DNA of 64,000 bases, taken from contig JAAVFD010000006.1 of NCBI GenBank assembly GCA_014800945.1, positions 25,508 to 89,507 on the forward strand, in the 5' to 3' direction. This document shows, in pieces, positions 1 through 64,000 of this stretch. This stretch comes from Barnesiella sp. (lineage in GTDB: Bacteria > Bacteroidota > Bacteroidia > Bacteroidales > Muribaculaceae). The notes under the pieces were generated by a model. The model did not search any database, was not told where the DNA came from, and saw nothing but the letters and a program-made list of their open reading frames with translations. The position numbers and the translations under genes were made by a program. Every line of letters begins with the position of its first letter. Within the stretch, counting starts at the first letter, position 1.

Positions 1-1188
1 CTCCGCTTCAAGATCTGGTGTGTATTGCCAGTTTGGGGTTGGATTGAATACCAGTGGAATACAGCCGTGTACAAGACATTCCATAATAGTTGAGGAGTAG
101 TGTGAAACAGCTACTTTTGTGCTGGCATAAACTTCTTCCAGAGGCGTGTTTGACACATCAAGAACATTTATCAGGGAATTGAGTTTTTCTTTGGTTTCGA
201 TATCTATTTTCGACTCCGGGTGCAGGCGGTACTGTATTGATAAATCCGGATTATTCACGGCTGTGTCAATAATCAGTTCGTAAAACCGGCGGAGGGTATT
301 GGTGGATGAGACGAAATAGGGCTCCTGAAGAAAGAATGTGATGCAGTTGTGATCTCCTGTTTTGAAAACGGGATACGGATATCCTCCTACAGAATATTCA
401 ATAAGCGGATTTCTGTGGTGCCATAAATCCTTAAACCGTTTGCCCCAGAGCACCATTTTTTTATATGGCATATTGGCAAATCCGGTATGGATGTGTGCCG
501 GCCAACCATGTTGAAACAGCACGGAATCTCCTCCTCTGGAATTACAGATAGAAGCCCAGATTTTGGCTTGAGTCTGACAACCGCACACGGTGTAAAATAC
601 CGGGGGCTCAATGCATTGGTCAAGACAAAGGATAGTATTTATATAAGAGAAGAAAAGAGGGAAATTCCTTTCTAAAAAATCGTTTCTGCAAACTCTTGTT
701 TTTGCATCAGGGAAGCGCATTACTGTAATGTTTTCAGGAATACCAAGGCTATCGAGTGCAATAATATTGTCTGAAATAAGGATTGCATCCCTCTTTTCTC
801 TTTTTATGAAGGGAATAAGATATGAAGCCATCCGTGTTATGTTTGCATAATATACAGGCTGCCCTTTGAAGGATTCAAGAATTTCAGCCCATTTTTGTAA
901 GTGTTGCGGTAAATTTCCGGTAAAGTTGAAATAATGTTTGTCTTTTTTATCAGGAATAGGAAGTTTTATAAGAATTTCAATTGCAGCGTCTTTTGACAGT
1001 CCGTTTTGTCGTAACAGGCAATAATCATCTCTGAGTCGGAAATGTAAGTAGTTAACATAACTTTCAAGAGTGGGAGCCAAATTAATGGATTCCATCTGAA
1101 TATATTTATTAATCAGATGGATCCATTTTCTGACTTTCATCTCAAGAACTGAAAAAAACTCATATAGATAATAATCTCCAGAGTTCAT
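1..1188 (-). CDS. Glycosyltransferase-like protein (capsule/sialyltransferase-like), C-terminus truncated by window edge; paralog of 7571..8872
   Basis: Open frame from ATG at 1188 through position 1 (absent from the ORF track because no stop is in the window); DNA 1-485 is about 98% identical to 7688-8172. Confidence 0.75.
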   Translation of the reverse strand, partial: MNSGDYYLYEFFSVLEMKVRKWIHLINKYIQMESINLAPTLESYVNYLHFRLRDDYCLLRQNGLSKDAAIEILIKLPIPDKKDKHYFNFTGNLPQHLQKWAEILESFKGQPVYYANITRMASYLIPFIKREKRDAILISDNIIALDSLGIPENITVMRFPDAKTRVCRNDFLERNFPLFFSYINTILCLDQCIEPPVFYTVCGCQTQAKIWASICNSRGGDSVLFQHGWPAHIHTGFANMPYKKMVLWGKRFKDLWHHRNPLIEYSVGGYPYPVFKTGDHNCITFFLQEPYFVSSTNTLRRFYELIIDTAVNNPDLSIQYRLHPESKIDIETKEKLNSLINVLDVSNTPLEEVYASTKVAVSHYSSTIMECLVHGCIPLVFNPTPNWQYTPDLEAE

Positions 1189-1193
1189 TCGTA

Positions 1194-4061
1194 TTATTTC
1201 TTTTTTGGTTGAATAGCGAATTTATATTGTATGTGAAGGAGTCCATATCGTGGAAGAACGTTGGTGTACACTTCGGTTTGAGCTTGGTCATTGACATTGT
1301 AAGTGACATTGTCAAGCTGATGTAGGAGATCAAATCCGTCCAGCATAATGAGCCATTTACCCCCTTTGACAGTGTATGTAATTCTCCCGTTCCAAACAGC
1401 CTTAGTTGAGTTGATGCTGCTTGCGGTATAGCCGTTTCTGCTATAAAAAGTCAAGTCTGTAGATATTCCGAACCGGCATGGGAGTGAAAACACCCCGTTA
1501 ATTCCATAATATGCATCTGTCGCAGAAAAGTTCTTGAACCCGGAGTCAGTGCCATGTGTATCGCGCCATTTTATGCCGCCCTTTAGTCCGATTTTCTGCT
1601 TGCCAATGCTCCAGTTGAAGTTTATAGTCTGGTTCAGAATAAGATTACTAACTATGTTTTTTGTGAAATCAGTTCCGGTCATAGCGAGCATACCTGTGCT
1701 GTTGCCATATCCTACCGTACTCCCTGAAGATATTGAAAACTGATTCCTTTTGCCGAATGTTTTGGAATATCTCTCGGTAAGATTTGCGTTCCAGTTCCCG
1801 CTAACATTATGCATCTGGTAAGTCCGTACACCGGTTTCAGGATTGTAACTGTATGAGTTAACCATTGCGTTTTCAATGACAGAGTATTTGAGTCCAATAT
1901 AGTTAGTCCATTTGTGTTTTGTCATTCCGAACAGTCTCCATTCAAGGCTGATATCGTTCGTTGCCGAATTCTTTAGATTAGGTGAGGCTGTGAATATATG
2001 AAGAGGGTCTCGGGTATTTACAACGTCAACGAGACGGTTAAGCTCAACCAATCTGTTGCTGCGGTTATAATTGAGTAGTAATTGATATTTTTGAGACTTG
2101 TTGAATGCGATTCTTGCTATCGGAACATTTATGTAGAGCGAATTTTTAGAAATATTCTGGTGAATGTCACCCTGCTTAAAATCAAGATGGCGCCAAGTAT
2201 AGTTAAAATCAGGCATTACTTGGATATCTATATCTCTCTTGTTGCTTAATGTAAAAGTGTGTATAAGATTGACAAAAAGGGATATCCTGTCATCAGTTTG
2301 TGTACTCAAATATGTTTGGTCCCTGTTAAGCGAAGACAGATAATTATCCGGTAGAATGCCAAAAACTCCTACATCTTCAAGTCGGTCGAGTTGGTATAGG
2401 TATGAATCCTTTGTTGCGCTTGTATGTGTCCATTGTGGCATAAAAGATAAATGACTACCGGGTTTGAAAGCATAAGAATAAGCTGTGTTCGCTGTAATTG
2501 ACCAGGAGTTGTCGGGATGATTTTTTGAAAACTGATAGTCTGTAGTATGACTTTCAGAAGTATGGTAATTTATATCAAAGCGATTAAATTCGCTATAGTG
2601 ATGTCTTCTATAGTCTCCGAATACTCGAAATAAGATAAGATCCGGTGTATGTGGAATTTTAAATGTTGATTCTAATCGCCCACCTGCACCGAAAGTGTTA
2701 CCACTGCTGAGGGATTGAGTAAGTGAAGTATAAACTGGGTTATCGACAAAAGAAGACAGTTCTCCACTGAAAATCTGCTCAAGTAATGTCTCACTTAGCT
2801 GTTGAGTAGCTGAGTTAAATGTCCCAGACAGTTTTTTTGTGAATTCGTTAAAATTACTGTAATTTATATGTGCATTCACGGCATAAAGTTGTTTACCGGG
2901 CCGCAGCAATAAAGTATGGTTTGATTTAACATTAAAATTGCGAGATATGGCATTTGTAAAAGCGGCGCCAAAAGTATTTCTATTAGTATGGAAATCTGTA
3001 GTATAAGTGTCGGATTCGTTAAAAGATCTGGTGTGATCAACTGTAGCATCTCCTTTTAATTCCCACTTGTTTCCTTCACCGCTAATGTTATAATCAATTC
3101 CCCCCATTTTGTTTCGGGTGTCTCCTGGAGTAGTAGAAGCTCTCCATGCGGTATTTTCACCTGGAGTTCGGTTATCATTAAGATTGTTGATGTTAGCTAT
3201 TAAAGCAATGCGTGAACGTGAGGTGTACCACATGCTGAACAATCGTGCCATATATCGTTCTGCTGTTCCTCCTCCAGCTTCTATATTGCCCATATATCCG
3301 TTCAGATACTCTTTTTTTAGATTGACATCCATCACATATTCGCTGTCCCCAAGGTCTTGTCCTGCAAATATGCTGGTTTCGCTCATTTTATCATATACCT
3401 TAACCTTGTTTACAGTATAAGCGCCCAAATTATTGAGCATAACGAGTTTATTACCCTTAAAAAAATCTTTTCCGTTAAGGAGTAGGCTTTCTACTTTCTT
3501 TCCGTTTACGAAAATTTCACCGTTATCATTCATCTCAACTCCCGGCATCTGTTTGATAAGCGCATCAAGCATAGACCCTTCCGGTAGTTTGAACGCATCG
3601 GCATTATATACAAGTGTATCGCCTGCCATATAAAATTTTACTTTCGTGGCAGTAACTGTTGCACCTTCAAGATTTTTGGATTTTTTATAAAATTCAAGGT
3701 CGGGAATCAGTAAAGATGTTTCTCTTGCCCCTATTTTATCAATATTAATAGTGGTATAAACGGTATCATACCCCTCAGCAAATGCTTTTAAGATATATGT
3801 ATCAGGATTTCTGGGAACATTGAAATTAATGGTGACATTTAGCTTCATATTGTCTCTGCTACCAGTCCATATACTGTTTGTCTTGGAATAGATAGTGTCA
3901 GTTTTACTTTCGGAAAGTAAAATGGCGTTGACTTTATCAATGGCATTACCGGTCCAGCCATCTATTACATTAGCTTTGACTGTAAATGCATTTGTATCCT
4001 GAGCAAGAGTTAATGAAATAGAAGAAGCAAAGAATAGCAAAAATGTTACGAGTATTTTCAT
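1194..4061 (-). CDS. Outer-membrane beta-barrel / TonB-dependent-receptor-like protein with signal peptide, N-terminal Ig/CarboxypepD_reg-like domain and plug
   Basis: 955 aa; signal peptide; plug-like GDTLVYNADAFKLPEGSMLDALIKQMPGVE; paralog of 8893..11760 (also 955 aa). Confidence 0.8.
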   Translation of the reverse strand: MKILVTFLLFFASSISLTLAQDTNAFTVKANVIDGWTGNAIDKVNAILLSESKTDTIYSKTNSIWTGSRDNMKLNVTINFNVPRNPDTYILKAFAEGYDTVYTTINIDKIGARETSLLIPDLEFYKKSKNLEGATVTATKVKFYMAGDTLVYNADAFKLPEGSMLDALIKQMPGVEMNDNGEIFVNGKKVESLLLNGKDFFKGNKLVMLNNLGAYTVNKVKVYDKMSETSIFAGQDLGDSEYVMDVNLKKEYLNGYMGNIEAGGGTAERYMARLFSMWYTSRSRIALIANINNLNDNRTPGENTAWRASTTPGDTRNKMGGIDYNISGEGNKWELKGDATVDHTRSFNESDTYTTDFHTNRNTFGAAFTNAISRNFNVKSNHTLLLRPGKQLYAVNAHINYSNFNEFTKKLSGTFNSATQQLSETLLEQIFSGELSSFVDNPVYTSLTQSLSSGNTFGAGGRLESTFKIPHTPDLILFRVFGDYRRHHYSEFNRFDINYHTSESHTTDYQFSKNHPDNSWSITANTAYSYAFKPGSHLSFMPQWTHTSATKDSYLYQLDRLEDVGVFGILPDNYLSSLNRDQTYLSTQTDDRISLFVNLIHTFTLSNKRDIDIQVMPDFNYTWRHLDFKQGDIHQNISKNSLYINVPIARIAFNKSQKYQLLLNYNRSNRLVELNRLVDVVNTRDPLHIFTASPNLKNSATNDISLEWRLFGMTKHKWTNYIGLKYSVIENAMVNSYSYNPETGVRTYQMHNVSGNWNANLTERYSKTFGKRNQFSISSGSTVGYGNSTGMLAMTGTDFTKNIVSNLILNQTINFNWSIGKQKIGLKGGIKWRDTHGTDSGFKNFSATDAYYGINGVFSLPCRFGISTDLTFYSRNGYTASSINSTKAVWNGRITYTVKGGKWLIMLDGFDLLHQLDNVTYNVNDQAQTEVYTNVLPRYGLLHIQYKFAIQPKKK

Positions 4062-4063
4062 GG

Positions 4064-5368
4064 TTAGTTTTGTTTCTGTTTTTGTTTGTTTAATAGCTGT
4101 GTTTTATATTTGTAATGAAGCGTGAGGTATTCATCAAGACTATTTTTCATTAGAGGACAAACTGATGGTTTTAACCCTTGCTCAAAGCGTTTGATTCTGT
4201 CGTATGGGCAACCACCATTGCATACAGGAAAAAGAATACAGTCATTACATTCCGTGTCTGTAAGTGCATCCGCCCTCATTTTGTAAGCAATATATTTACT
4301 TTCGTCCATAGTCTTATCACCAAGTTTCCCAAATACTCTATTGGGATTTCCAACATCGTTCCAGCAGCCGTATAATTCTCCTTCAGGACCTATTACATAT
4401 GTACCTACACTTCTTATAGCGCATTCAGCTCGTCTATTGCTGGGATAAAAGTTATTGAAGAAAATGTGATGTTCATTAAATAACTTTACAATAAAATCGT
4501 GCCTCTCTTGCTGATTGTATAAACACGATGTGCCTTTTTCGGTGGGATCTGATGTAAATGCAGGTGTGATACTTATTTTATGTTTATATTTTTCAGAAAA
4601 AAAATGATGAAGTTTAATATATTCAGACTGATTCTCTTTGTCAATATTAACTCTGATGTTAATTCTTGTTTTTGGTGCGTATTTTGTTAAAATTTCTATG
4701 GACTCCAATATTCTCTTGAAAGTGCCAACACCGTTTTTTAGTGCCCTACGTTTATTATGGGTTTCCTCCATGCCATCTAAGGTGATCTGAATACTATTTA
4801 TATGTAGTTTTTCAAATTTTTCAGCTTTCTGTTTAGTTATTAGATACCCATTAGAAATCATACCTGAATTATATTGTATTCCAAGTTCAAGCATTTTTTT
4901 TGTTAGTGATTCTATCCGGTCAAAAGCAAGAAGTGGTTCACCCCCAAACCATGTTATACTTAGTGTCTTTACGCTTGGCTTAGTTTTGATGAAAGATACA
5001 ATTCTATCTTCTACTTCATTGCTCATAGTCTTATTTGCGTGCTCAAATTCAAAGCAGTAAGGACAAGAAAAATTACAGGCAAGTGTGGGATTTATTGTAA
5101 GAGAAAGTCTGGAATTATCAAATCGGTTTAATAATGTAGTGAATTTAATTTTCTCAATTTCCTGTATATCGTCATTAGTAAGAGCTTTCATTCTTCTTAG
5201 ATTTTCTGATAACTCTTCATCTTCAATCGTTACATCTTTGCCAATAATAAATTCAGATAGTTGATGGTATAATTCACTGTCTAATTCAGCGAAAGAATTA
5301 GACAGTGAATTGTACAAGAGAAAATGATTCTCGTGGCAAAATAAATGGTTGAATTTAGACCACTTCAT
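4064..5368 (-). CDS. Radical SAM/SPASM peptide maturase
   Basis: CNFSCPYC (CX3CX2C) and C-terminal SPASM cysteines CNDCILFPVCNGGCPYDR...CPL; adjacent to Cys-rich peptide gene. Confidence 0.9.
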   Translation of the reverse strand: MKWSKFNHLFCHENHFLLYNSLSNSFAELDSELYHQLSEFIIGKDVTIEDEELSENLRRMKALTNDDIQEIEKIKFTTLLNRFDNSRLSLTINPTLACNFSCPYCFEFEHANKTMSNEVEDRIVSFIKTKPSVKTLSITWFGGEPLLAFDRIESLTKKMLELGIQYNSGMISNGYLITKQKAEKFEKLHINSIQITLDGMEETHNKRRALKNGVGTFKRILESIEILTKYAPKTRINIRVNIDKENQSEYIKLHHFFSEKYKHKISITPAFTSDPTEKGTSCLYNQQERHDFIVKLFNEHHIFFNNFYPSNRRAECAIRSVGTYVIGPEGELYGCWNDVGNPNRVFGKLGDKTMDESKYIAYKMRADALTDTECNDCILFPVCNGGCPYDRIKRFEQGLKPSVCPLMKNSLDEYLTLHYKYKTQLLNKQKQKQN

Positions 5369-5374
5369 AAAAGA

Positions 5375-5620
5375 TTAAATGTCAAAATTGTAAGCGCCAC
5401 AAGTTGAAAATTGTCCGCAATGAAATAATCCCTCACATCCTTCCGGACTTTCTTCACACATATCAGAATTGAAACTTTTACATTGATCTTTGATTCCTGA
5501 ATTTTCGGGGCATACGATGAATTTTCCACAATTGTCTCCACCCAAAATATGAGATTCTCCCTCAGGTGTTAATGTGATTTCGGGACGCGGTAGTTCAATA
5601 AATTTGAATTTTTTGTTCAT
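5375..5620 (-). CDS. Cys-rich RiPP precursor peptide (leader ending ILGG, 7-Cys core)
   Basis: 81 aa MNKKFKFIELPRPEITLTPEGESHILGG|DNCGKFIVCPENSG...; leader shared with 13158..13433, core divergent; next to rSAM maturase. Confidence 0.8.
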   Translation of the reverse strand: MNKKFKFIELPRPEITLTPEGESHILGGDNCGKFIVCPENSGIKDQCKSFNSDMCEESPEGCEGLFHCGQFSTCGAYNFDI

Positions 5621-5632
5621 GATAATTAAAGT

Positions 5633-6292
5633 TTAATTGTTAATAATAGCCTCGGCAAAAAGCCAGTCGGTTTCTGTGTCAATATCAATATATTTGCTAT
5701 CAGATGTTTCTATAATGCAAACCTTATTAGAGATTAGTTTTTTAGTTTTTTTTATTTGCTCTACAGTGGATGCATAAAAAGCACCTGATTCAATAAGGAT
5801 TCCGGAATAATTCTGGCGTAAGGGCTTGTTGTCAAGATTATACGATAACGGGTAACCGTCCTCATGCCAGATAAATCTTTTTATTCTGCGGCAGGATATA
5901 AACGAGTCAAAGGCTGCATCTTCCATTTTGTTGCATAAGTTCCTGAAATCTTCAGGCTTGGTGAAAGGTGATGTAGCCTGAGCAAGAATGAATTTGGTGG
6001 TAGAATCGGGATTTGTACTGCTGATAAACTCCATTATGACTTCTGTGACATTTGCCTTATCACTTGCAGATGCTTCACTTCTATGGAATATGTTGACTTG
6101 CGGATATATGGAGTTGATATAATCAACCGCTCTTTCATCATCTGTTGCAACCCAAATTTCATCGGCGGTATTGGAGGCAATAATGGCATTCAGTACCCAT
6201 GCAAGCAGTGGCTTGTCGCCAAGAATCCTCATGTTTTTGCCGGGGATTTCTTTGCTGCCCTTGCGTATCGGAATGAAATAAATGGTGCTCAT
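5633..6292 (-). CDS. Acylneuraminate (CMP-nonulosonate) cytidylyltransferase-like protein
   Basis: IPIRKGSKEIPGKNMRILGDKPLLAW motif; 219 aa. Confidence 0.85.
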   Translation of the reverse strand: MSTIYFIPIRKGSKEIPGKNMRILGDKPLLAWVLNAIIASNTADEIWVATDDERAVDYINSIYPQVNIFHRSEASASDKANVTEVIMEFISSTNPDSTTKFILAQATSPFTKPEDFRNLCNKMEDAAFDSFISCRRIKRFIWHEDGYPLSYNLDNKPLRQNYSGILIESGAFYASTVEQIKKTKKLISNKVCIIETSDSKYIDIDTETDWLFAEAIINN

Positions 6293-6403
6293 AAGCTGCG
6301 TTTGTTGTTTGTTTACAAATATAGCTTGCAGCAGAGCACCGCAGGTTAGAGACGGATCGATATAATAGTCCTCATAATGACGTGTAAGTGATTGAAAATG
6401 AGA

Positions 6404-6429
6404 GTGAGGACTGAAAATATTTTCCTCAT
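6404..6429. promoter_or_regulatory. Candidate operator dyad GTGAGGA-N12-TCCTCAT (cassette A)
   Basis: Same position and same 12-nt spacing as 14217-14242 between regulator stop and cytidylyltransferase start. Confidence 0.55.
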
Positions 6430-6437
6430 GCTGAATT

Positions 6438-7478
6438 TCAGCCGTTTAGCTGCATTTTTGAGGATAACTCTTCCCGGTCCGGTGCATCTGATTCGAGTAT
6501 CTTGTCCCTAAGCCGTGTGCGCCGGTTGTAGAAATTTTTGATTTTGCTGTCGGTGAACAGGCAGATAGCTTTAGGTGAGAATCCGGCATACAGATATGTT
6601 AGGAAAGCAACGTCTTTATTGCTAAGCTTCGGCATCTGGGTTCTGATTCGGGTTATAATGCCGTTGTTGTAGGTATTTACCAGCTCTTCGAGTTCGACAA
6701 GTGATTTGGTGCTACGCAATTCGGTAATCTGCCGTTCAAGTTCTTTATGAACAGAAATTCTCACACTGTCGGTTTCCGCATCTTTTTTATTGAAGTATTC
6801 ATCGCAAAGGCGGTTGAATACCTCCCATCTGCCGGAATAGAGTTCTTTTATTTTTTTGTCAAGTTCTGCATTATTAGAGTTGCTACATTCAAGTTGCTGT
6901 CCAAGGTGTATTATTTCTTCACTTTTTTTCCTTCTTGCGTTTTTATATAAAAGTATGAGACCGAGTATAGAAAATCCGGTAATGATGCTTAGAATGACAA
7001 TGATATATTTTTGATGCGGGCTTGGAGGTGTCTCTTTCTTTAGGTATGGTGTTCTAAAGTATGTGGAGCCTGAGAATTTTCCTAAGGAAGTATTTAGTGA
7101 GCAAACATCGCTATCTTTGAAAAGCTGTCTATAGGGGAATCGTATTATACAGTGCCATGAGATAAGGCTGTCAGAAGAAAGATCCTCTATAGGGACATTC
7201 ATATTAAAAGGTTCAATTGGCTTGAATAATGAATCACAAAAGATACCTTCAGCCGAATAGACTTCAAAAGGTTTCCCTTTCGAGGAAATGTCTAATCTTA
7301 TTTCAAAATCCACCTGCGAGTCGTTTGATAGCCCGGAAAATTTGACAAAAAAAGTATCCGGCATTTCAGGTGCATATTTTGCAGTCCGCTCAATAATATT
7401 TTGGGCTAACGCAGAGCTACCATTATCCCAAAGTGTTATTGATAGTATGAGGAATATAATATGCTTAAAATAAGTCAT
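6438..7478 (-). CDS. Membrane-anchored sensor/regulator: signal peptide, periplasmic domain, TM helix, coiled coil, C-terminal HTH-like domain
   Basis: 346 aa; TM IIVILSIITGFSILGLILLY; C-terminal LSNKDVAFLTYLYAGFSPKAICLFTDSKIKNFYNRRTRLRDKI. Confidence 0.65.
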   Translation of the reverse strand: MTYFKHIIFLILSITLWDNGSSALAQNIIERTAKYAPEMPDTFFVKFSGLSNDSQVDFEIRLDISSKGKPFEVYSAEGIFCDSLFKPIEPFNMNVPIEDLSSDSLISWHCIIRFPYRQLFKDSDVCSLNTSLGKFSGSTYFRTPYLKKETPPSPHQKYIIVILSIITGFSILGLILLYKNARRKKSEEIIHLGQQLECSNSNNAELDKKIKELYSGRWEVFNRLCDEYFNKKDAETDSVRISVHKELERQITELRSTKSLVELEELVNTYNNGIITRIRTQMPKLSNKDVAFLTYLYAGFSPKAICLFTDSKIKNFYNRRTRLRDKILESDAPDREELSSKMQLNG

Positions 7479-7570
7479 GTATGGACAAACTTATCAAATA
7501 TTCTGAAACCAAAGGCAAAGGTATAAATAATTTGTCAATACAAGATTCCTAACGTTCGATAGTTATGCCT

Positions 7571-8872
7571 TCATCCGGAAACCGGCTCATACCATTCGGC
7601 TATTTTATGTTCAGGGATATCGGTGTTGAGTGCAAAAGGGAGTTTGGTTCGGAATTCATGTTCGGATGTAGAAATATATCCGATTGACTCCGCTTCAAGA
7701 TCTGGGGTATATTGCCAGTTTGGGGTTGGATTGAATACCAGTGGAATACAGCCGTGCACAAGACATTCCATAATAGTTGAGGAGTAGTGTGAAACAGCTA
7801 CTTTTGTGCTGGCATATACTTCTTCCAGAGGCGTGTTTGACACATCAAGAACATTTATCAGGGAATTGAGTTTTTCTTTGGTTTCGATATCTATTTTCGA
7901 CTCCGGGTGCAGGCGGTACTGTATTGATAAATCCGGATTATTCCCGGCTGTGTTAATAATCAGTTCGTAAAACCGGCGGAGGGTATTGGTGGATGAGACG
8001 AAATAGGGTTCCTGAAGAAAGAATGTGATGCAGTTGTGATCTCCTGTTTTGAGAACGGGATACGGATATCCTCCTACAGAATATTCAATAAGCGGATTCC
8101 TGTGGTGCCATAAATCCTTAAACCGTTTGCCCCAGAGCACCATCTTTTTATATGGCATATTGGCAAATCCGGCATGGATATGTGCTGGCCATCCGTGCTG
8201 AAACAAAACCGATTCTCCGCCTCTGGAATTACATATTGAAGCCCATATTTTAGCCTGAGTCTGACAGCCACAAACACTGTAAAATACCGGTGGCTCCAAG
8301 CACCGGTCAAGAAGAGCTATGGTATTGGAAAATGAGTGAAATAAAGGGAAATTATATTCAAGAAAGTCATTTACGAAAAGTCTGCAACCGGAATCAACAA
8401 ATCTTACAATAGTAATGTTCCCAACGCTTTTTATAGATTCAATATTTGGGCGGCACTCTGTTACTAAAGTGGAGTTTCCGGTACGATTTTTTATGAATGG
8501 AAGGAGGTACTCAATCATTCGGGAAATGTGAGCGTAAAAAACAGGTTGTCCTTTTAAGGGACTTAAAATATCGTTCCATTTAGAGATAATATTCTGTTTT
8601 GTTAGCAGGGTATGAATCCCTTTAGGTGTGTTTTTAGGCAGAGGTAGTTTAACAAGAAGCGAAAGCGCTGACTGCGGGGACATACCGTCACACCGCAGTC
8701 GGCAGTATTCGTTTCGAATTGGATAGTAAGCATAGTTGACAAAGCTTTCTAACGGATTGCGAAGATCAGTATCACCTAAGTATGTGTGCTTCCCAAGACA
8801 GTCAGCCCATTCGGCTATTTTTTTCTCAAGCATCAAGAAAAACTCCGATATATAATAATCCGGTTGCACCAT
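7571..8872 (-). CDS. Glycosyltransferase-like protein (capsule/sialyltransferase-like)
   Basis: 433 aa; LFQHGWPAHIH, YRLHPES (HP motif), HYSSTIMECLVHGCIP (SS/T motif). Confidence 0.65.
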   Translation of the reverse strand: MVQPDYYISEFFLMLEKKIAEWADCLGKHTYLGDTDLRNPLESFVNYAYYPIRNEYCRLRCDGMSPQSALSLLVKLPLPKNTPKGIHTLLTKQNIISKWNDILSPLKGQPVFYAHISRMIEYLLPFIKNRTGNSTLVTECRPNIESIKSVGNITIVRFVDSGCRLFVNDFLEYNFPLFHSFSNTIALLDRCLEPPVFYSVCGCQTQAKIWASICNSRGGESVLFQHGWPAHIHAGFANMPYKKMVLWGKRFKDLWHHRNPLIEYSVGGYPYPVLKTGDHNCITFFLQEPYFVSSTNTLRRFYELIINTAGNNPDLSIQYRLHPESKIDIETKEKLNSLINVLDVSNTPLEEVYASTKVAVSHYSSTIMECLVHGCIPLVFNPTPNWQYTPDLEAESIGYISTSEHEFRTKLPFALNTDIPEHKIAEWYEPVSG

Positions 8873-8892
8873 CTTTTTGGAATAGATTTGTA

Positions 8893-18536: not shown

Positions 18537-19213
18537 AACTTTTCAGGAATATTGGCGAGAAGAGTGGAGAGTGCATTGAAAGTGCCTTTGGGCGCGTCTT
18601 CCCAGAAATTTTCATATTGTGAAATATTATCCTCCTCACCGGGAGTGTCGCTGATAACGCGGATGCAGAGGAACGGAGTGCAGGTTAGGGCACACACATG
18701 GGCAATTGCCGCACTTTCCATGTCAACAGCCATAGCATCAGGATAAATAGACTTGATTCGCTCAACTTCCTCTGCCTTGGAGATAAAGCGGTCGCCGGAG
18801 CATATCAAACCGGTTTTCACGTTGTTGCCACACAGCTTGGTCAGTGCTGCGTGAGGAGTGAAAAAGGCAGGACAATCGGCGGCCTGCCCTTCAATAGTAC
18901 CTGGGCCACACCACACGTCATGGTAAGCTATTCTGTCTGCCACAACAACATCCAGAACAGTTGCACCGCCACCGGCGCCCCCGGCAACTCCGGTGTTGAT
19001 TATCAGATCCGGGTTGAATCTGTTTATCATGGCGAGTGTTCCGATAGCGGCATTCACTTTGCCGATACCACATTTTGTTACGCATACTCTGCGCCCTTCG
19101 ATAGTGCCGGTATAATATGTATGACCGTCTGCGGTGTCCGTGTTGATTCCGGAAATTGACGGCAGGAGCAGCTGCAGCTCCTTGTCCATAGCAACAATAA
19201 TTCCAATAGTCAT
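18533..19213 (-). CDS. mtnN: 5'-methylthioadenosine/S-adenosylhomocysteine nucleosidase
   Basis: MTIGIIVAMDKEL start (cat at 19211-19213), INTGVAGG, AVDMESAAIAHV; 4-nt overlap with luxS. Confidence 0.9.
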   Translation of the reverse strand: MTIGIIVAMDKELQLLLPSISGINTDTADGHTYYTGTIEGRRVCVTKCGIGKVNAAIGTLAMINRFNPDLIINTGVAGGAGGGATVLDVVVADRIAYHDVWCGPGTIEGQAADCPAFFTPHAALTKLCGNNVKTGLICSGDRFISKAEEVERIKSIYPDAMAVDMESAAIAHVCALTCTPFLCIRVISDTPGEEDNISQYENFWEDAPKGTFNALSTLLANIPEKL

Positions 19214-19309
19214 ATTATAATGATTTATTTTTTTGCAAAAGTACACAAATCATAATTTGTTTTTTTAATTTTGTGCGATAACATGATTAATAATTTATTT
19301 ATTTCAAAT

Positions 19310-20158
19310 ATGAAACGTTTGAATTTTATCATAGCCGCAGCGGTGATAGCAATTGCAGCTTTTGCCGGCTCTCGCAGTGCATCGGCTGCCGATGTCTCTC
19401 AGTCAGATACAATTACCGTGTCAGGAAAGTATCTTGATGTGCCAATGAAGGTTACAGTTGTAGTGCCGGAAAGCTATCTCGCACAAGGTGATACAGTAAA
19501 TTATCCTGTGTTATATCTTCTGAACGGCTACGGTGGCAACTATAAGAATTGGGGAACAATAGCTCCTCTCGCCCGGTATGCCAATGATTACGGATGTATA
19601 ATTGTGTGCCCTTCAGGAATGAACAGCTGGTACTGGGATTCTCCTGTAATGCCTGGTATGCAGATGGAGAGCTTCATTATTAAGGAGCTGATTCCTCATA
19701 TAGATTCAAATTACCGCACACGCACCGACAGACTCGGCAGGGCGGTGACCGGTTTCAGCATGGGCGGTCACGGCGGTTTGTGGCTTGGAATCCGCCACAG
19801 CGATGTGTTCGGCAGTGCGGGGGCAACCAGCGGTGGCGTGAATATTATTCCCTTCCCGAAAAACTGGGAGATGAAGAAATGGCTTGGCGAATATGACAAG
19901 AATCCCGGAAGGTGGGAGGCTCACACTGTTAAGAATCTGATAGATTCCCTTAAACCTGACCAACTGAATATAATTTTTGACTGCGGAACCGAGGATTTCT
20001 TCTATAAAGTAAACTGCGATTTGGACAGCGCTCTTAATGCACGCAAGATACCGCATACTTATATCACTTCTCCCGGAGCTCACAATGGGCAGTACTGGAG
20101 CAAAAGTATAGTACCCCAGTTGCAGTACTTCAAGCGAATCTGGGATTCAAAGAAATAA
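19310..20158 (+). CDS. Secreted alpha/beta-hydrolase esterase
   Basis: GFSMGGHGGLW nucleophile elbow; signal peptide; upstream TAATTTTG box at 19266-19273 excludes the 19271 start. Confidence 0.8.
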   Translation: MKRLNFIIAAAVIAIAAFAGSRSASAADVSQSDTITVSGKYLDVPMKVTVVVPESYLAQGDTVNYPVLYLLNGYGGNYKNWGTIAPLARYANDYGCIIVCPSGMNSWYWDSPVMPGMQMESFIIKELIPHIDSNYRTRTDRLGRAVTGFSMGGHGGLWLGIRHSDVFGSAGATSGGVNIIPFPKNWEMKKWLGEYDKNPGRWEAHTVKNLIDSLKPDQLNIIFDCGTEDFFYKVNCDLDSALNARKIPHTYITSPGAHNGQYWSKSIVPQLQYFKRIWDSKK

Positions 20159-20186
20159 AAAAAAACGGCTAAGAGCCGGTTTTTTT
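20158..20186. terminator. Bidirectional terminator
   Basis: aaaaaaaaacggctaagagccggtttttttt between convergent genes. Confidence 0.7.
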
Positions 20187-20188
20187 TA

Positions 20189-21523
20189 TCAGTTGTTGAT
20201 TTTAAGACTCATGCCATTGAGTTTCCTGTAAAGGTCAAGGGCATAAACATCGGTCATTCCGCTGACATGATCCACCACAGCCTGAATCTTGGTGTAGAGG
20301 TCGGTTGAATTGACATCATACTGACGGGGCACTTTGCTTAGCAGCAAACGCGAATAGTTAAGGTCCGGATTCCTTACGGCGTTAATGAGTTTGTCCATCA
20401 GGAAGGTAATGATGCTTGTGCCGGCAAGTTCGATGTCAACCACATCCGGTGCACGGTATATTTTGTCCCATGAAACAGCCTCACAACGTTTGTAGCCGGT
20501 GCGTTCCGGCTCTCCGATATGGTCAATAAGCGAGCCGGTAAATTCTCCGGCAAGTATTGTCTGCTCATTGTTCACAAAAGCTTTTGCGCAAGCAATTACC
20601 AGCGCTCCGATAACGCACGATCTCAGATAGGCAATCTTTTCGTTAGGGTCATCAAGATGAGCCATAGTGCGTTTCATCTGCTCTATCCTATCTTCATGAA
20701 AGAATCCAAGAAACAGGTCTATTACAGTTGAGCTGTCAATGATGCCGAGCTTATGCGCATCCTCAAGGTCCATGACTTCGTAACAAATGTCGTCCGCTGC
20801 CTCCACAAGATATACCAGCGGGTGCCGTGCATACTTTATCTTGTCGTCACTGAGCTTTTTTATGCCGAGCTCGGTAGCAACTCTAATATAGCTCTCTTTC
20901 TCGCTGGTAAAGAAGCCGAATTTATTCTTCTCGCCCGCCAGAGTGCTCTCGTAGGGATACTTTACAATAGATGCGAGGGTGGAGTAAGTCATAGCGAATC
21001 CTCCTTTCCTGCGTCCGTTAAACTGATGTGTGAGTAAGCGGAAGGCATTTGCATTTCCGTCAAATTTAGTGAGATCACACCACTGCTCGGCTGAGAGTTC
21101 ATCCTGCAGCTCGCGGCCGGCACCTTCGCTGAAAAAGGTGGATATCGCTTTCTCGCCGGAGTGCCCGAAGGGGGGATTGCCGAGGTCGTGAGCCAGACAT
21201 CCGGCGGCAACTATTTCCCCCATGGCATCAAGCTTGTTTACCCACGGTTCTGAGGAATATTTATCCTTAAGCAGTATTGACACCTCATTTGCAAGTGAGC
21301 GTCCAACACAAGCCACTTCAATACTATGGGTCAGTCGGTTGTGAACAAAGATGCTTCCCGGTAGAGGGAAAACCTGAGTTTTGTTCTGCAATCGCCTGAA
21401 TGGAGATGAAAAAACGAGTCTGTCATAATCTCTTGTAAAATCGGAGCGCAGACCTTTCCGGCTGTCATGGTAGTCTTCAAGCCCGAATCTTTTGTCGTAT
21501 ATAAGTTTGTCCCAGTGCATCAT
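20189..21523 (-). CDS. dgt: dGTP triphosphohydrolase (HD domain)
   Basis: NRLTHSIEVACVGRSLANEV, LAHDLGNPPFGHSGE. Confidence 0.9.
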   Translation of the reverse strand: MMHWDKLIYDKRFGLEDYHDSRKGLRSDFTRDYDRLVFSSPFRRLQNKTQVFPLPGSIFVHNRLTHSIEVACVGRSLANEVSILLKDKYSSEPWVNKLDAMGEIVAAGCLAHDLGNPPFGHSGEKAISTFFSEGAGRELQDELSAEQWCDLTKFDGNANAFRLLTHQFNGRRKGGFAMTYSTLASIVKYPYESTLAGEKNKFGFFTSEKESYIRVATELGIKKLSDDKIKYARHPLVYLVEAADDICYEVMDLEDAHKLGIIDSSTVIDLFLGFFHEDRIEQMKRTMAHLDDPNEKIAYLRSCVIGALVIACAKAFVNNEQTILAGEFTGSLIDHIGEPERTGYKRCEAVSWDKIYRAPDVVDIELAGTSIITFLMDKLINAVRNPDLNYSRLLLSKVPRQYDVNSTDLYTKIQAVVDHVSGMTDVYALDLYRKLNGMSLKINN

Positions 21524-21608
21524 GCCGCAAAGTTACAAAAAAAGAGTGTATCAAACTGTAGCGTCTGATACACTCTTCTAAAATATAAACAGTTAAACTG
21601 CTGTCGGA

Positions 21609-24600
21609 TTATTCGGGCAGTTTGCCTACTTCGGGGTCAACTCCCCACTGCTGCTGAGCAAGGCGGCGGTAGTTGTTGTAGCGCCACTGAGCGTTAGCTT
21701 TAGCTGCTGCAAACAGTTCGGCTGCTTCAGCCGGATACTGTTTGAGAAGCGAAGCGTAACGAACCTCGCCTTTGAGGAAGTCTTCAAACTTGTCCCAATC
21801 GGGAGCTTTGCTGTCGAGGGTGAAGGGATTCTTGCCTTCGAGCTCTGCATCGGGATTGTAGCGCCAGAGTGACCAGTAACCGCAAGCAACTGCGTTAGCC
21901 TCTTCCTGCTGTGAGCGACCCATACCGGCTTTGATACCGTGGTTGATACAGGGAGCGTATGCAATGATGAGAGACGGTCCGTCGTATGCTTCTGCCTCAC
22001 GGATAGCCTTGAGGGTCTGAGCCTGATCGGCACCCATTGCAATCTGTGCTACATATACATAACCGTATGTAGAAGCGATGAGTCCGAGGTCTTTCTTGCG
22101 GATACGTTTACCGCTTGCAGCGAATTTGGCGATAGCACCGAGCGGTGTAGCTTTAGAAGCCTGACCGCCGGTATTTGAATACACCTCGGTGTCAACAACG
22201 AGAACGTTGATGTTTTTGCCGCATGCGAGCACGTGGTCAAGTCCGCCGAAGCCTATGTCATAGCTTGCACCGTCACCGGCGATAATCCAGTGCGAACGCT
22301 TAACGAGGTAGTGCTTGAGGTCAAGGATGGTCTTGCACTTGTCGCAATTGCATTTCTCAGCAAGAGGAAGGAGTTTGTCTGTGATTTCGCGTGTCTTGAC
22401 GGGATCGTTGGCATTGTCAAGCCATTCCTGAGCAAGAGCTTTGATTTCAGCAGAGCAGTCGGTGCATTCAGCAACTCCTTTGAGTGTTTCGGTGAGGCGG
22501 TTGCGGAGCTGTTCGTTAGCGATGAACATACCGAGACCGAATTCAGCGAAGTCCTCGAATAGTGAGTTACCCCATGCGGGACCATGACCCTTGTCGTTAA
22601 CGGTGTAAGGGGTTGAGGGTACTGAACCGGAGTAGATAGAAGAACAACCGGTTGCATTAGCCACCATTTCGTGGTCACCGAAGAGCTGAGAGATGAGTTT
22701 TACGTAAGGTGTTTCACCGCAGCCTGAGCAAGCGCCTGAGAACTCAAACAGAGGAGTTGCAAACTGGCTGTTCTTAACATTAGCCTTGGTATCAACGAGA
22801 TCCTGTTTGCTCTTAACAGAGTCAACGCAGTATTCCCAATCTTTCTGAACGTCAAGCTGAGTTTCGAGAGGTTTCATAACGAGAGCCTTCTCGCCTTTCT
22901 TTCCAGGGCAAACATCGGCACAGTTGCCGCAGCCGAGACAGTCAAGAACATCAACAGCCTGAATAAAGCGCATATCGGTGAATGTTTTGCCGATAGCGGG
23001 AATTGTACCGTTTTCTCCGAAGGGTGAAGCTGCAACCTCAGCCTTGTCAAGAACGAAGGGGCGTATGGCTGCGTGAGGACAAACGTATGCACACTTGTTA
23101 CACTGGATACAGTTGTCTGAAACCCATTCAGGAACGAATGTTGCAACACCGCGTTTTTCAGAGCGGGCAGTGCTCTGCTGCCATGTGCCGTCTGCGATAT
23201 CCTTGAAGTCAGATACTTTAAGGAGGTCACCGTCCTGAGCGTTGATAGGACGAACGAGTTTGCTGATGAAGGGATTTTCGTTCTTGTTAACCTCTTTCTC
23301 TTCAACAGTGAGGTTGCTCCAAGCGGGATCAATTTCCAGTTTGGAATACTCGTTACCGCGGTCAACAGCTGCATAGTTCTTGTCAACCACATCCTGACCT
23401 TTCTTGCCATAGCTCTTCACGATGAATTTCTTCATCTGCTCAACAGCGAGGTCAACAGGGATAACTTCGGTGATACGGAAGAATGCACTCTGAAGAATAG
23501 TGTTGGTGCGGTTGCCGAGACCTATTTCCTGAGCAATCTTGGTAGCGTCTATATAATATACGGTGATATTATGGTCTGCGAAGTATTTCTTGACTTTATT
23601 GGGGAGGTTCTTAGCGAGTTCTTCACCTTTCCAGATAGTGTTGAGAAGGAATGTGCCACCGTCACGGAGACCGCGGGTAACATCATAGAGGTGAAGGTAT
23701 GCCTGAACGTGACAAGCAACAAAGTTGGGGGTTGTTACGAGATAAGTAGAACGGATAGGCTCATCACCGAAACGGAGGTGAGAGCAGGTGAAACCACCGC
23801 TCTTCTTAGAGTCGTAAGCGAAATATGCCTGACAGTATTTATTGGTGTTGTCACCGATAATTTTGACAGAGTTTTTGTTTGCACCTACAGTACCGTCAGC
23901 ACCGAGACCATAGAATTTTGCTTCGAAAGTTTTATCGTTGAGCACAATCGGAGCAACTGGTGGCAGAGATGTGAAAGTAACATCATCAACAATGCCGAGG
24001 GTGAAATGATCTTTTGGCTCGGGAAGTGCGAGGTTTTCGAAAACAGAGATGATTTCTGCAGGAGTAGTGTCCTTTGATGCAAGACCGAAACGGCCGGCAA
24101 CAATAGCGGGAGCGTTTTCTACGCCCTTATATGCCTCGCAAACATCGAGGTAAAGGGGTTCGCCGGGAGCACCGGGCTCCTTGGTGCGGTCAAGAACAGC
24201 GATACGCTTTGTAGTGGCGGGAATAGCTGCCAGAAGGTGTTTTGCAGAGAAGGGACGATAGAGGTGAACTGCAACAAGACCTACTTTTTCGCCTTTGGCG
24301 CGGAGGTAGTCAACAGCTTCCTGAGCAGCCATGCAGCCTGAACCCATTGCAATGATTACGCGCTCTGCCTGAGGATCTCCGTAGTAATCGAAGAGATGGT
24401 ACTCTCTGCCGGTGATTTCGGAGATTTTGCCCATGTAGTATTCTACAATTTCGGGAACTGCGCTGTAGTAATTGTTGCAAGCTTCGCGGTGCTGGAAGAA
24501 TACGTCGCTGTTTTCAGCCATACCGCGTGCAACTGGTGCATCGGGGTTGAGTGCTCTTTCGCGGAATTCAGCAACAGCCTCACGGTCGAGGAGGGGAGCG

Positions 24601-25178
24601 AGGTCTTCCTGCTCAAGCATCTCGATTTTCTGAATTTCGTGTGATGTGCGGAATCCGTCAAAGAAGTTAACGAAAGGAACACGGCTCTTGATTGTTGCAA
24701 GGTGTGCAACAGCAGCAAGATCCATAACTTCCTGAACACTGCCTTCGGCAAGCATGGCGCAACCGGTTTGGCGTGTAGCCATAACGTCCTGATGGTCACC
24801 GAAAATGCTCAGCGCATGTGATGCGATTGTACGGGCACTCACATGGAATACGCAGGGAAGAAGCTCACCGGCAATCTTATACATATTTGGAATCATCAGG
24901 AGAAGACCCTGTGATGCTGTATAAGTTGTAGTGAGAGCACCCGCCTGAAGTGAACCGTGAACTGCACCTGCAGCACCGCCTTCACTTTGCATTTCCTGAA
25001 CGAGCACTGTCTCGCCAAAGATGTTTTTACGTCCTGCTGCAGCCCATTCGTCCACATATTCAGCCATTGTGGAAGAAGGGGTGATAGGATAGATTGCGGC
25101 AACCTCTGTGAACATATATGAAATATGTGCAGCAGCCTGATTACCGTCACAAGTTAAGAATTTTTTTTCCTTACTCAT
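21609..25178 (-). CDS. nifJ: Pyruvate:ferredoxin (flavodoxin) oxidoreductase
   Basis: 1189 aa; YPITPSSTMAE, CIQCNKCAYVCPH and CLGCGNCADVCPG ferredoxin motifs. Confidence 0.95.
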   Translation of the reverse strand: MSKEKKFLTCDGNQAAAHISYMFTEVAAIYPITPSSTMAEYVDEWAAAGRKNIFGETVLVQEMQSEGGAAGAVHGSLQAGALTTTYTASQGLLLMIPNMYKIAGELLPCVFHVSARTIASHALSIFGDHQDVMATRQTGCAMLAEGSVQEVMDLAAVAHLATIKSRVPFVNFFDGFRTSHEIQKIEMLEQEDLAPLLDREAVAEFRERALNPDAPVARGMAENSDVFFQHREACNNYYSAVPEIVEYYMGKISEITGREYHLFDYYGDPQAERVIIAMGSGCMAAQEAVDYLRAKGEKVGLVAVHLYRPFSAKHLLAAIPATTKRIAVLDRTKEPGAPGEPLYLDVCEAYKGVENAPAIVAGRFGLASKDTTPAEIISVFENLALPEPKDHFTLGIVDDVTFTSLPPVAPIVLNDKTFEAKFYGLGADGTVGANKNSVKIIGDNTNKYCQAYFAYDSKKSGGFTCSHLRFGDEPIRSTYLVTTPNFVACHVQAYLHLYDVTRGLRDGGTFLLNTIWKGEELAKNLPNKVKKYFADHNITVYYIDATKIAQEIGLGNRTNTILQSAFFRITEVIPVDLAVEQMKKFIVKSYGKKGQDVVDKNYAAVDRGNEYSKLEIDPAWSNLTVEEKEVNKNENPFISKLVRPINAQDGDLLKVSDFKDIADGTWQQSTARSEKRGVATFVPEWVSDNCIQCNKCAYVCPHAAIRPFVLDKAEVAASPFGENGTIPAIGKTFTDMRFIQAVDVLDCLGCGNCADVCPGKKGEKALVMKPLETQLDVQKDWEYCVDSVKSKQDLVDTKANVKNSQFATPLFEFSGACSGCGETPYVKLISQLFGDHEMVANATGCSSIYSGSVPSTPYTVNDKGHGPAWGNSLFEDFAEFGLGMFIANEQLRNRLTETLKGVAECTDCSAEIKALAQEWLDNANDPVKTREITDKLLPLAEKCNCDKCKTILDLKHYLVKRSHWIIAGDGASYDIGFGGLDHVLACGKNINVLVVDTEVYSNTGGQASKATPLGAIAKFAASGKRIRKKDLGLIASTYGYVYVAQIAMGADQAQTLKAIREAEAYDGPSLIIAYAPCINHGIKAGMGRSQQEEANAVACGYWSLWRYNPDAELEGKNPFTLDSKAPDWDKFEDFLKGEVRYASLLKQYPAEAAELFAAAKANAQWRYNNYRRLAQQQWGVDPEVGKLPE

Positions 25179-25462
25179 AAAAATGTAATCTAATTAGATT
25201 GGTATAGAATTTTTGCGAAGTTACGAATTTATCTGAATAGAAATATTAATAAGGAGGGATATTTTTTTAGAGTGGAACCTAAATATGTTGTAAAGCATGA
25301 TTTGTGTGAAGTTGAGTGTTTGTCACAGACTATCATGAGAGCGGGTAAAAGCCTCTTGAGTTATGGGTGGAAAACGAAAATCGCGCTCACGAATGTTAAA
25401 TTATACTAAAATAAAGTCTGAAGTGTTTGCGCTTTTCCAAAATCTTTCTACTTTTGTGTGTG

Positions 25463-25533
25463 TGTTTTTCATAGTATTAGATTAAGATAAAGGTTTAAGG
25501 AAAAGAGGTGTCGTGAGATAGCTCTTTTTTTTT
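25463..25533 (+). ncRNA. Short promoter-plus-terminator ncRNA cassette, copy 1
   Basis: TTTG-N19-TACTTTTG promoter (25426-25456), TTTTTCATAGTATTAGATTAAG core, AGAG...CTCT hairpin followed by T9; homologous to 60891-60957. Confidence 0.65.
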
Positions 25534-25589
25534 ATTCTATTTTTGCATAATTTTGTGGGTAGCTGATATAAAAATCAGTGATTGAGAAT

Positions 25590-26207
25590 ATGAAAATTCT
25601 AAAGATATACCCCACCAGCATAAATGAGCAGCATATAGGTGAGGCAGTGGAGGCACTGCGTGACGGACACCTTATAATATATCCTACCGACACTCTATAT
25701 GCTATAGCTTGTTCAGCACTGAATCAGGCTGCCATTGAGCGGTTGTGCAATCTGAAAGGAATCAACCCCCAGAAGGAATTTCTGTCTATTGTGTGTGCCG
25801 ACATTTCACAAGCGAGTGAATATGCGAGGATAGACAACAAGGCGTTTCGTATGCTGAAAGATAACCTTCCCGGTGAATTTACATTTATCTTACCGGCATC
25901 AACTGCGCTCCCAAAAGTATTCAAGGGTAGGAAAACGGTGGGAGTGAGAGTGCCGGATAATCCTATAGCCACTTCGCTTGCACGGGAGTTAGGAAATCCG
26001 TTGCTCACAACCTCGGTTAAACCTGATGACGACGGAACAGCCGAGTCGGTGAGTAACCCCGATTGTGTGGCTCTGAATTATACCGGTAAGGTTGACCTTA
26101 TGATTGACGGAGGAGATGTATCCGGTGTGCCGTCAACAATAGTAGATATCACTGACAGCTCTAATCCTGAAATAATCAGAGAGGGTGCGGGTGAATTGAA
26201 AAACTGA
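25590..26207 (+). CDS. tsaC: L-threonylcarbamoyladenylate synthase (YrdC/Sua5/TsaC family)
   Basis: IIYPTDTLYAIACSA, KGINPQKEF, GVRVPDNP, SSNPEIIREGAGEL. Confidence 0.85.
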   Translation: MKILKIYPTSINEQHIGEAVEALRDGHLIIYPTDTLYAIACSALNQAAIERLCNLKGINPQKEFLSIVCADISQASEYARIDNKAFRMLKDNLPGEFTFILPASTALPKVFKGRKTVGVRVPDNPIATSLARELGNPLLTTSVKPDDDGTAESVSNPDCVALNYTGKVDLMIDGGDVSGVPSTIVDITDSSNPEIIREGAGELKN

Positions 26208-26221
26208 TAAAAAGTAGAAAG

Positions 26222-27808
26222 ATGGCTATAATACTCCCCCCGAAAAAAGATGGTACACGCAGCACGATTGAAGCTGATAGCGGTCGTATTATAATAATAG
26301 GTGCAAACGGTGCCGGGAAGAGCCGCTTCACGTCCGCTTTGCAGGACGAAATGGGAGACAGGGCATTCAAGTTGTCAGCTCTGAAGGGATTGTATGGTGC
26401 AGATGAGGATACTACCCTAAAGCAACTTTTTGAAAAGACTTTCGGCAAATCGGCATTCAAGCCACAGTCGGCAAGCGGAGTGGACGCACTGCTCGCTCTG
26501 CTTATGCATGATGAGATGCTCAATCTGATTAACTACAAAACGGAACTGTCAACCAATCCTCATGCGAAACTTCACAAAACCAAGCTGGATATTATTGCGC
26601 GTGAGTGGAAGGAACTCTTTCCGGGCAATAATATTTTGGTGGAAAGTGGTAAATTTCTGTTCAGCAGGGGGGAGGATCCCAGAAGCTATTCAGCGCTTAA
26701 GTTGAGTGACGGAGAGCGTGCCGCAATCTACTATCTTGCTGCAGTGATGTATGCTCCTGACCACGGGGCTATCTTTATTGACAGCCCTGAAATGTTCATG
26801 CACCCGTCCATCATGCAGAATCTGTGGAACAGAATTGAAGGCTTAAGGCCGGATTGTCTTTTTGTATTTACCACTCACGACCTTGAATTTGCATCTCAAA
26901 GTCAGGACTCTACTGTTATTTGGGTCAGGGATTATGATGCTGCAAGTGTTACCTGGGATTACGATATACTCCCTCGCCAGGATGGAATGAGCGATGAGGT
27001 TTATCTGGCAATAATTGGCGCCCGTAAGCCGGTGCTGTTTATTGAAGGAGATGGAATCCATTCGATAGATGCCAAGTTATACCCGCTTGTGTTTTCGGAA
27101 TATACCGTAAAGTCGCTTGGCAGTTGTAATAAAGTTATAGAGGCTACACGAACATTCAATGATCTCAATGCTTTCCACCACCTCGATTCTTTTGGAATAG
27201 TTGACAGGGACAGGCGGGATGCACACGAAGTAGAGTATCTGCGGGGTAAAAAGGTAATGGTTCCGGAGGTAGCTGAAATTGAAAACATCATGATGCTTGA
27301 AGAGGTGGTGCGTGCTGTGGCATCTGCCCGTGGAAAGGATGAAGATAGGGTTTTTGAAAAGGTTAAACGTTCGGTTATCGCACAGTTTCGTCATGATTTG
27401 CGCCAGCAGGCGCTGATGCATACCCGCCATAGGGTAAAGCGCACGGTAGAATACCGCATAGATGGAAGGTTCAATAATATAAATCTGTTTGAAGAGCATA
27501 TAGCATCATTGGTAAATGAGCTGAATCCAAGGGGATTATATGAGAGCTTCTGCCGGGAGTTCCGCAGATATGTGGAAACGGATAATTACGCCGGAGTGCT
27601 CAGGGTGTATAATCAGAAATCAATGATATCCGGAAGTAACGTAGCTGCCTTGTGCGGACTAAAGAACAAGGATGAATATATCAAATATGTGATAAATCTT
27701 CTTCGTGGCGATTCTCAGCAGGGCGAAAGAATCCGTGAGGCTATAAAAAATTGCTTTAACAAACCGGAAAGAAAAAAGAAGATACAATCAGAAAATGAAA
27801 ACGATTAA
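26222..27808 (+). CDS. AAA-type ATPase fused to C-terminal DUF4435 (TOPRIM-like) domain
   Basis: Walker A GANGAGKSR; LSDGERAAIYYLAAVMYAPDHGAIFIDSPE; FIEGDG...SFGIVDRDRRDAHEVE...EIENIMM. Confidence 0.75.
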   Translation: MAIILPPKKDGTRSTIEADSGRIIIIGANGAGKSRFTSALQDEMGDRAFKLSALKGLYGADEDTTLKQLFEKTFGKSAFKPQSASGVDALLALLMHDEMLNLINYKTELSTNPHAKLHKTKLDIIAREWKELFPGNNILVESGKFLFSRGEDPRSYSALKLSDGERAAIYYLAAVMYAPDHGAIFIDSPEMFMHPSIMQNLWNRIEGLRPDCLFVFTTHDLEFASQSQDSTVIWVRDYDAASVTWDYDILPRQDGMSDEVYLAIIGARKPVLFIEGDGIHSIDAKLYPLVFSEYTVKSLGSCNKVIEATRTFNDLNAFHHLDSFGIVDRDRRDAHEVEYLRGKKVMVPEVAEIENIMMLEEVVRAVASARGKDEDRVFEKVKRSVIAQFRHDLRQQALMHTRHRVKRTVEYRIDGRFNNINLFEEHIASLVNELNPRGLYESFCREFRRYVETDNYAGVLRVYNQKSMISGSNVAALCGLKNKDEYIKYVINLLRGDSQQGERIREAIKNCFNKPERKKKIQSENEND

Positions 27809-28652
27809 ATTCTGGATTGAGGCTATGCGGCTTCGCACTCTTCCGGTGTCTCTTGCCGGAGTTGTACTTGGCACCGGCTATGCGCTTACTACGGGAACTG
27901 TCAGGTGGGCAGCCGTTGTTTTGTGCTTTGCGGTTGCTCTGCTTGCCCAGATAGCTTCGAACTTTGCTAATGAGTACTATGACTATGTGAATGGTCTTGA
28001 CAGAATTGGCAGGGAGGGACCGCGACGGGGTGTTACTGAAGGGGATATTTCTCCCCGTGCCATGAAGGTGGCAACATTTGTTACTCTTGCACTTGCGTGC
28101 TGTGCCGGACTCGCATTGATTCCCTTCGGCAGCTGGTGGCTCATAGGTGTTGGTATAGCTGTTGCCCTTGGGGTGCTGGCATATAGCACAGGTCCTTATC
28201 CTCTTTCTCATCATGGCTTGGGAGAAGTGGCAGTAGTAATTTTTTTTGGACTTGTACCGGTGAATTTTACCTGCTGGCTTGCTTGCGGTGAATGGAGCAT
28301 TTACTGCCTGATGGGTTCTGTGAGCATTGGTCTGCTTGGGGCTAATGTGTTGATAGTTAATAATTACAGAGACGCAGATGACGACCGGCAGGTAGGCAAA
28401 AATACTCTTGCGGTTATATTGGGTAAGAAAGTCATGCCATGTGTTTACGCCCTGAACGCCCTATGGGCTATGGGGCTGATGATTACCGCATGGAGCGCCA
28501 AGGGATTGCTTTTTGTCCCGATAGTGTTTGCCGCCATTTTTATGATTCCGGCGCTGATGATGCCTAAACTTACAGGATGCAGGCTCACGCCTTTGTTAGG
28601 TATCACGTCTGTGCTGATGTTTGTCTATGCTTTAATATTCGCCTTTTTGTAA
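27795..28652 (+). CDS. menA: 1,4-dihydroxy-2-naphthoate polyprenyltransferase
   Basis: NFANEYYDYVNGLDRIGREGPRRG and NNYRDADDDRQVGKNTLAV motifs. Confidence 0.9.
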   Translation: MKTIKFWIEAMRLRTLPVSLAGVVLGTGYALTTGTVRWAAVVLCFAVALLAQIASNFANEYYDYVNGLDRIGREGPRRGVTEGDISPRAMKVATFVTLALACCAGLALIPFGSWWLIGVGIAVALGVLAYSTGPYPLSHHGLGEVAVVIFFGLVPVNFTCWLACGEWSIYCLMGSVSIGLLGANVLIVNNYRDADDDRQVGKNTLAVILGKKVMPCVYALNALWAMGLMITAWSAKGLLFVPIVFAAIFMIPALMMPKLTGCRLTPLLGITSVLMFVYALIFAFL

Positions 28653-28714
28653 AAGCTAAACAATCAGCCTGCAGAAGCGTTGTAATAGTACCTAACTAAA
28701 TAAACGTTTCTACT

Positions 28715-30415
28715 ATGGACTGGATTGTTGAAACTTTCCGAAATAACCCCTCGATTCCTATATTTCTTACTATAGGTCTCGGTTTTTTAATCGGACAGCT
28801 TAAATTTAAGGGATTTTCCCTTGGTACTGTAACATCAGTACTACTTGTAGGTGTGCTTGTAGGACAACTCGATATCGATATTCCCGGGCCACTGAAAACC
28901 GTGTTTTTCCTACTCTTCCTGTTTGCGATTGGTTATAGTGTCGGCCCGCAGTTTTTCAGAGCTTTGCGGGGAGATGGCATCAAGCAGGTTATCTTCGCGG
29001 CAATCGTGTGTGTGCTCTGCTTGCTTTGCACATGGGTAGCCTGCAAGCTAATGGGATATGACGCCGGTGAAACACTGGGTGTGTATGCCGGAGCGCAGAC
29101 CATGAGTGCCGCAATCGGTGCCGGTATTGACACCATAAATTCTCTCGGTGCTTCAGCTGCGGACAAAAAGAACTGGATAGATATCGTTCCGGTAACTTAT
29201 GCGGTTTGTTATATATTCGGCACTATCGGATCTGCATGGATAGTGAGCTGGCTCGGTCCGAAAATGCTCGGTGGCCTTGCTAAAGTTAAGGAAGACACCA
29301 AGGCTCTTGAGAAGGAATTGAATGCCAGCAGCGTTACTTCAGACCCTGCATTTATCGTCGCAAATCGTCCTGTCGCTTTCCGCGCTTACAAGATTGATAA
29401 TGATTTTTTTACAACTCCGCGCTCAATAGATGAGATTGAAAGTCACCTTTTGGAACAGGGCAGAAGACTGTTCGTTGAAAGGGTGCGTAAAAATGGCGAG
29501 ATTGTTGAAGTTTCATCTGATTTGAGAATCGCTAATGGTGATGAAATAGTTCTTTCCGGTAGAAGAGAGGCTATTATAGGTGATGAAAAATGGATTGGTG
29601 AGGAGGTGAATGATGCCGATTTGCTTAATTTCCCGGCAGAACAGATTGATGTTATGGTGGCGAAGAAAAAAGTCGGCGGAATGACTGTTGATGAGCTCCG
29701 CTCCAAAAAATTCATGTATGGCATTTCAATCAAGTCCATCAGCCGCGCAGGTGTAAATATTCCGGTATTTGCCAAAACAAAACTTGTTGCAGGTGACACA
29801 CTCACCATTGTAGGACTTGAAAGAGAGGTTGCAGAGGCTGGTCCTCAGATCGGTTATGTGGATAAACCCACAGTTGCGAGTGACATGGTTACTGTAGGAC
29901 TGGGTATTTTCCTCGGCTGTCTTGTAGGAGTTCTCACAATTCATGCCGGCAGTGTACCCATCAGTTTGTCAACCAGCGGCGGTGCGTTGATTTCCGGCCT
30001 TATTTTCGGATGGTTGCGATCTAAGCACCCCACTTTCGGCAGAATACCTAAACCGGCTGTTTGGGTGATGAATAACCTCGGACTTAATATGTTTATCGCC
30101 GTAATAGGCATAACTTCAGGACCCTCGTTTGTCAGCGGTCTTCAGCAGGTCGGATTCTCGGTATTCTTTGTAGGAATTTTTGCTACTGCTGTACCACTTA
30201 TCATTGCAATGTTTCTTGGAGCAAAGGTGTTTAAGTTCCGTCCTGCGGTTAACCTCGGATGCACGGCAGGTGCACGCACAACCACTGCTACTCTCGGTGC
30301 AGTGCAGGATGCAATCGGCAGCACTGTTCCCGCGCTGGGTTATACTGTAACATACGCTATCGGCAATACACTCCTTATCCTGATGGGTGTTGCGATAGTA
30401 CTGATGACTATTTGA
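28715..30415 (+). CDS. aspT: Aspartate:alanine exchanger family transporter (AspT/YidE fold, TrkA-C domains)
   Basis: 566 aa; [18 protein letters not shown]; followed by aspartate 4-decarboxylase. Confidence 0.85.
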
Positions 30416-30452
30416 TAACTAATGTATTCTATCATAAAACACTTATATTATT

Positions 30453-32090
30453 ATGAATCAGAAAGAAATAAATCCTGAAAGTAAGTCTTTTCAGAAAAAA
30501 CTGTCGGCTATGAGTCCCTTTGAGATTAAAGGAACACTTATAGAGCTTGCAGAAAAAAGAGCGCGTCGCTCAACCGCAACCTTTTTGAATGCCGGTCGTG
30601 GTAACCCCAACTGGATTCTAAGCTATCCGCGTAAGGCATTTTTTCTCCTCGGTGACTTTGCTATGGAGGAGGTTGACAGAAATGCCTACGATGAGGCATG
30701 GGGCATAGTTGGTATGCCTGTTCAGGATGGAATTGCTTCAAGGTTTGAAGCGTTTCTTGATCGTCACAAAGACGAGACCGGCGGTAAGGTACTTCGCCAC
30801 TTCTATACTCACGTGACCGGTGACCTTAAAGCTGACCCGGACGAGTTTGTATTTGAACTTGTGGATGGAATTATCGGTGACCAGTATCCCACTCCTCCGA
30901 GAATATTGAAATATACAGAGATTATTACCCGCGAATATCTTCGTTGGGCAATGGGTGGCGAAGGTGATGACACCGAGTATGATTTGTTTGCAACCGAAGG
31001 TAGCACAGCCGGCATGTGTTATATGTTTGACTCGCTGAAAGCAAACAAGCTGCTGAAGAAAGGTGATAAGATTGCACTTCTGACACCATGTTTTACTCCC
31101 TATCTTGAAATTCCGGAACTCGAGGAATTTGGCTACGAAATCGTGTATGTGAGCGCCAATAAAGTAGAGAAAGACGGTTATCATGACTGGCAGTATGACA
31201 AGGAGGAGATAGATAAGCTCCGTGATCCGTCAGTTAAGGTGGTGTGCGTTACCAATCCGTCGAATCCGCCAAGTGTTTGCATTGCTCAGGATGTTCTTGA
31301 TCAGATTGTTGATGTGGTGAAGAAGGATAATCCTAATCTTATGATTATCACCGATGATGTTTATGGCACATTTATTAAGGGCTTCAAGTCGCTGATGTAT
31401 GTGCTGCCTTTCAACACTATCTGTCTGTACTCATTCTCCAAGTATTTCGGTGCTACCGGCTGGAGAGTGGCGGCAATGGCGCTGAAGCCGGATAATGTGT
31501 TTGATAAACTTATTTCTGAACTTCCTGAAAATGAAAAGAAAGAGCTTGATGAAAGATACAAATCACTCACTCTTGAACCCAGAAAGCTGAAATTTATCGA
31601 CCGCCTTGTTGCAGACAGCCGTCTTGTGGCTCTAAACCATACTGCCGGTTTGTCAACTCCGCAACAGATTCAGATGGCACTGTTCTCGGCTTTTGCATTC
31701 TTGCACAGGGACGACATTCAGCCTAAGCTGATCAATATGATTCATCACCGTCTCAGCAATCTGTGGAGTACCACCGGATTCACTCTTCAGCCGGATCCTA
31801 ACCGTGCCGGTTATTACAGTGAAATAGACATGATGGTGTGGGCTAAGAAGTTCTATGGCGAAGATTTTGCTAAGTATCTTGAGAAGAATTACTTGCCTCT
31901 TGACTTCGTTATCCGTCTTGCTAATGAGACATCAATAGTGCTTCTCAACGGTGACGGCTTTGATGGTCCGGAATGGTCGGTAAGAGCTTCACTCGCAAAT
32001 CTTGATGATGATGCATATCTTAAGATTGGTGCAGCTATCCGTAAGATTCTTGACGAATACCACGCAGCTTATCTCGAATCAAAGAAATAA
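30453..32090 (+). CDS. aspD: Bifunctional aspartate transaminase / L-aspartate 4-decarboxylase
   Basis: 545 aa fold-type I PLP enzyme; YSFSKYFGATGWRVAAMAL lysine motif; operon with aspT. Confidence 0.88.
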   Translation: MNQKEINPESKSFQKKLSAMSPFEIKGTLIELAEKRARRSTATFLNAGRGNPNWILSYPRKAFFLLGDFAMEEVDRNAYDEAWGIVGMPVQDGIASRFEAFLDRHKDETGGKVLRHFYTHVTGDLKADPDEFVFELVDGIIGDQYPTPPRILKYTEIITREYLRWAMGGEGDDTEYDLFATEGSTAGMCYMFDSLKANKLLKKGDKIALLTPCFTPYLEIPELEEFGYEIVYVSANKVEKDGYHDWQYDKEEIDKLRDPSVKVVCVTNPSNPPSVCIAQDVLDQIVDVVKKDNPNLMIITDDVYGTFIKGFKSLMYVLPFNTICLYSFSKYFGATGWRVAAMALKPDNVFDKLISELPENEKKELDERYKSLTLEPRKLKFIDRLVADSRLVALNHTAGLSTPQQIQMALFSAFAFLHRDDIQPKLINMIHHRLSNLWSTTGFTLQPDPNRAGYYSEIDMMVWAKKFYGEDFAKYLEKNYLPLDFVIRLANETSIVLLNGDGFDGPEWSVRASLANLDDDAYLKIGAAIRKILDEYHAAYLESKK

Positions 32091-32109
32091 GCAGTTCATA
32101 TAAGTGAAA

Positions 32110-32146
32110 AAAATCAGCGCCCCAAACCGGAACGCTGATTTTTTTT
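32110..32146. terminator. Bidirectional terminator
   Basis: AAAAAAATCAGCG...CGCTGATTTTTTTT. Confidence 0.75.
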
Positions 32147-32150
32147 GTAA

Positions 32151-33941
32151 TTATTCAATGCTTATACTTGGGTTTTCAATAGTGTTTTGTTCTAAGGTGG
32201 CGTTCTTCACCCTTTGAAATTTGAAGGCAAAGCGGTTTCGGTGGAATGATGGGTAATCGCTGTTTTTTACAACAGTGTTATTGCAGAACCTGATTCCATC
32301 AACCGATTTTGCATATAAAACCGGGTTGTCGAAAGTCTCAAATCTGTTCCCTTCAATGGTTATGTTGCTGTGAAAATAGCCGTTCTGGTTGTTGAGTTCC
32401 GGAATTTCAGGATATATGGAGATGATAGCTTCCGTAAACTGAAACATACTTGTGAGTGAATTGACAAAGCGGTTGTCCTTTATCAGTACGTCGCGGCATG
32501 CTCCGGTTTCAAACCAACCGTTGCAGTCACCGCAAAGCAGTATGGCAGTGCCGCTTGTGTGGTCAAACAGGTTATTTATGGCAACCACCTTTTTGGGGGT
32601 TGAAAACAGACTGCCTCGGGCACGGTTGTTTCTTACGGTATTGTGGTTGAAAGCAACGCTTGGAGTCCATGTGAGGTTTTCCATTCCGCAGCTGTTTTCC
32701 GGAGATATTTCGCTATCCAAAGGCTCTGCGAAAGTCACTTTCATGAGTTTTGCACCAGCAGTTTCCTCTCTGTCATAAGGATATATGGAGGCAATGATAT
32801 TTGGCTTGCCGGTAAGGTCCATTGTACGGCTCGCAACAAACTGTACACTGTCTCCCGGTTCACCCCATTTGAAACCATAGCTCTGACCATGCATATATTT
32901 TCCGATTACTGAATAATCGTCAATGCGTTCTATGATTTTGAGATAAGTGCCGTGAACATTTATTGCATCATCCATCATGTGTTCATATAGACCGTTGACA
33001 GAAGATATATGCCCTTTGCATCCGGAGAAATGGGTAGCATCGGCTTGAGTGGTAAAATACCTCCAGTCATTTTCCTCGCGGAGGCATACGGAAAAACCGT
33101 CAAGGCTGACACTGTCACATAACTGCGCCAGCAGCCCCATTCCCTCTGCGTAGTGAACCTTGATGTTTTTTAGACCGGTGGCTGCACTCTCGCTTAAAAA
33201 TATTCCGGGATTTGGACGGGCCCATGAGCGTAATGCAAGTTTGGTTCCCGGCAGCAACTGAGCGTTTTTCCACTTAGGAGCACGATAATGTCCTGCACCT
33301 AAGGAGATAACGCTGTCTAACGGAGCCCACACATCGCTGCTTCTATACACCATCCGCCGGCTGTCAGGCTCAAAGGCTATTGCGGAGTTCGGTGCCACCT
33401 CCCAGTCGTAGCCTTTCACTATAAACCTTCCTTGCTTGCTTACATAACCTCGGCTGTTGCCGTCAATCGAAAAGGTGAGTCCCTCGGCATTATTTGTCAA
33501 AACTGTTATCTGACAGATCTGAGTGTCTTCAAAATCAATACTCATCCCTGTCAAGGAGCAATTAGAGCAGTTGACAACAGCGATTGGGAGCATTCGTCCG
33601 TGAAATATAAATTTGGCATCGTTGCCATTTATTGTCAGATTTTTCCAGCCTGAGATATCAATTCCTACTTTCTTGAAATCGCTCTGGTCATGATTGGAGA
33701 TATAATAATTATGTTTTGAAGCCTTCTCAGGATAAAAATTATAAATGCCGGCTTCAAAATTCAGAATAACATCATGTTTACCTGTCTGCCTGGCAATTTT
33801 CTCAAGAGCTTTCGCCACCTTGCCCGTGCAATCAGTTTTCTTGTCAGGCTTAATTCCGAAATCACTCATGTTGAAAACGGTTTGCCCGTAGCACATACAG
33901 CCGGCAAACAATGTTAAAGCAAAAACACAAATTCTCCACAT
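32151..33941 (-). CDS. Parallel beta-helix glycosidase, GH110 alpha-1,3-galactosidase-like
   Basis: Signal peptide; FNMSDFGIKPDKKTD; HMMDDAINVHGTYLKI motif. Confidence 0.72.
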   Translation of the reverse strand: MWRICVFALTLFAGCMCYGQTVFNMSDFGIKPDKKTDCTGKVAKALEKIARQTGKHDVILNFEAGIYNFYPEKASKHNYYISNHDQSDFKKVGIDISGWKNLTINGNDAKFIFHGRMLPIAVVNCSNCSLTGMSIDFEDTQICQITVLTNNAEGLTFSIDGNSRGYVSKQGRFIVKGYDWEVAPNSAIAFEPDSRRMVYRSSDVWAPLDSVISLGAGHYRAPKWKNAQLLPGTKLALRSWARPNPGIFLSESAATGLKNIKVHYAEGMGLLAQLCDSVSLDGFSVCLREENDWRYFTTQADATHFSGCKGHISSVNGLYEHMMDDAINVHGTYLKIIERIDDYSVIGKYMHGQSYGFKWGEPGDSVQFVASRTMDLTGKPNIIASIYPYDREETAGAKLMKVTFAEPLDSEISPENSCGMENLTWTPSVAFNHNTVRNNRARGSLFSTPKKVVAINNLFDHTSGTAILLCGDCNGWFETGACRDVLIKDNRFVNSLTSMFQFTEAIISIYPEIPELNNQNGYFHSNITIEGNRFETFDNPVLYAKSVDGIRFCNNTVVKNSDYPSFHRNRFAFKFQRVKNATLEQNTIENPSISIE

Positions 33942-34110
33942 ACCTATTATATTGAATTAATAATTAGCGAATTTAGTCAATTTGCCTGACAAACGCATGA
34001 CTGCACACGAAAAAAATCGCCCGCGCGCTTCGGAATCATCGGAGAATTCGGAATAAATCGGATGTCATGTCCGCCTTGCATAAGCTCCGTAGGAGCGAGT
34101 CTGTGAACAA

Positions 34111-34139
34111 CCCCAACCAAGCGTTAGCGCAGGTTGGGG
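34111..34139. repeat. Covarying hairpin P1 CCCCAACC...GGTTGGGG
   Basis: 8-bp perfect arms around a GCGTTAGCGC apex. Confidence 0.6.
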
Positions 34140-34199
34140 CAGGAAGTCGGCCCTCTCCCTGAGCCTCGTAGAGGCGATGCCGTGCCGGGGGAATGTGCG

Positions 34200-34260
34200 C
34201 CAGAGCGCCATTGTCGGAAAATTCTGAGAATTCAGAAAATTCCGAGGTATCGGAGAGGGA
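34200..34260. repeat. GAATTC-rich dispersed repeat, copy 1
   Basis: gccattgtcggaaaattctgagaattcagaaaattccgaggtatcggagagggacgc; matches 37172-37244. Confidence 0.6.
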
Positions 34261-34351
34261 CGCGCTCTGCCGACGCGTCTGATTTTTAAGCCCGAAGGGC
34301 TTACCTATAGGGCATCGGAAGTGGCTTCGGAGAAGCCGCGGTTGTTGAAAA

Positions 34352-34385
34352 CCCCACACGATAGCGCAACGCGCTGAGTGTGGGG
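34352..34385. repeat. Covarying hairpin P2 CCCCACAC...GTGTGGGG
   Basis: Same flank (GTTGAAAACCCC) and design as P1/P3, different middle base pairs. Confidence 0.6.
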
Positions 34386-34481
34386 TGAGTAGAGGGTATA
34401 AAAAAAAAGCTTCGGAGATGCGACCGTCATTACCCCACAGTCGTTTCTCCGAAACTCCTTTATATCAGGTGGTTCTCAGCT

Positions 34482-34515
34482 CCCCATACTCGACGCTATG
34501 CGTCATCGTATGGGG
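34482..34515. repeat. Covarying hairpin P3 CCCCATAC...GTATGGGG (inverted copy)
   Basis: Reverse complement reads GTTGAAAACCCCATACGATGACGCATAGCGTCGAGTATGGGG. Confidence 0.6.
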
Positions 34516-34546
34516 TTTTCAACCACGAGCACATCTCCGATGCGCA

Positions 34547-36679
34547 TTATTTCACTCTTATCTTCACGGCTTTGCCACCGGGAATGCGGACGATGTAGAT
34601 GCCGGGGCGCAGACCGCTTGCGGCTACTCTCCTGCCATTGAGGTCAAACACCTCGCTACCCTCCGGAGCGATAATATTGCCACCCTCAACTCTCACCAAT
34701 CTCTCTCCTTCACTATCAACCTCATCAATGCCGGCTGATTTGGCTTTAACTGTCACAGTGCAGGAAGCGGTGAGACCATTAGCAGTGGTAGCGGTTATGG
34801 TAGCAGTGCCGGCCTTGAGAGCTGTAACCAAACCGGTTGTATCCACGCTCGCAACAGCTTCATCCGAGCTGCTCCATGTCACGCTCTTCTCTGTCACTTC
34901 ATCAGGTGAAATTGTGGCAGTAAGTTGCAATGTCTGTGCCTCTACAATCTCTGAAGACTCAATATTGAGCTTCAAACCGGTTGCCTCTATCGTTTTAGCT
35001 ACCACAGTCACAGTGCAGCTTGCGGTCAGACCGTTAGATGTAACAGCAACTATAACTGCATTCCCTTCCTTTATACCTAAGATTTTGCCGCTTGCATCCA
35101 CAGTAGCCACTTTAGAGTCTGTGGATATCCATGCAATATCTTTGTCATTCAAGTTTTCAGGGGTAGAAAGCATTGAAAGTTGAAGTAATTCATTCTCAAG
35201 AATCTCCGCCTTATTAATATTGAGTATAAATTCAGTTGTTGTTGAATTTCCAGCTACTACAGAAATAGCACTGCTTGCTTTAACACCATTATATGTGGCT
35301 GTAATAATAGCAGCCCCCTCTTTAATAGCTGTCACCAGTCCATCGTTATTAACAATCGCCACTTCCGAATCAGAAGTGCTCCAAGTAACTGTCTCGTTAG
35401 TGGCGTTTTCGGGAGTTGTGATTAGATTGAGTTTTGCTGTAGTACCTTTGTTTAGTTCAAACTCAATTTTTGCATCAACTTCACTAATCCCTATAATTTT
35501 ATTAAAACTACTCCATACAGCGGCTGTTTTGTAAGCTTTTATATTATCATCCGGAACACGTAGTATAGCGTTTTTATATACATCTCCGGGGAAATTTGGT
35601 GGACTCACTTGAGGGGGATTGTATGCAAAAACAGTAATGTCCTTAATTGATAGACAGTTTTTGAAAGCGTCGATACCTATTGTTGTTACCGAGTTGCCTA
35701 TGCTGATTGAATTGAGTCTTGTGCAACCCTCATAAGCGCCTGCGGCAATGCTTAATACTGAAATCGGAATATTAATGGATGTTAGTCCTTTACAGCCGCA
35801 GAAAGCGTACTGACCGATTTCAGTGACCGAATTGGGGATAATGATGGATGTTAGTCCTTTACAGCCGCAGAAAGCGTACTGACCGATTTCAGTGACCGAA
35901 TTGGGGATAATGATGGATGTCAGTCCGGAACAGCCATAGAAAGCATGATAACCGATTTCAGTGACCGAATTACCGATGGTGACTGATTTCAGAGCCGTTA
36001 TATCTCTAAAAGGAGTATAGTCACTACCATTCGAAAGATTACGTCCCAAGTATAAAGTTTCAAGTGGGCAATCGGAGAACAAACCTTTTGTAACATTATT
36101 ATTGCCTACCCACAGAGTTTCAGTATTATCTTCAATCGTAAGTTCTTTTATTCCAGAGCAGCCGTTGAAAGCGCCATCTCCTATTTCAGTGACGGAATTG
36201 GGTATGGTGATGGATGTCAGTCCGGAGCAGTCCCTGAAAGCTGAAATACCGATTTCAGTGACCGAATTGGGTATGGTGATGGATGTCAGAGATGAGCAGC
36301 CATAGAAAGTTGACCAACCGATTTCAGTGACAGAATTGGGGATGGTGACTGATGTCAATCCGGAGCAGCCCCAGAAAGCTGACGTACCTATTTCAGTGAC
36401 AGAATTGGGTATGGTGACTGATGTCAGATCTGAGCAGCCGTAGAAAGCTAGCTCACCAATTGAGGTGACCTTGTAGCTTTTGCCTGAATCATCAACGGCG
36501 ACTTCAGGAATTACCACTGCCCCGGTAATTGAAGGGTCTGCTCTAACATTACAGGTACTTCCGCTGCTATAGTAATTTAGCGTCTGCCCTTGATAGGTGT
36601 AGGTGAATGAGTCAGCTAATGCCGTGATGGGCAACATGACCGCGAGAGCAATTAGGATTAAGAGTAGCTTTTGCTTCAT
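34547..36679 (-). CDS. BspA-like LRR surface protein with Ig-like (Big_2) repeats and C-terminal secretion-signal-like domain
   Basis: IPNSVTEIGxxAFxGCxGLTSI repeats, three VTWSSSDxxVAxVDxxGLVTALKxGTATITATTANG repeats, GIYIVRIPGGKAVKIRVK end. Confidence 0.88.
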   Translation of the reverse strand: MKQKLLLILIALAVMLPITALADSFTYTYQGQTLNYYSSGSTCNVRADPSITGAVVIPEVAVDDSGKSYKVTSIGELAFYGCSDLTSVTIPNSVTEIGTSAFWGCSGLTSVTIPNSVTEIGWSTFYGCSSLTSITIPNSVTEIGISAFRDCSGLTSITIPNSVTEIGDGAFNGCSGIKELTIEDNTETLWVGNNNVTKGLFSDCPLETLYLGRNLSNGSDYTPFRDITALKSVTIGNSVTEIGYHAFYGCSGLTSIIIPNSVTEIGQYAFCGCKGLTSIIIPNSVTEIGQYAFCGCKGLTSINIPISVLSIAAGAYEGCTRLNSISIGNSVTTIGIDAFKNCLSIKDITVFAYNPPQVSPPNFPGDVYKNAILRVPDDNIKAYKTAAVWSSFNKIIGISEVDAKIEFELNKGTTAKLNLITTPENATNETVTWSTSDSEVAIVNNDGLVTAIKEGAAIITATYNGVKASSAISVVAGNSTTTEFILNINKAEILENELLQLSMLSTPENLNDKDIAWISTDSKVATVDASGKILGIKEGNAVIVAVTSNGLTASCTVTVVAKTIEATGLKLNIESSEIVEAQTLQLTATISPDEVTEKSVTWSSSDEAVASVDTTGLVTALKAGTATITATTANGLTASCTVTVKAKSAGIDEVDSEGERLVRVEGGNIIAPEGSEVFDLNGRRVAASGLRPGIYIVRIPGGKAVKIRVK

Positions 36680-36725
36680 AGCTAATAATGTTTCCTGGTG
36701 CCGCGGTCTTCCCCTCGTTGGCGTC

Positions 36726-37058
36726 TATAAAAAACAAAAAGCGTAGGAATCTGTATCTGTTACCGTCCTACCACTGGAGGCTTCTCGCATTGCCCTTTAG
36801 ATGTCGGACGGCAACGCAGAAGCCCACGCCTGTATATGCAATAATATGACGGACTCAAGCGGACATTGTGATACATCATGTTCCTACAGGAGTTGCCGAT
36901 ATTTTACATATCCACGGGCATCTACCGTTGCTCAATCCTTGACATCTAAATGAAATTTTGCGAGAATTTCCAGTAGTCAAGAATCAGCGCGGATAAACGC
37001 TTTCTATGTATGTCACATCCCGCCCTCAATCCCCGGACCGGGGCTCTGCAAGCGGTCT
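36726..37058 (-). ncRNA. Candidate structured leader RNA upstream of the BspA-like gene
   Basis: Starts at a TTTTTG-N20-TATTTTTG promoter; several long complementary segments; ends in GTAGGA...TCCTAC hairpin followed by GCTTTTTGTTTTTT. Confidence 0.5.
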
Positions 37059-37064
37059 GCACTG

Positions 37065-37098
37065 CAAAAATAGTTATTTTTAGATAATCAGACAAAAA
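37065..37098 (-). promoter_or_regulatory. Bacteroidetes-type promoter for BspA leader
   Basis: -33 TTTTTG (37093-37098), 20-nt spacer, -7 TATTTTTG (37065-37072). Confidence 0.6.
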
Positions 37099-37171
37099 TC
37101 TGCCAGAGAATGAAATACAAGTTCTACACCTCCGGGCTTACCTACGATGAATCGGAATAATCGGAGAGGAG

Positions 37172-37244
37172 ATGTGCGCCGGAAGGCGCCATTTTCGGAA
37201 GAATCGGAGAATTCGGAAAATTTCGAGGAATCGGAGAGGGACGC
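37172..37244. repeat. GAATTC-rich dispersed repeat, copy 2
   Basis: gccattttcggaagaatcggagaattcggaaaatttcgaggaatcggagagggacgc. Confidence 0.6.
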
Positions 37245-37401
37245 CTCTCCGGTGCGCGACATTGCGCCCGGACACTTGAAATGCGAAATTTTAGTAGAGA
37301 ATACGCCGGGGTTAGGAATTGAGAGTTGGTGTATTGGAATTTTTGAGTTAGCTTTGTGGTATGAAAGAAGTTGTTGTAACATTACACAATAAAGTTTTGT
37401 G

Positions 37402-38394
37402 ATGGAAATTGATTTCATAATCACATGGGTTGATATGGATGACCCGAAATGGAGGGCAGACTTTGATAAATACTCCAATCGTCAGACAAACGAGAAAAAC
37501 GGAGTGTCTGAGGCTCGTTTCCGCGATTACGGTTTCCTGAAATATTGGTTTCGCGGAGTGGAAAAATTTGCTCCCTGGGTAAGGAAAATCCATTTTGTTA
37601 CAAGCGGACAGGCTCCGGAATGGCTTGATACATCAAATCCGAAGCTTAATATGGTGAGCCATAGGGACTTTATACCGGAAGAGTTTCTTCCAACCTTCAA
37701 CTCGGTTGTGATAGAGCGGTATATGCACCGCATACCGGGGCTTGCCGACCGGTTTGTTTATTTCAACGATGATTTCTATATAATCAACAGCATAACACCC
37801 GAGCGTTTTTTTAAGAACGGATTGCCGCGCGACATAGCTGTGTTTCAGTACAATCCGAGCTGGTCTCAGTGGTATAAGAGGATAAAAAACAATATCCGTA
37901 TAATCAACCTGCATTTTGACAAGCGTGAGGTATTTGCCAAGCATCATGACAAATGGTTTGAACCCAGTTATGGTTCAAGAGCGCGGTTGAATTATCTGTT
38001 GAAACCATACGGCAAGTTTATAACTCTGCGCACTCCGCACAACGCCCAGCCGTACTTGAAGAGCACTTTTGAGGAGGTGTGGGATGCAGCAGGTGAGGAG
38101 CTGACCGCAACTTCCGTGAACAGGTTCCGTAAGGTAACCGACTATACACCGGAGCTGTTCCGTACCTGGCAGATATGCCGGGGCAATTTTGAGCCGCTCA
38201 ACACATACGCCGACACCAAGATGTTTCCCCTGCTGATAAAATCGAAGCAGGCGATAAAGGCGATTTATAATCAATCGTATAATCTGGTGTGTATCAACGA
38301 CAATGTGAAGATTCCCAACTACAATGAGGTTATGGCGAGTCTTGATGCGGCGTTTAATCATATCCTTCCCGATAAGAGCAGTTTTGAGAAATGA
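37402..38394 (+). CDS. Stealth-family phosphotransferase/glycosyltransferase
   Basis: EIDFIITWVDMDDPKWR...FVYFNDDFYII. Confidence 0.8.
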   Translation: MEIDFIITWVDMDDPKWRADFDKYSNRQTNEKNGVSEARFRDYGFLKYWFRGVEKFAPWVRKIHFVTSGQAPEWLDTSNPKLNMVSHRDFIPEEFLPTFNSVVIERYMHRIPGLADRFVYFNDDFYIINSITPERFFKNGLPRDIAVFQYNPSWSQWYKRIKNNIRIINLHFDKREVFAKHHDKWFEPSYGSRARLNYLLKPYGKFITLRTPHNAQPYLKSTFEEVWDAAGEELTATSVNRFRKVTDYTPELFRTWQICRGNFEPLNTYADTKMFPLLIKSKQAIKAIYNQSYNLVCINDNVKIPNYNEVMASLDAAFNHILPDKSSFEK

Positions 38395-39266
38395 ACAAGG
38401 TTGCAGCAGAGATAATAGCGGGACTGATTCCAAATAAAATGGCGCGAAACCGATGGAGGGGAATTCTGCGCTATGGAGTTATCAATGCTTTTCGCCTTAA
38501 AAGGGAATTAAAAAAGGATAAAAGTGAGCCGGAATACTACCTTGCCGTATGCGCCATAGCCAAGAATGAGGGTCCATATTTCAAGGAGTGGATTGACTGG
38601 CATTTGCGCGTGGGTGTGGAAAAATTCTACATTTATGACAACGGCAGCGATGACAATACGGCTGAGGTTCTGAAGCCTTATATTGAGAAGGGAATTGTTG
38701 ATTATGTCAGTTTTCCGGGATACAGAATGCAGCTCGCGGCTTACGATGACTGCCTCGCCAGGCACAGGTATGACGCAAGGTGGATTGCATTTATCGACCT
38801 CGATGAGTTCATAGTTCCGGTAGCCGACAGCAGTGTGCCGGAATTTCTGAAAAAACATGAGGAAGCACCGGCTGTGGAAATCAACTGGCTAATATACGGC
38901 AGCGGTGGCGCGGTTGAAAAAAGCGACCTTCCTGTGATGGAGCGTTTCAGGCACCACTCAAAAGGCGACCACAAACTTAACAGGCACGTAAAGAGTATTG
39001 TTAATCCCCGCAGGGTATATTCAATGATCGGGTGCCATGAGGTTGCGAGAATCAATGGTAAAGCTGTTGATTCTCATGGTAATAAAATCAGAAAAGGTTT
39101 TAGAAACCGTGAGCCTCAGCAGGATGTGATAAAAATTAACCACTATGCGGTGCGCTCCCGCGAGGAATTTTTGGAAAAGCAGAACCGAGGGAGGGCGAGC
39201 GGCACTCAGCGTACTGTTCCGGACGAATATTTCTACAAGTATGACCTCAATGATGAGGTTGATTGA
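38391..39266 (+). CDS. GT92-like glycosyltransferase
   Basis: CAIAKNEGPYFKEWIDWHLRVGVEKFYIYDNGSDD, WIAFIDLDEFI. Confidence 0.8.
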   Translation: MNKVAAEIIAGLIPNKMARNRWRGILRYGVINAFRLKRELKKDKSEPEYYLAVCAIAKNEGPYFKEWIDWHLRVGVEKFYIYDNGSDDNTAEVLKPYIEKGIVDYVSFPGYRMQLAAYDDCLARHRYDARWIAFIDLDEFIVPVADSSVPEFLKKHEEAPAVEINWLIYGSGGAVEKSDLPVMERFRHHSKGDHKLNRHVKSIVNPRRVYSMIGCHEVARINGKAVDSHGNKIRKGFRNREPQQDVIKINHYAVRSREEFLEKQNRGRASGTQRTVPDEYFYKYDLNDEVD

Positions 39267-40214
39267 TTATTTTTCAAACTGAGACTTTTCGGGGAATCGT
39301 TCCTGAAGAAATTTTGCGGCTCTGTGCCGGTCTTCATCATGGGCATATTCCGAATCATTCATGCAGAAGAGTAGCGGATTATATGCCGCTAATTTAGGAT
39401 AATGCTTCGGGTTCTGGATATGTACCCTCAGTGACTCTTTCTGAGAGACATAGCGAGGGTGACATCTGCCTTCAGCCATTGCTGTGTAGATGTATATGCT
39501 GCGCTGAATGTCTGAATCGTTGCGTTCGTGATGGCTATATGTTGCTTCTAATTCATTTTTGAAAATTTCGGCAGTTTTAAGACATTCACTTTTCAGATAC
39601 GCATCAATATTGTGATGGGTTTTGGCACTGTAATATTTACCGAATCTTTTCTCAACCATCAATGCTGCGTTCTGCACTTTTTTGTTGAAGTTGCTGAGCG
39701 ACTTATGAAGGATATTTGTTTTAACCCACAATTGAAGTTTACGAAGCGGGCGACGGTTTACACGGACATAGGGCAATCCATCCGGAGCAAAAAAATCATC
39801 GGGAGTTACCGGTCTGTTGAAAAACATATCATCGTTTGCATACAGAAAGTGCTCGGAAAGTCCGGGAATATGAGAAATGAAATGCTCTATTACTCCTGAA
39901 TTGAAACAAGGCAACGCTTCTTCGGGCAGTATTTCAGTATGGTCAACAATTTGAATTTTCGGGTTAGTGGTGTCTAACCATCCGGGCACCTGATTATCTG
40001 TGACTATAAAAATACGGTTTATCCAAGGAGCATAAAGGTCAACAGACCTGAGGCTATATTTGAGCTCATCATTGTCGGCATACCTGCCTTCGCAGTTAAC
40101 AGCATATTTTTCTTTGGTGTTTCCAATAACCCGGTTGCGTTTCTCTCGCCACACAGGATCATTGCCGTTCACCCAAAGATAAACCAAGTCAATCGGGAAA
40201 GTGCTGTTCATCAT
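39267..40214 (-). CDS. Stealth-family phosphotransferase/glycosyltransferase
   Basis: PIDLVYLWVNGNDPVWREKRN...FLYANDDMFF. Confidence 0.8.
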   Translation of the reverse strand: MMNSTFPIDLVYLWVNGNDPVWREKRNRVIGNTKEKYAVNCEGRYADNDELKYSLRSVDLYAPWINRIFIVTDNQVPGWLDTTNPKIQIVDHTEILPEEALPCFNSGVIEHFISHIPGLSEHFLYANDDMFFNRPVTPDDFFAPDGLPYVRVNRRPLRKLQLWVKTNILHKSLSNFNKKVQNAALMVEKRFGKYYSAKTHHNIDAYLKSECLKTAEIFKNELEATYSHHERNDSDIQRSIYIYTAMAEGRCHPRYVSQKESLRVHIQNPKHYPKLAAYNPLLFCMNDSEYAHDEDRHRAAKFLQERFPEKSQFEK

Positions 40215-40254
40215 ACGTTTTTACAAAGTATATAAAAATATGTGGTATAAACAG

Positions 40255-40596
40255 TTAATCGGTTTCTAATAAATTATTAACATCCTCTTTAAGAGCAGGT
40301 AGAGAGTTGATAACAATTCCCCAGATAATATCATGACTTAAACTGTCGTAACCGTGAATCAGGTAATTACGTGTAGAAACAATCTTTTTAGCAGAGGATA
40401 TTGATATGTCTGGGTCAATTTTTAGAATCCTATTTGTAGCTTCTCCTATAATAGAAAGATTCATCTGTATAGCTCTGCGCAGGCATGTGTTTGACATATA
40501 GTAATCAAATCGACGTTGACCCGGTTGAAAGAATGAATTAATTTCATCAATCATATTGATAATATCAAGCAAATATTTTTTTAAGTTTCGCTCCAT
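40255..40596 (-). CDS. HEPN (HepT-like, DUF86) ribonuclease toxin
   Basis: RNYLIHGY matches RX4HXY; overlaps MNT gene. Confidence 0.85.
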   Translation of the reverse strand: MERNLKKYLLDIINMIDEINSFFQPGQRRFDYYMSNTCLRRAIQMNLSIIGEATNRILKIDPDISISSAKKIVSTRNYLIHGYDSLSHDIIWGIVINSLPALKEDVNNLLETD

Positions 40597-40892
40597 ACCA
40601 ATTGTTTCTTTTCATCAACCTCTTCCTTGAAATATTGGTTTGTGATAGAAGAATAAACTGTTAAATCAACCTTACGGCCAAAAAGAGCTTCGAGTTCGTC
40701 AATGAAGTCAAAGAAATTATCTGCCATTTCAAGGAGCGCTATTTTTGTTTTGTCAAACACAACCAATAGGTCCACGTCACTCCTATCATTGAATCGTGGG
40801 GTGAGTATGGATCCGAATACCCATAGTTTAGCAACCTTGTACTTTTTGCACAAAGCGATTATTCTGTCCATATTCATCTCAATCAGCTTCAT
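40581..40892 (-). CDS. MNT nucleotidyltransferase antitoxin
   Basis: VFGSILTPRFNDRSDVDLLVVF (GSX10DXD). Confidence 0.85.
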   Translation of the reverse strand: MKLIEMNMDRIIALCKKYKVAKLWVFGSILTPRFNDRSDVDLLVVFDKTKIALLEMADNFFDFIDELEALFGRKVDLTVYSSITNQYFKEEVDEKKQLVWSET

Positions 40893-40950
40893 TTTGCAAA
40901 TATAATTAATAACAATAAATTATCAGTCAATCGGGAAAGTCTGTAGCTGA

Positions 40951-41742
40951 TTATTTTTCATTATAAAGTCGTTCTTTTATATCCGGAAAGTCATTGATGA
41001 TTTTATGAAAAGCATCCGAGTTACGGTTTGAGCCGGATTTGAAGTTTACATATTTCAAAGAGAGTGATTTAGGCTTGCCGAGTCCTTTCGGTTTGTTCTT
41101 GCCGAATGGCACCGGCATCAGTTTAGTTCCGTTAGCAGTGGCAGCTGCCCAGAACCATATATCATCGGCTGTGGGTGCATACTTAGTGAATAGTTTCTCG
41201 TCAATCATCTCAGCCTTAAGCGAATGAGGCGGATAGAGCACTCCTCCCACTCCGGTCTGTAGAATGTCATATCCGGGATAGAAACGCTTGAAGAGGAAGT
41301 TGTACCAGCGAAATTTGTGCCAGTTTCGGTATGGTCTGTCAGGCTCAATTCTTTTAGCTCTGTTGGCGAGTATGTATTCCGGGAATTGATTGTGTAATTC
41401 AAGCATATCCCTGACAAGGTGAGGGGAGTATGCCACATCATCGTCAACGGTAATAATCACAGCATCCGGAAAGTCAGCGAGGGCAGGAACAAGCTTGCGG
41501 TATGACCTGATTTCACGGGGATAATCGCGGATTTCAAATATTGAATTATTATGCGCCAGCTCAGTGAGTTTCTGAGGAATTCCTTCATTGCCGAACTGCT
41601 CGAATGTGAGATACAGCACAACTTTGTCCGGCAGCACTGAGCCTGCGAGCAATGATTTTACAGCTTTGTAAGCATAATCAATCGCAGCCGGGAAAGATGT
41701 CAGCGATACAATGACCTGTTGCTGATTGTCCTGTTTAGCCAT
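40951..41742 (-). CDS. Glycosyltransferase
   Basis: VIVSLTSFPAAID..., VIITVDDDVAYSP, APTADDIWFW. Confidence 0.7.
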   Translation of the reverse strand: MAKQDNQQQVIVSLTSFPAAIDYAYKAVKSLLAGSVLPDKVVLYLTFEQFGNEGIPQKLTELAHNNSIFEIRDYPREIRSYRKLVPALADFPDAVIITVDDDVAYSPHLVRDMLELHNQFPEYILANRAKRIEPDRPYRNWHKFRWYNFLFKRFYPGYDILQTGVGGVLYPPHSLKAEMIDEKLFTKYAPTADDIWFWAAATANGTKLMPVPFGKNKPKGLGKPKSLSLKYVNFKSGSNRNSDAFHKIINDFPDIKERLYNEK

Positions 41743-41785
41743 ATCTATTAGATGAAATTCAGATTACTAATCATGGTGAACAGAA

Positions 41786-41826
41786 CAAAGGTAAGTAAAA
41801 AAACTGTGTTTTTTTACTTACCTTTG
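41786..41826. promoter_or_regulatory. Perfect 19-bp inverted repeat (3-nt spacer) carrying divergent TACCTTTG boxes
   Basis: caaaggtaagtaaaaaaac-tgt-gtttttttacttacctttg between divergent genes. Confidence 0.6.
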
Positions 41827-41843
41827 CAGAAAACGAATCAATA

Positions 41844-42836
41844 ATGAAGCAACACAACTGTTTGGAGCAGGCTCGCAGATTTCTCAAAAATGTGTTTGTA
41901 CGCAACTATCAGTGGAAGCGCATTGTGCGGAAACACCTCATGCAGTACTATAGCGTTGATGCTGCAAAATCGACAAGCGGTGACAGGATAGTAGTGTGTA
42001 TGGCAGATGGCAGAAGGCTTCATGGCGGACTTGCAGACCGCCTTCGCAGCTATGTTTCGTACTACGGGTTTTGCAAGGAACATGGATTGCGATTTGCCAT
42101 AAACTTCACCTCTCCTTTCCGGCTGGAAGACTATCTTGTGCCAAACAGATATGACTGGACTCTAAAACCGGGGGAACTCACATATAATTCGTCTCAGGCT
42201 CAGCCACTATTTTTTAAGTCGTCCGGTGTATTGACGGCTATGGAGAGAAAATATCAGCTAAATCTTATCAACAAATATCTTCTTGATAATAATCATATTC
42301 AACATCATTTATACTCAAATTTCAGTTTCGGCGAAGATAGGTTCGAGGAGTATTTCAACGAACTATTCAAGCCGAGTGAACGAATAGCCGCAATAGTAGA
42401 TAAGTGTAAATCGGATCTTGGTGACGGTTATATATCCATCTCCACCCGCTTCCTTGAGCTGTTAGGTGATTTCAAAGAGCCGAAGAACAAGATAGTGCTC
42501 TCGGCAAATGAGCAGGAAGGGCTGATAGAGGAGTGCCGCGGTATAGTTGAGCGCCTCCATTCGGAAAACCCGGAAGTGAAGATTCTTCTAACCTCAGACA
42601 GCCAGCGCTTTCTTGACAGCTGCAAGAACCTCGAATACATTTATATTCCTGACGGTGAGATAGCTCACGTGGATATTAAGGGTGAGTGTGACCACACCAA
42701 GACAATTGTTGATTTTTTGCTTATAGCCGGTGCGAGCAGCGTTTATCAAATAAAATGTGGGGATATGTATGAGGGAAATTTCTCACTGCGTGCGGCTCAG
42801 GTCGGTGGTAAGAAGCATATTCTGCTTCAGGCTTAA
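41844..42836 (+). CDS. Putative fucosyltransferase-superfamily glycosyltransferase
   Basis: HGGLADRLRSYVSYYGFCKEHGL; YISISTRFLELLGDF; ILLTSDSQRF. Confidence 0.5.
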   Translation: MKQHNCLEQARRFLKNVFVRNYQWKRIVRKHLMQYYSVDAAKSTSGDRIVVCMADGRRLHGGLADRLRSYVSYYGFCKEHGLRFAINFTSPFRLEDYLVPNRYDWTLKPGELTYNSSQAQPLFFKSSGVLTAMERKYQLNLINKYLLDNNHIQHHLYSNFSFGEDRFEEYFNELFKPSERIAAIVDKCKSDLGDGYISISTRFLELLGDFKEPKNKIVLSANEQEGLIEECRGIVERLHSENPEVKILLTSDSQRFLDSCKNLEYIYIPDGEIAHVDIKGECDHTKTIVDFLLIAGASSVYQIKCGDMYEGNFSLRAAQVGGKKHILLQA

Positions 42837-43768
42837 AGGTGTGAGAGCTGTTCCTGTGCCTTGTCACCAAACATTTGGTTGAACTTCTCGCGTGTGCGTT
42901 TCCAGCGGCGGTGACTCCAAAGCCAGTACTGAGGAGCTTCTATGATGTTCTGTTCAAGCAGACGGAAATATTCCTTAGTCGGATCAAAAATAGGATCGTC
43001 CTGAATTGTTTCAGTGATTGGGATGAGTTTCAGGTGGTAGTATCCACGCTTGGGGCGAGACATGTGACCGTAAAAAACATCAGCATCAAGTATTCTTGAA
43101 ATACGTTCCGGTCCGGTGAAAACCGGGGTGTCATGGTTCAGAAAATCCACAAATAAGTGAATATTAAGACTCGGAACCTGATCGGCGATGTATCCCACAA
43201 CTGTCGGTATGCCCTTCCGCTTGTATTTCATGAGAACCTTGAAAATGTCGCGCTGCGGCACATTCTCGGCATGGAATCTTGTGCGCAATTTGTCGAAAAA
43301 CTTATCAGAACCGGCATTTCTGAGCGGATGATATACCTGAACGGGCACGCCATAGCCTGCAAGGAAAACGGGTAATGAGCTAATCCATTCCCAGTTGCAA
43401 TAGTGTCCGAGCATCACCGAGCAGTTTCGCCCGTTTTTCATGGAGTTATCAATTAATTCTATGCCTTCAACCGTAAGATGCTTGCGGATATATCCGGATG
43501 ACATGAAATAGAGTTTTATTGTCTCAACAAAGTAATCGCACAAAAACCGGTAGAACTTACGGGCAATGGATTTTAATTCCTTCTCACTCTTTTCCGGAAA
43601 AGATGACGAAAGGTTTGACATCACTATTCTGACACGGTATCTGACAATATATCGTGCGGTAAAGGCGAGAGCATCAGAAATTATATATAGCACACGGAGT
43701 GGGAGCAGCGAAAGGGTTCCGCAAACTATATTGAGTGCCCGGTAGGTTATTTTTTCGCTTAATTTCAT
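42833..43768 (-). CDS. LpxL/HtrB-like lipid A acyltransferase
   Basis: MLGHYCNWEW, YWLWSHRRWKRTRE. Confidence 0.85.
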   Translation of the reverse strand: MKLSEKITYRALNIVCGTLSLLPLRVLYIISDALAFTARYIVRYRVRIVMSNLSSSFPEKSEKELKSIARKFYRFLCDYFVETIKLYFMSSGYIRKHLTVEGIELIDNSMKNGRNCSVMLGHYCNWEWISSLPVFLAGYGVPVQVYHPLRNAGSDKFFDKLRTRFHAENVPQRDIFKVLMKYKRKGIPTVVGYIADQVPSLNIHLFVDFLNHDTPVFTGPERISRILDADVFYGHMSRPKRGYYHLKLIPITETIQDDPIFDPTKEYFRLLEQNIIEAPQYWLWSHRRWKRTREKFNQMFGDKAQEQLSHL

Positions 43769-43848
43769 GCCGGTAAAAATGTAAAAGAAACAGCGGAGCC
43801 TGCGGCGTAAAAGTGCCTCAAACTCCGCTGTAAAAGTATGGTATCCGA

Positions 43849-45114
43849 TTATTCCTCGTATTTCTTCACAATCACAGTGGCGTTGTGACCGCCGAAGCCA
43901 AATGCGTTGCTGAGCGCAGCTCTGACATCGCGTTTCTGAGCTTTATTGAAAGTGAAGTTGAGCGAATAGTCGATATTCTCATCTTCATCTCCCTCCTCAT
44001 GGTTGATGGTGGGAGGTATGATTCCTTCTTCAACAGCTTTAATGCTGAAAAGAGCCTCCATAGCACCGGTAGCACCGAGAAGGTGTCCGGTCATTGATTT
44101 GGTAGAGCTGATGTTGAGCTTGTAAGCCGCGTCACCGAAAAGTTCAACGATAGCTTTGATTTCGCTTACGTCTCCAACCGGGGTTGAAGTGCCGTGAACA
44201 TTGATGTAGTCAATGTCGGCGGGCTTCATACCGGCATCGTCAAGAGCAGCCTGCATTGAGAGCTTTGCTCCGAGTCCGTCGGGGTGTGTTGCGGTTAGAT
44301 GGTAAGCGTCAGCGCTCATGCCTCCGCCTGCAATTTCAGCATAAATTTTAGCACCTCTTGCTTTAGCGTGCTCAAGTTCTTCAAGAATGAGCACCGCGCT
44401 ACCTTCTCCCATAACGAATCCGTCGCGGCTCTTGCTGAAGGGTCTTGAAGCGGTTTCGGGGCTGTCGTTTCTTGTAGATAGTGCATGCATAGAGTTGAAG
44501 CCACCCACACCGGCGGGGAATATAGCAGCTTCAGCACCACCGGTGATGAATGCGTCAGCTTTTCCGAGACGGATAAGGTTGAATGCGTCAATAATAGCAT
44601 TGTTTGAAGAAGCGCAAGCGGAAACCACTCCGTAGTTGGGACCGTGGTAGCCATATTCCATAGAAATGTGACCGCTTGCAATGTCGGCGATCATCTTAGG
44701 AATGAAGAAGGGGTTGTATTTGGGGCCGTTTGCCTCATTGAGGGCATAATAGCCGGCTTCCTCCTCAAAAGTGTGCAGACCTCCAATTCCGGCTGCAACA
44801 ATCACTCCCACTCTGTCGCGGTTGAGGTTGGGTGCCTCCTCGAGTTTGCTGTCTTCCACTGCCTGACGGGCAGCAACGAGTGCATACTGAGCGTAAAGGT
44901 CAAGCTGTCTTAATTTCTTGCGGTCAATGTGGTCAGCGGCATTGAAGCCCTTCACTTCGCAAGCGAACTGTGTCTTGAACTTTGAGGCGTCAAAATGTGT
45001 GATAGGTCCGGCTCCGCTTTTGCCTTCCACTGCAGCAGCCCAAGTAGCGGGCACATCATTGCCGAGCGGTGTTATAGCGCCGAGCCCGGTCACTACTACT
45101 CTCTTTAATTCCAT
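43849..45114 (-). CDS. fabF: 3-oxoacyl-[ACP] synthase II
   Basis: VVTGLGAITPLGND, VVSACASSNNAI, NVHGTSTPVGD, ALSNAFGFGGHNATV. Confidence 0.95.
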   Translation of the reverse strand: MELKRVVVTGLGAITPLGNDVPATWAAAVEGKSGAGPITHFDASKFKTQFACEVKGFNAADHIDRKKLRQLDLYAQYALVAARQAVEDSKLEEAPNLNRDRVGVIVAAGIGGLHTFEEEAGYYALNEANGPKYNPFFIPKMIADIASGHISMEYGYHGPNYGVVSACASSNNAIIDAFNLIRLGKADAFITGGAEAAIFPAGVGGFNSMHALSTRNDSPETASRPFSKSRDGFVMGEGSAVLILEELEHAKARGAKIYAEIAGGGMSADAYHLTATHPDGLGAKLSMQAALDDAGMKPADIDYINVHGTSTPVGDVSEIKAIVELFGDAAYKLNISSTKSMTGHLLGATGAMEALFSIKAVEEGIIPPTINHEEGDEDENIDYSLNFTFNKAQKRDVRAALSNAFGFGGHNATVIVKKYEE

Positions 45115-45215
45115 TCTATTGTGTAGGGTGAATAAAAATCGGTTGTTAATAATAAAAGGAAGCCGACATGCCGACTCTATTCAAGCCGGAATGCCGGTTT
45201 TTGAGGTATCGGAAA

Positions 45216-45455
45216 TTAGTTGTTTGCAGCTTCGATAAATGCGATAGCGTCAGCTACAGTAGCGATTTTCTGAGCTTCTTCGTCGGGAATTGTGATACCG
45301 AATTCCTTTTCAAACTCCATGATGAGCTCAACAGTGTCAAGGCTGTCAGCGCCAAGATCCTGAGTGAAGTTTGCAGTTTCAGTTACTTCGTTTTCATCTA
45401 CGCCGAGCTTGTCAACGATGATAGCTTTTACGCGATTTGCTGTTTCTTGTGACAT
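45216..45455 (-). CDS. acpP: Acyl carrier protein
   Basis: [26 protein letters not shown] at 45453-45455 (longer ORF start is artefactual). Confidence 0.95.
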
Positions 45456-45681
45456 TTTTTTGCTTTTTAAATTATTAAATTCAATTTTGCGGTGCAAAGT
45501 AAGTGATTTTCCTTTGATTTTGAAAACTTTTGACCCATAAAGATGTGCCCTGATAAGATTTTTTGTGATTTTGGAGATTATTTTAGGGTAACATTGAACA
45601 AAAAATCGCAAATAACTGTCATATATAATAAGGTGTATGGTCACCCACAGTTATAGATTAACCAATAAAAATAACTTTTAT

Positions 45682-46527
45682 ATGAAAACAAGCACATTAT
45701 TTAATGTAGCGATTGCTTCCGCTGCAGTACTTGCAATTGGTGCCGCCGGATGCTCAAGCACCTCTGAGTCCAAGAATGGCAATGGTGATAAAGGCATAAC
45801 CACAGTTCCGGTTCAGAGCGAATTGCTGAGTATCAGCAAGACTTACCCGGGATACAATGGTGAAGATTCCTGCTCGCTGACTCTTAATGCGGTTATTGAT
45901 TATCCCACAGTCATCGGCAGCAATGATATAGCTCCGCTTCAGGAGGCGATTAAAGACGTGGTATTTAATAATCAGACCGGTGCATCCATTGAGTCGCTGA
46001 TGGATAGCTTTGCCACCGAGGTGCAATCATACGACCTGAATATCAATCCTGAAGTTACCGGTACTCCGGCTAATCTTAGCGAGGTGTACGCCTACTATAC
46101 GGATGTTACACTCAGTCGCACGGAGCTTAACAGCAAGATGATAACCTATCAGCTTGTTGACAGCCGTTATCTCGGAGCGGCACATCCGATGACTTACAGC
46201 CGTGCATTTACTTACGCTTTTGAAGAAAAACAGATGCTCACACTTGAGAATATGTTTAAGCCTGATAAGATGGATGTAGTATTTTCAGCTGTAAATGTTA
46301 CTCTTGCCCAGCAGTATGGAGTGCAGGAGGGCGAGCTACAGTCTGCCGGTTTTTATCAGAACGCGGTGGGAGTGCCAAATCTTGTGAGTGTGCAGAATGA
46401 TATGATTGTATTCCATTACAATCCTTATGACATAGCTCCCCATTCTGCAGGCGCAATAGATGTTGCGGTGTCACCAATAATGGTTAAAGAGGCTCTTACT
46501 CCACTTGCCGAGAAGCTTCTCTTCTAA
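45682..46527 (+). CDS. DUF3298-like lipoprotein
   Basis: Lipobox AIGAAGCSS; LGAAHPMTYSRAFTYAFEEKQMLTLENMF. Confidence 0.65.
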   Translation: MKTSTLFNVAIASAAVLAIGAAGCSSTSESKNGNGDKGITTVPVQSELLSISKTYPGYNGEDSCSLTLNAVIDYPTVIGSNDIAPLQEAIKDVVFNNQTGASIESLMDSFATEVQSYDLNINPEVTGTPANLSEVYAYYTDVTLSRTELNSKMITYQLVDSRYLGAAHPMTYSRAFTYAFEEKQMLTLENMFKPDKMDVVFSAVNVTLAQQYGVQEGELQSAGFYQNAVGVPNLVSVQNDMIVFHYNPYDIAPHSAGAIDVAVSPIMVKEALTPLAEKLLF

Positions 46528-46610
46528 GCGCTGAAGCATTGTGTCGTAATAGACAATCGTAGGCTTTTGGAATCGAGCTTGTCCTCTAACCGATTTTAAT
46601 ACAAAAAAAT

Positions 46611-46650
46611 AGGCTGTATCGTCGTTTTTTGATACAGCCTATTTTTGTAT
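46611..46650. terminator. Terminator
   Basis: aggctgtatc gtcgttttttgatacagccta tttttg. Confidence 0.7.
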
Positions 46651-46660
46651 GTTCAGGTTC

Positions 46661-48196
46661 TTATGCCTGCTTGATGTCCCTTATGCCTTTTTCTATTCTT
46701 GAAATAGTGGCTTCCGGACCCATGAGTTCGGTGATGTCAAACATGTGAGGTCCCTTACATTCGCCAACAACTGTGAGGCGGAAGGCGTTCATGACATTGC
46801 CGAGATGATAGCCTTTTGAACTAATCCAGTCAAGGATAACTTTTTCAGCATCCGCACTCTTCCATGACGGGAGGGCTCGCAGCTGCTCTATAAGCTCCTG
46901 CATTATTGCAGGCATATCCTCGCTCCAGCGTTTTTTTACAGCTTTGGGATCGTAGCTTTCCGGCTCCTTGAAGAAGAATCCGGCATGATCCCAGAGTTCG
47001 CTCACAAAATTGATTCTGCCTTTTACCATGCCAACTGCCTTAGAGATATATTCTTCAGAGAAATCGTCCGGGTTAACTCCGTGAGCCTTAAGCACGGGGA
47101 TGAAAAGTTTGGCAAGTTCGGCATCAGGCTTTTCCTGAAGGTATTTGTGGTTGAACCATTTACCCTTTTCAAAGTCAAATTTGGCTCCGCTCTTAGAGCA
47201 GTGGTCAAATGAGAATCCGGCAATGAGCTCGTCCAGTGTCATGATTTCCTTGTCGTCTCCGGGGTTCCATCCGAGTAGTGCAAGGAAGTTGATTACTGCC
47301 TCGGGCAGGTAGCCGCTTTCGCGGTAACCGGCAGAAATGGCTCCGCTCTTCGGGTCGTGCCATTCAAGCGGGAAAACGGGGAATCCGAGTCGGTCACCGT
47401 CACGCTTGCTTAGTTTGCCTTTTCCGTCCGGTTTAAGAAGGAGCGGCAGGTGCACGAATGATGGTGCGGTGTCAGCCCAACCGAATGCTTCGTAAAGGAG
47501 TACATGCAGAGGAGCTGAGGGCAGCCACTCTTCACCGCGAATCACATGGGTCACCTCCATCAGGTGGTCATCAACAATGTTCGCGAGATGGTATGTCGGT
47601 AGCATATCAGCGCTCTTGTACAGCACTTTGTCGTCAAGCACCGATGAGTTTACGGTAACGATTCCTCTTATAAGGTCGTTTACCTGCACCTGTCTGTCCG
47701 GCTCAATCTTGAAGCGGACCACATAGGGGGTGCCGGCATCAAGCAGCTCTTTCGTCTTTTCTTCGCCGAGTGAGAGCGAGTTGCGCATAGACATTCTTGT
47801 AGAAGAGTCATACTGGAAGTTGGGTGTATTTGCGCGGGCCTGCTCCAGCTCTTCCGGGGTGTCAAACGCTATGTATGCTTTTCCGGCATCAAGAAGTTTC
47901 TTGACATATTCGGCATAAATTTCGCGGCGTTCGCTCTGGCGGTACGGTCCGTGAGGCCCACCTTCGCGCACACCTTCATCAAATTTGATGCCAAGCCATG
48001 ACAGTGCCTCGTTGATGTAGTCTTCTGCTCCGGGCACAAATCTTTGCGAGTCTGTGTCTTCAATGCGAAGAATCATGTCGCCGCCGTTCTGACGGGCGAA
48101 AAGGTAGTTGAAAAGGGCAGTGCGCACACCACCTATATGAAGTGGGCCGGTTGGGGACGGTGCAAATCTAACTCTAACTTTGCGGGGCTGTGTCAT
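46661..48196 (-). CDS. gltX: Glutamyl-tRNA synthetase
   Basis: [35 protein letters not shown]. Confidence 0.95.
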
Positions 48197-48280
48197 AGTT
48201 ACTGATTTTTTATTTATATGGTGCAAAATTACTGTTTTTTGCCGATAATATCAAATGGTGAAATATGGAATAGTTATGAC

Positions 48281-48333
48281 AAACCACAGAGGCTGCGTCA
48301 AAAAAATAGACACAGCCTCTGTGGTTTGTTTTT
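48281..48333 (-). terminator. Terminator of ROK kinase gene
   Basis: AAACCACAGAGGCTG...CAGCCTCTGTGGTTT. Confidence 0.7.
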
Positions 48334-48346
48334 ATTGTTTTGTGCC

Positions 48347-49360
48347 TTAGGGAATCGGAGCAGCTGTTGCGGGAGAAGCAAGCGAGGTTGTAGGTGCTTT
48401 CGCCTCCCAGCCGAGAGCGCTTGCGCCGAGAATAGCGGCATCAGCCTCCTTGAGCTCGGAAAGCAGAACTTTGACTTTGCCTTTGTAGATGCTCAGCATA
48501 TTTTTCTCCATGGCATTGATGAGCGGCTTCATGATGAGGTCGCCCGCCTTGGCGAGTCCGCCGAAAAGCACGAATGCTTCGGGTGAAGAGAATGCGGTGA
48601 AGTCAGCGAGAGCTTCTCCAAGAATCTCACCGGTGTATTCAAAAATCTCTTTGGCGAGTTTATCACCAGCCATAGCTGCATCATATACATCCTTGGATGT
48701 GATTGAGTCAGAGGGAATGTCACGAAGAGTAGAGGGCTCTGTGCGGATTTCAAGGAATTCGCGTGCGGTGCGGCTCACGCCGGTAGCGGAACAGTATGTT
48801 TCGAGGCATCCGGCTCTGCCGCAGCCACATAGACGGCCGTTGTTGCGCTTAACAATAACGTGGCCGAGTTCTCCGGCAAATCCATCGTGACCGTAAACAA
48901 GCTGACCGTTGATAACTATGCCGCTGCCCACGCCGGTGCCAAGTGTAATCATAATGAAATCACGGAGACCTCTCGCGGCACCGTAGGTCATTTCGCCGAT
49001 AGCGGCAGCGTTGGCGTCATTTGTGATGGCAACGGGAATTCCGAATTTATCGGAAAGAAGCTGAGCGAAAGGAACCGGGGTAGGCCAGGGTAGATTCACG
49101 CCATCCTCAATCATGCCTGTGAAGTAGTTCGCGTTAGGCGCTCCCACTCCGATGCCTGAAATCTTGCCTTCGGCATCTACCGATTTGATGAGTCGGGTAG
49201 TTTCGTTGTAAAGCTCGTCAATATAGTCATTGATATTGGAGTGCTTGCGGGTTTTGATAGAATCGCTGGCGAGAACTTTGCCTCGTGCGTCCACAATACC
49301 GAATACGGTGTTGGTGCCGCCCATGTCTATGCCAATCACATAGGGTTTGCTGTTTACCAT
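48347..49360 (-). CDS. ROK-family sugar kinase (glucokinase-like)
   Basis: GIDMGGTNTVFGIV; ELGHVIVKRNNGRLCGCGRAGCLE. Confidence 0.9.
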   Translation of the reverse strand: MVNSKPYVIGIDMGGTNTVFGIVDARGKVLASDSIKTRKHSNINDYIDELYNETTRLIKSVDAEGKISGIGVGAPNANYFTGMIEDGVNLPWPTPVPFAQLLSDKFGIPVAITNDANAAAIGEMTYGAARGLRDFIMITLGTGVGSGIVINGQLVYGHDGFAGELGHVIVKRNNGRLCGCGRAGCLETYCSATGVSRTAREFLEIRTEPSTLRDIPSDSITSKDVYDAAMAGDKLAKEIFEYTGEILGEALADFTAFSSPEAFVLFGGLAKAGDLIMKPLINAMEKNMLSIYKGKVKVLLSELKEADAAILGASALGWEAKAPTTSLASPATAAPIP

Positions 49361-49553
49361 CTTAGTTTAAGGTTTTTATTGTGTTTGTTTATTGTTAGTT
49401 TTGCGCAAAGTTAAAATAAATAATGTAATTAATGCTTTGTTTTTGATTTTTTTTGTGTGGTGTTCAATAAAAGTGAAAAAGTGCCGTTATTTTTAGTGTT
49501 AAGTAGCGCTGTTGGTGCGTGAAATGGTAATTTTTGCTTAACTTTGCATCATT

Positions 49554-50747
49554 ATGAGGAATAAAGTATTCAATTATCTGGTTATATTAAGTGGACTTTT
49601 GTGTGTAGTCCTTTCTTCATGTTCAAAAGATGAGCCGGCTCCAAAGCCTGAGCCTAAATGCACTGTGCTTGTGTATATGGTGGCTGATAATGGGCTCGGC
49701 AGTTCCGGTGTTGCTGTTGATGCGATGAATCTCCGTCAAATGCAGACCGTGGCAGAATCTGGAGCTCTTAATGGGGGGCGGTTGCTTGTGTTCTATGATC
49801 CCTATGAGAACGGGGTGAATCCTGAATTGCTTGAAATTACAGCGGAGGGAACCGTGACACTGAAGTCTTATACAGAGGATGTGTCTTCGCTTGACGCGGA
49901 ATTTATGCGTGGTGTTTTGAATGATGCCAAGGAACTGGCTCCGGCACCAAAAAACTGGCTTGTGCTGTGGAGTCATGGCACCGGATGGAAAGAGACTGCT
50001 GATTCCCGCTCTTCAGAGCCACAGATTTCCGTGAACTCTTTCGGTCAGGATTCGCATCCGGAACGCACTGAAATGAATGTCACGACTCTTGCTTCGGTTC
50101 TCGGAGATGATAAGTATTATGACGTGCTGTATTTTGATTGCTGTTTTATGGGGTGCATCGAGGTTGTTTATGAACTTCGTAATTCGGCAAAAGAAATAGT
50201 GGCATCTGCGGCTGAGCTGCCTATAGAAGGCATGCCTTACAGCACGAATATCCCGGCGATGTTTGCCGATGATGCTACTGCACGGCAGGTGGCGCAGAAT
50301 ACGTTGGATTACTATAAGAGCGATGCCGCATCTAATAATTCATGCACGATTGCGGTTGTGGAAACCGATAAGCTTGATCAGCTTGCTGAAGCATCACGTG
50401 CTATTCAACGAACCGGGGCGGTTGTGCCTTCTACTTATTATGTAGATGCCATAAAACTGTTCCGTAAAAATTTCACAAATTCATACACTTACGATTTCGG
50501 GCATTATTACAATAATATTCCGGTGGAAGATCAGAGCCTGATTGATGACTGGAATGAGAAATATCGCGCGGCTGTGACCTATTTTGGTTCTACTCCGATA
50601 AGTTACGGTCTTGACATGACGGGCTTTACCGGTCTTGGCTCATATATTGTACGCACGGACAGTGATTTATACATAGCTGGCTATATGAATCTGTCCTGGT
50701 ATAAAGATGTTATAAGTGAAAACCCTGAAATTAAGATTCAGAAATGA
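49554..50747 (+). CDS. Clostripain-like (C11) cysteine peptidase lipoprotein
   Basis: VLWSHGTGW and LYFDCCFMGCIEVVYEL catalytic motifs; lipobox LSSCS. Confidence 0.85.
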   Translation: MRNKVFNYLVILSGLLCVVLSSCSKDEPAPKPEPKCTVLVYMVADNGLGSSGVAVDAMNLRQMQTVAESGALNGGRLLVFYDPYENGVNPELLEITAEGTVTLKSYTEDVSSLDAEFMRGVLNDAKELAPAPKNWLVLWSHGTGWKETADSRSSEPQISVNSFGQDSHPERTEMNVTTLASVLGDDKYYDVLYFDCCFMGCIEVVYELRNSAKEIVASAAELPIEGMPYSTNIPAMFADDATARQVAQNTLDYYKSDAASNNSCTIAVVETDKLDQLAEASRAIQRTGAVVPSTYYVDAIKLFRKNFTNSYTYDFGHYYNNIPVEDQSLIDDWNEKYRAAVTYFGSTPISYGLDMTGFTGLGSYIVRTDSDLYIAGYMNLSWYKDVISENPEIKIQK

Positions 50748-51868
50748 TGACCCCCCTTTTATTGCAGATTCCTGTGACTGAAGCTGTGGCAGATAGTGTT
50801 GCTACTGTGTCGCAAGATTTAGGAGTATTGAAAAATCTTACTGTTGATGATTTGATAAATCGTCTGGCTAAAGATATAGTGGAATTTGCTATACACTTTG
50901 CTATAGCATTCCTTGTATTTTATATCGGTAAGTTTATAATCAAGCGTATTTATAATGTCACCGGCTCTATCCTTGCAAACAGAAGGGTTGAAACTTCGCT
51001 ATCTACCTTCATTCTCAGTCTTGTAAGAATTGTACTTTATTTTATATTGCTCATTACTGTAATAGGTATTCTGGGCATAAACACCAGTTCTTTCATCGCT
51101 CTCTTTGCTTCGGCAGGTGTTGCTATCGGTATGGCTCTCAGCGGCACCTTGCAGAATTTTGCAGGGGGTGTGCTGATTTTGTTGCTCAAGCCATATAAGA
51201 TTGGGGACTATATTGAGGCGCAGGGATTTGCGGGTACTGTCACTGAAATTCAAATATTTTCAACGCTTATAAGCACTCCGGATAATAAGTCTATCAATAT
51301 TCCTAACGGCTCTCTCAGCACCGGCTCCATAAATAACTGGTCGCTTCGTCCGTACAGGAGGGTGCAGTGGGATGTAGGTATATCTTACGGTGATGATTAC
51401 GACATTGCTGCATCAGCTCTTATGGCTATTCTTGACAGCGAACCGCTGATTATCAGGCCGGGAGTGGAAAAGACTGATAAAGATGAGGCAGACAGGCTTG
51501 ACGCTGAAGCTGAGGCAGCTGAGAAATCAGATATGGAGGCCGGTGGTAAAAAGGGTGGTTGGCTCAAGCGTGTTATTGAACATCAGAAAGAGAAAATGCA
51601 CGAGAGAAATATTCGCCAGGAGGCTGCTGTAAACTCTATCGTGAAGAGCCCGGTAGCTAATCCGAGTGTTGCAATCTCGGCTTTGGCGGATAGTAGCGTG
51701 AATCTGGTGGTGCGTGCATGGGTGCGTACCGGTGACTATTGGACTGTTTATAATCGCGTTATCGAGCGCATCTACAAAGAGTTGCCAAAGAGTGGGGTCT
51801 CTTTCCCTTTCCCGCAGCTGGATGTGCATGTTGTAGATATGCCGCGTCAGTCCGGACCACAGGCATAA
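50744..51868 (+). CDS. Small-conductance mechanosensitive channel (MscS family)
   Basis: GVAIGMALSGTLQNFAGGVLILLLKPYKIGDYIEAQGFAGTV. Confidence 0.92.
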   Translation: MMTPLLLQIPVTEAVADSVATVSQDLGVLKNLTVDDLINRLAKDIVEFAIHFAIAFLVFYIGKFIIKRIYNVTGSILANRRVETSLSTFILSLVRIVLYFILLITVIGILGINTSSFIALFASAGVAIGMALSGTLQNFAGGVLILLLKPYKIGDYIEAQGFAGTVTEIQIFSTLISTPDNKSINIPNGSLSTGSINNWSLRPYRRVQWDVGISYGDDYDIAASALMAILDSEPLIIRPGVEKTDKDEADRLDAEAEAAEKSDMEAGGKKGGWLKRVIEHQKEKMHERNIRQEAAVNSIVKSPVANPSVAISALADSSVNLVVRAWVRTGDYWTVYNRVIERIYKELPKSGVSFPFPQLDVHVVDMPRQSGPQA

Positions 51869-52170
51869 GCGCTGCTTTTTTGTGTAATCTCTGACCCGTT
51901 GCTCGGGTCGGCTCAAAATCGCACTCTAAATAATTCTTAACAACCTTGGAGTATTGCAATTCTTTCCTTACTTTTGCGATACCATAGGCGTTTACTTGTC
52001 TTTTTGCTCGTATATACGTCCGTGGCAGGCTTTCTGAGTCATTGCGGCGGTGCCGCAGCTTTCTCCTTGCCTCGTCAGCCTCTTTTGGCGCGGATATGAA
52101 ATGCGCCCCGGATGCACTTATTTCTATTGTTTGTGTGTCCTGCCGACAAGATAATAGAAAAAACAACATA

Positions 52171-53901
52171 ATGACAAGTAAATGGATTTATTCACCCTTA
52201 ACAACAGAAGAGCAGAAATTAGAAACAGAATTAGATAAGAAATACGCTTCAGTAGCACCCGTCAGCGAATTGCTGGTACAGAGAGGAATAACATCGGTTG
52301 AGGATGCGGAAAAGTTTTTTCATCCGTCATTGAAAAATCTGCACGACCCTTTTCTGATGGAGGGAATGGCAGACGCTGTGGCGAGGCTTAATAAGGCGTT
52401 AGGCTCGAAAGAGCGGATTATGGTGTATGGCGATTATGATGTGGATGGTACCACCGCAGTGTCGCTCGTATATAAATATCTGAGGAATTTTTACTCCAAT
52501 GTAGATTACTATATTCCAAACCGTGATGATGAGGGTTATGGAATATCGAAGCACAGCATTGACTATGCGGCTTCGCAAGGGGTATCGCTCATCATTGTTC
52601 TTGATTGCGGAATCAAGGCTATCGAAGAAATTAAGTATGCCAAGTCGATAGGCATTGACTTTATTATCTGCGACCACCATGTGCAGGATGATGAATTGCC
52701 GCCGGCGGCAGCAATTCTCAATCCCAAGCTTGAGGGAAGCACATATCCGTGTCCTCACCTGAGCGGCTGCGGTGTGGGCTATAAGTTTATGCAGGCTTTT
52801 GCCAAGAGCAATGCAATGCCTCTCACCGATTTGGAAAATATGCTTGATCTGGTGGCTGTGAGCATAGCGGCAGATATTGTGCCGATGGTTGACGAGAACA
52901 GAATTCTTGCTTACCACGGGCTCAGGCGACTCAATACAAATCCCAATCTCGGACTCCGGGCAATTATACGTACATGCGGACTTGCCGGGAAGGAAATCAC
53001 CATCTCTGATGTTATTTTCAAAATAGGTCCGCGCATCAATGCTTCGGGTAGAATGCAGAGCGGACGGGAAGCTGTTGAGCTTCTGGTGGCGAGAGATAGT
53101 GAGGAGGCTATGGAAAAGGCTAAGGCGGTTGACCAGTACAATAAGGATAGAAAGGAGCTGGACAAGCGCATAACCGAAGAGGCTAATGCTTTGCTGGATG
53201 CACGCAATGAGGCGCTGTCAGATAAAAAGTCGATTGTTATTTATAATAAGGATTGGCACAGGGGCATCATTGGTATCGTGGCTTCAAGGCTGACAGAGCT
53301 CTACTACAAACCGGCGGTTGTGCTTACACTTAATAATGGTCTTGCTACCGGCTCATCACGCTCGGTTCAAGGGTTTGACATATACAAGGCGGTGGAGGCT
53401 TGCAGGGATCTTCTTGAAAATTTCGGCGGGCATACCTATGCTGTCGGGCTGTCGCTCAAAGAGGAGAATATTCCTGAATTTACACGCCGTTTCGAGGAGT
53501 ATGTGTCGCAGCACATTCTGCCTACTCAGTTGACCCCGCTGCTTGATATAGATGCATACATTAACTTTGCACAGATAACTCCCGAGTTTGTGGGAATGCT
53601 CCGCAAGTTCAACCCCTACGGTCCCGGTAATCAGAAGCCTGTGTTCTGCGCAAGAAATGTAAAGGATTTCGGCACAAGCAAGCTGGTAGGTAAAAATTTG
53701 GAACATATTAAGCTTGAGCTGGTTGACGATACATCAGGCAAGGTGTTCAATGGTATAGCATTCAATATGGTGCAGCATTTTGAGCATATTCATTCATGCA
53801 AGCCGTTTGATATCTGCTTTACAATTGAGGATAACAAGCATCATTCCGCTCTCGCTTCGGTGCAGCTGCTCATCAAGGAGATTCGTCCGTCGCAAGAATG
53901 A
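52171..53901 (+). CDS. recJ: Single-stranded-DNA exonuclease
   Basis: MVYGDYDVDGTTAVSL, ICDHHVQ, RINASGRM; start at MTSKWIYSPL. Confidence 0.93.
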   Translation: MTSKWIYSPLTTEEQKLETELDKKYASVAPVSELLVQRGITSVEDAEKFFHPSLKNLHDPFLMEGMADAVARLNKALGSKERIMVYGDYDVDGTTAVSLVYKYLRNFYSNVDYYIPNRDDEGYGISKHSIDYAASQGVSLIIVLDCGIKAIEEIKYAKSIGIDFIICDHHVQDDELPPAAAILNPKLEGSTYPCPHLSGCGVGYKFMQAFAKSNAMPLTDLENMLDLVAVSIAADIVPMVDENRILAYHGLRRLNTNPNLGLRAIIRTCGLAGKEITISDVIFKIGPRINASGRMQSGREAVELLVARDSEEAMEKAKAVDQYNKDRKELDKRITEEANALLDARNEALSDKKSIVIYNKDWHRGIIGIVASRLTELYYKPAVVLTLNNGLATGSSRSVQGFDIYKAVEACRDLLENFGGHTYAVGLSLKEENIPEFTRRFEEYVSQHILPTQLTPLLDIDAYINFAQITPEFVGMLRKFNPYGPGNQKPVFCARNVKDFGTSKLVGKNLEHIKLELVDDTSGKVFNGIAFNMVQHFEHIHSCKPFDICFTIEDNKHHSALASVQLLIKEIRPSQE

Positions 53902-55793
53902 CTGCTCAGGAGCTGACACCGCTCTCGGTTCTCCGGCAGTACTGGGGCTACGATTCGTTCCGTCCGTTGCAGGAGGATATCATCAACTCGGTTATAGGGG
54001 GGTGGGACACTCTTGCTCTGTTGCCTACCGGAGGAGGTAAGTCTATAACGTTCCAGGTGCCGGCTCTGGTGCTCGGAGGACTGACAATTGTTGTCACTCC
54101 TCTCATATCGCTGATGAAGGACCAGGTGGATAACCTGCGCGAGCGGTCTGTTTCGGCGGTTTGTCTCCATTCCGGACTCAGTAGGCGGGAGCAGACTCTT
54201 GTTATGGATAAGTGTCGGCTCGGCAAGGCTACTCTGCTGTATGTGTCTCCGGAGAAGTTGCATTCGTCAGCATTTATCGATCAGATTCGTCGCTTTAATG
54301 TGCGGCTTATAGCTGTTGATGAGGCGCATTGTATATCGCAGTGGGGATATGATTTCCGTCCCTCTTATCTTGAAATAGCTGCCCTGCGTGATCTGTTTCC
54401 CGATGCTCCGGTGCTTGCTCTCACAGCTTCAGCTACTCCTGCTGTTGCTAAAGATATTATGGAGCGGCTGCGGTTTAAGGGGGAAAAGGTCTTTGCCAAA
54501 AGTTTCAGTCGCCCCAATATCTCTTATGTGGTCCGGTATGCGGAACATAAGGATGCCGTAATGCTTAAGGCGGTGAAATCGGTTCCGGGTACGGCTATTA
54601 TATATGTACGCTCGCGCAAGCGCACGCGTGAGATTGCAGAAGTTCTCCGTGCTGAAGGTATTTCTGCCGGTTATTACCATGCCGGATTGTCGGTTGAGGA
54701 GAAGAACGATCGTCAGCGCCGGTGGAAATCGGGCGAGCTTAGGGTTATAGTGGCGACCAACGCATTCGGAATGGGTATTGACAAGCCGGACGTGCGTCTT
54801 GTGGTGCACTATGATATACCCCCTTCGCTTGAGGAGTATTATCAGGAGGCAGGCAGGGCAGGACGTGACGGACTTCCTTCTTTTGCTCTTCTTATAGCCG
54901 GAAATTATGATAAGGGCGTGCTTACCAGACGACTGTCTGATGCGTTCCCCTCAAGGGAGTATATCCGCAGGGTTTATGAACTTGCCTGCAATTTTGTCAA
55001 TATTGCGGTTGGCGAGGGGTATCAGACTGCCCGCGACTTTGATTTCGGTCTTTTTTGTACCCGTTTTCATTTGCAGCCGCTTATGGCTCGAAGTGCTCTC
55101 GGTCTGCTCACTGCCGCCGGTTGGATAGAATATGTTGAGGAAGTGGCATCGCGTTCACGAGCCATGATTCTGCTTTCAAAGGAAGATCTTTATTCTCTTC
55201 GTCTGGACGGAGATGCCGACAAGGTTCTGCAGCTTATGTTGCGCACTTATACCGGTCTGTTTGCCGATTATGTGTATATTAGCGAAACTCTCATCGCTTC
55301 GCGGCTGAATATGACGGCTGAAAGGGTATATCAGGCTCTGCTTGCACTCGGGCGTGCCCGTGCGCTGCACTATGTGCCTCGTTCTGATTCTCCTTTCATT
55401 TATTTTCCAACCTCACGCGAATTGCCTAAATATATCACTATACCTATAGAGGTGTATGAGCAGCAGCGTGACCGCATGAAGGTGCGCCTTGATGCGGTAA
55501 AGGAGTTTGTTTTCGGCAGCGATGGATGCCGCGTAAACCGTATGCTTCAATATTTTGGAGAAAAACCGCAGATGCCATGCGGCAAGTGTGATGTGTGCCG
55601 TGGTTCCAAACCGGTGAATCATCCCTCGATTGATGAAAAAATCCTTTATCTTGCTTCTCAGCCCGGCGGACACACAATTGATTATATTGCCGGGCAGCTG
55701 TCTGTTTCCGTAGATATCGTTATTGCTACCGCCCGGAGGTTGCTTGATTCCGGGGCTCTTACTCTTTCCGGTTCAACTCTTACCGCAAATTAG
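53898..55793 (+). CDS. recQ: ATP-dependent DNA helicase RecQ
   Basis: LLPTGGGKSITFQVPAL, DEAHCISQWGYDFRP, zinc cysteines CGKCDVC. Confidence 0.95.
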   Translation: MTAQELTPLSVLRQYWGYDSFRPLQEDIINSVIGGWDTLALLPTGGGKSITFQVPALVLGGLTIVVTPLISLMKDQVDNLRERSVSAVCLHSGLSRREQTLVMDKCRLGKATLLYVSPEKLHSSAFIDQIRRFNVRLIAVDEAHCISQWGYDFRPSYLEIAALRDLFPDAPVLALTASATPAVAKDIMERLRFKGEKVFAKSFSRPNISYVVRYAEHKDAVMLKAVKSVPGTAIIYVRSRKRTREIAEVLRAEGISAGYYHAGLSVEEKNDRQRRWKSGELRVIVATNAFGMGIDKPDVRLVVHYDIPPSLEEYYQEAGRAGRDGLPSFALLIAGNYDKGVLTRRLSDAFPSREYIRRVYELACNFVNIAVGEGYQTARDFDFGLFCTRFHLQPLMARSALGLLTAAGWIEYVEEVASRSRAMILLSKEDLYSLRLDGDADKVLQLMLRTYTGLFADYVYISETLIASRLNMTAERVYQALLALGRARALHYVPRSDSPFIYFPTSRELPKYITIPIEVYEQQRDRMKVRLDAVKEFVFGSDGCRVNRMLQYFGEKPQMPCGKCDVCRGSKPVNHPSIDEKILYLASQPGGHTIDYIAGQLSVSVDIVIATARRLLDSGALTLSGSTLTAN

Positions 55794-55799
55794 TCTGAT

Positions 55800-55835
55800 G
55801 GTCCAATTGGTCTAATTAGTCCTATTAGCCTAATT
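55800..55835. repeat. Degenerate 9-bp tandem repeat (GGTCYAATT)4
   Basis: ggtccaatt ggtctaatt agtcctatt agcctaatt. Confidence 0.6.
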
Positions 55836-55897
55836 CAATGTTAATTCGCTCGATAGAGTTAACATCTCATTGTTAATTCGGTTAAAATAATATAATC

Positions 55898-55907
55898 GGG
55901 GGGGGGG
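55898..55907 (+). repeat. G10 homopolymer upstream of susC-like gene
   Basis: tataatcGGGGGGGGGGtaagtt. Confidence 0.9.
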
Positions 55908-56036
55908 TAAGTTAATCTTTATTAAATTCTATTATCTACCTTTGGCGTCTGTTACTAACGCAACCCTATTGTTAGGCGAGCGTCGGTAGCACAAATTTAC
56001 ACATTTTTCATTATTGTTTTACACATTTTCTTAAGT

Positions 56037-59000
56037 ATGAAAAAGTTATTTTCACTAATCGTGACTGTAATGTTCGCTATTACAGCCGTTGCCCAGACAA
56101 TTAATGTCAGGGGTGTCGTGCTGCAGGCGTCCGATCAGGAGCCGATTCCGGGCGCTACAGTCAAAGCGAAGGGTACCACTATCGGCACTCAGACAGATGT
56201 AAACGGTGAGTTCAGACTCACAATTCCCGCTTCTGTAAAGTTCCTTGATGTTTCTTTCATTGGAATGTTCCCCGTTGAGGTGGAGGTTAAGCCTAACCTT
56301 ACCATCTATATGGAGGAGAACGAAACCGTTATCGATGAAGTTGTCGTTACCGGTTACGGCTCTACTAAAAAGGCTGCTTTCACAGGTGCCGCTTCTGTTG
56401 TAAACGGTGATGTGGTTGACCGCAAGAGCGATGCCAACTTCGTGAAGTCTCTCGAAGGTCAGGTCACAGGTTTCCAGTACAATAACTCTACAAGCGCTCC
56501 CGGTCAATTCGGTACTGTATATGTGCGTGGTATGGGTTCGCTCAGCAGTTCCTCTCAGCCATTGTATGTGATTGACGGTATTCCTGTTAATTCCGATTAT
56601 GAAGGCATGAGCTCGACAACCAACAGCTATTTTGACCCGATGGCGGCTTATAACCCCAATGATATCGAGAGCGTTACTGTCCTCAAGGATGCTGCCGCTA
56701 CTGCTATCTATGGTTCTCGTGCTGCTAACGGCGTCATCGTCATCACTACCAAAAAAGGTGGTCAGAGTAAACTCAATGTCACATTCGAGACCCGTCAGGG
56801 ATTCACCTCGATTGCAAACAATAACATGAAGTATGCAAACGCTGCTACCACTATGGACCTGTTTGCTAAAGGTTATGCAGCTCGTACCGGTCGCCCTTAT
56901 GACGCTTGTTACCAGATAATGGTAAACAACTTCGCATGGGATGGTGAAACCGATGTAGATTGGATTGATCTTGTTACCCGCAAAGGATATTACCAGGACT
57001 ACAACCTCAGTTTCAATGGTTCTGTAGGTACCACTAACTACTACGCGAACCTTAACTATAACGATGTAGAGGGTCTTGTAATCAGCTCCGGTAACAAACG
57101 TTACTCCGGTCGTATCAATTTGGACACCAAGTATCGCTTCCTTTCTGTTGGTTTCAACTCTTCTTACAGCTATTCGAAAAATAACGGCTTCTCTCAGTCA
57201 ACAGGTGGTTCTAACTCTTCTCCGATAGTTGGTGCTATAACCTCTATGACCCCTATGGATGCTCCTTACATCGGTGAGGGTGCTGACCGTAAATATGCTC
57301 ATGTTGATAACTGGAATCCGCTCGCAGTTCAGGACCCTGAACTTGGTGACATCAGCGAAGTTACAAACCAGACCATTAATGCCAATCCCTGGCTGCGTAT
57401 CGATTTCGGAAAAGGTATCTGGGCTAAGACTAACTTCGGTGTAAACATCATGGATCAGCGTCAGTATGACTACTGGAGTGCTGTTTATAATGCGCAAGCT
57501 TTGGACTATAATGGTCTCGGTCAGCAGTACAATACAAAATCTACAACTCTCACATGGACCAATACTCTCGGCTGGAATTACAAGTTCGGTGAACACGCTA
57601 TTGACCTTCTCTTCGGTCAGGAAATGCAGAGATATAACTACTGGTATGAGTACTACTCAGGCAGCGACTTCCCCTTTGCCGATTCCGGTATGCGTGATCT
57701 TACCACAGCCGGTAACATGGAAATGGGAGCGGAATTCTACAAATCAGAATCTCGCCTTGCATCTTACTTTACTGATCTTCACTACAGCTATGCTGACCGC
57801 TATTATGTATCAGCTTCATACCGCCGTGACGGTAGCTCGGTGTTCGGCGCTAAAAACCGTTGGGGTAATTTCTGGAGCGTCGGTGGTAAATGGCGTGTTA
57901 CTGAAGAGTCTTTCCTGAAAGGCAACCGTGCCCTCACCAATCTTGCTATACGTGTTAGCTATGGTACTGTTGGTAATCAGTCTCTCCCGTCTCTTTATGC
58001 CGCACGCGGTTATTATGCAGCCGGTTACAACTATGCGGGTGTGCCGGGTATGGTGCCTGCTCAGATTTCTAACCCGGACCTCACTTGGGAGACTTCAAAG
58101 AAATTCGATGCAGGTTTTGACGCTTCACTCTTTAACCGTGTGAACTTTACATTCGACTTCTATAACGAGCTGACAGACGATGCCCTTTATAGCGTACCCT
58201 TGTCTTATACTACCGGTCTCGGTTCCTCCTACCGCAATATCGGTAAGATCCGTAACTACGGTGTTGAATTCGGTGTTAACGGAACTGCGTACTACAACAA
58301 GGACATTCTTGTAAATCTGTTCGCAAACATCACATGGAATAGAAATAAGGTTATCAAACTGGCTGACGGAGATATTGTCAGCACTTATACAATCATTCAG
58401 GAAGGTCGTCCTTACCGTCAGTTCTATATGCCTGAATATGCCGGAGTGAATAAGGAAAATGGTAAGGCTCTCTACTATCTCAATGAAGAGGGTGAGGAAA
58501 CTACCGAAAATTTCAGTGAGGCTGCCAAGCGTTATGTCGGTAGTGCTGAGCCAAAGGTGTTCGGTGCGTTCGGTCTTAATGCAAATGCCTACGGTTTTGA
58601 CCTCTCTATGCAGTTCAACTACCGTCTCGGCTCCAAGGTTTATGATACTGGTCACAGATTCACCGGTTGGGGTATGTCGCTTATGACACCACTACAGACG
58701 GTTGCTGACAATTCATGGACTCCTGAAAATCCCAATGCTAAATATCCTCAGTATATATACGGAGACCCGAATCAGACAACTTCTACCTATTCGTCACGCT
58801 GGTTGATGAATGGTAGCTATCTCCGTCTGAGCAACATAACATTCGGCTACACTCTTCCTGTTAAAATTACACGCAAGGCATTTATGGAAAAGGTTCGTTT
58901 CTACACAACCTTTGACAATGTTCACACCTGGACTGCTTCTGATTTCATTGGTTATAACCCCGAAACATATTCAAGCGGTGTGATTGCTTGGCAGTATCCG

Positions 59001-59042
59001 GCAATATTCACTTTCACCGGTGGTGTACAGGTTACATTCTAA
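56037..59042 (+). CDS. SusC/RagA-family TonB-dependent outer-membrane transporter
   Basis: GVVLQASDQEPIPGATVKAKGT, DEVVVTGYGSTKKAAFTGA, YGSRAANGVIVITTKKG. Confidence 0.95.
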   Translation: MKKLFSLIVTVMFAITAVAQTINVRGVVLQASDQEPIPGATVKAKGTTIGTQTDVNGEFRLTIPASVKFLDVSFIGMFPVEVEVKPNLTIYMEENETVIDEVVVTGYGSTKKAAFTGAASVVNGDVVDRKSDANFVKSLEGQVTGFQYNNSTSAPGQFGTVYVRGMGSLSSSSQPLYVIDGIPVNSDYEGMSSTTNSYFDPMAAYNPNDIESVTVLKDAAATAIYGSRAANGVIVITTKKGGQSKLNVTFETRQGFTSIANNNMKYANAATTMDLFAKGYAARTGRPYDACYQIMVNNFAWDGETDVDWIDLVTRKGYYQDYNLSFNGSVGTTNYYANLNYNDVEGLVISSGNKRYSGRINLDTKYRFLSVGFNSSYSYSKNNGFSQSTGGSNSSPIVGAITSMTPMDAPYIGEGADRKYAHVDNWNPLAVQDPELGDISEVTNQTINANPWLRIDFGKGIWAKTNFGVNIMDQRQYDYWSAVYNAQALDYNGLGQQYNTKSTTLTWTNTLGWNYKFGEHAIDLLFGQEMQRYNYWYEYYSGSDFPFADSGMRDLTTAGNMEMGAEFYKSESRLASYFTDLHYSYADRYYVSASYRRDGSSVFGAKNRWGNFWSVGGKWRVTEESFLKGNRALTNLAIRVSYGTVGNQSLPSLYAARGYYAAGYNYAGVPGMVPAQISNPDLTWETSKKFDAGFDASLFNRVNFTFDFYNELTDDALYSVPLSYTTGLGSSYRNIGKIRNYGVEFGVNGTAYYNKDILVNLFANITWNRNKVIKLADGDIVSTYTIIQEGRPYRQFYMPEYAGVNKENGKALYYLNEEGEETTENFSEAAKRYVGSAEPKVFGAFGLNANAYGFDLSMQFNYRLGSKVYDTGHRFTGWGMSLMTPLQTVADNSWTPENPNAKYPQYIYGDPNQTTSTYSSRWLMNGSYLRLSNITFGYTLPVKITRKAFMEKVRFYTTFDNVHTWTASDFIGYNPETYSSGVIAWQYPAIFTFTGGVQVTF

Positions 59043-59079
59043 ACTCCATTTTTAGAAACAATTACAAGAAACAGATTTT

Positions 59080-64000: not shown

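Follow-up and report, generated by a model that had tools for sequence, protein, structure and literature searches.

Comparison with described peptide-modification systems

Previous work on Bacteroidales described radical SAM (rSAM) RiPP clusters with GG precursors and C39 exporters, some of them with glycosyltransferases (PMC10352776); the main text of that study makes no mention of cytidylyltransferases, sialic acid, or B. fluxus. Here, we analyzed a stretch of 64,000 nucleotides from a Barnesiella sp. contig (the window), which carries two related cassettes that combine a Cys-rich precursor peptide and an rSAM/SPASM maturase with genes for a CMP-sugar synthetase (CTP) and a GT-B glycosyltransferase (GT). 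Sequence searches assigned the window to Paramuribaculum, a genus of the Muribaculaceae, with P. intestinale DSM 100749 among the matches from that genus. Among named systems, the GG-samocins of Bacteroidales (TIGR04148 rSAM, TIGR04149 precursor) resemble these cassettes in that a GG-leader, Cys-bearing precursor sits beside an rSAM maturase. However, precursor A gave no match to TIGR04149, TIGR04148 was absent from the 25 best rSAM matches, and the window cassettes have neither a pseudo-rSAM nor a LanC-like gene, their rSAM being of a different family. The ranthipeptide/SCIFF maturase CteB is the closest solved structure to the rSAM, but the present system differs in its precursor, in its gram-negative C39 export, and in having a sugar module, and its thioether is predicted. 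Precursor A also differs from Cys-every-fifth CefB (NF038107) in that it does not have the Cys-every-fifth repeat.

With regard to the sugar module, glycocins of the sublancin type are likewise glycosylated, Cys-rich bacterial peptides, glycosylation of the present peptide being predicted. Glycocins are made by SunS-type GT2 enzymes, which have a GT-A fold and use UDP-sugars, and their synthesis involves no rSAM; in contrast, the enzyme encoded here is a GT-B protein outside GT2 (GT-A) and is linked to a CMP-sugar synthetase. Its top fold match is the bacterial polysialyltransferase 5wcn, and the HP and S motif region is present; nevertheless, the two have no detectable sequence similarity, and the 5wcn family uses a glycan acceptor. 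A search of the searchable literature, outside which most subscription journals lie, found no published example of a sialylated RiPP or of rSAM cross-linking combined with a sialic-acid-type sugar.

Our main reading of the locus, drawn from gene content, alignments, and predicted folds and given a probability of roughly 55%, is that it encodes a Cys-rich, rSAM-modified, GG-leader RiPP that probably carries a nonulosonic acid donated from its CMP-activated form. In this scheme, the conserved leader would bind the N-terminal region of the neighboring rSAM/SPASM enzyme, which would cross-link the core Cys residues, most likely as thioethers; the NeuA-like cytidylyltransferase would form a CMP-nonulosonic acid (a sialic-acid-type sugar), which the GT-B enzyme would use as the donor to modify the peptide. 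The C39 peptidase-ABC transporter would then cleave after the GG and export the product, and the outer-membrane barrel and the membrane-bound regulator would pass or sense it.

Organization of the two cassettes

All cassette genes within the window lie on the reverse strand, and a second, diverged gene set (cassette B, 7571–15276) is located just upstream of cassette A. In the order of transcription, the genes encode putative membrane-bound regulator B (14251–15276, the counterpart of regulator A), CTP_B (13417–14145, with a likely ATG start at 14103 or 14112), precursor peptide B (13158–13433), rSAM/SPASM peptide maturase B (11822–13168), outer-membrane plugged barrel B (8893–11760), and the sialyltransferase-like glycosyltransferase of cassette B, GT (7571–8872). 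These are followed by putative membrane-bound regulator A (6438–7478), CTP_A (5633–6292), precursor peptide A (5375–5620), maturase A (4064–5368), barrel A (1194–4061), the sialyltransferase-like GT-B enzyme of cassette A, GT-prime (1–1188), and the C39-ABC exporter. GT-prime is cut by the window edge; the whole gene spans 10380–11696 of locus L039. The exporter, which ends the operon, lies immediately beyond the left window edge (contig C6, about 23206–25400), in a region where the assembly has ambiguous bases. It is the sole C39 protein detected in the genome, which is 82% complete, and C39 exporters are also present in the homologous loci L044, L065, and L047. The stop codon of CTP_A is separated from the start of precursor A by 12 nt, precursor A ends 6 nt before rSAM A, and barrel A begins 2 nt after rSAM A. 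From this spacing, the cassette A genes are in all likelihood read as one transcript.

Regulator A has a signal/periplasmic N-terminus, a TM segment, and an HTH-like C-terminus, as predicted from its sequence, and gave no Pfam match. Neither did the outer-membrane barrel protein, whose model shows a TonB-dependent-receptor fold with an N-terminal Ig-like domain; the model is moderately confident (pLDDT 66) and was used for the fold class alone, that is, a plugged TonB-dependent-type barrel. The presence of a barrel of this type and a membrane-bound regulator in each cassette suggests that the peptide is secreted and then either taken up or sensed; it may act as a bacteriocin-like agent, a pheromone, or a metallophore. 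Two other genes in the window were noted. Beside the cluster, and probably unrelated to it, is a gene for a Peptidase C1-like (bleomycin-hydrolase type) protein with a signal peptide (15879–17276), and positions 34547–36679 encode a BspA-type leucine-rich repeat surface protein with Ig-like domains.

The precursor has a conserved leader and a Cys framework

Precursor A is an 81-aa ORF with an ATG start. Its 28-aa leader (MNKKFKFIELPRPEITLTPEGESHILGG) ends in ILGG at position 28, and the 53-residue core that follows contains seven Cys and is acidic, as an earlier, sequence-only reading of this DNA had described it; we counted nine D/E versus three K/R. Precursor B consists of a 28-aa leader and a 63-aa core with eight Cys. 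That reading had also called the two leaders nearly colinear, and our alignment agrees: 19 of 28 positions are identical (68%), and the alignment score of 98 lies far beyond those of all 2000 shuffles (mean 17, sd 3.6, maximum 40), so the match is not due to chance. When homologous leaders were brought in, the invariant columns across six precursors fell mainly in the leader, and in most precursor pairs the leader was more conserved than the core. Leaders of C39 substrates are expected to follow the pattern L-12, E-8, L-7, I-4, G-2, and A-1. The B. fluxus leader has the full pattern; leader A retains L at −12, I at −4, and the GG, and the L at −7 is absent.

The cores required a revision of the earlier view, which held that cores A and B align in Cys and Gly content only and that a constant leader precedes a variable core. 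The first point is right in part, as the similarity of that pair is weak (17 of 50 identical, z 3.8, falling to z 2.8 with Cys fixed), but it does not extend to homologous cores, since core A aligns with that of B. fluxus (z 5.4; z 3.6 with Cys fixed) and core B with that of Paramuribaculum SC0335 (z 7.9; z 6.0 with Cys fixed). The second stands for the leader, but the order of Cys is kept in the core. Core position 3 holds the first Cys in seven of seven homologous cores, and a gap of five to six residues separates it from the second. Given the Cys-fixed alignments and this shared placement, the core, judged by alignment, combines a preserved Cys framework with loops that vary, and is not freely variable. 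The alignment of homologous cores showed no strictly conserved Ser or Thr that would make an obvious sugar acceptor, which counts against decoration of the peptide.

A conserved Cys order is also what small Cys-rich proteins display, and it would suit an unmodified disulfide- or metal-binding structural protein whose neighbors are coincidental. The opposite pattern of conservation, a constant core behind a variable leader, was looked for in the homologues and did not appear; the leader is the better conserved part in most pairs, and the operon with its rSAM maturase and C39 exporter is co-conserved across families. We consider such a structural protein highly improbable and, in view of what the operon contains and how well the leader is conserved, rejected it. 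Since a conserved leader, an adjacent rSAM/SPASM maturase, and a C39 exporter occur in one operon, the RiPP signature proposed earlier is upheld, and precursor A is, as far as sequence and gene context can tell, almost certainly a RiPP precursor.

An identical copy of the 81-aa precursor A occurs on another contig of the same assembly (G000, contig C18, locus L023). This copy of cassette A differs by 57 nt over 6.1 kb of coding sequence, with no difference in the precursor, and is flanked by GT fragments; it may represent a further (third) cassette or a strain variant.

The maturase falls in an unnamed rSAM/SPASM subfamily

Maturase A contains the CxxxCxxC motif and the SPASM cysteines, and an rSAM neighbor of the precursor is kept in homologous loci. 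The best-scoring named families are Clo7bot TIGR04334 (250 bits against a cut-off of 600), TIGR04463 (215 against 525), and NF038107 (214 against 600). As all of these scores are far below the cut-offs, the enzyme is assigned by profile search to an unnamed subfamily. The closest solved relative is CteB (5wgg, E 2e-29), and the alignment, which starts at profile position 25 and so takes in some of the N-terminal region, extends over the whole SPASM domain. This relationship makes thioether formation plausible, and rSAM A is likely to cross-link Cys residues of the core in this way. As to ranthipeptide or sactipeptide character, defined by an rSAM-made thioether that links Cys to a beta, gamma, or alpha carbon, the locus shows a Cys-rich core and a CteB-like maturase.

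The sugar module resembles enzymes that handle CMP-nonulosonic acids

The earlier reading made no mention of the CMP-sugar synthetase and the sialyltransferase-like GT, although both are part of the cassette. CTP_A and CTP_B are 72% identical. Both are predicted to have the CTP_transf_3 fold and keep the PxRxGSKxxPxKN and DID motifs, as expected of NeuA/PseF-type cytidylyltransferases (PF02348). In profile searches, the best solved match was the CMP-NeuNAc synthetase 1qwj (E 5e-40), with KdsB far behind (E 6e-10); the score against the PseF model was 79 bits, under its cut-off of 205.7. By homology, the product is presumably a CMP-nonulosonic acid.

The GT family search gave no usable match, the one weak hit being the BFO_1060 glycosyltransferase (19/200 bits), and comparison with solved sialyltransferases gave no sequence-level match. 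The predicted model (pLDDT 85) has a GT-B fold, and its top match in the PDB was the CDP-bound polysialyltransferase 5wcn (E 2.9e-10); the match is moderate (TM 0.43–0.48), and UDP-GlcNAc epimerases and further GT-B enzymes score almost as well. Eight homologues, a remote one included, retain His322-Pro323-Glu324, Ser364, and Glu369 without exception.

The CTP superfamily also includes KdsB, which leaves room for a RiPP whose peptide receives Kdo, some other CMP-activated sugar, or a non-sugar group from CTP and GT. We regard this as decidedly unlikely: the NeuA match is better than that of KdsB by about 30 orders of magnitude in E-value, and the top fold match of the GT is a polysialyltransferase.

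Glycosyltransferase and regulator genes are more alike between cassettes in their 3′ parts

At the nucleotide level, GT and GT-prime share about 50% identity in the first 500 nt and 97–99% in the last 600. The two GT genes of P. intestinale follow the same pattern (about 48%, then 96–99%), so that near-identical 3′ and divergent 5′ halves are seen in two species (window 1–1188 and 7571–8872; loci L043 and L065). On the protein model, the homogenized part comprises the Rossmann domain at the C-terminus, which is the donor domain, and the last stretch of the N-terminal Rossmann domain. The regulators follow a like pattern, with nucleotide identities between A and B of 53–64% in the N-part and 79–91% in the C-part. 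The simplest reading that these identities suggest is gene conversion of the shared GT and regulator parts. The parts that would face the peptide, namely the N-terminal half of GT and the sensor, diverge together with the core. We place at even odds the fuller reading, in which the RiPP carries both rSAM Cys cross-links and a nonulosonic-acid sugar added by the CTP and GT-B enzyme of its cassette, and in which the peptide, the sensor, and the acceptor half of GT diversify from one paralogous cassette to the next while recombination holds the donor half uniform.

The sugar genes travel with the precursor

Of 399 Muribaculaceae genomes, four had the precursor, and the GT family was found in exactly these four. 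Among 395 Bacteroidales genomes, the sole other GT match was in G473, where it adjoins genes for a CTP transferase, NeuB, and a HAD phosphatase; this NeuB is 64% identical to that of the window's genome. Of 79 loci with a related rSAM, five (L043, L044, L045, L047, and L065) contain CTP or GT, all with this precursor type. Contig ends truncate L043 and L045, in each of which one of the two genes is seen; the other three loci have both, so CTP and GT occur together in these 79 loci wherever the contig covers both positions. The gene order differs in B. fluxus (precursor, rSAM, barrel, GT, CTP, exporter). When the presence of CTP/GT was placed on the rSAM tree, two changes were needed, which points to at least one additional joint gain or loss of the two genes. 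We dropped the NeuB of cassette-bearing genomes as support for the sugar, as NeuB occurs in 67 of 100 relatives and is permissive at most.

These data bear on whether CTP and GT act on the peptide or, with the precursor still an rSAM-modified GG-leader RiPP, on a cell-surface or lipid-linked glycan, for instance one that protects the producer from the product or a receptor glycan. GT-B sialyl-type enzymes mostly use glycan acceptors, a remote GT homologue lies inside a nonulosonate operon, and the B. fluxus GT weakly matches Glyphos_transf, all of which would fit a glycan target. On the other hand, GT is found in just those four of 399 family genomes that have the precursor, CTP lies 12 nt from the precursor in cassette A, and the cassettes carry separate GT copies whose N-terminal halves diverge. 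We therefore judge a glycan target unlikely, and decoration of the peptide itself with nonulosonic acid, the peptide being the presumed acceptor, to have about an even chance.

If the main reading is correct, commensal gut Bacteroidales produce peptides with sialic-acid-like sugars, a class displayed by hosts and read by immune lectins; nonulosonic acid would join the known RiPP modifications, and a peptide-directed GT would have fold kinship to polysialyltransferases. The reading is testable with a small gene set from Paramuribaculum intestinale DSM 100749 and Bacteroides fluxus YIT 12057.

Related loci showed three further arrangements. Upstream of CTP, relatives encode a small secreted protein of about 125–135 aa (L044, 1044–1454; L065, 2223–2609; L026, 4012–4389), which is absent from the window's cassettes and of which the one tested gave no Pfam match. 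P. intestinale has an extra barrel-GT pair directly before the exporter (L065, 9513–13711) without its own precursor, rSAM, or CTP. Lastly, locus L145 (relative G005, contig C51) has a run of genes, all on one strand, for a homologous CTP, a fusion of GT and methyltransferase, a LanC-like protein, a TIGR04149 precursor, and a TIGR04148 rSAM, and a GT2 gene also neighbors the CTP and the fusion; the sugar module may thus serve two RiPP families.
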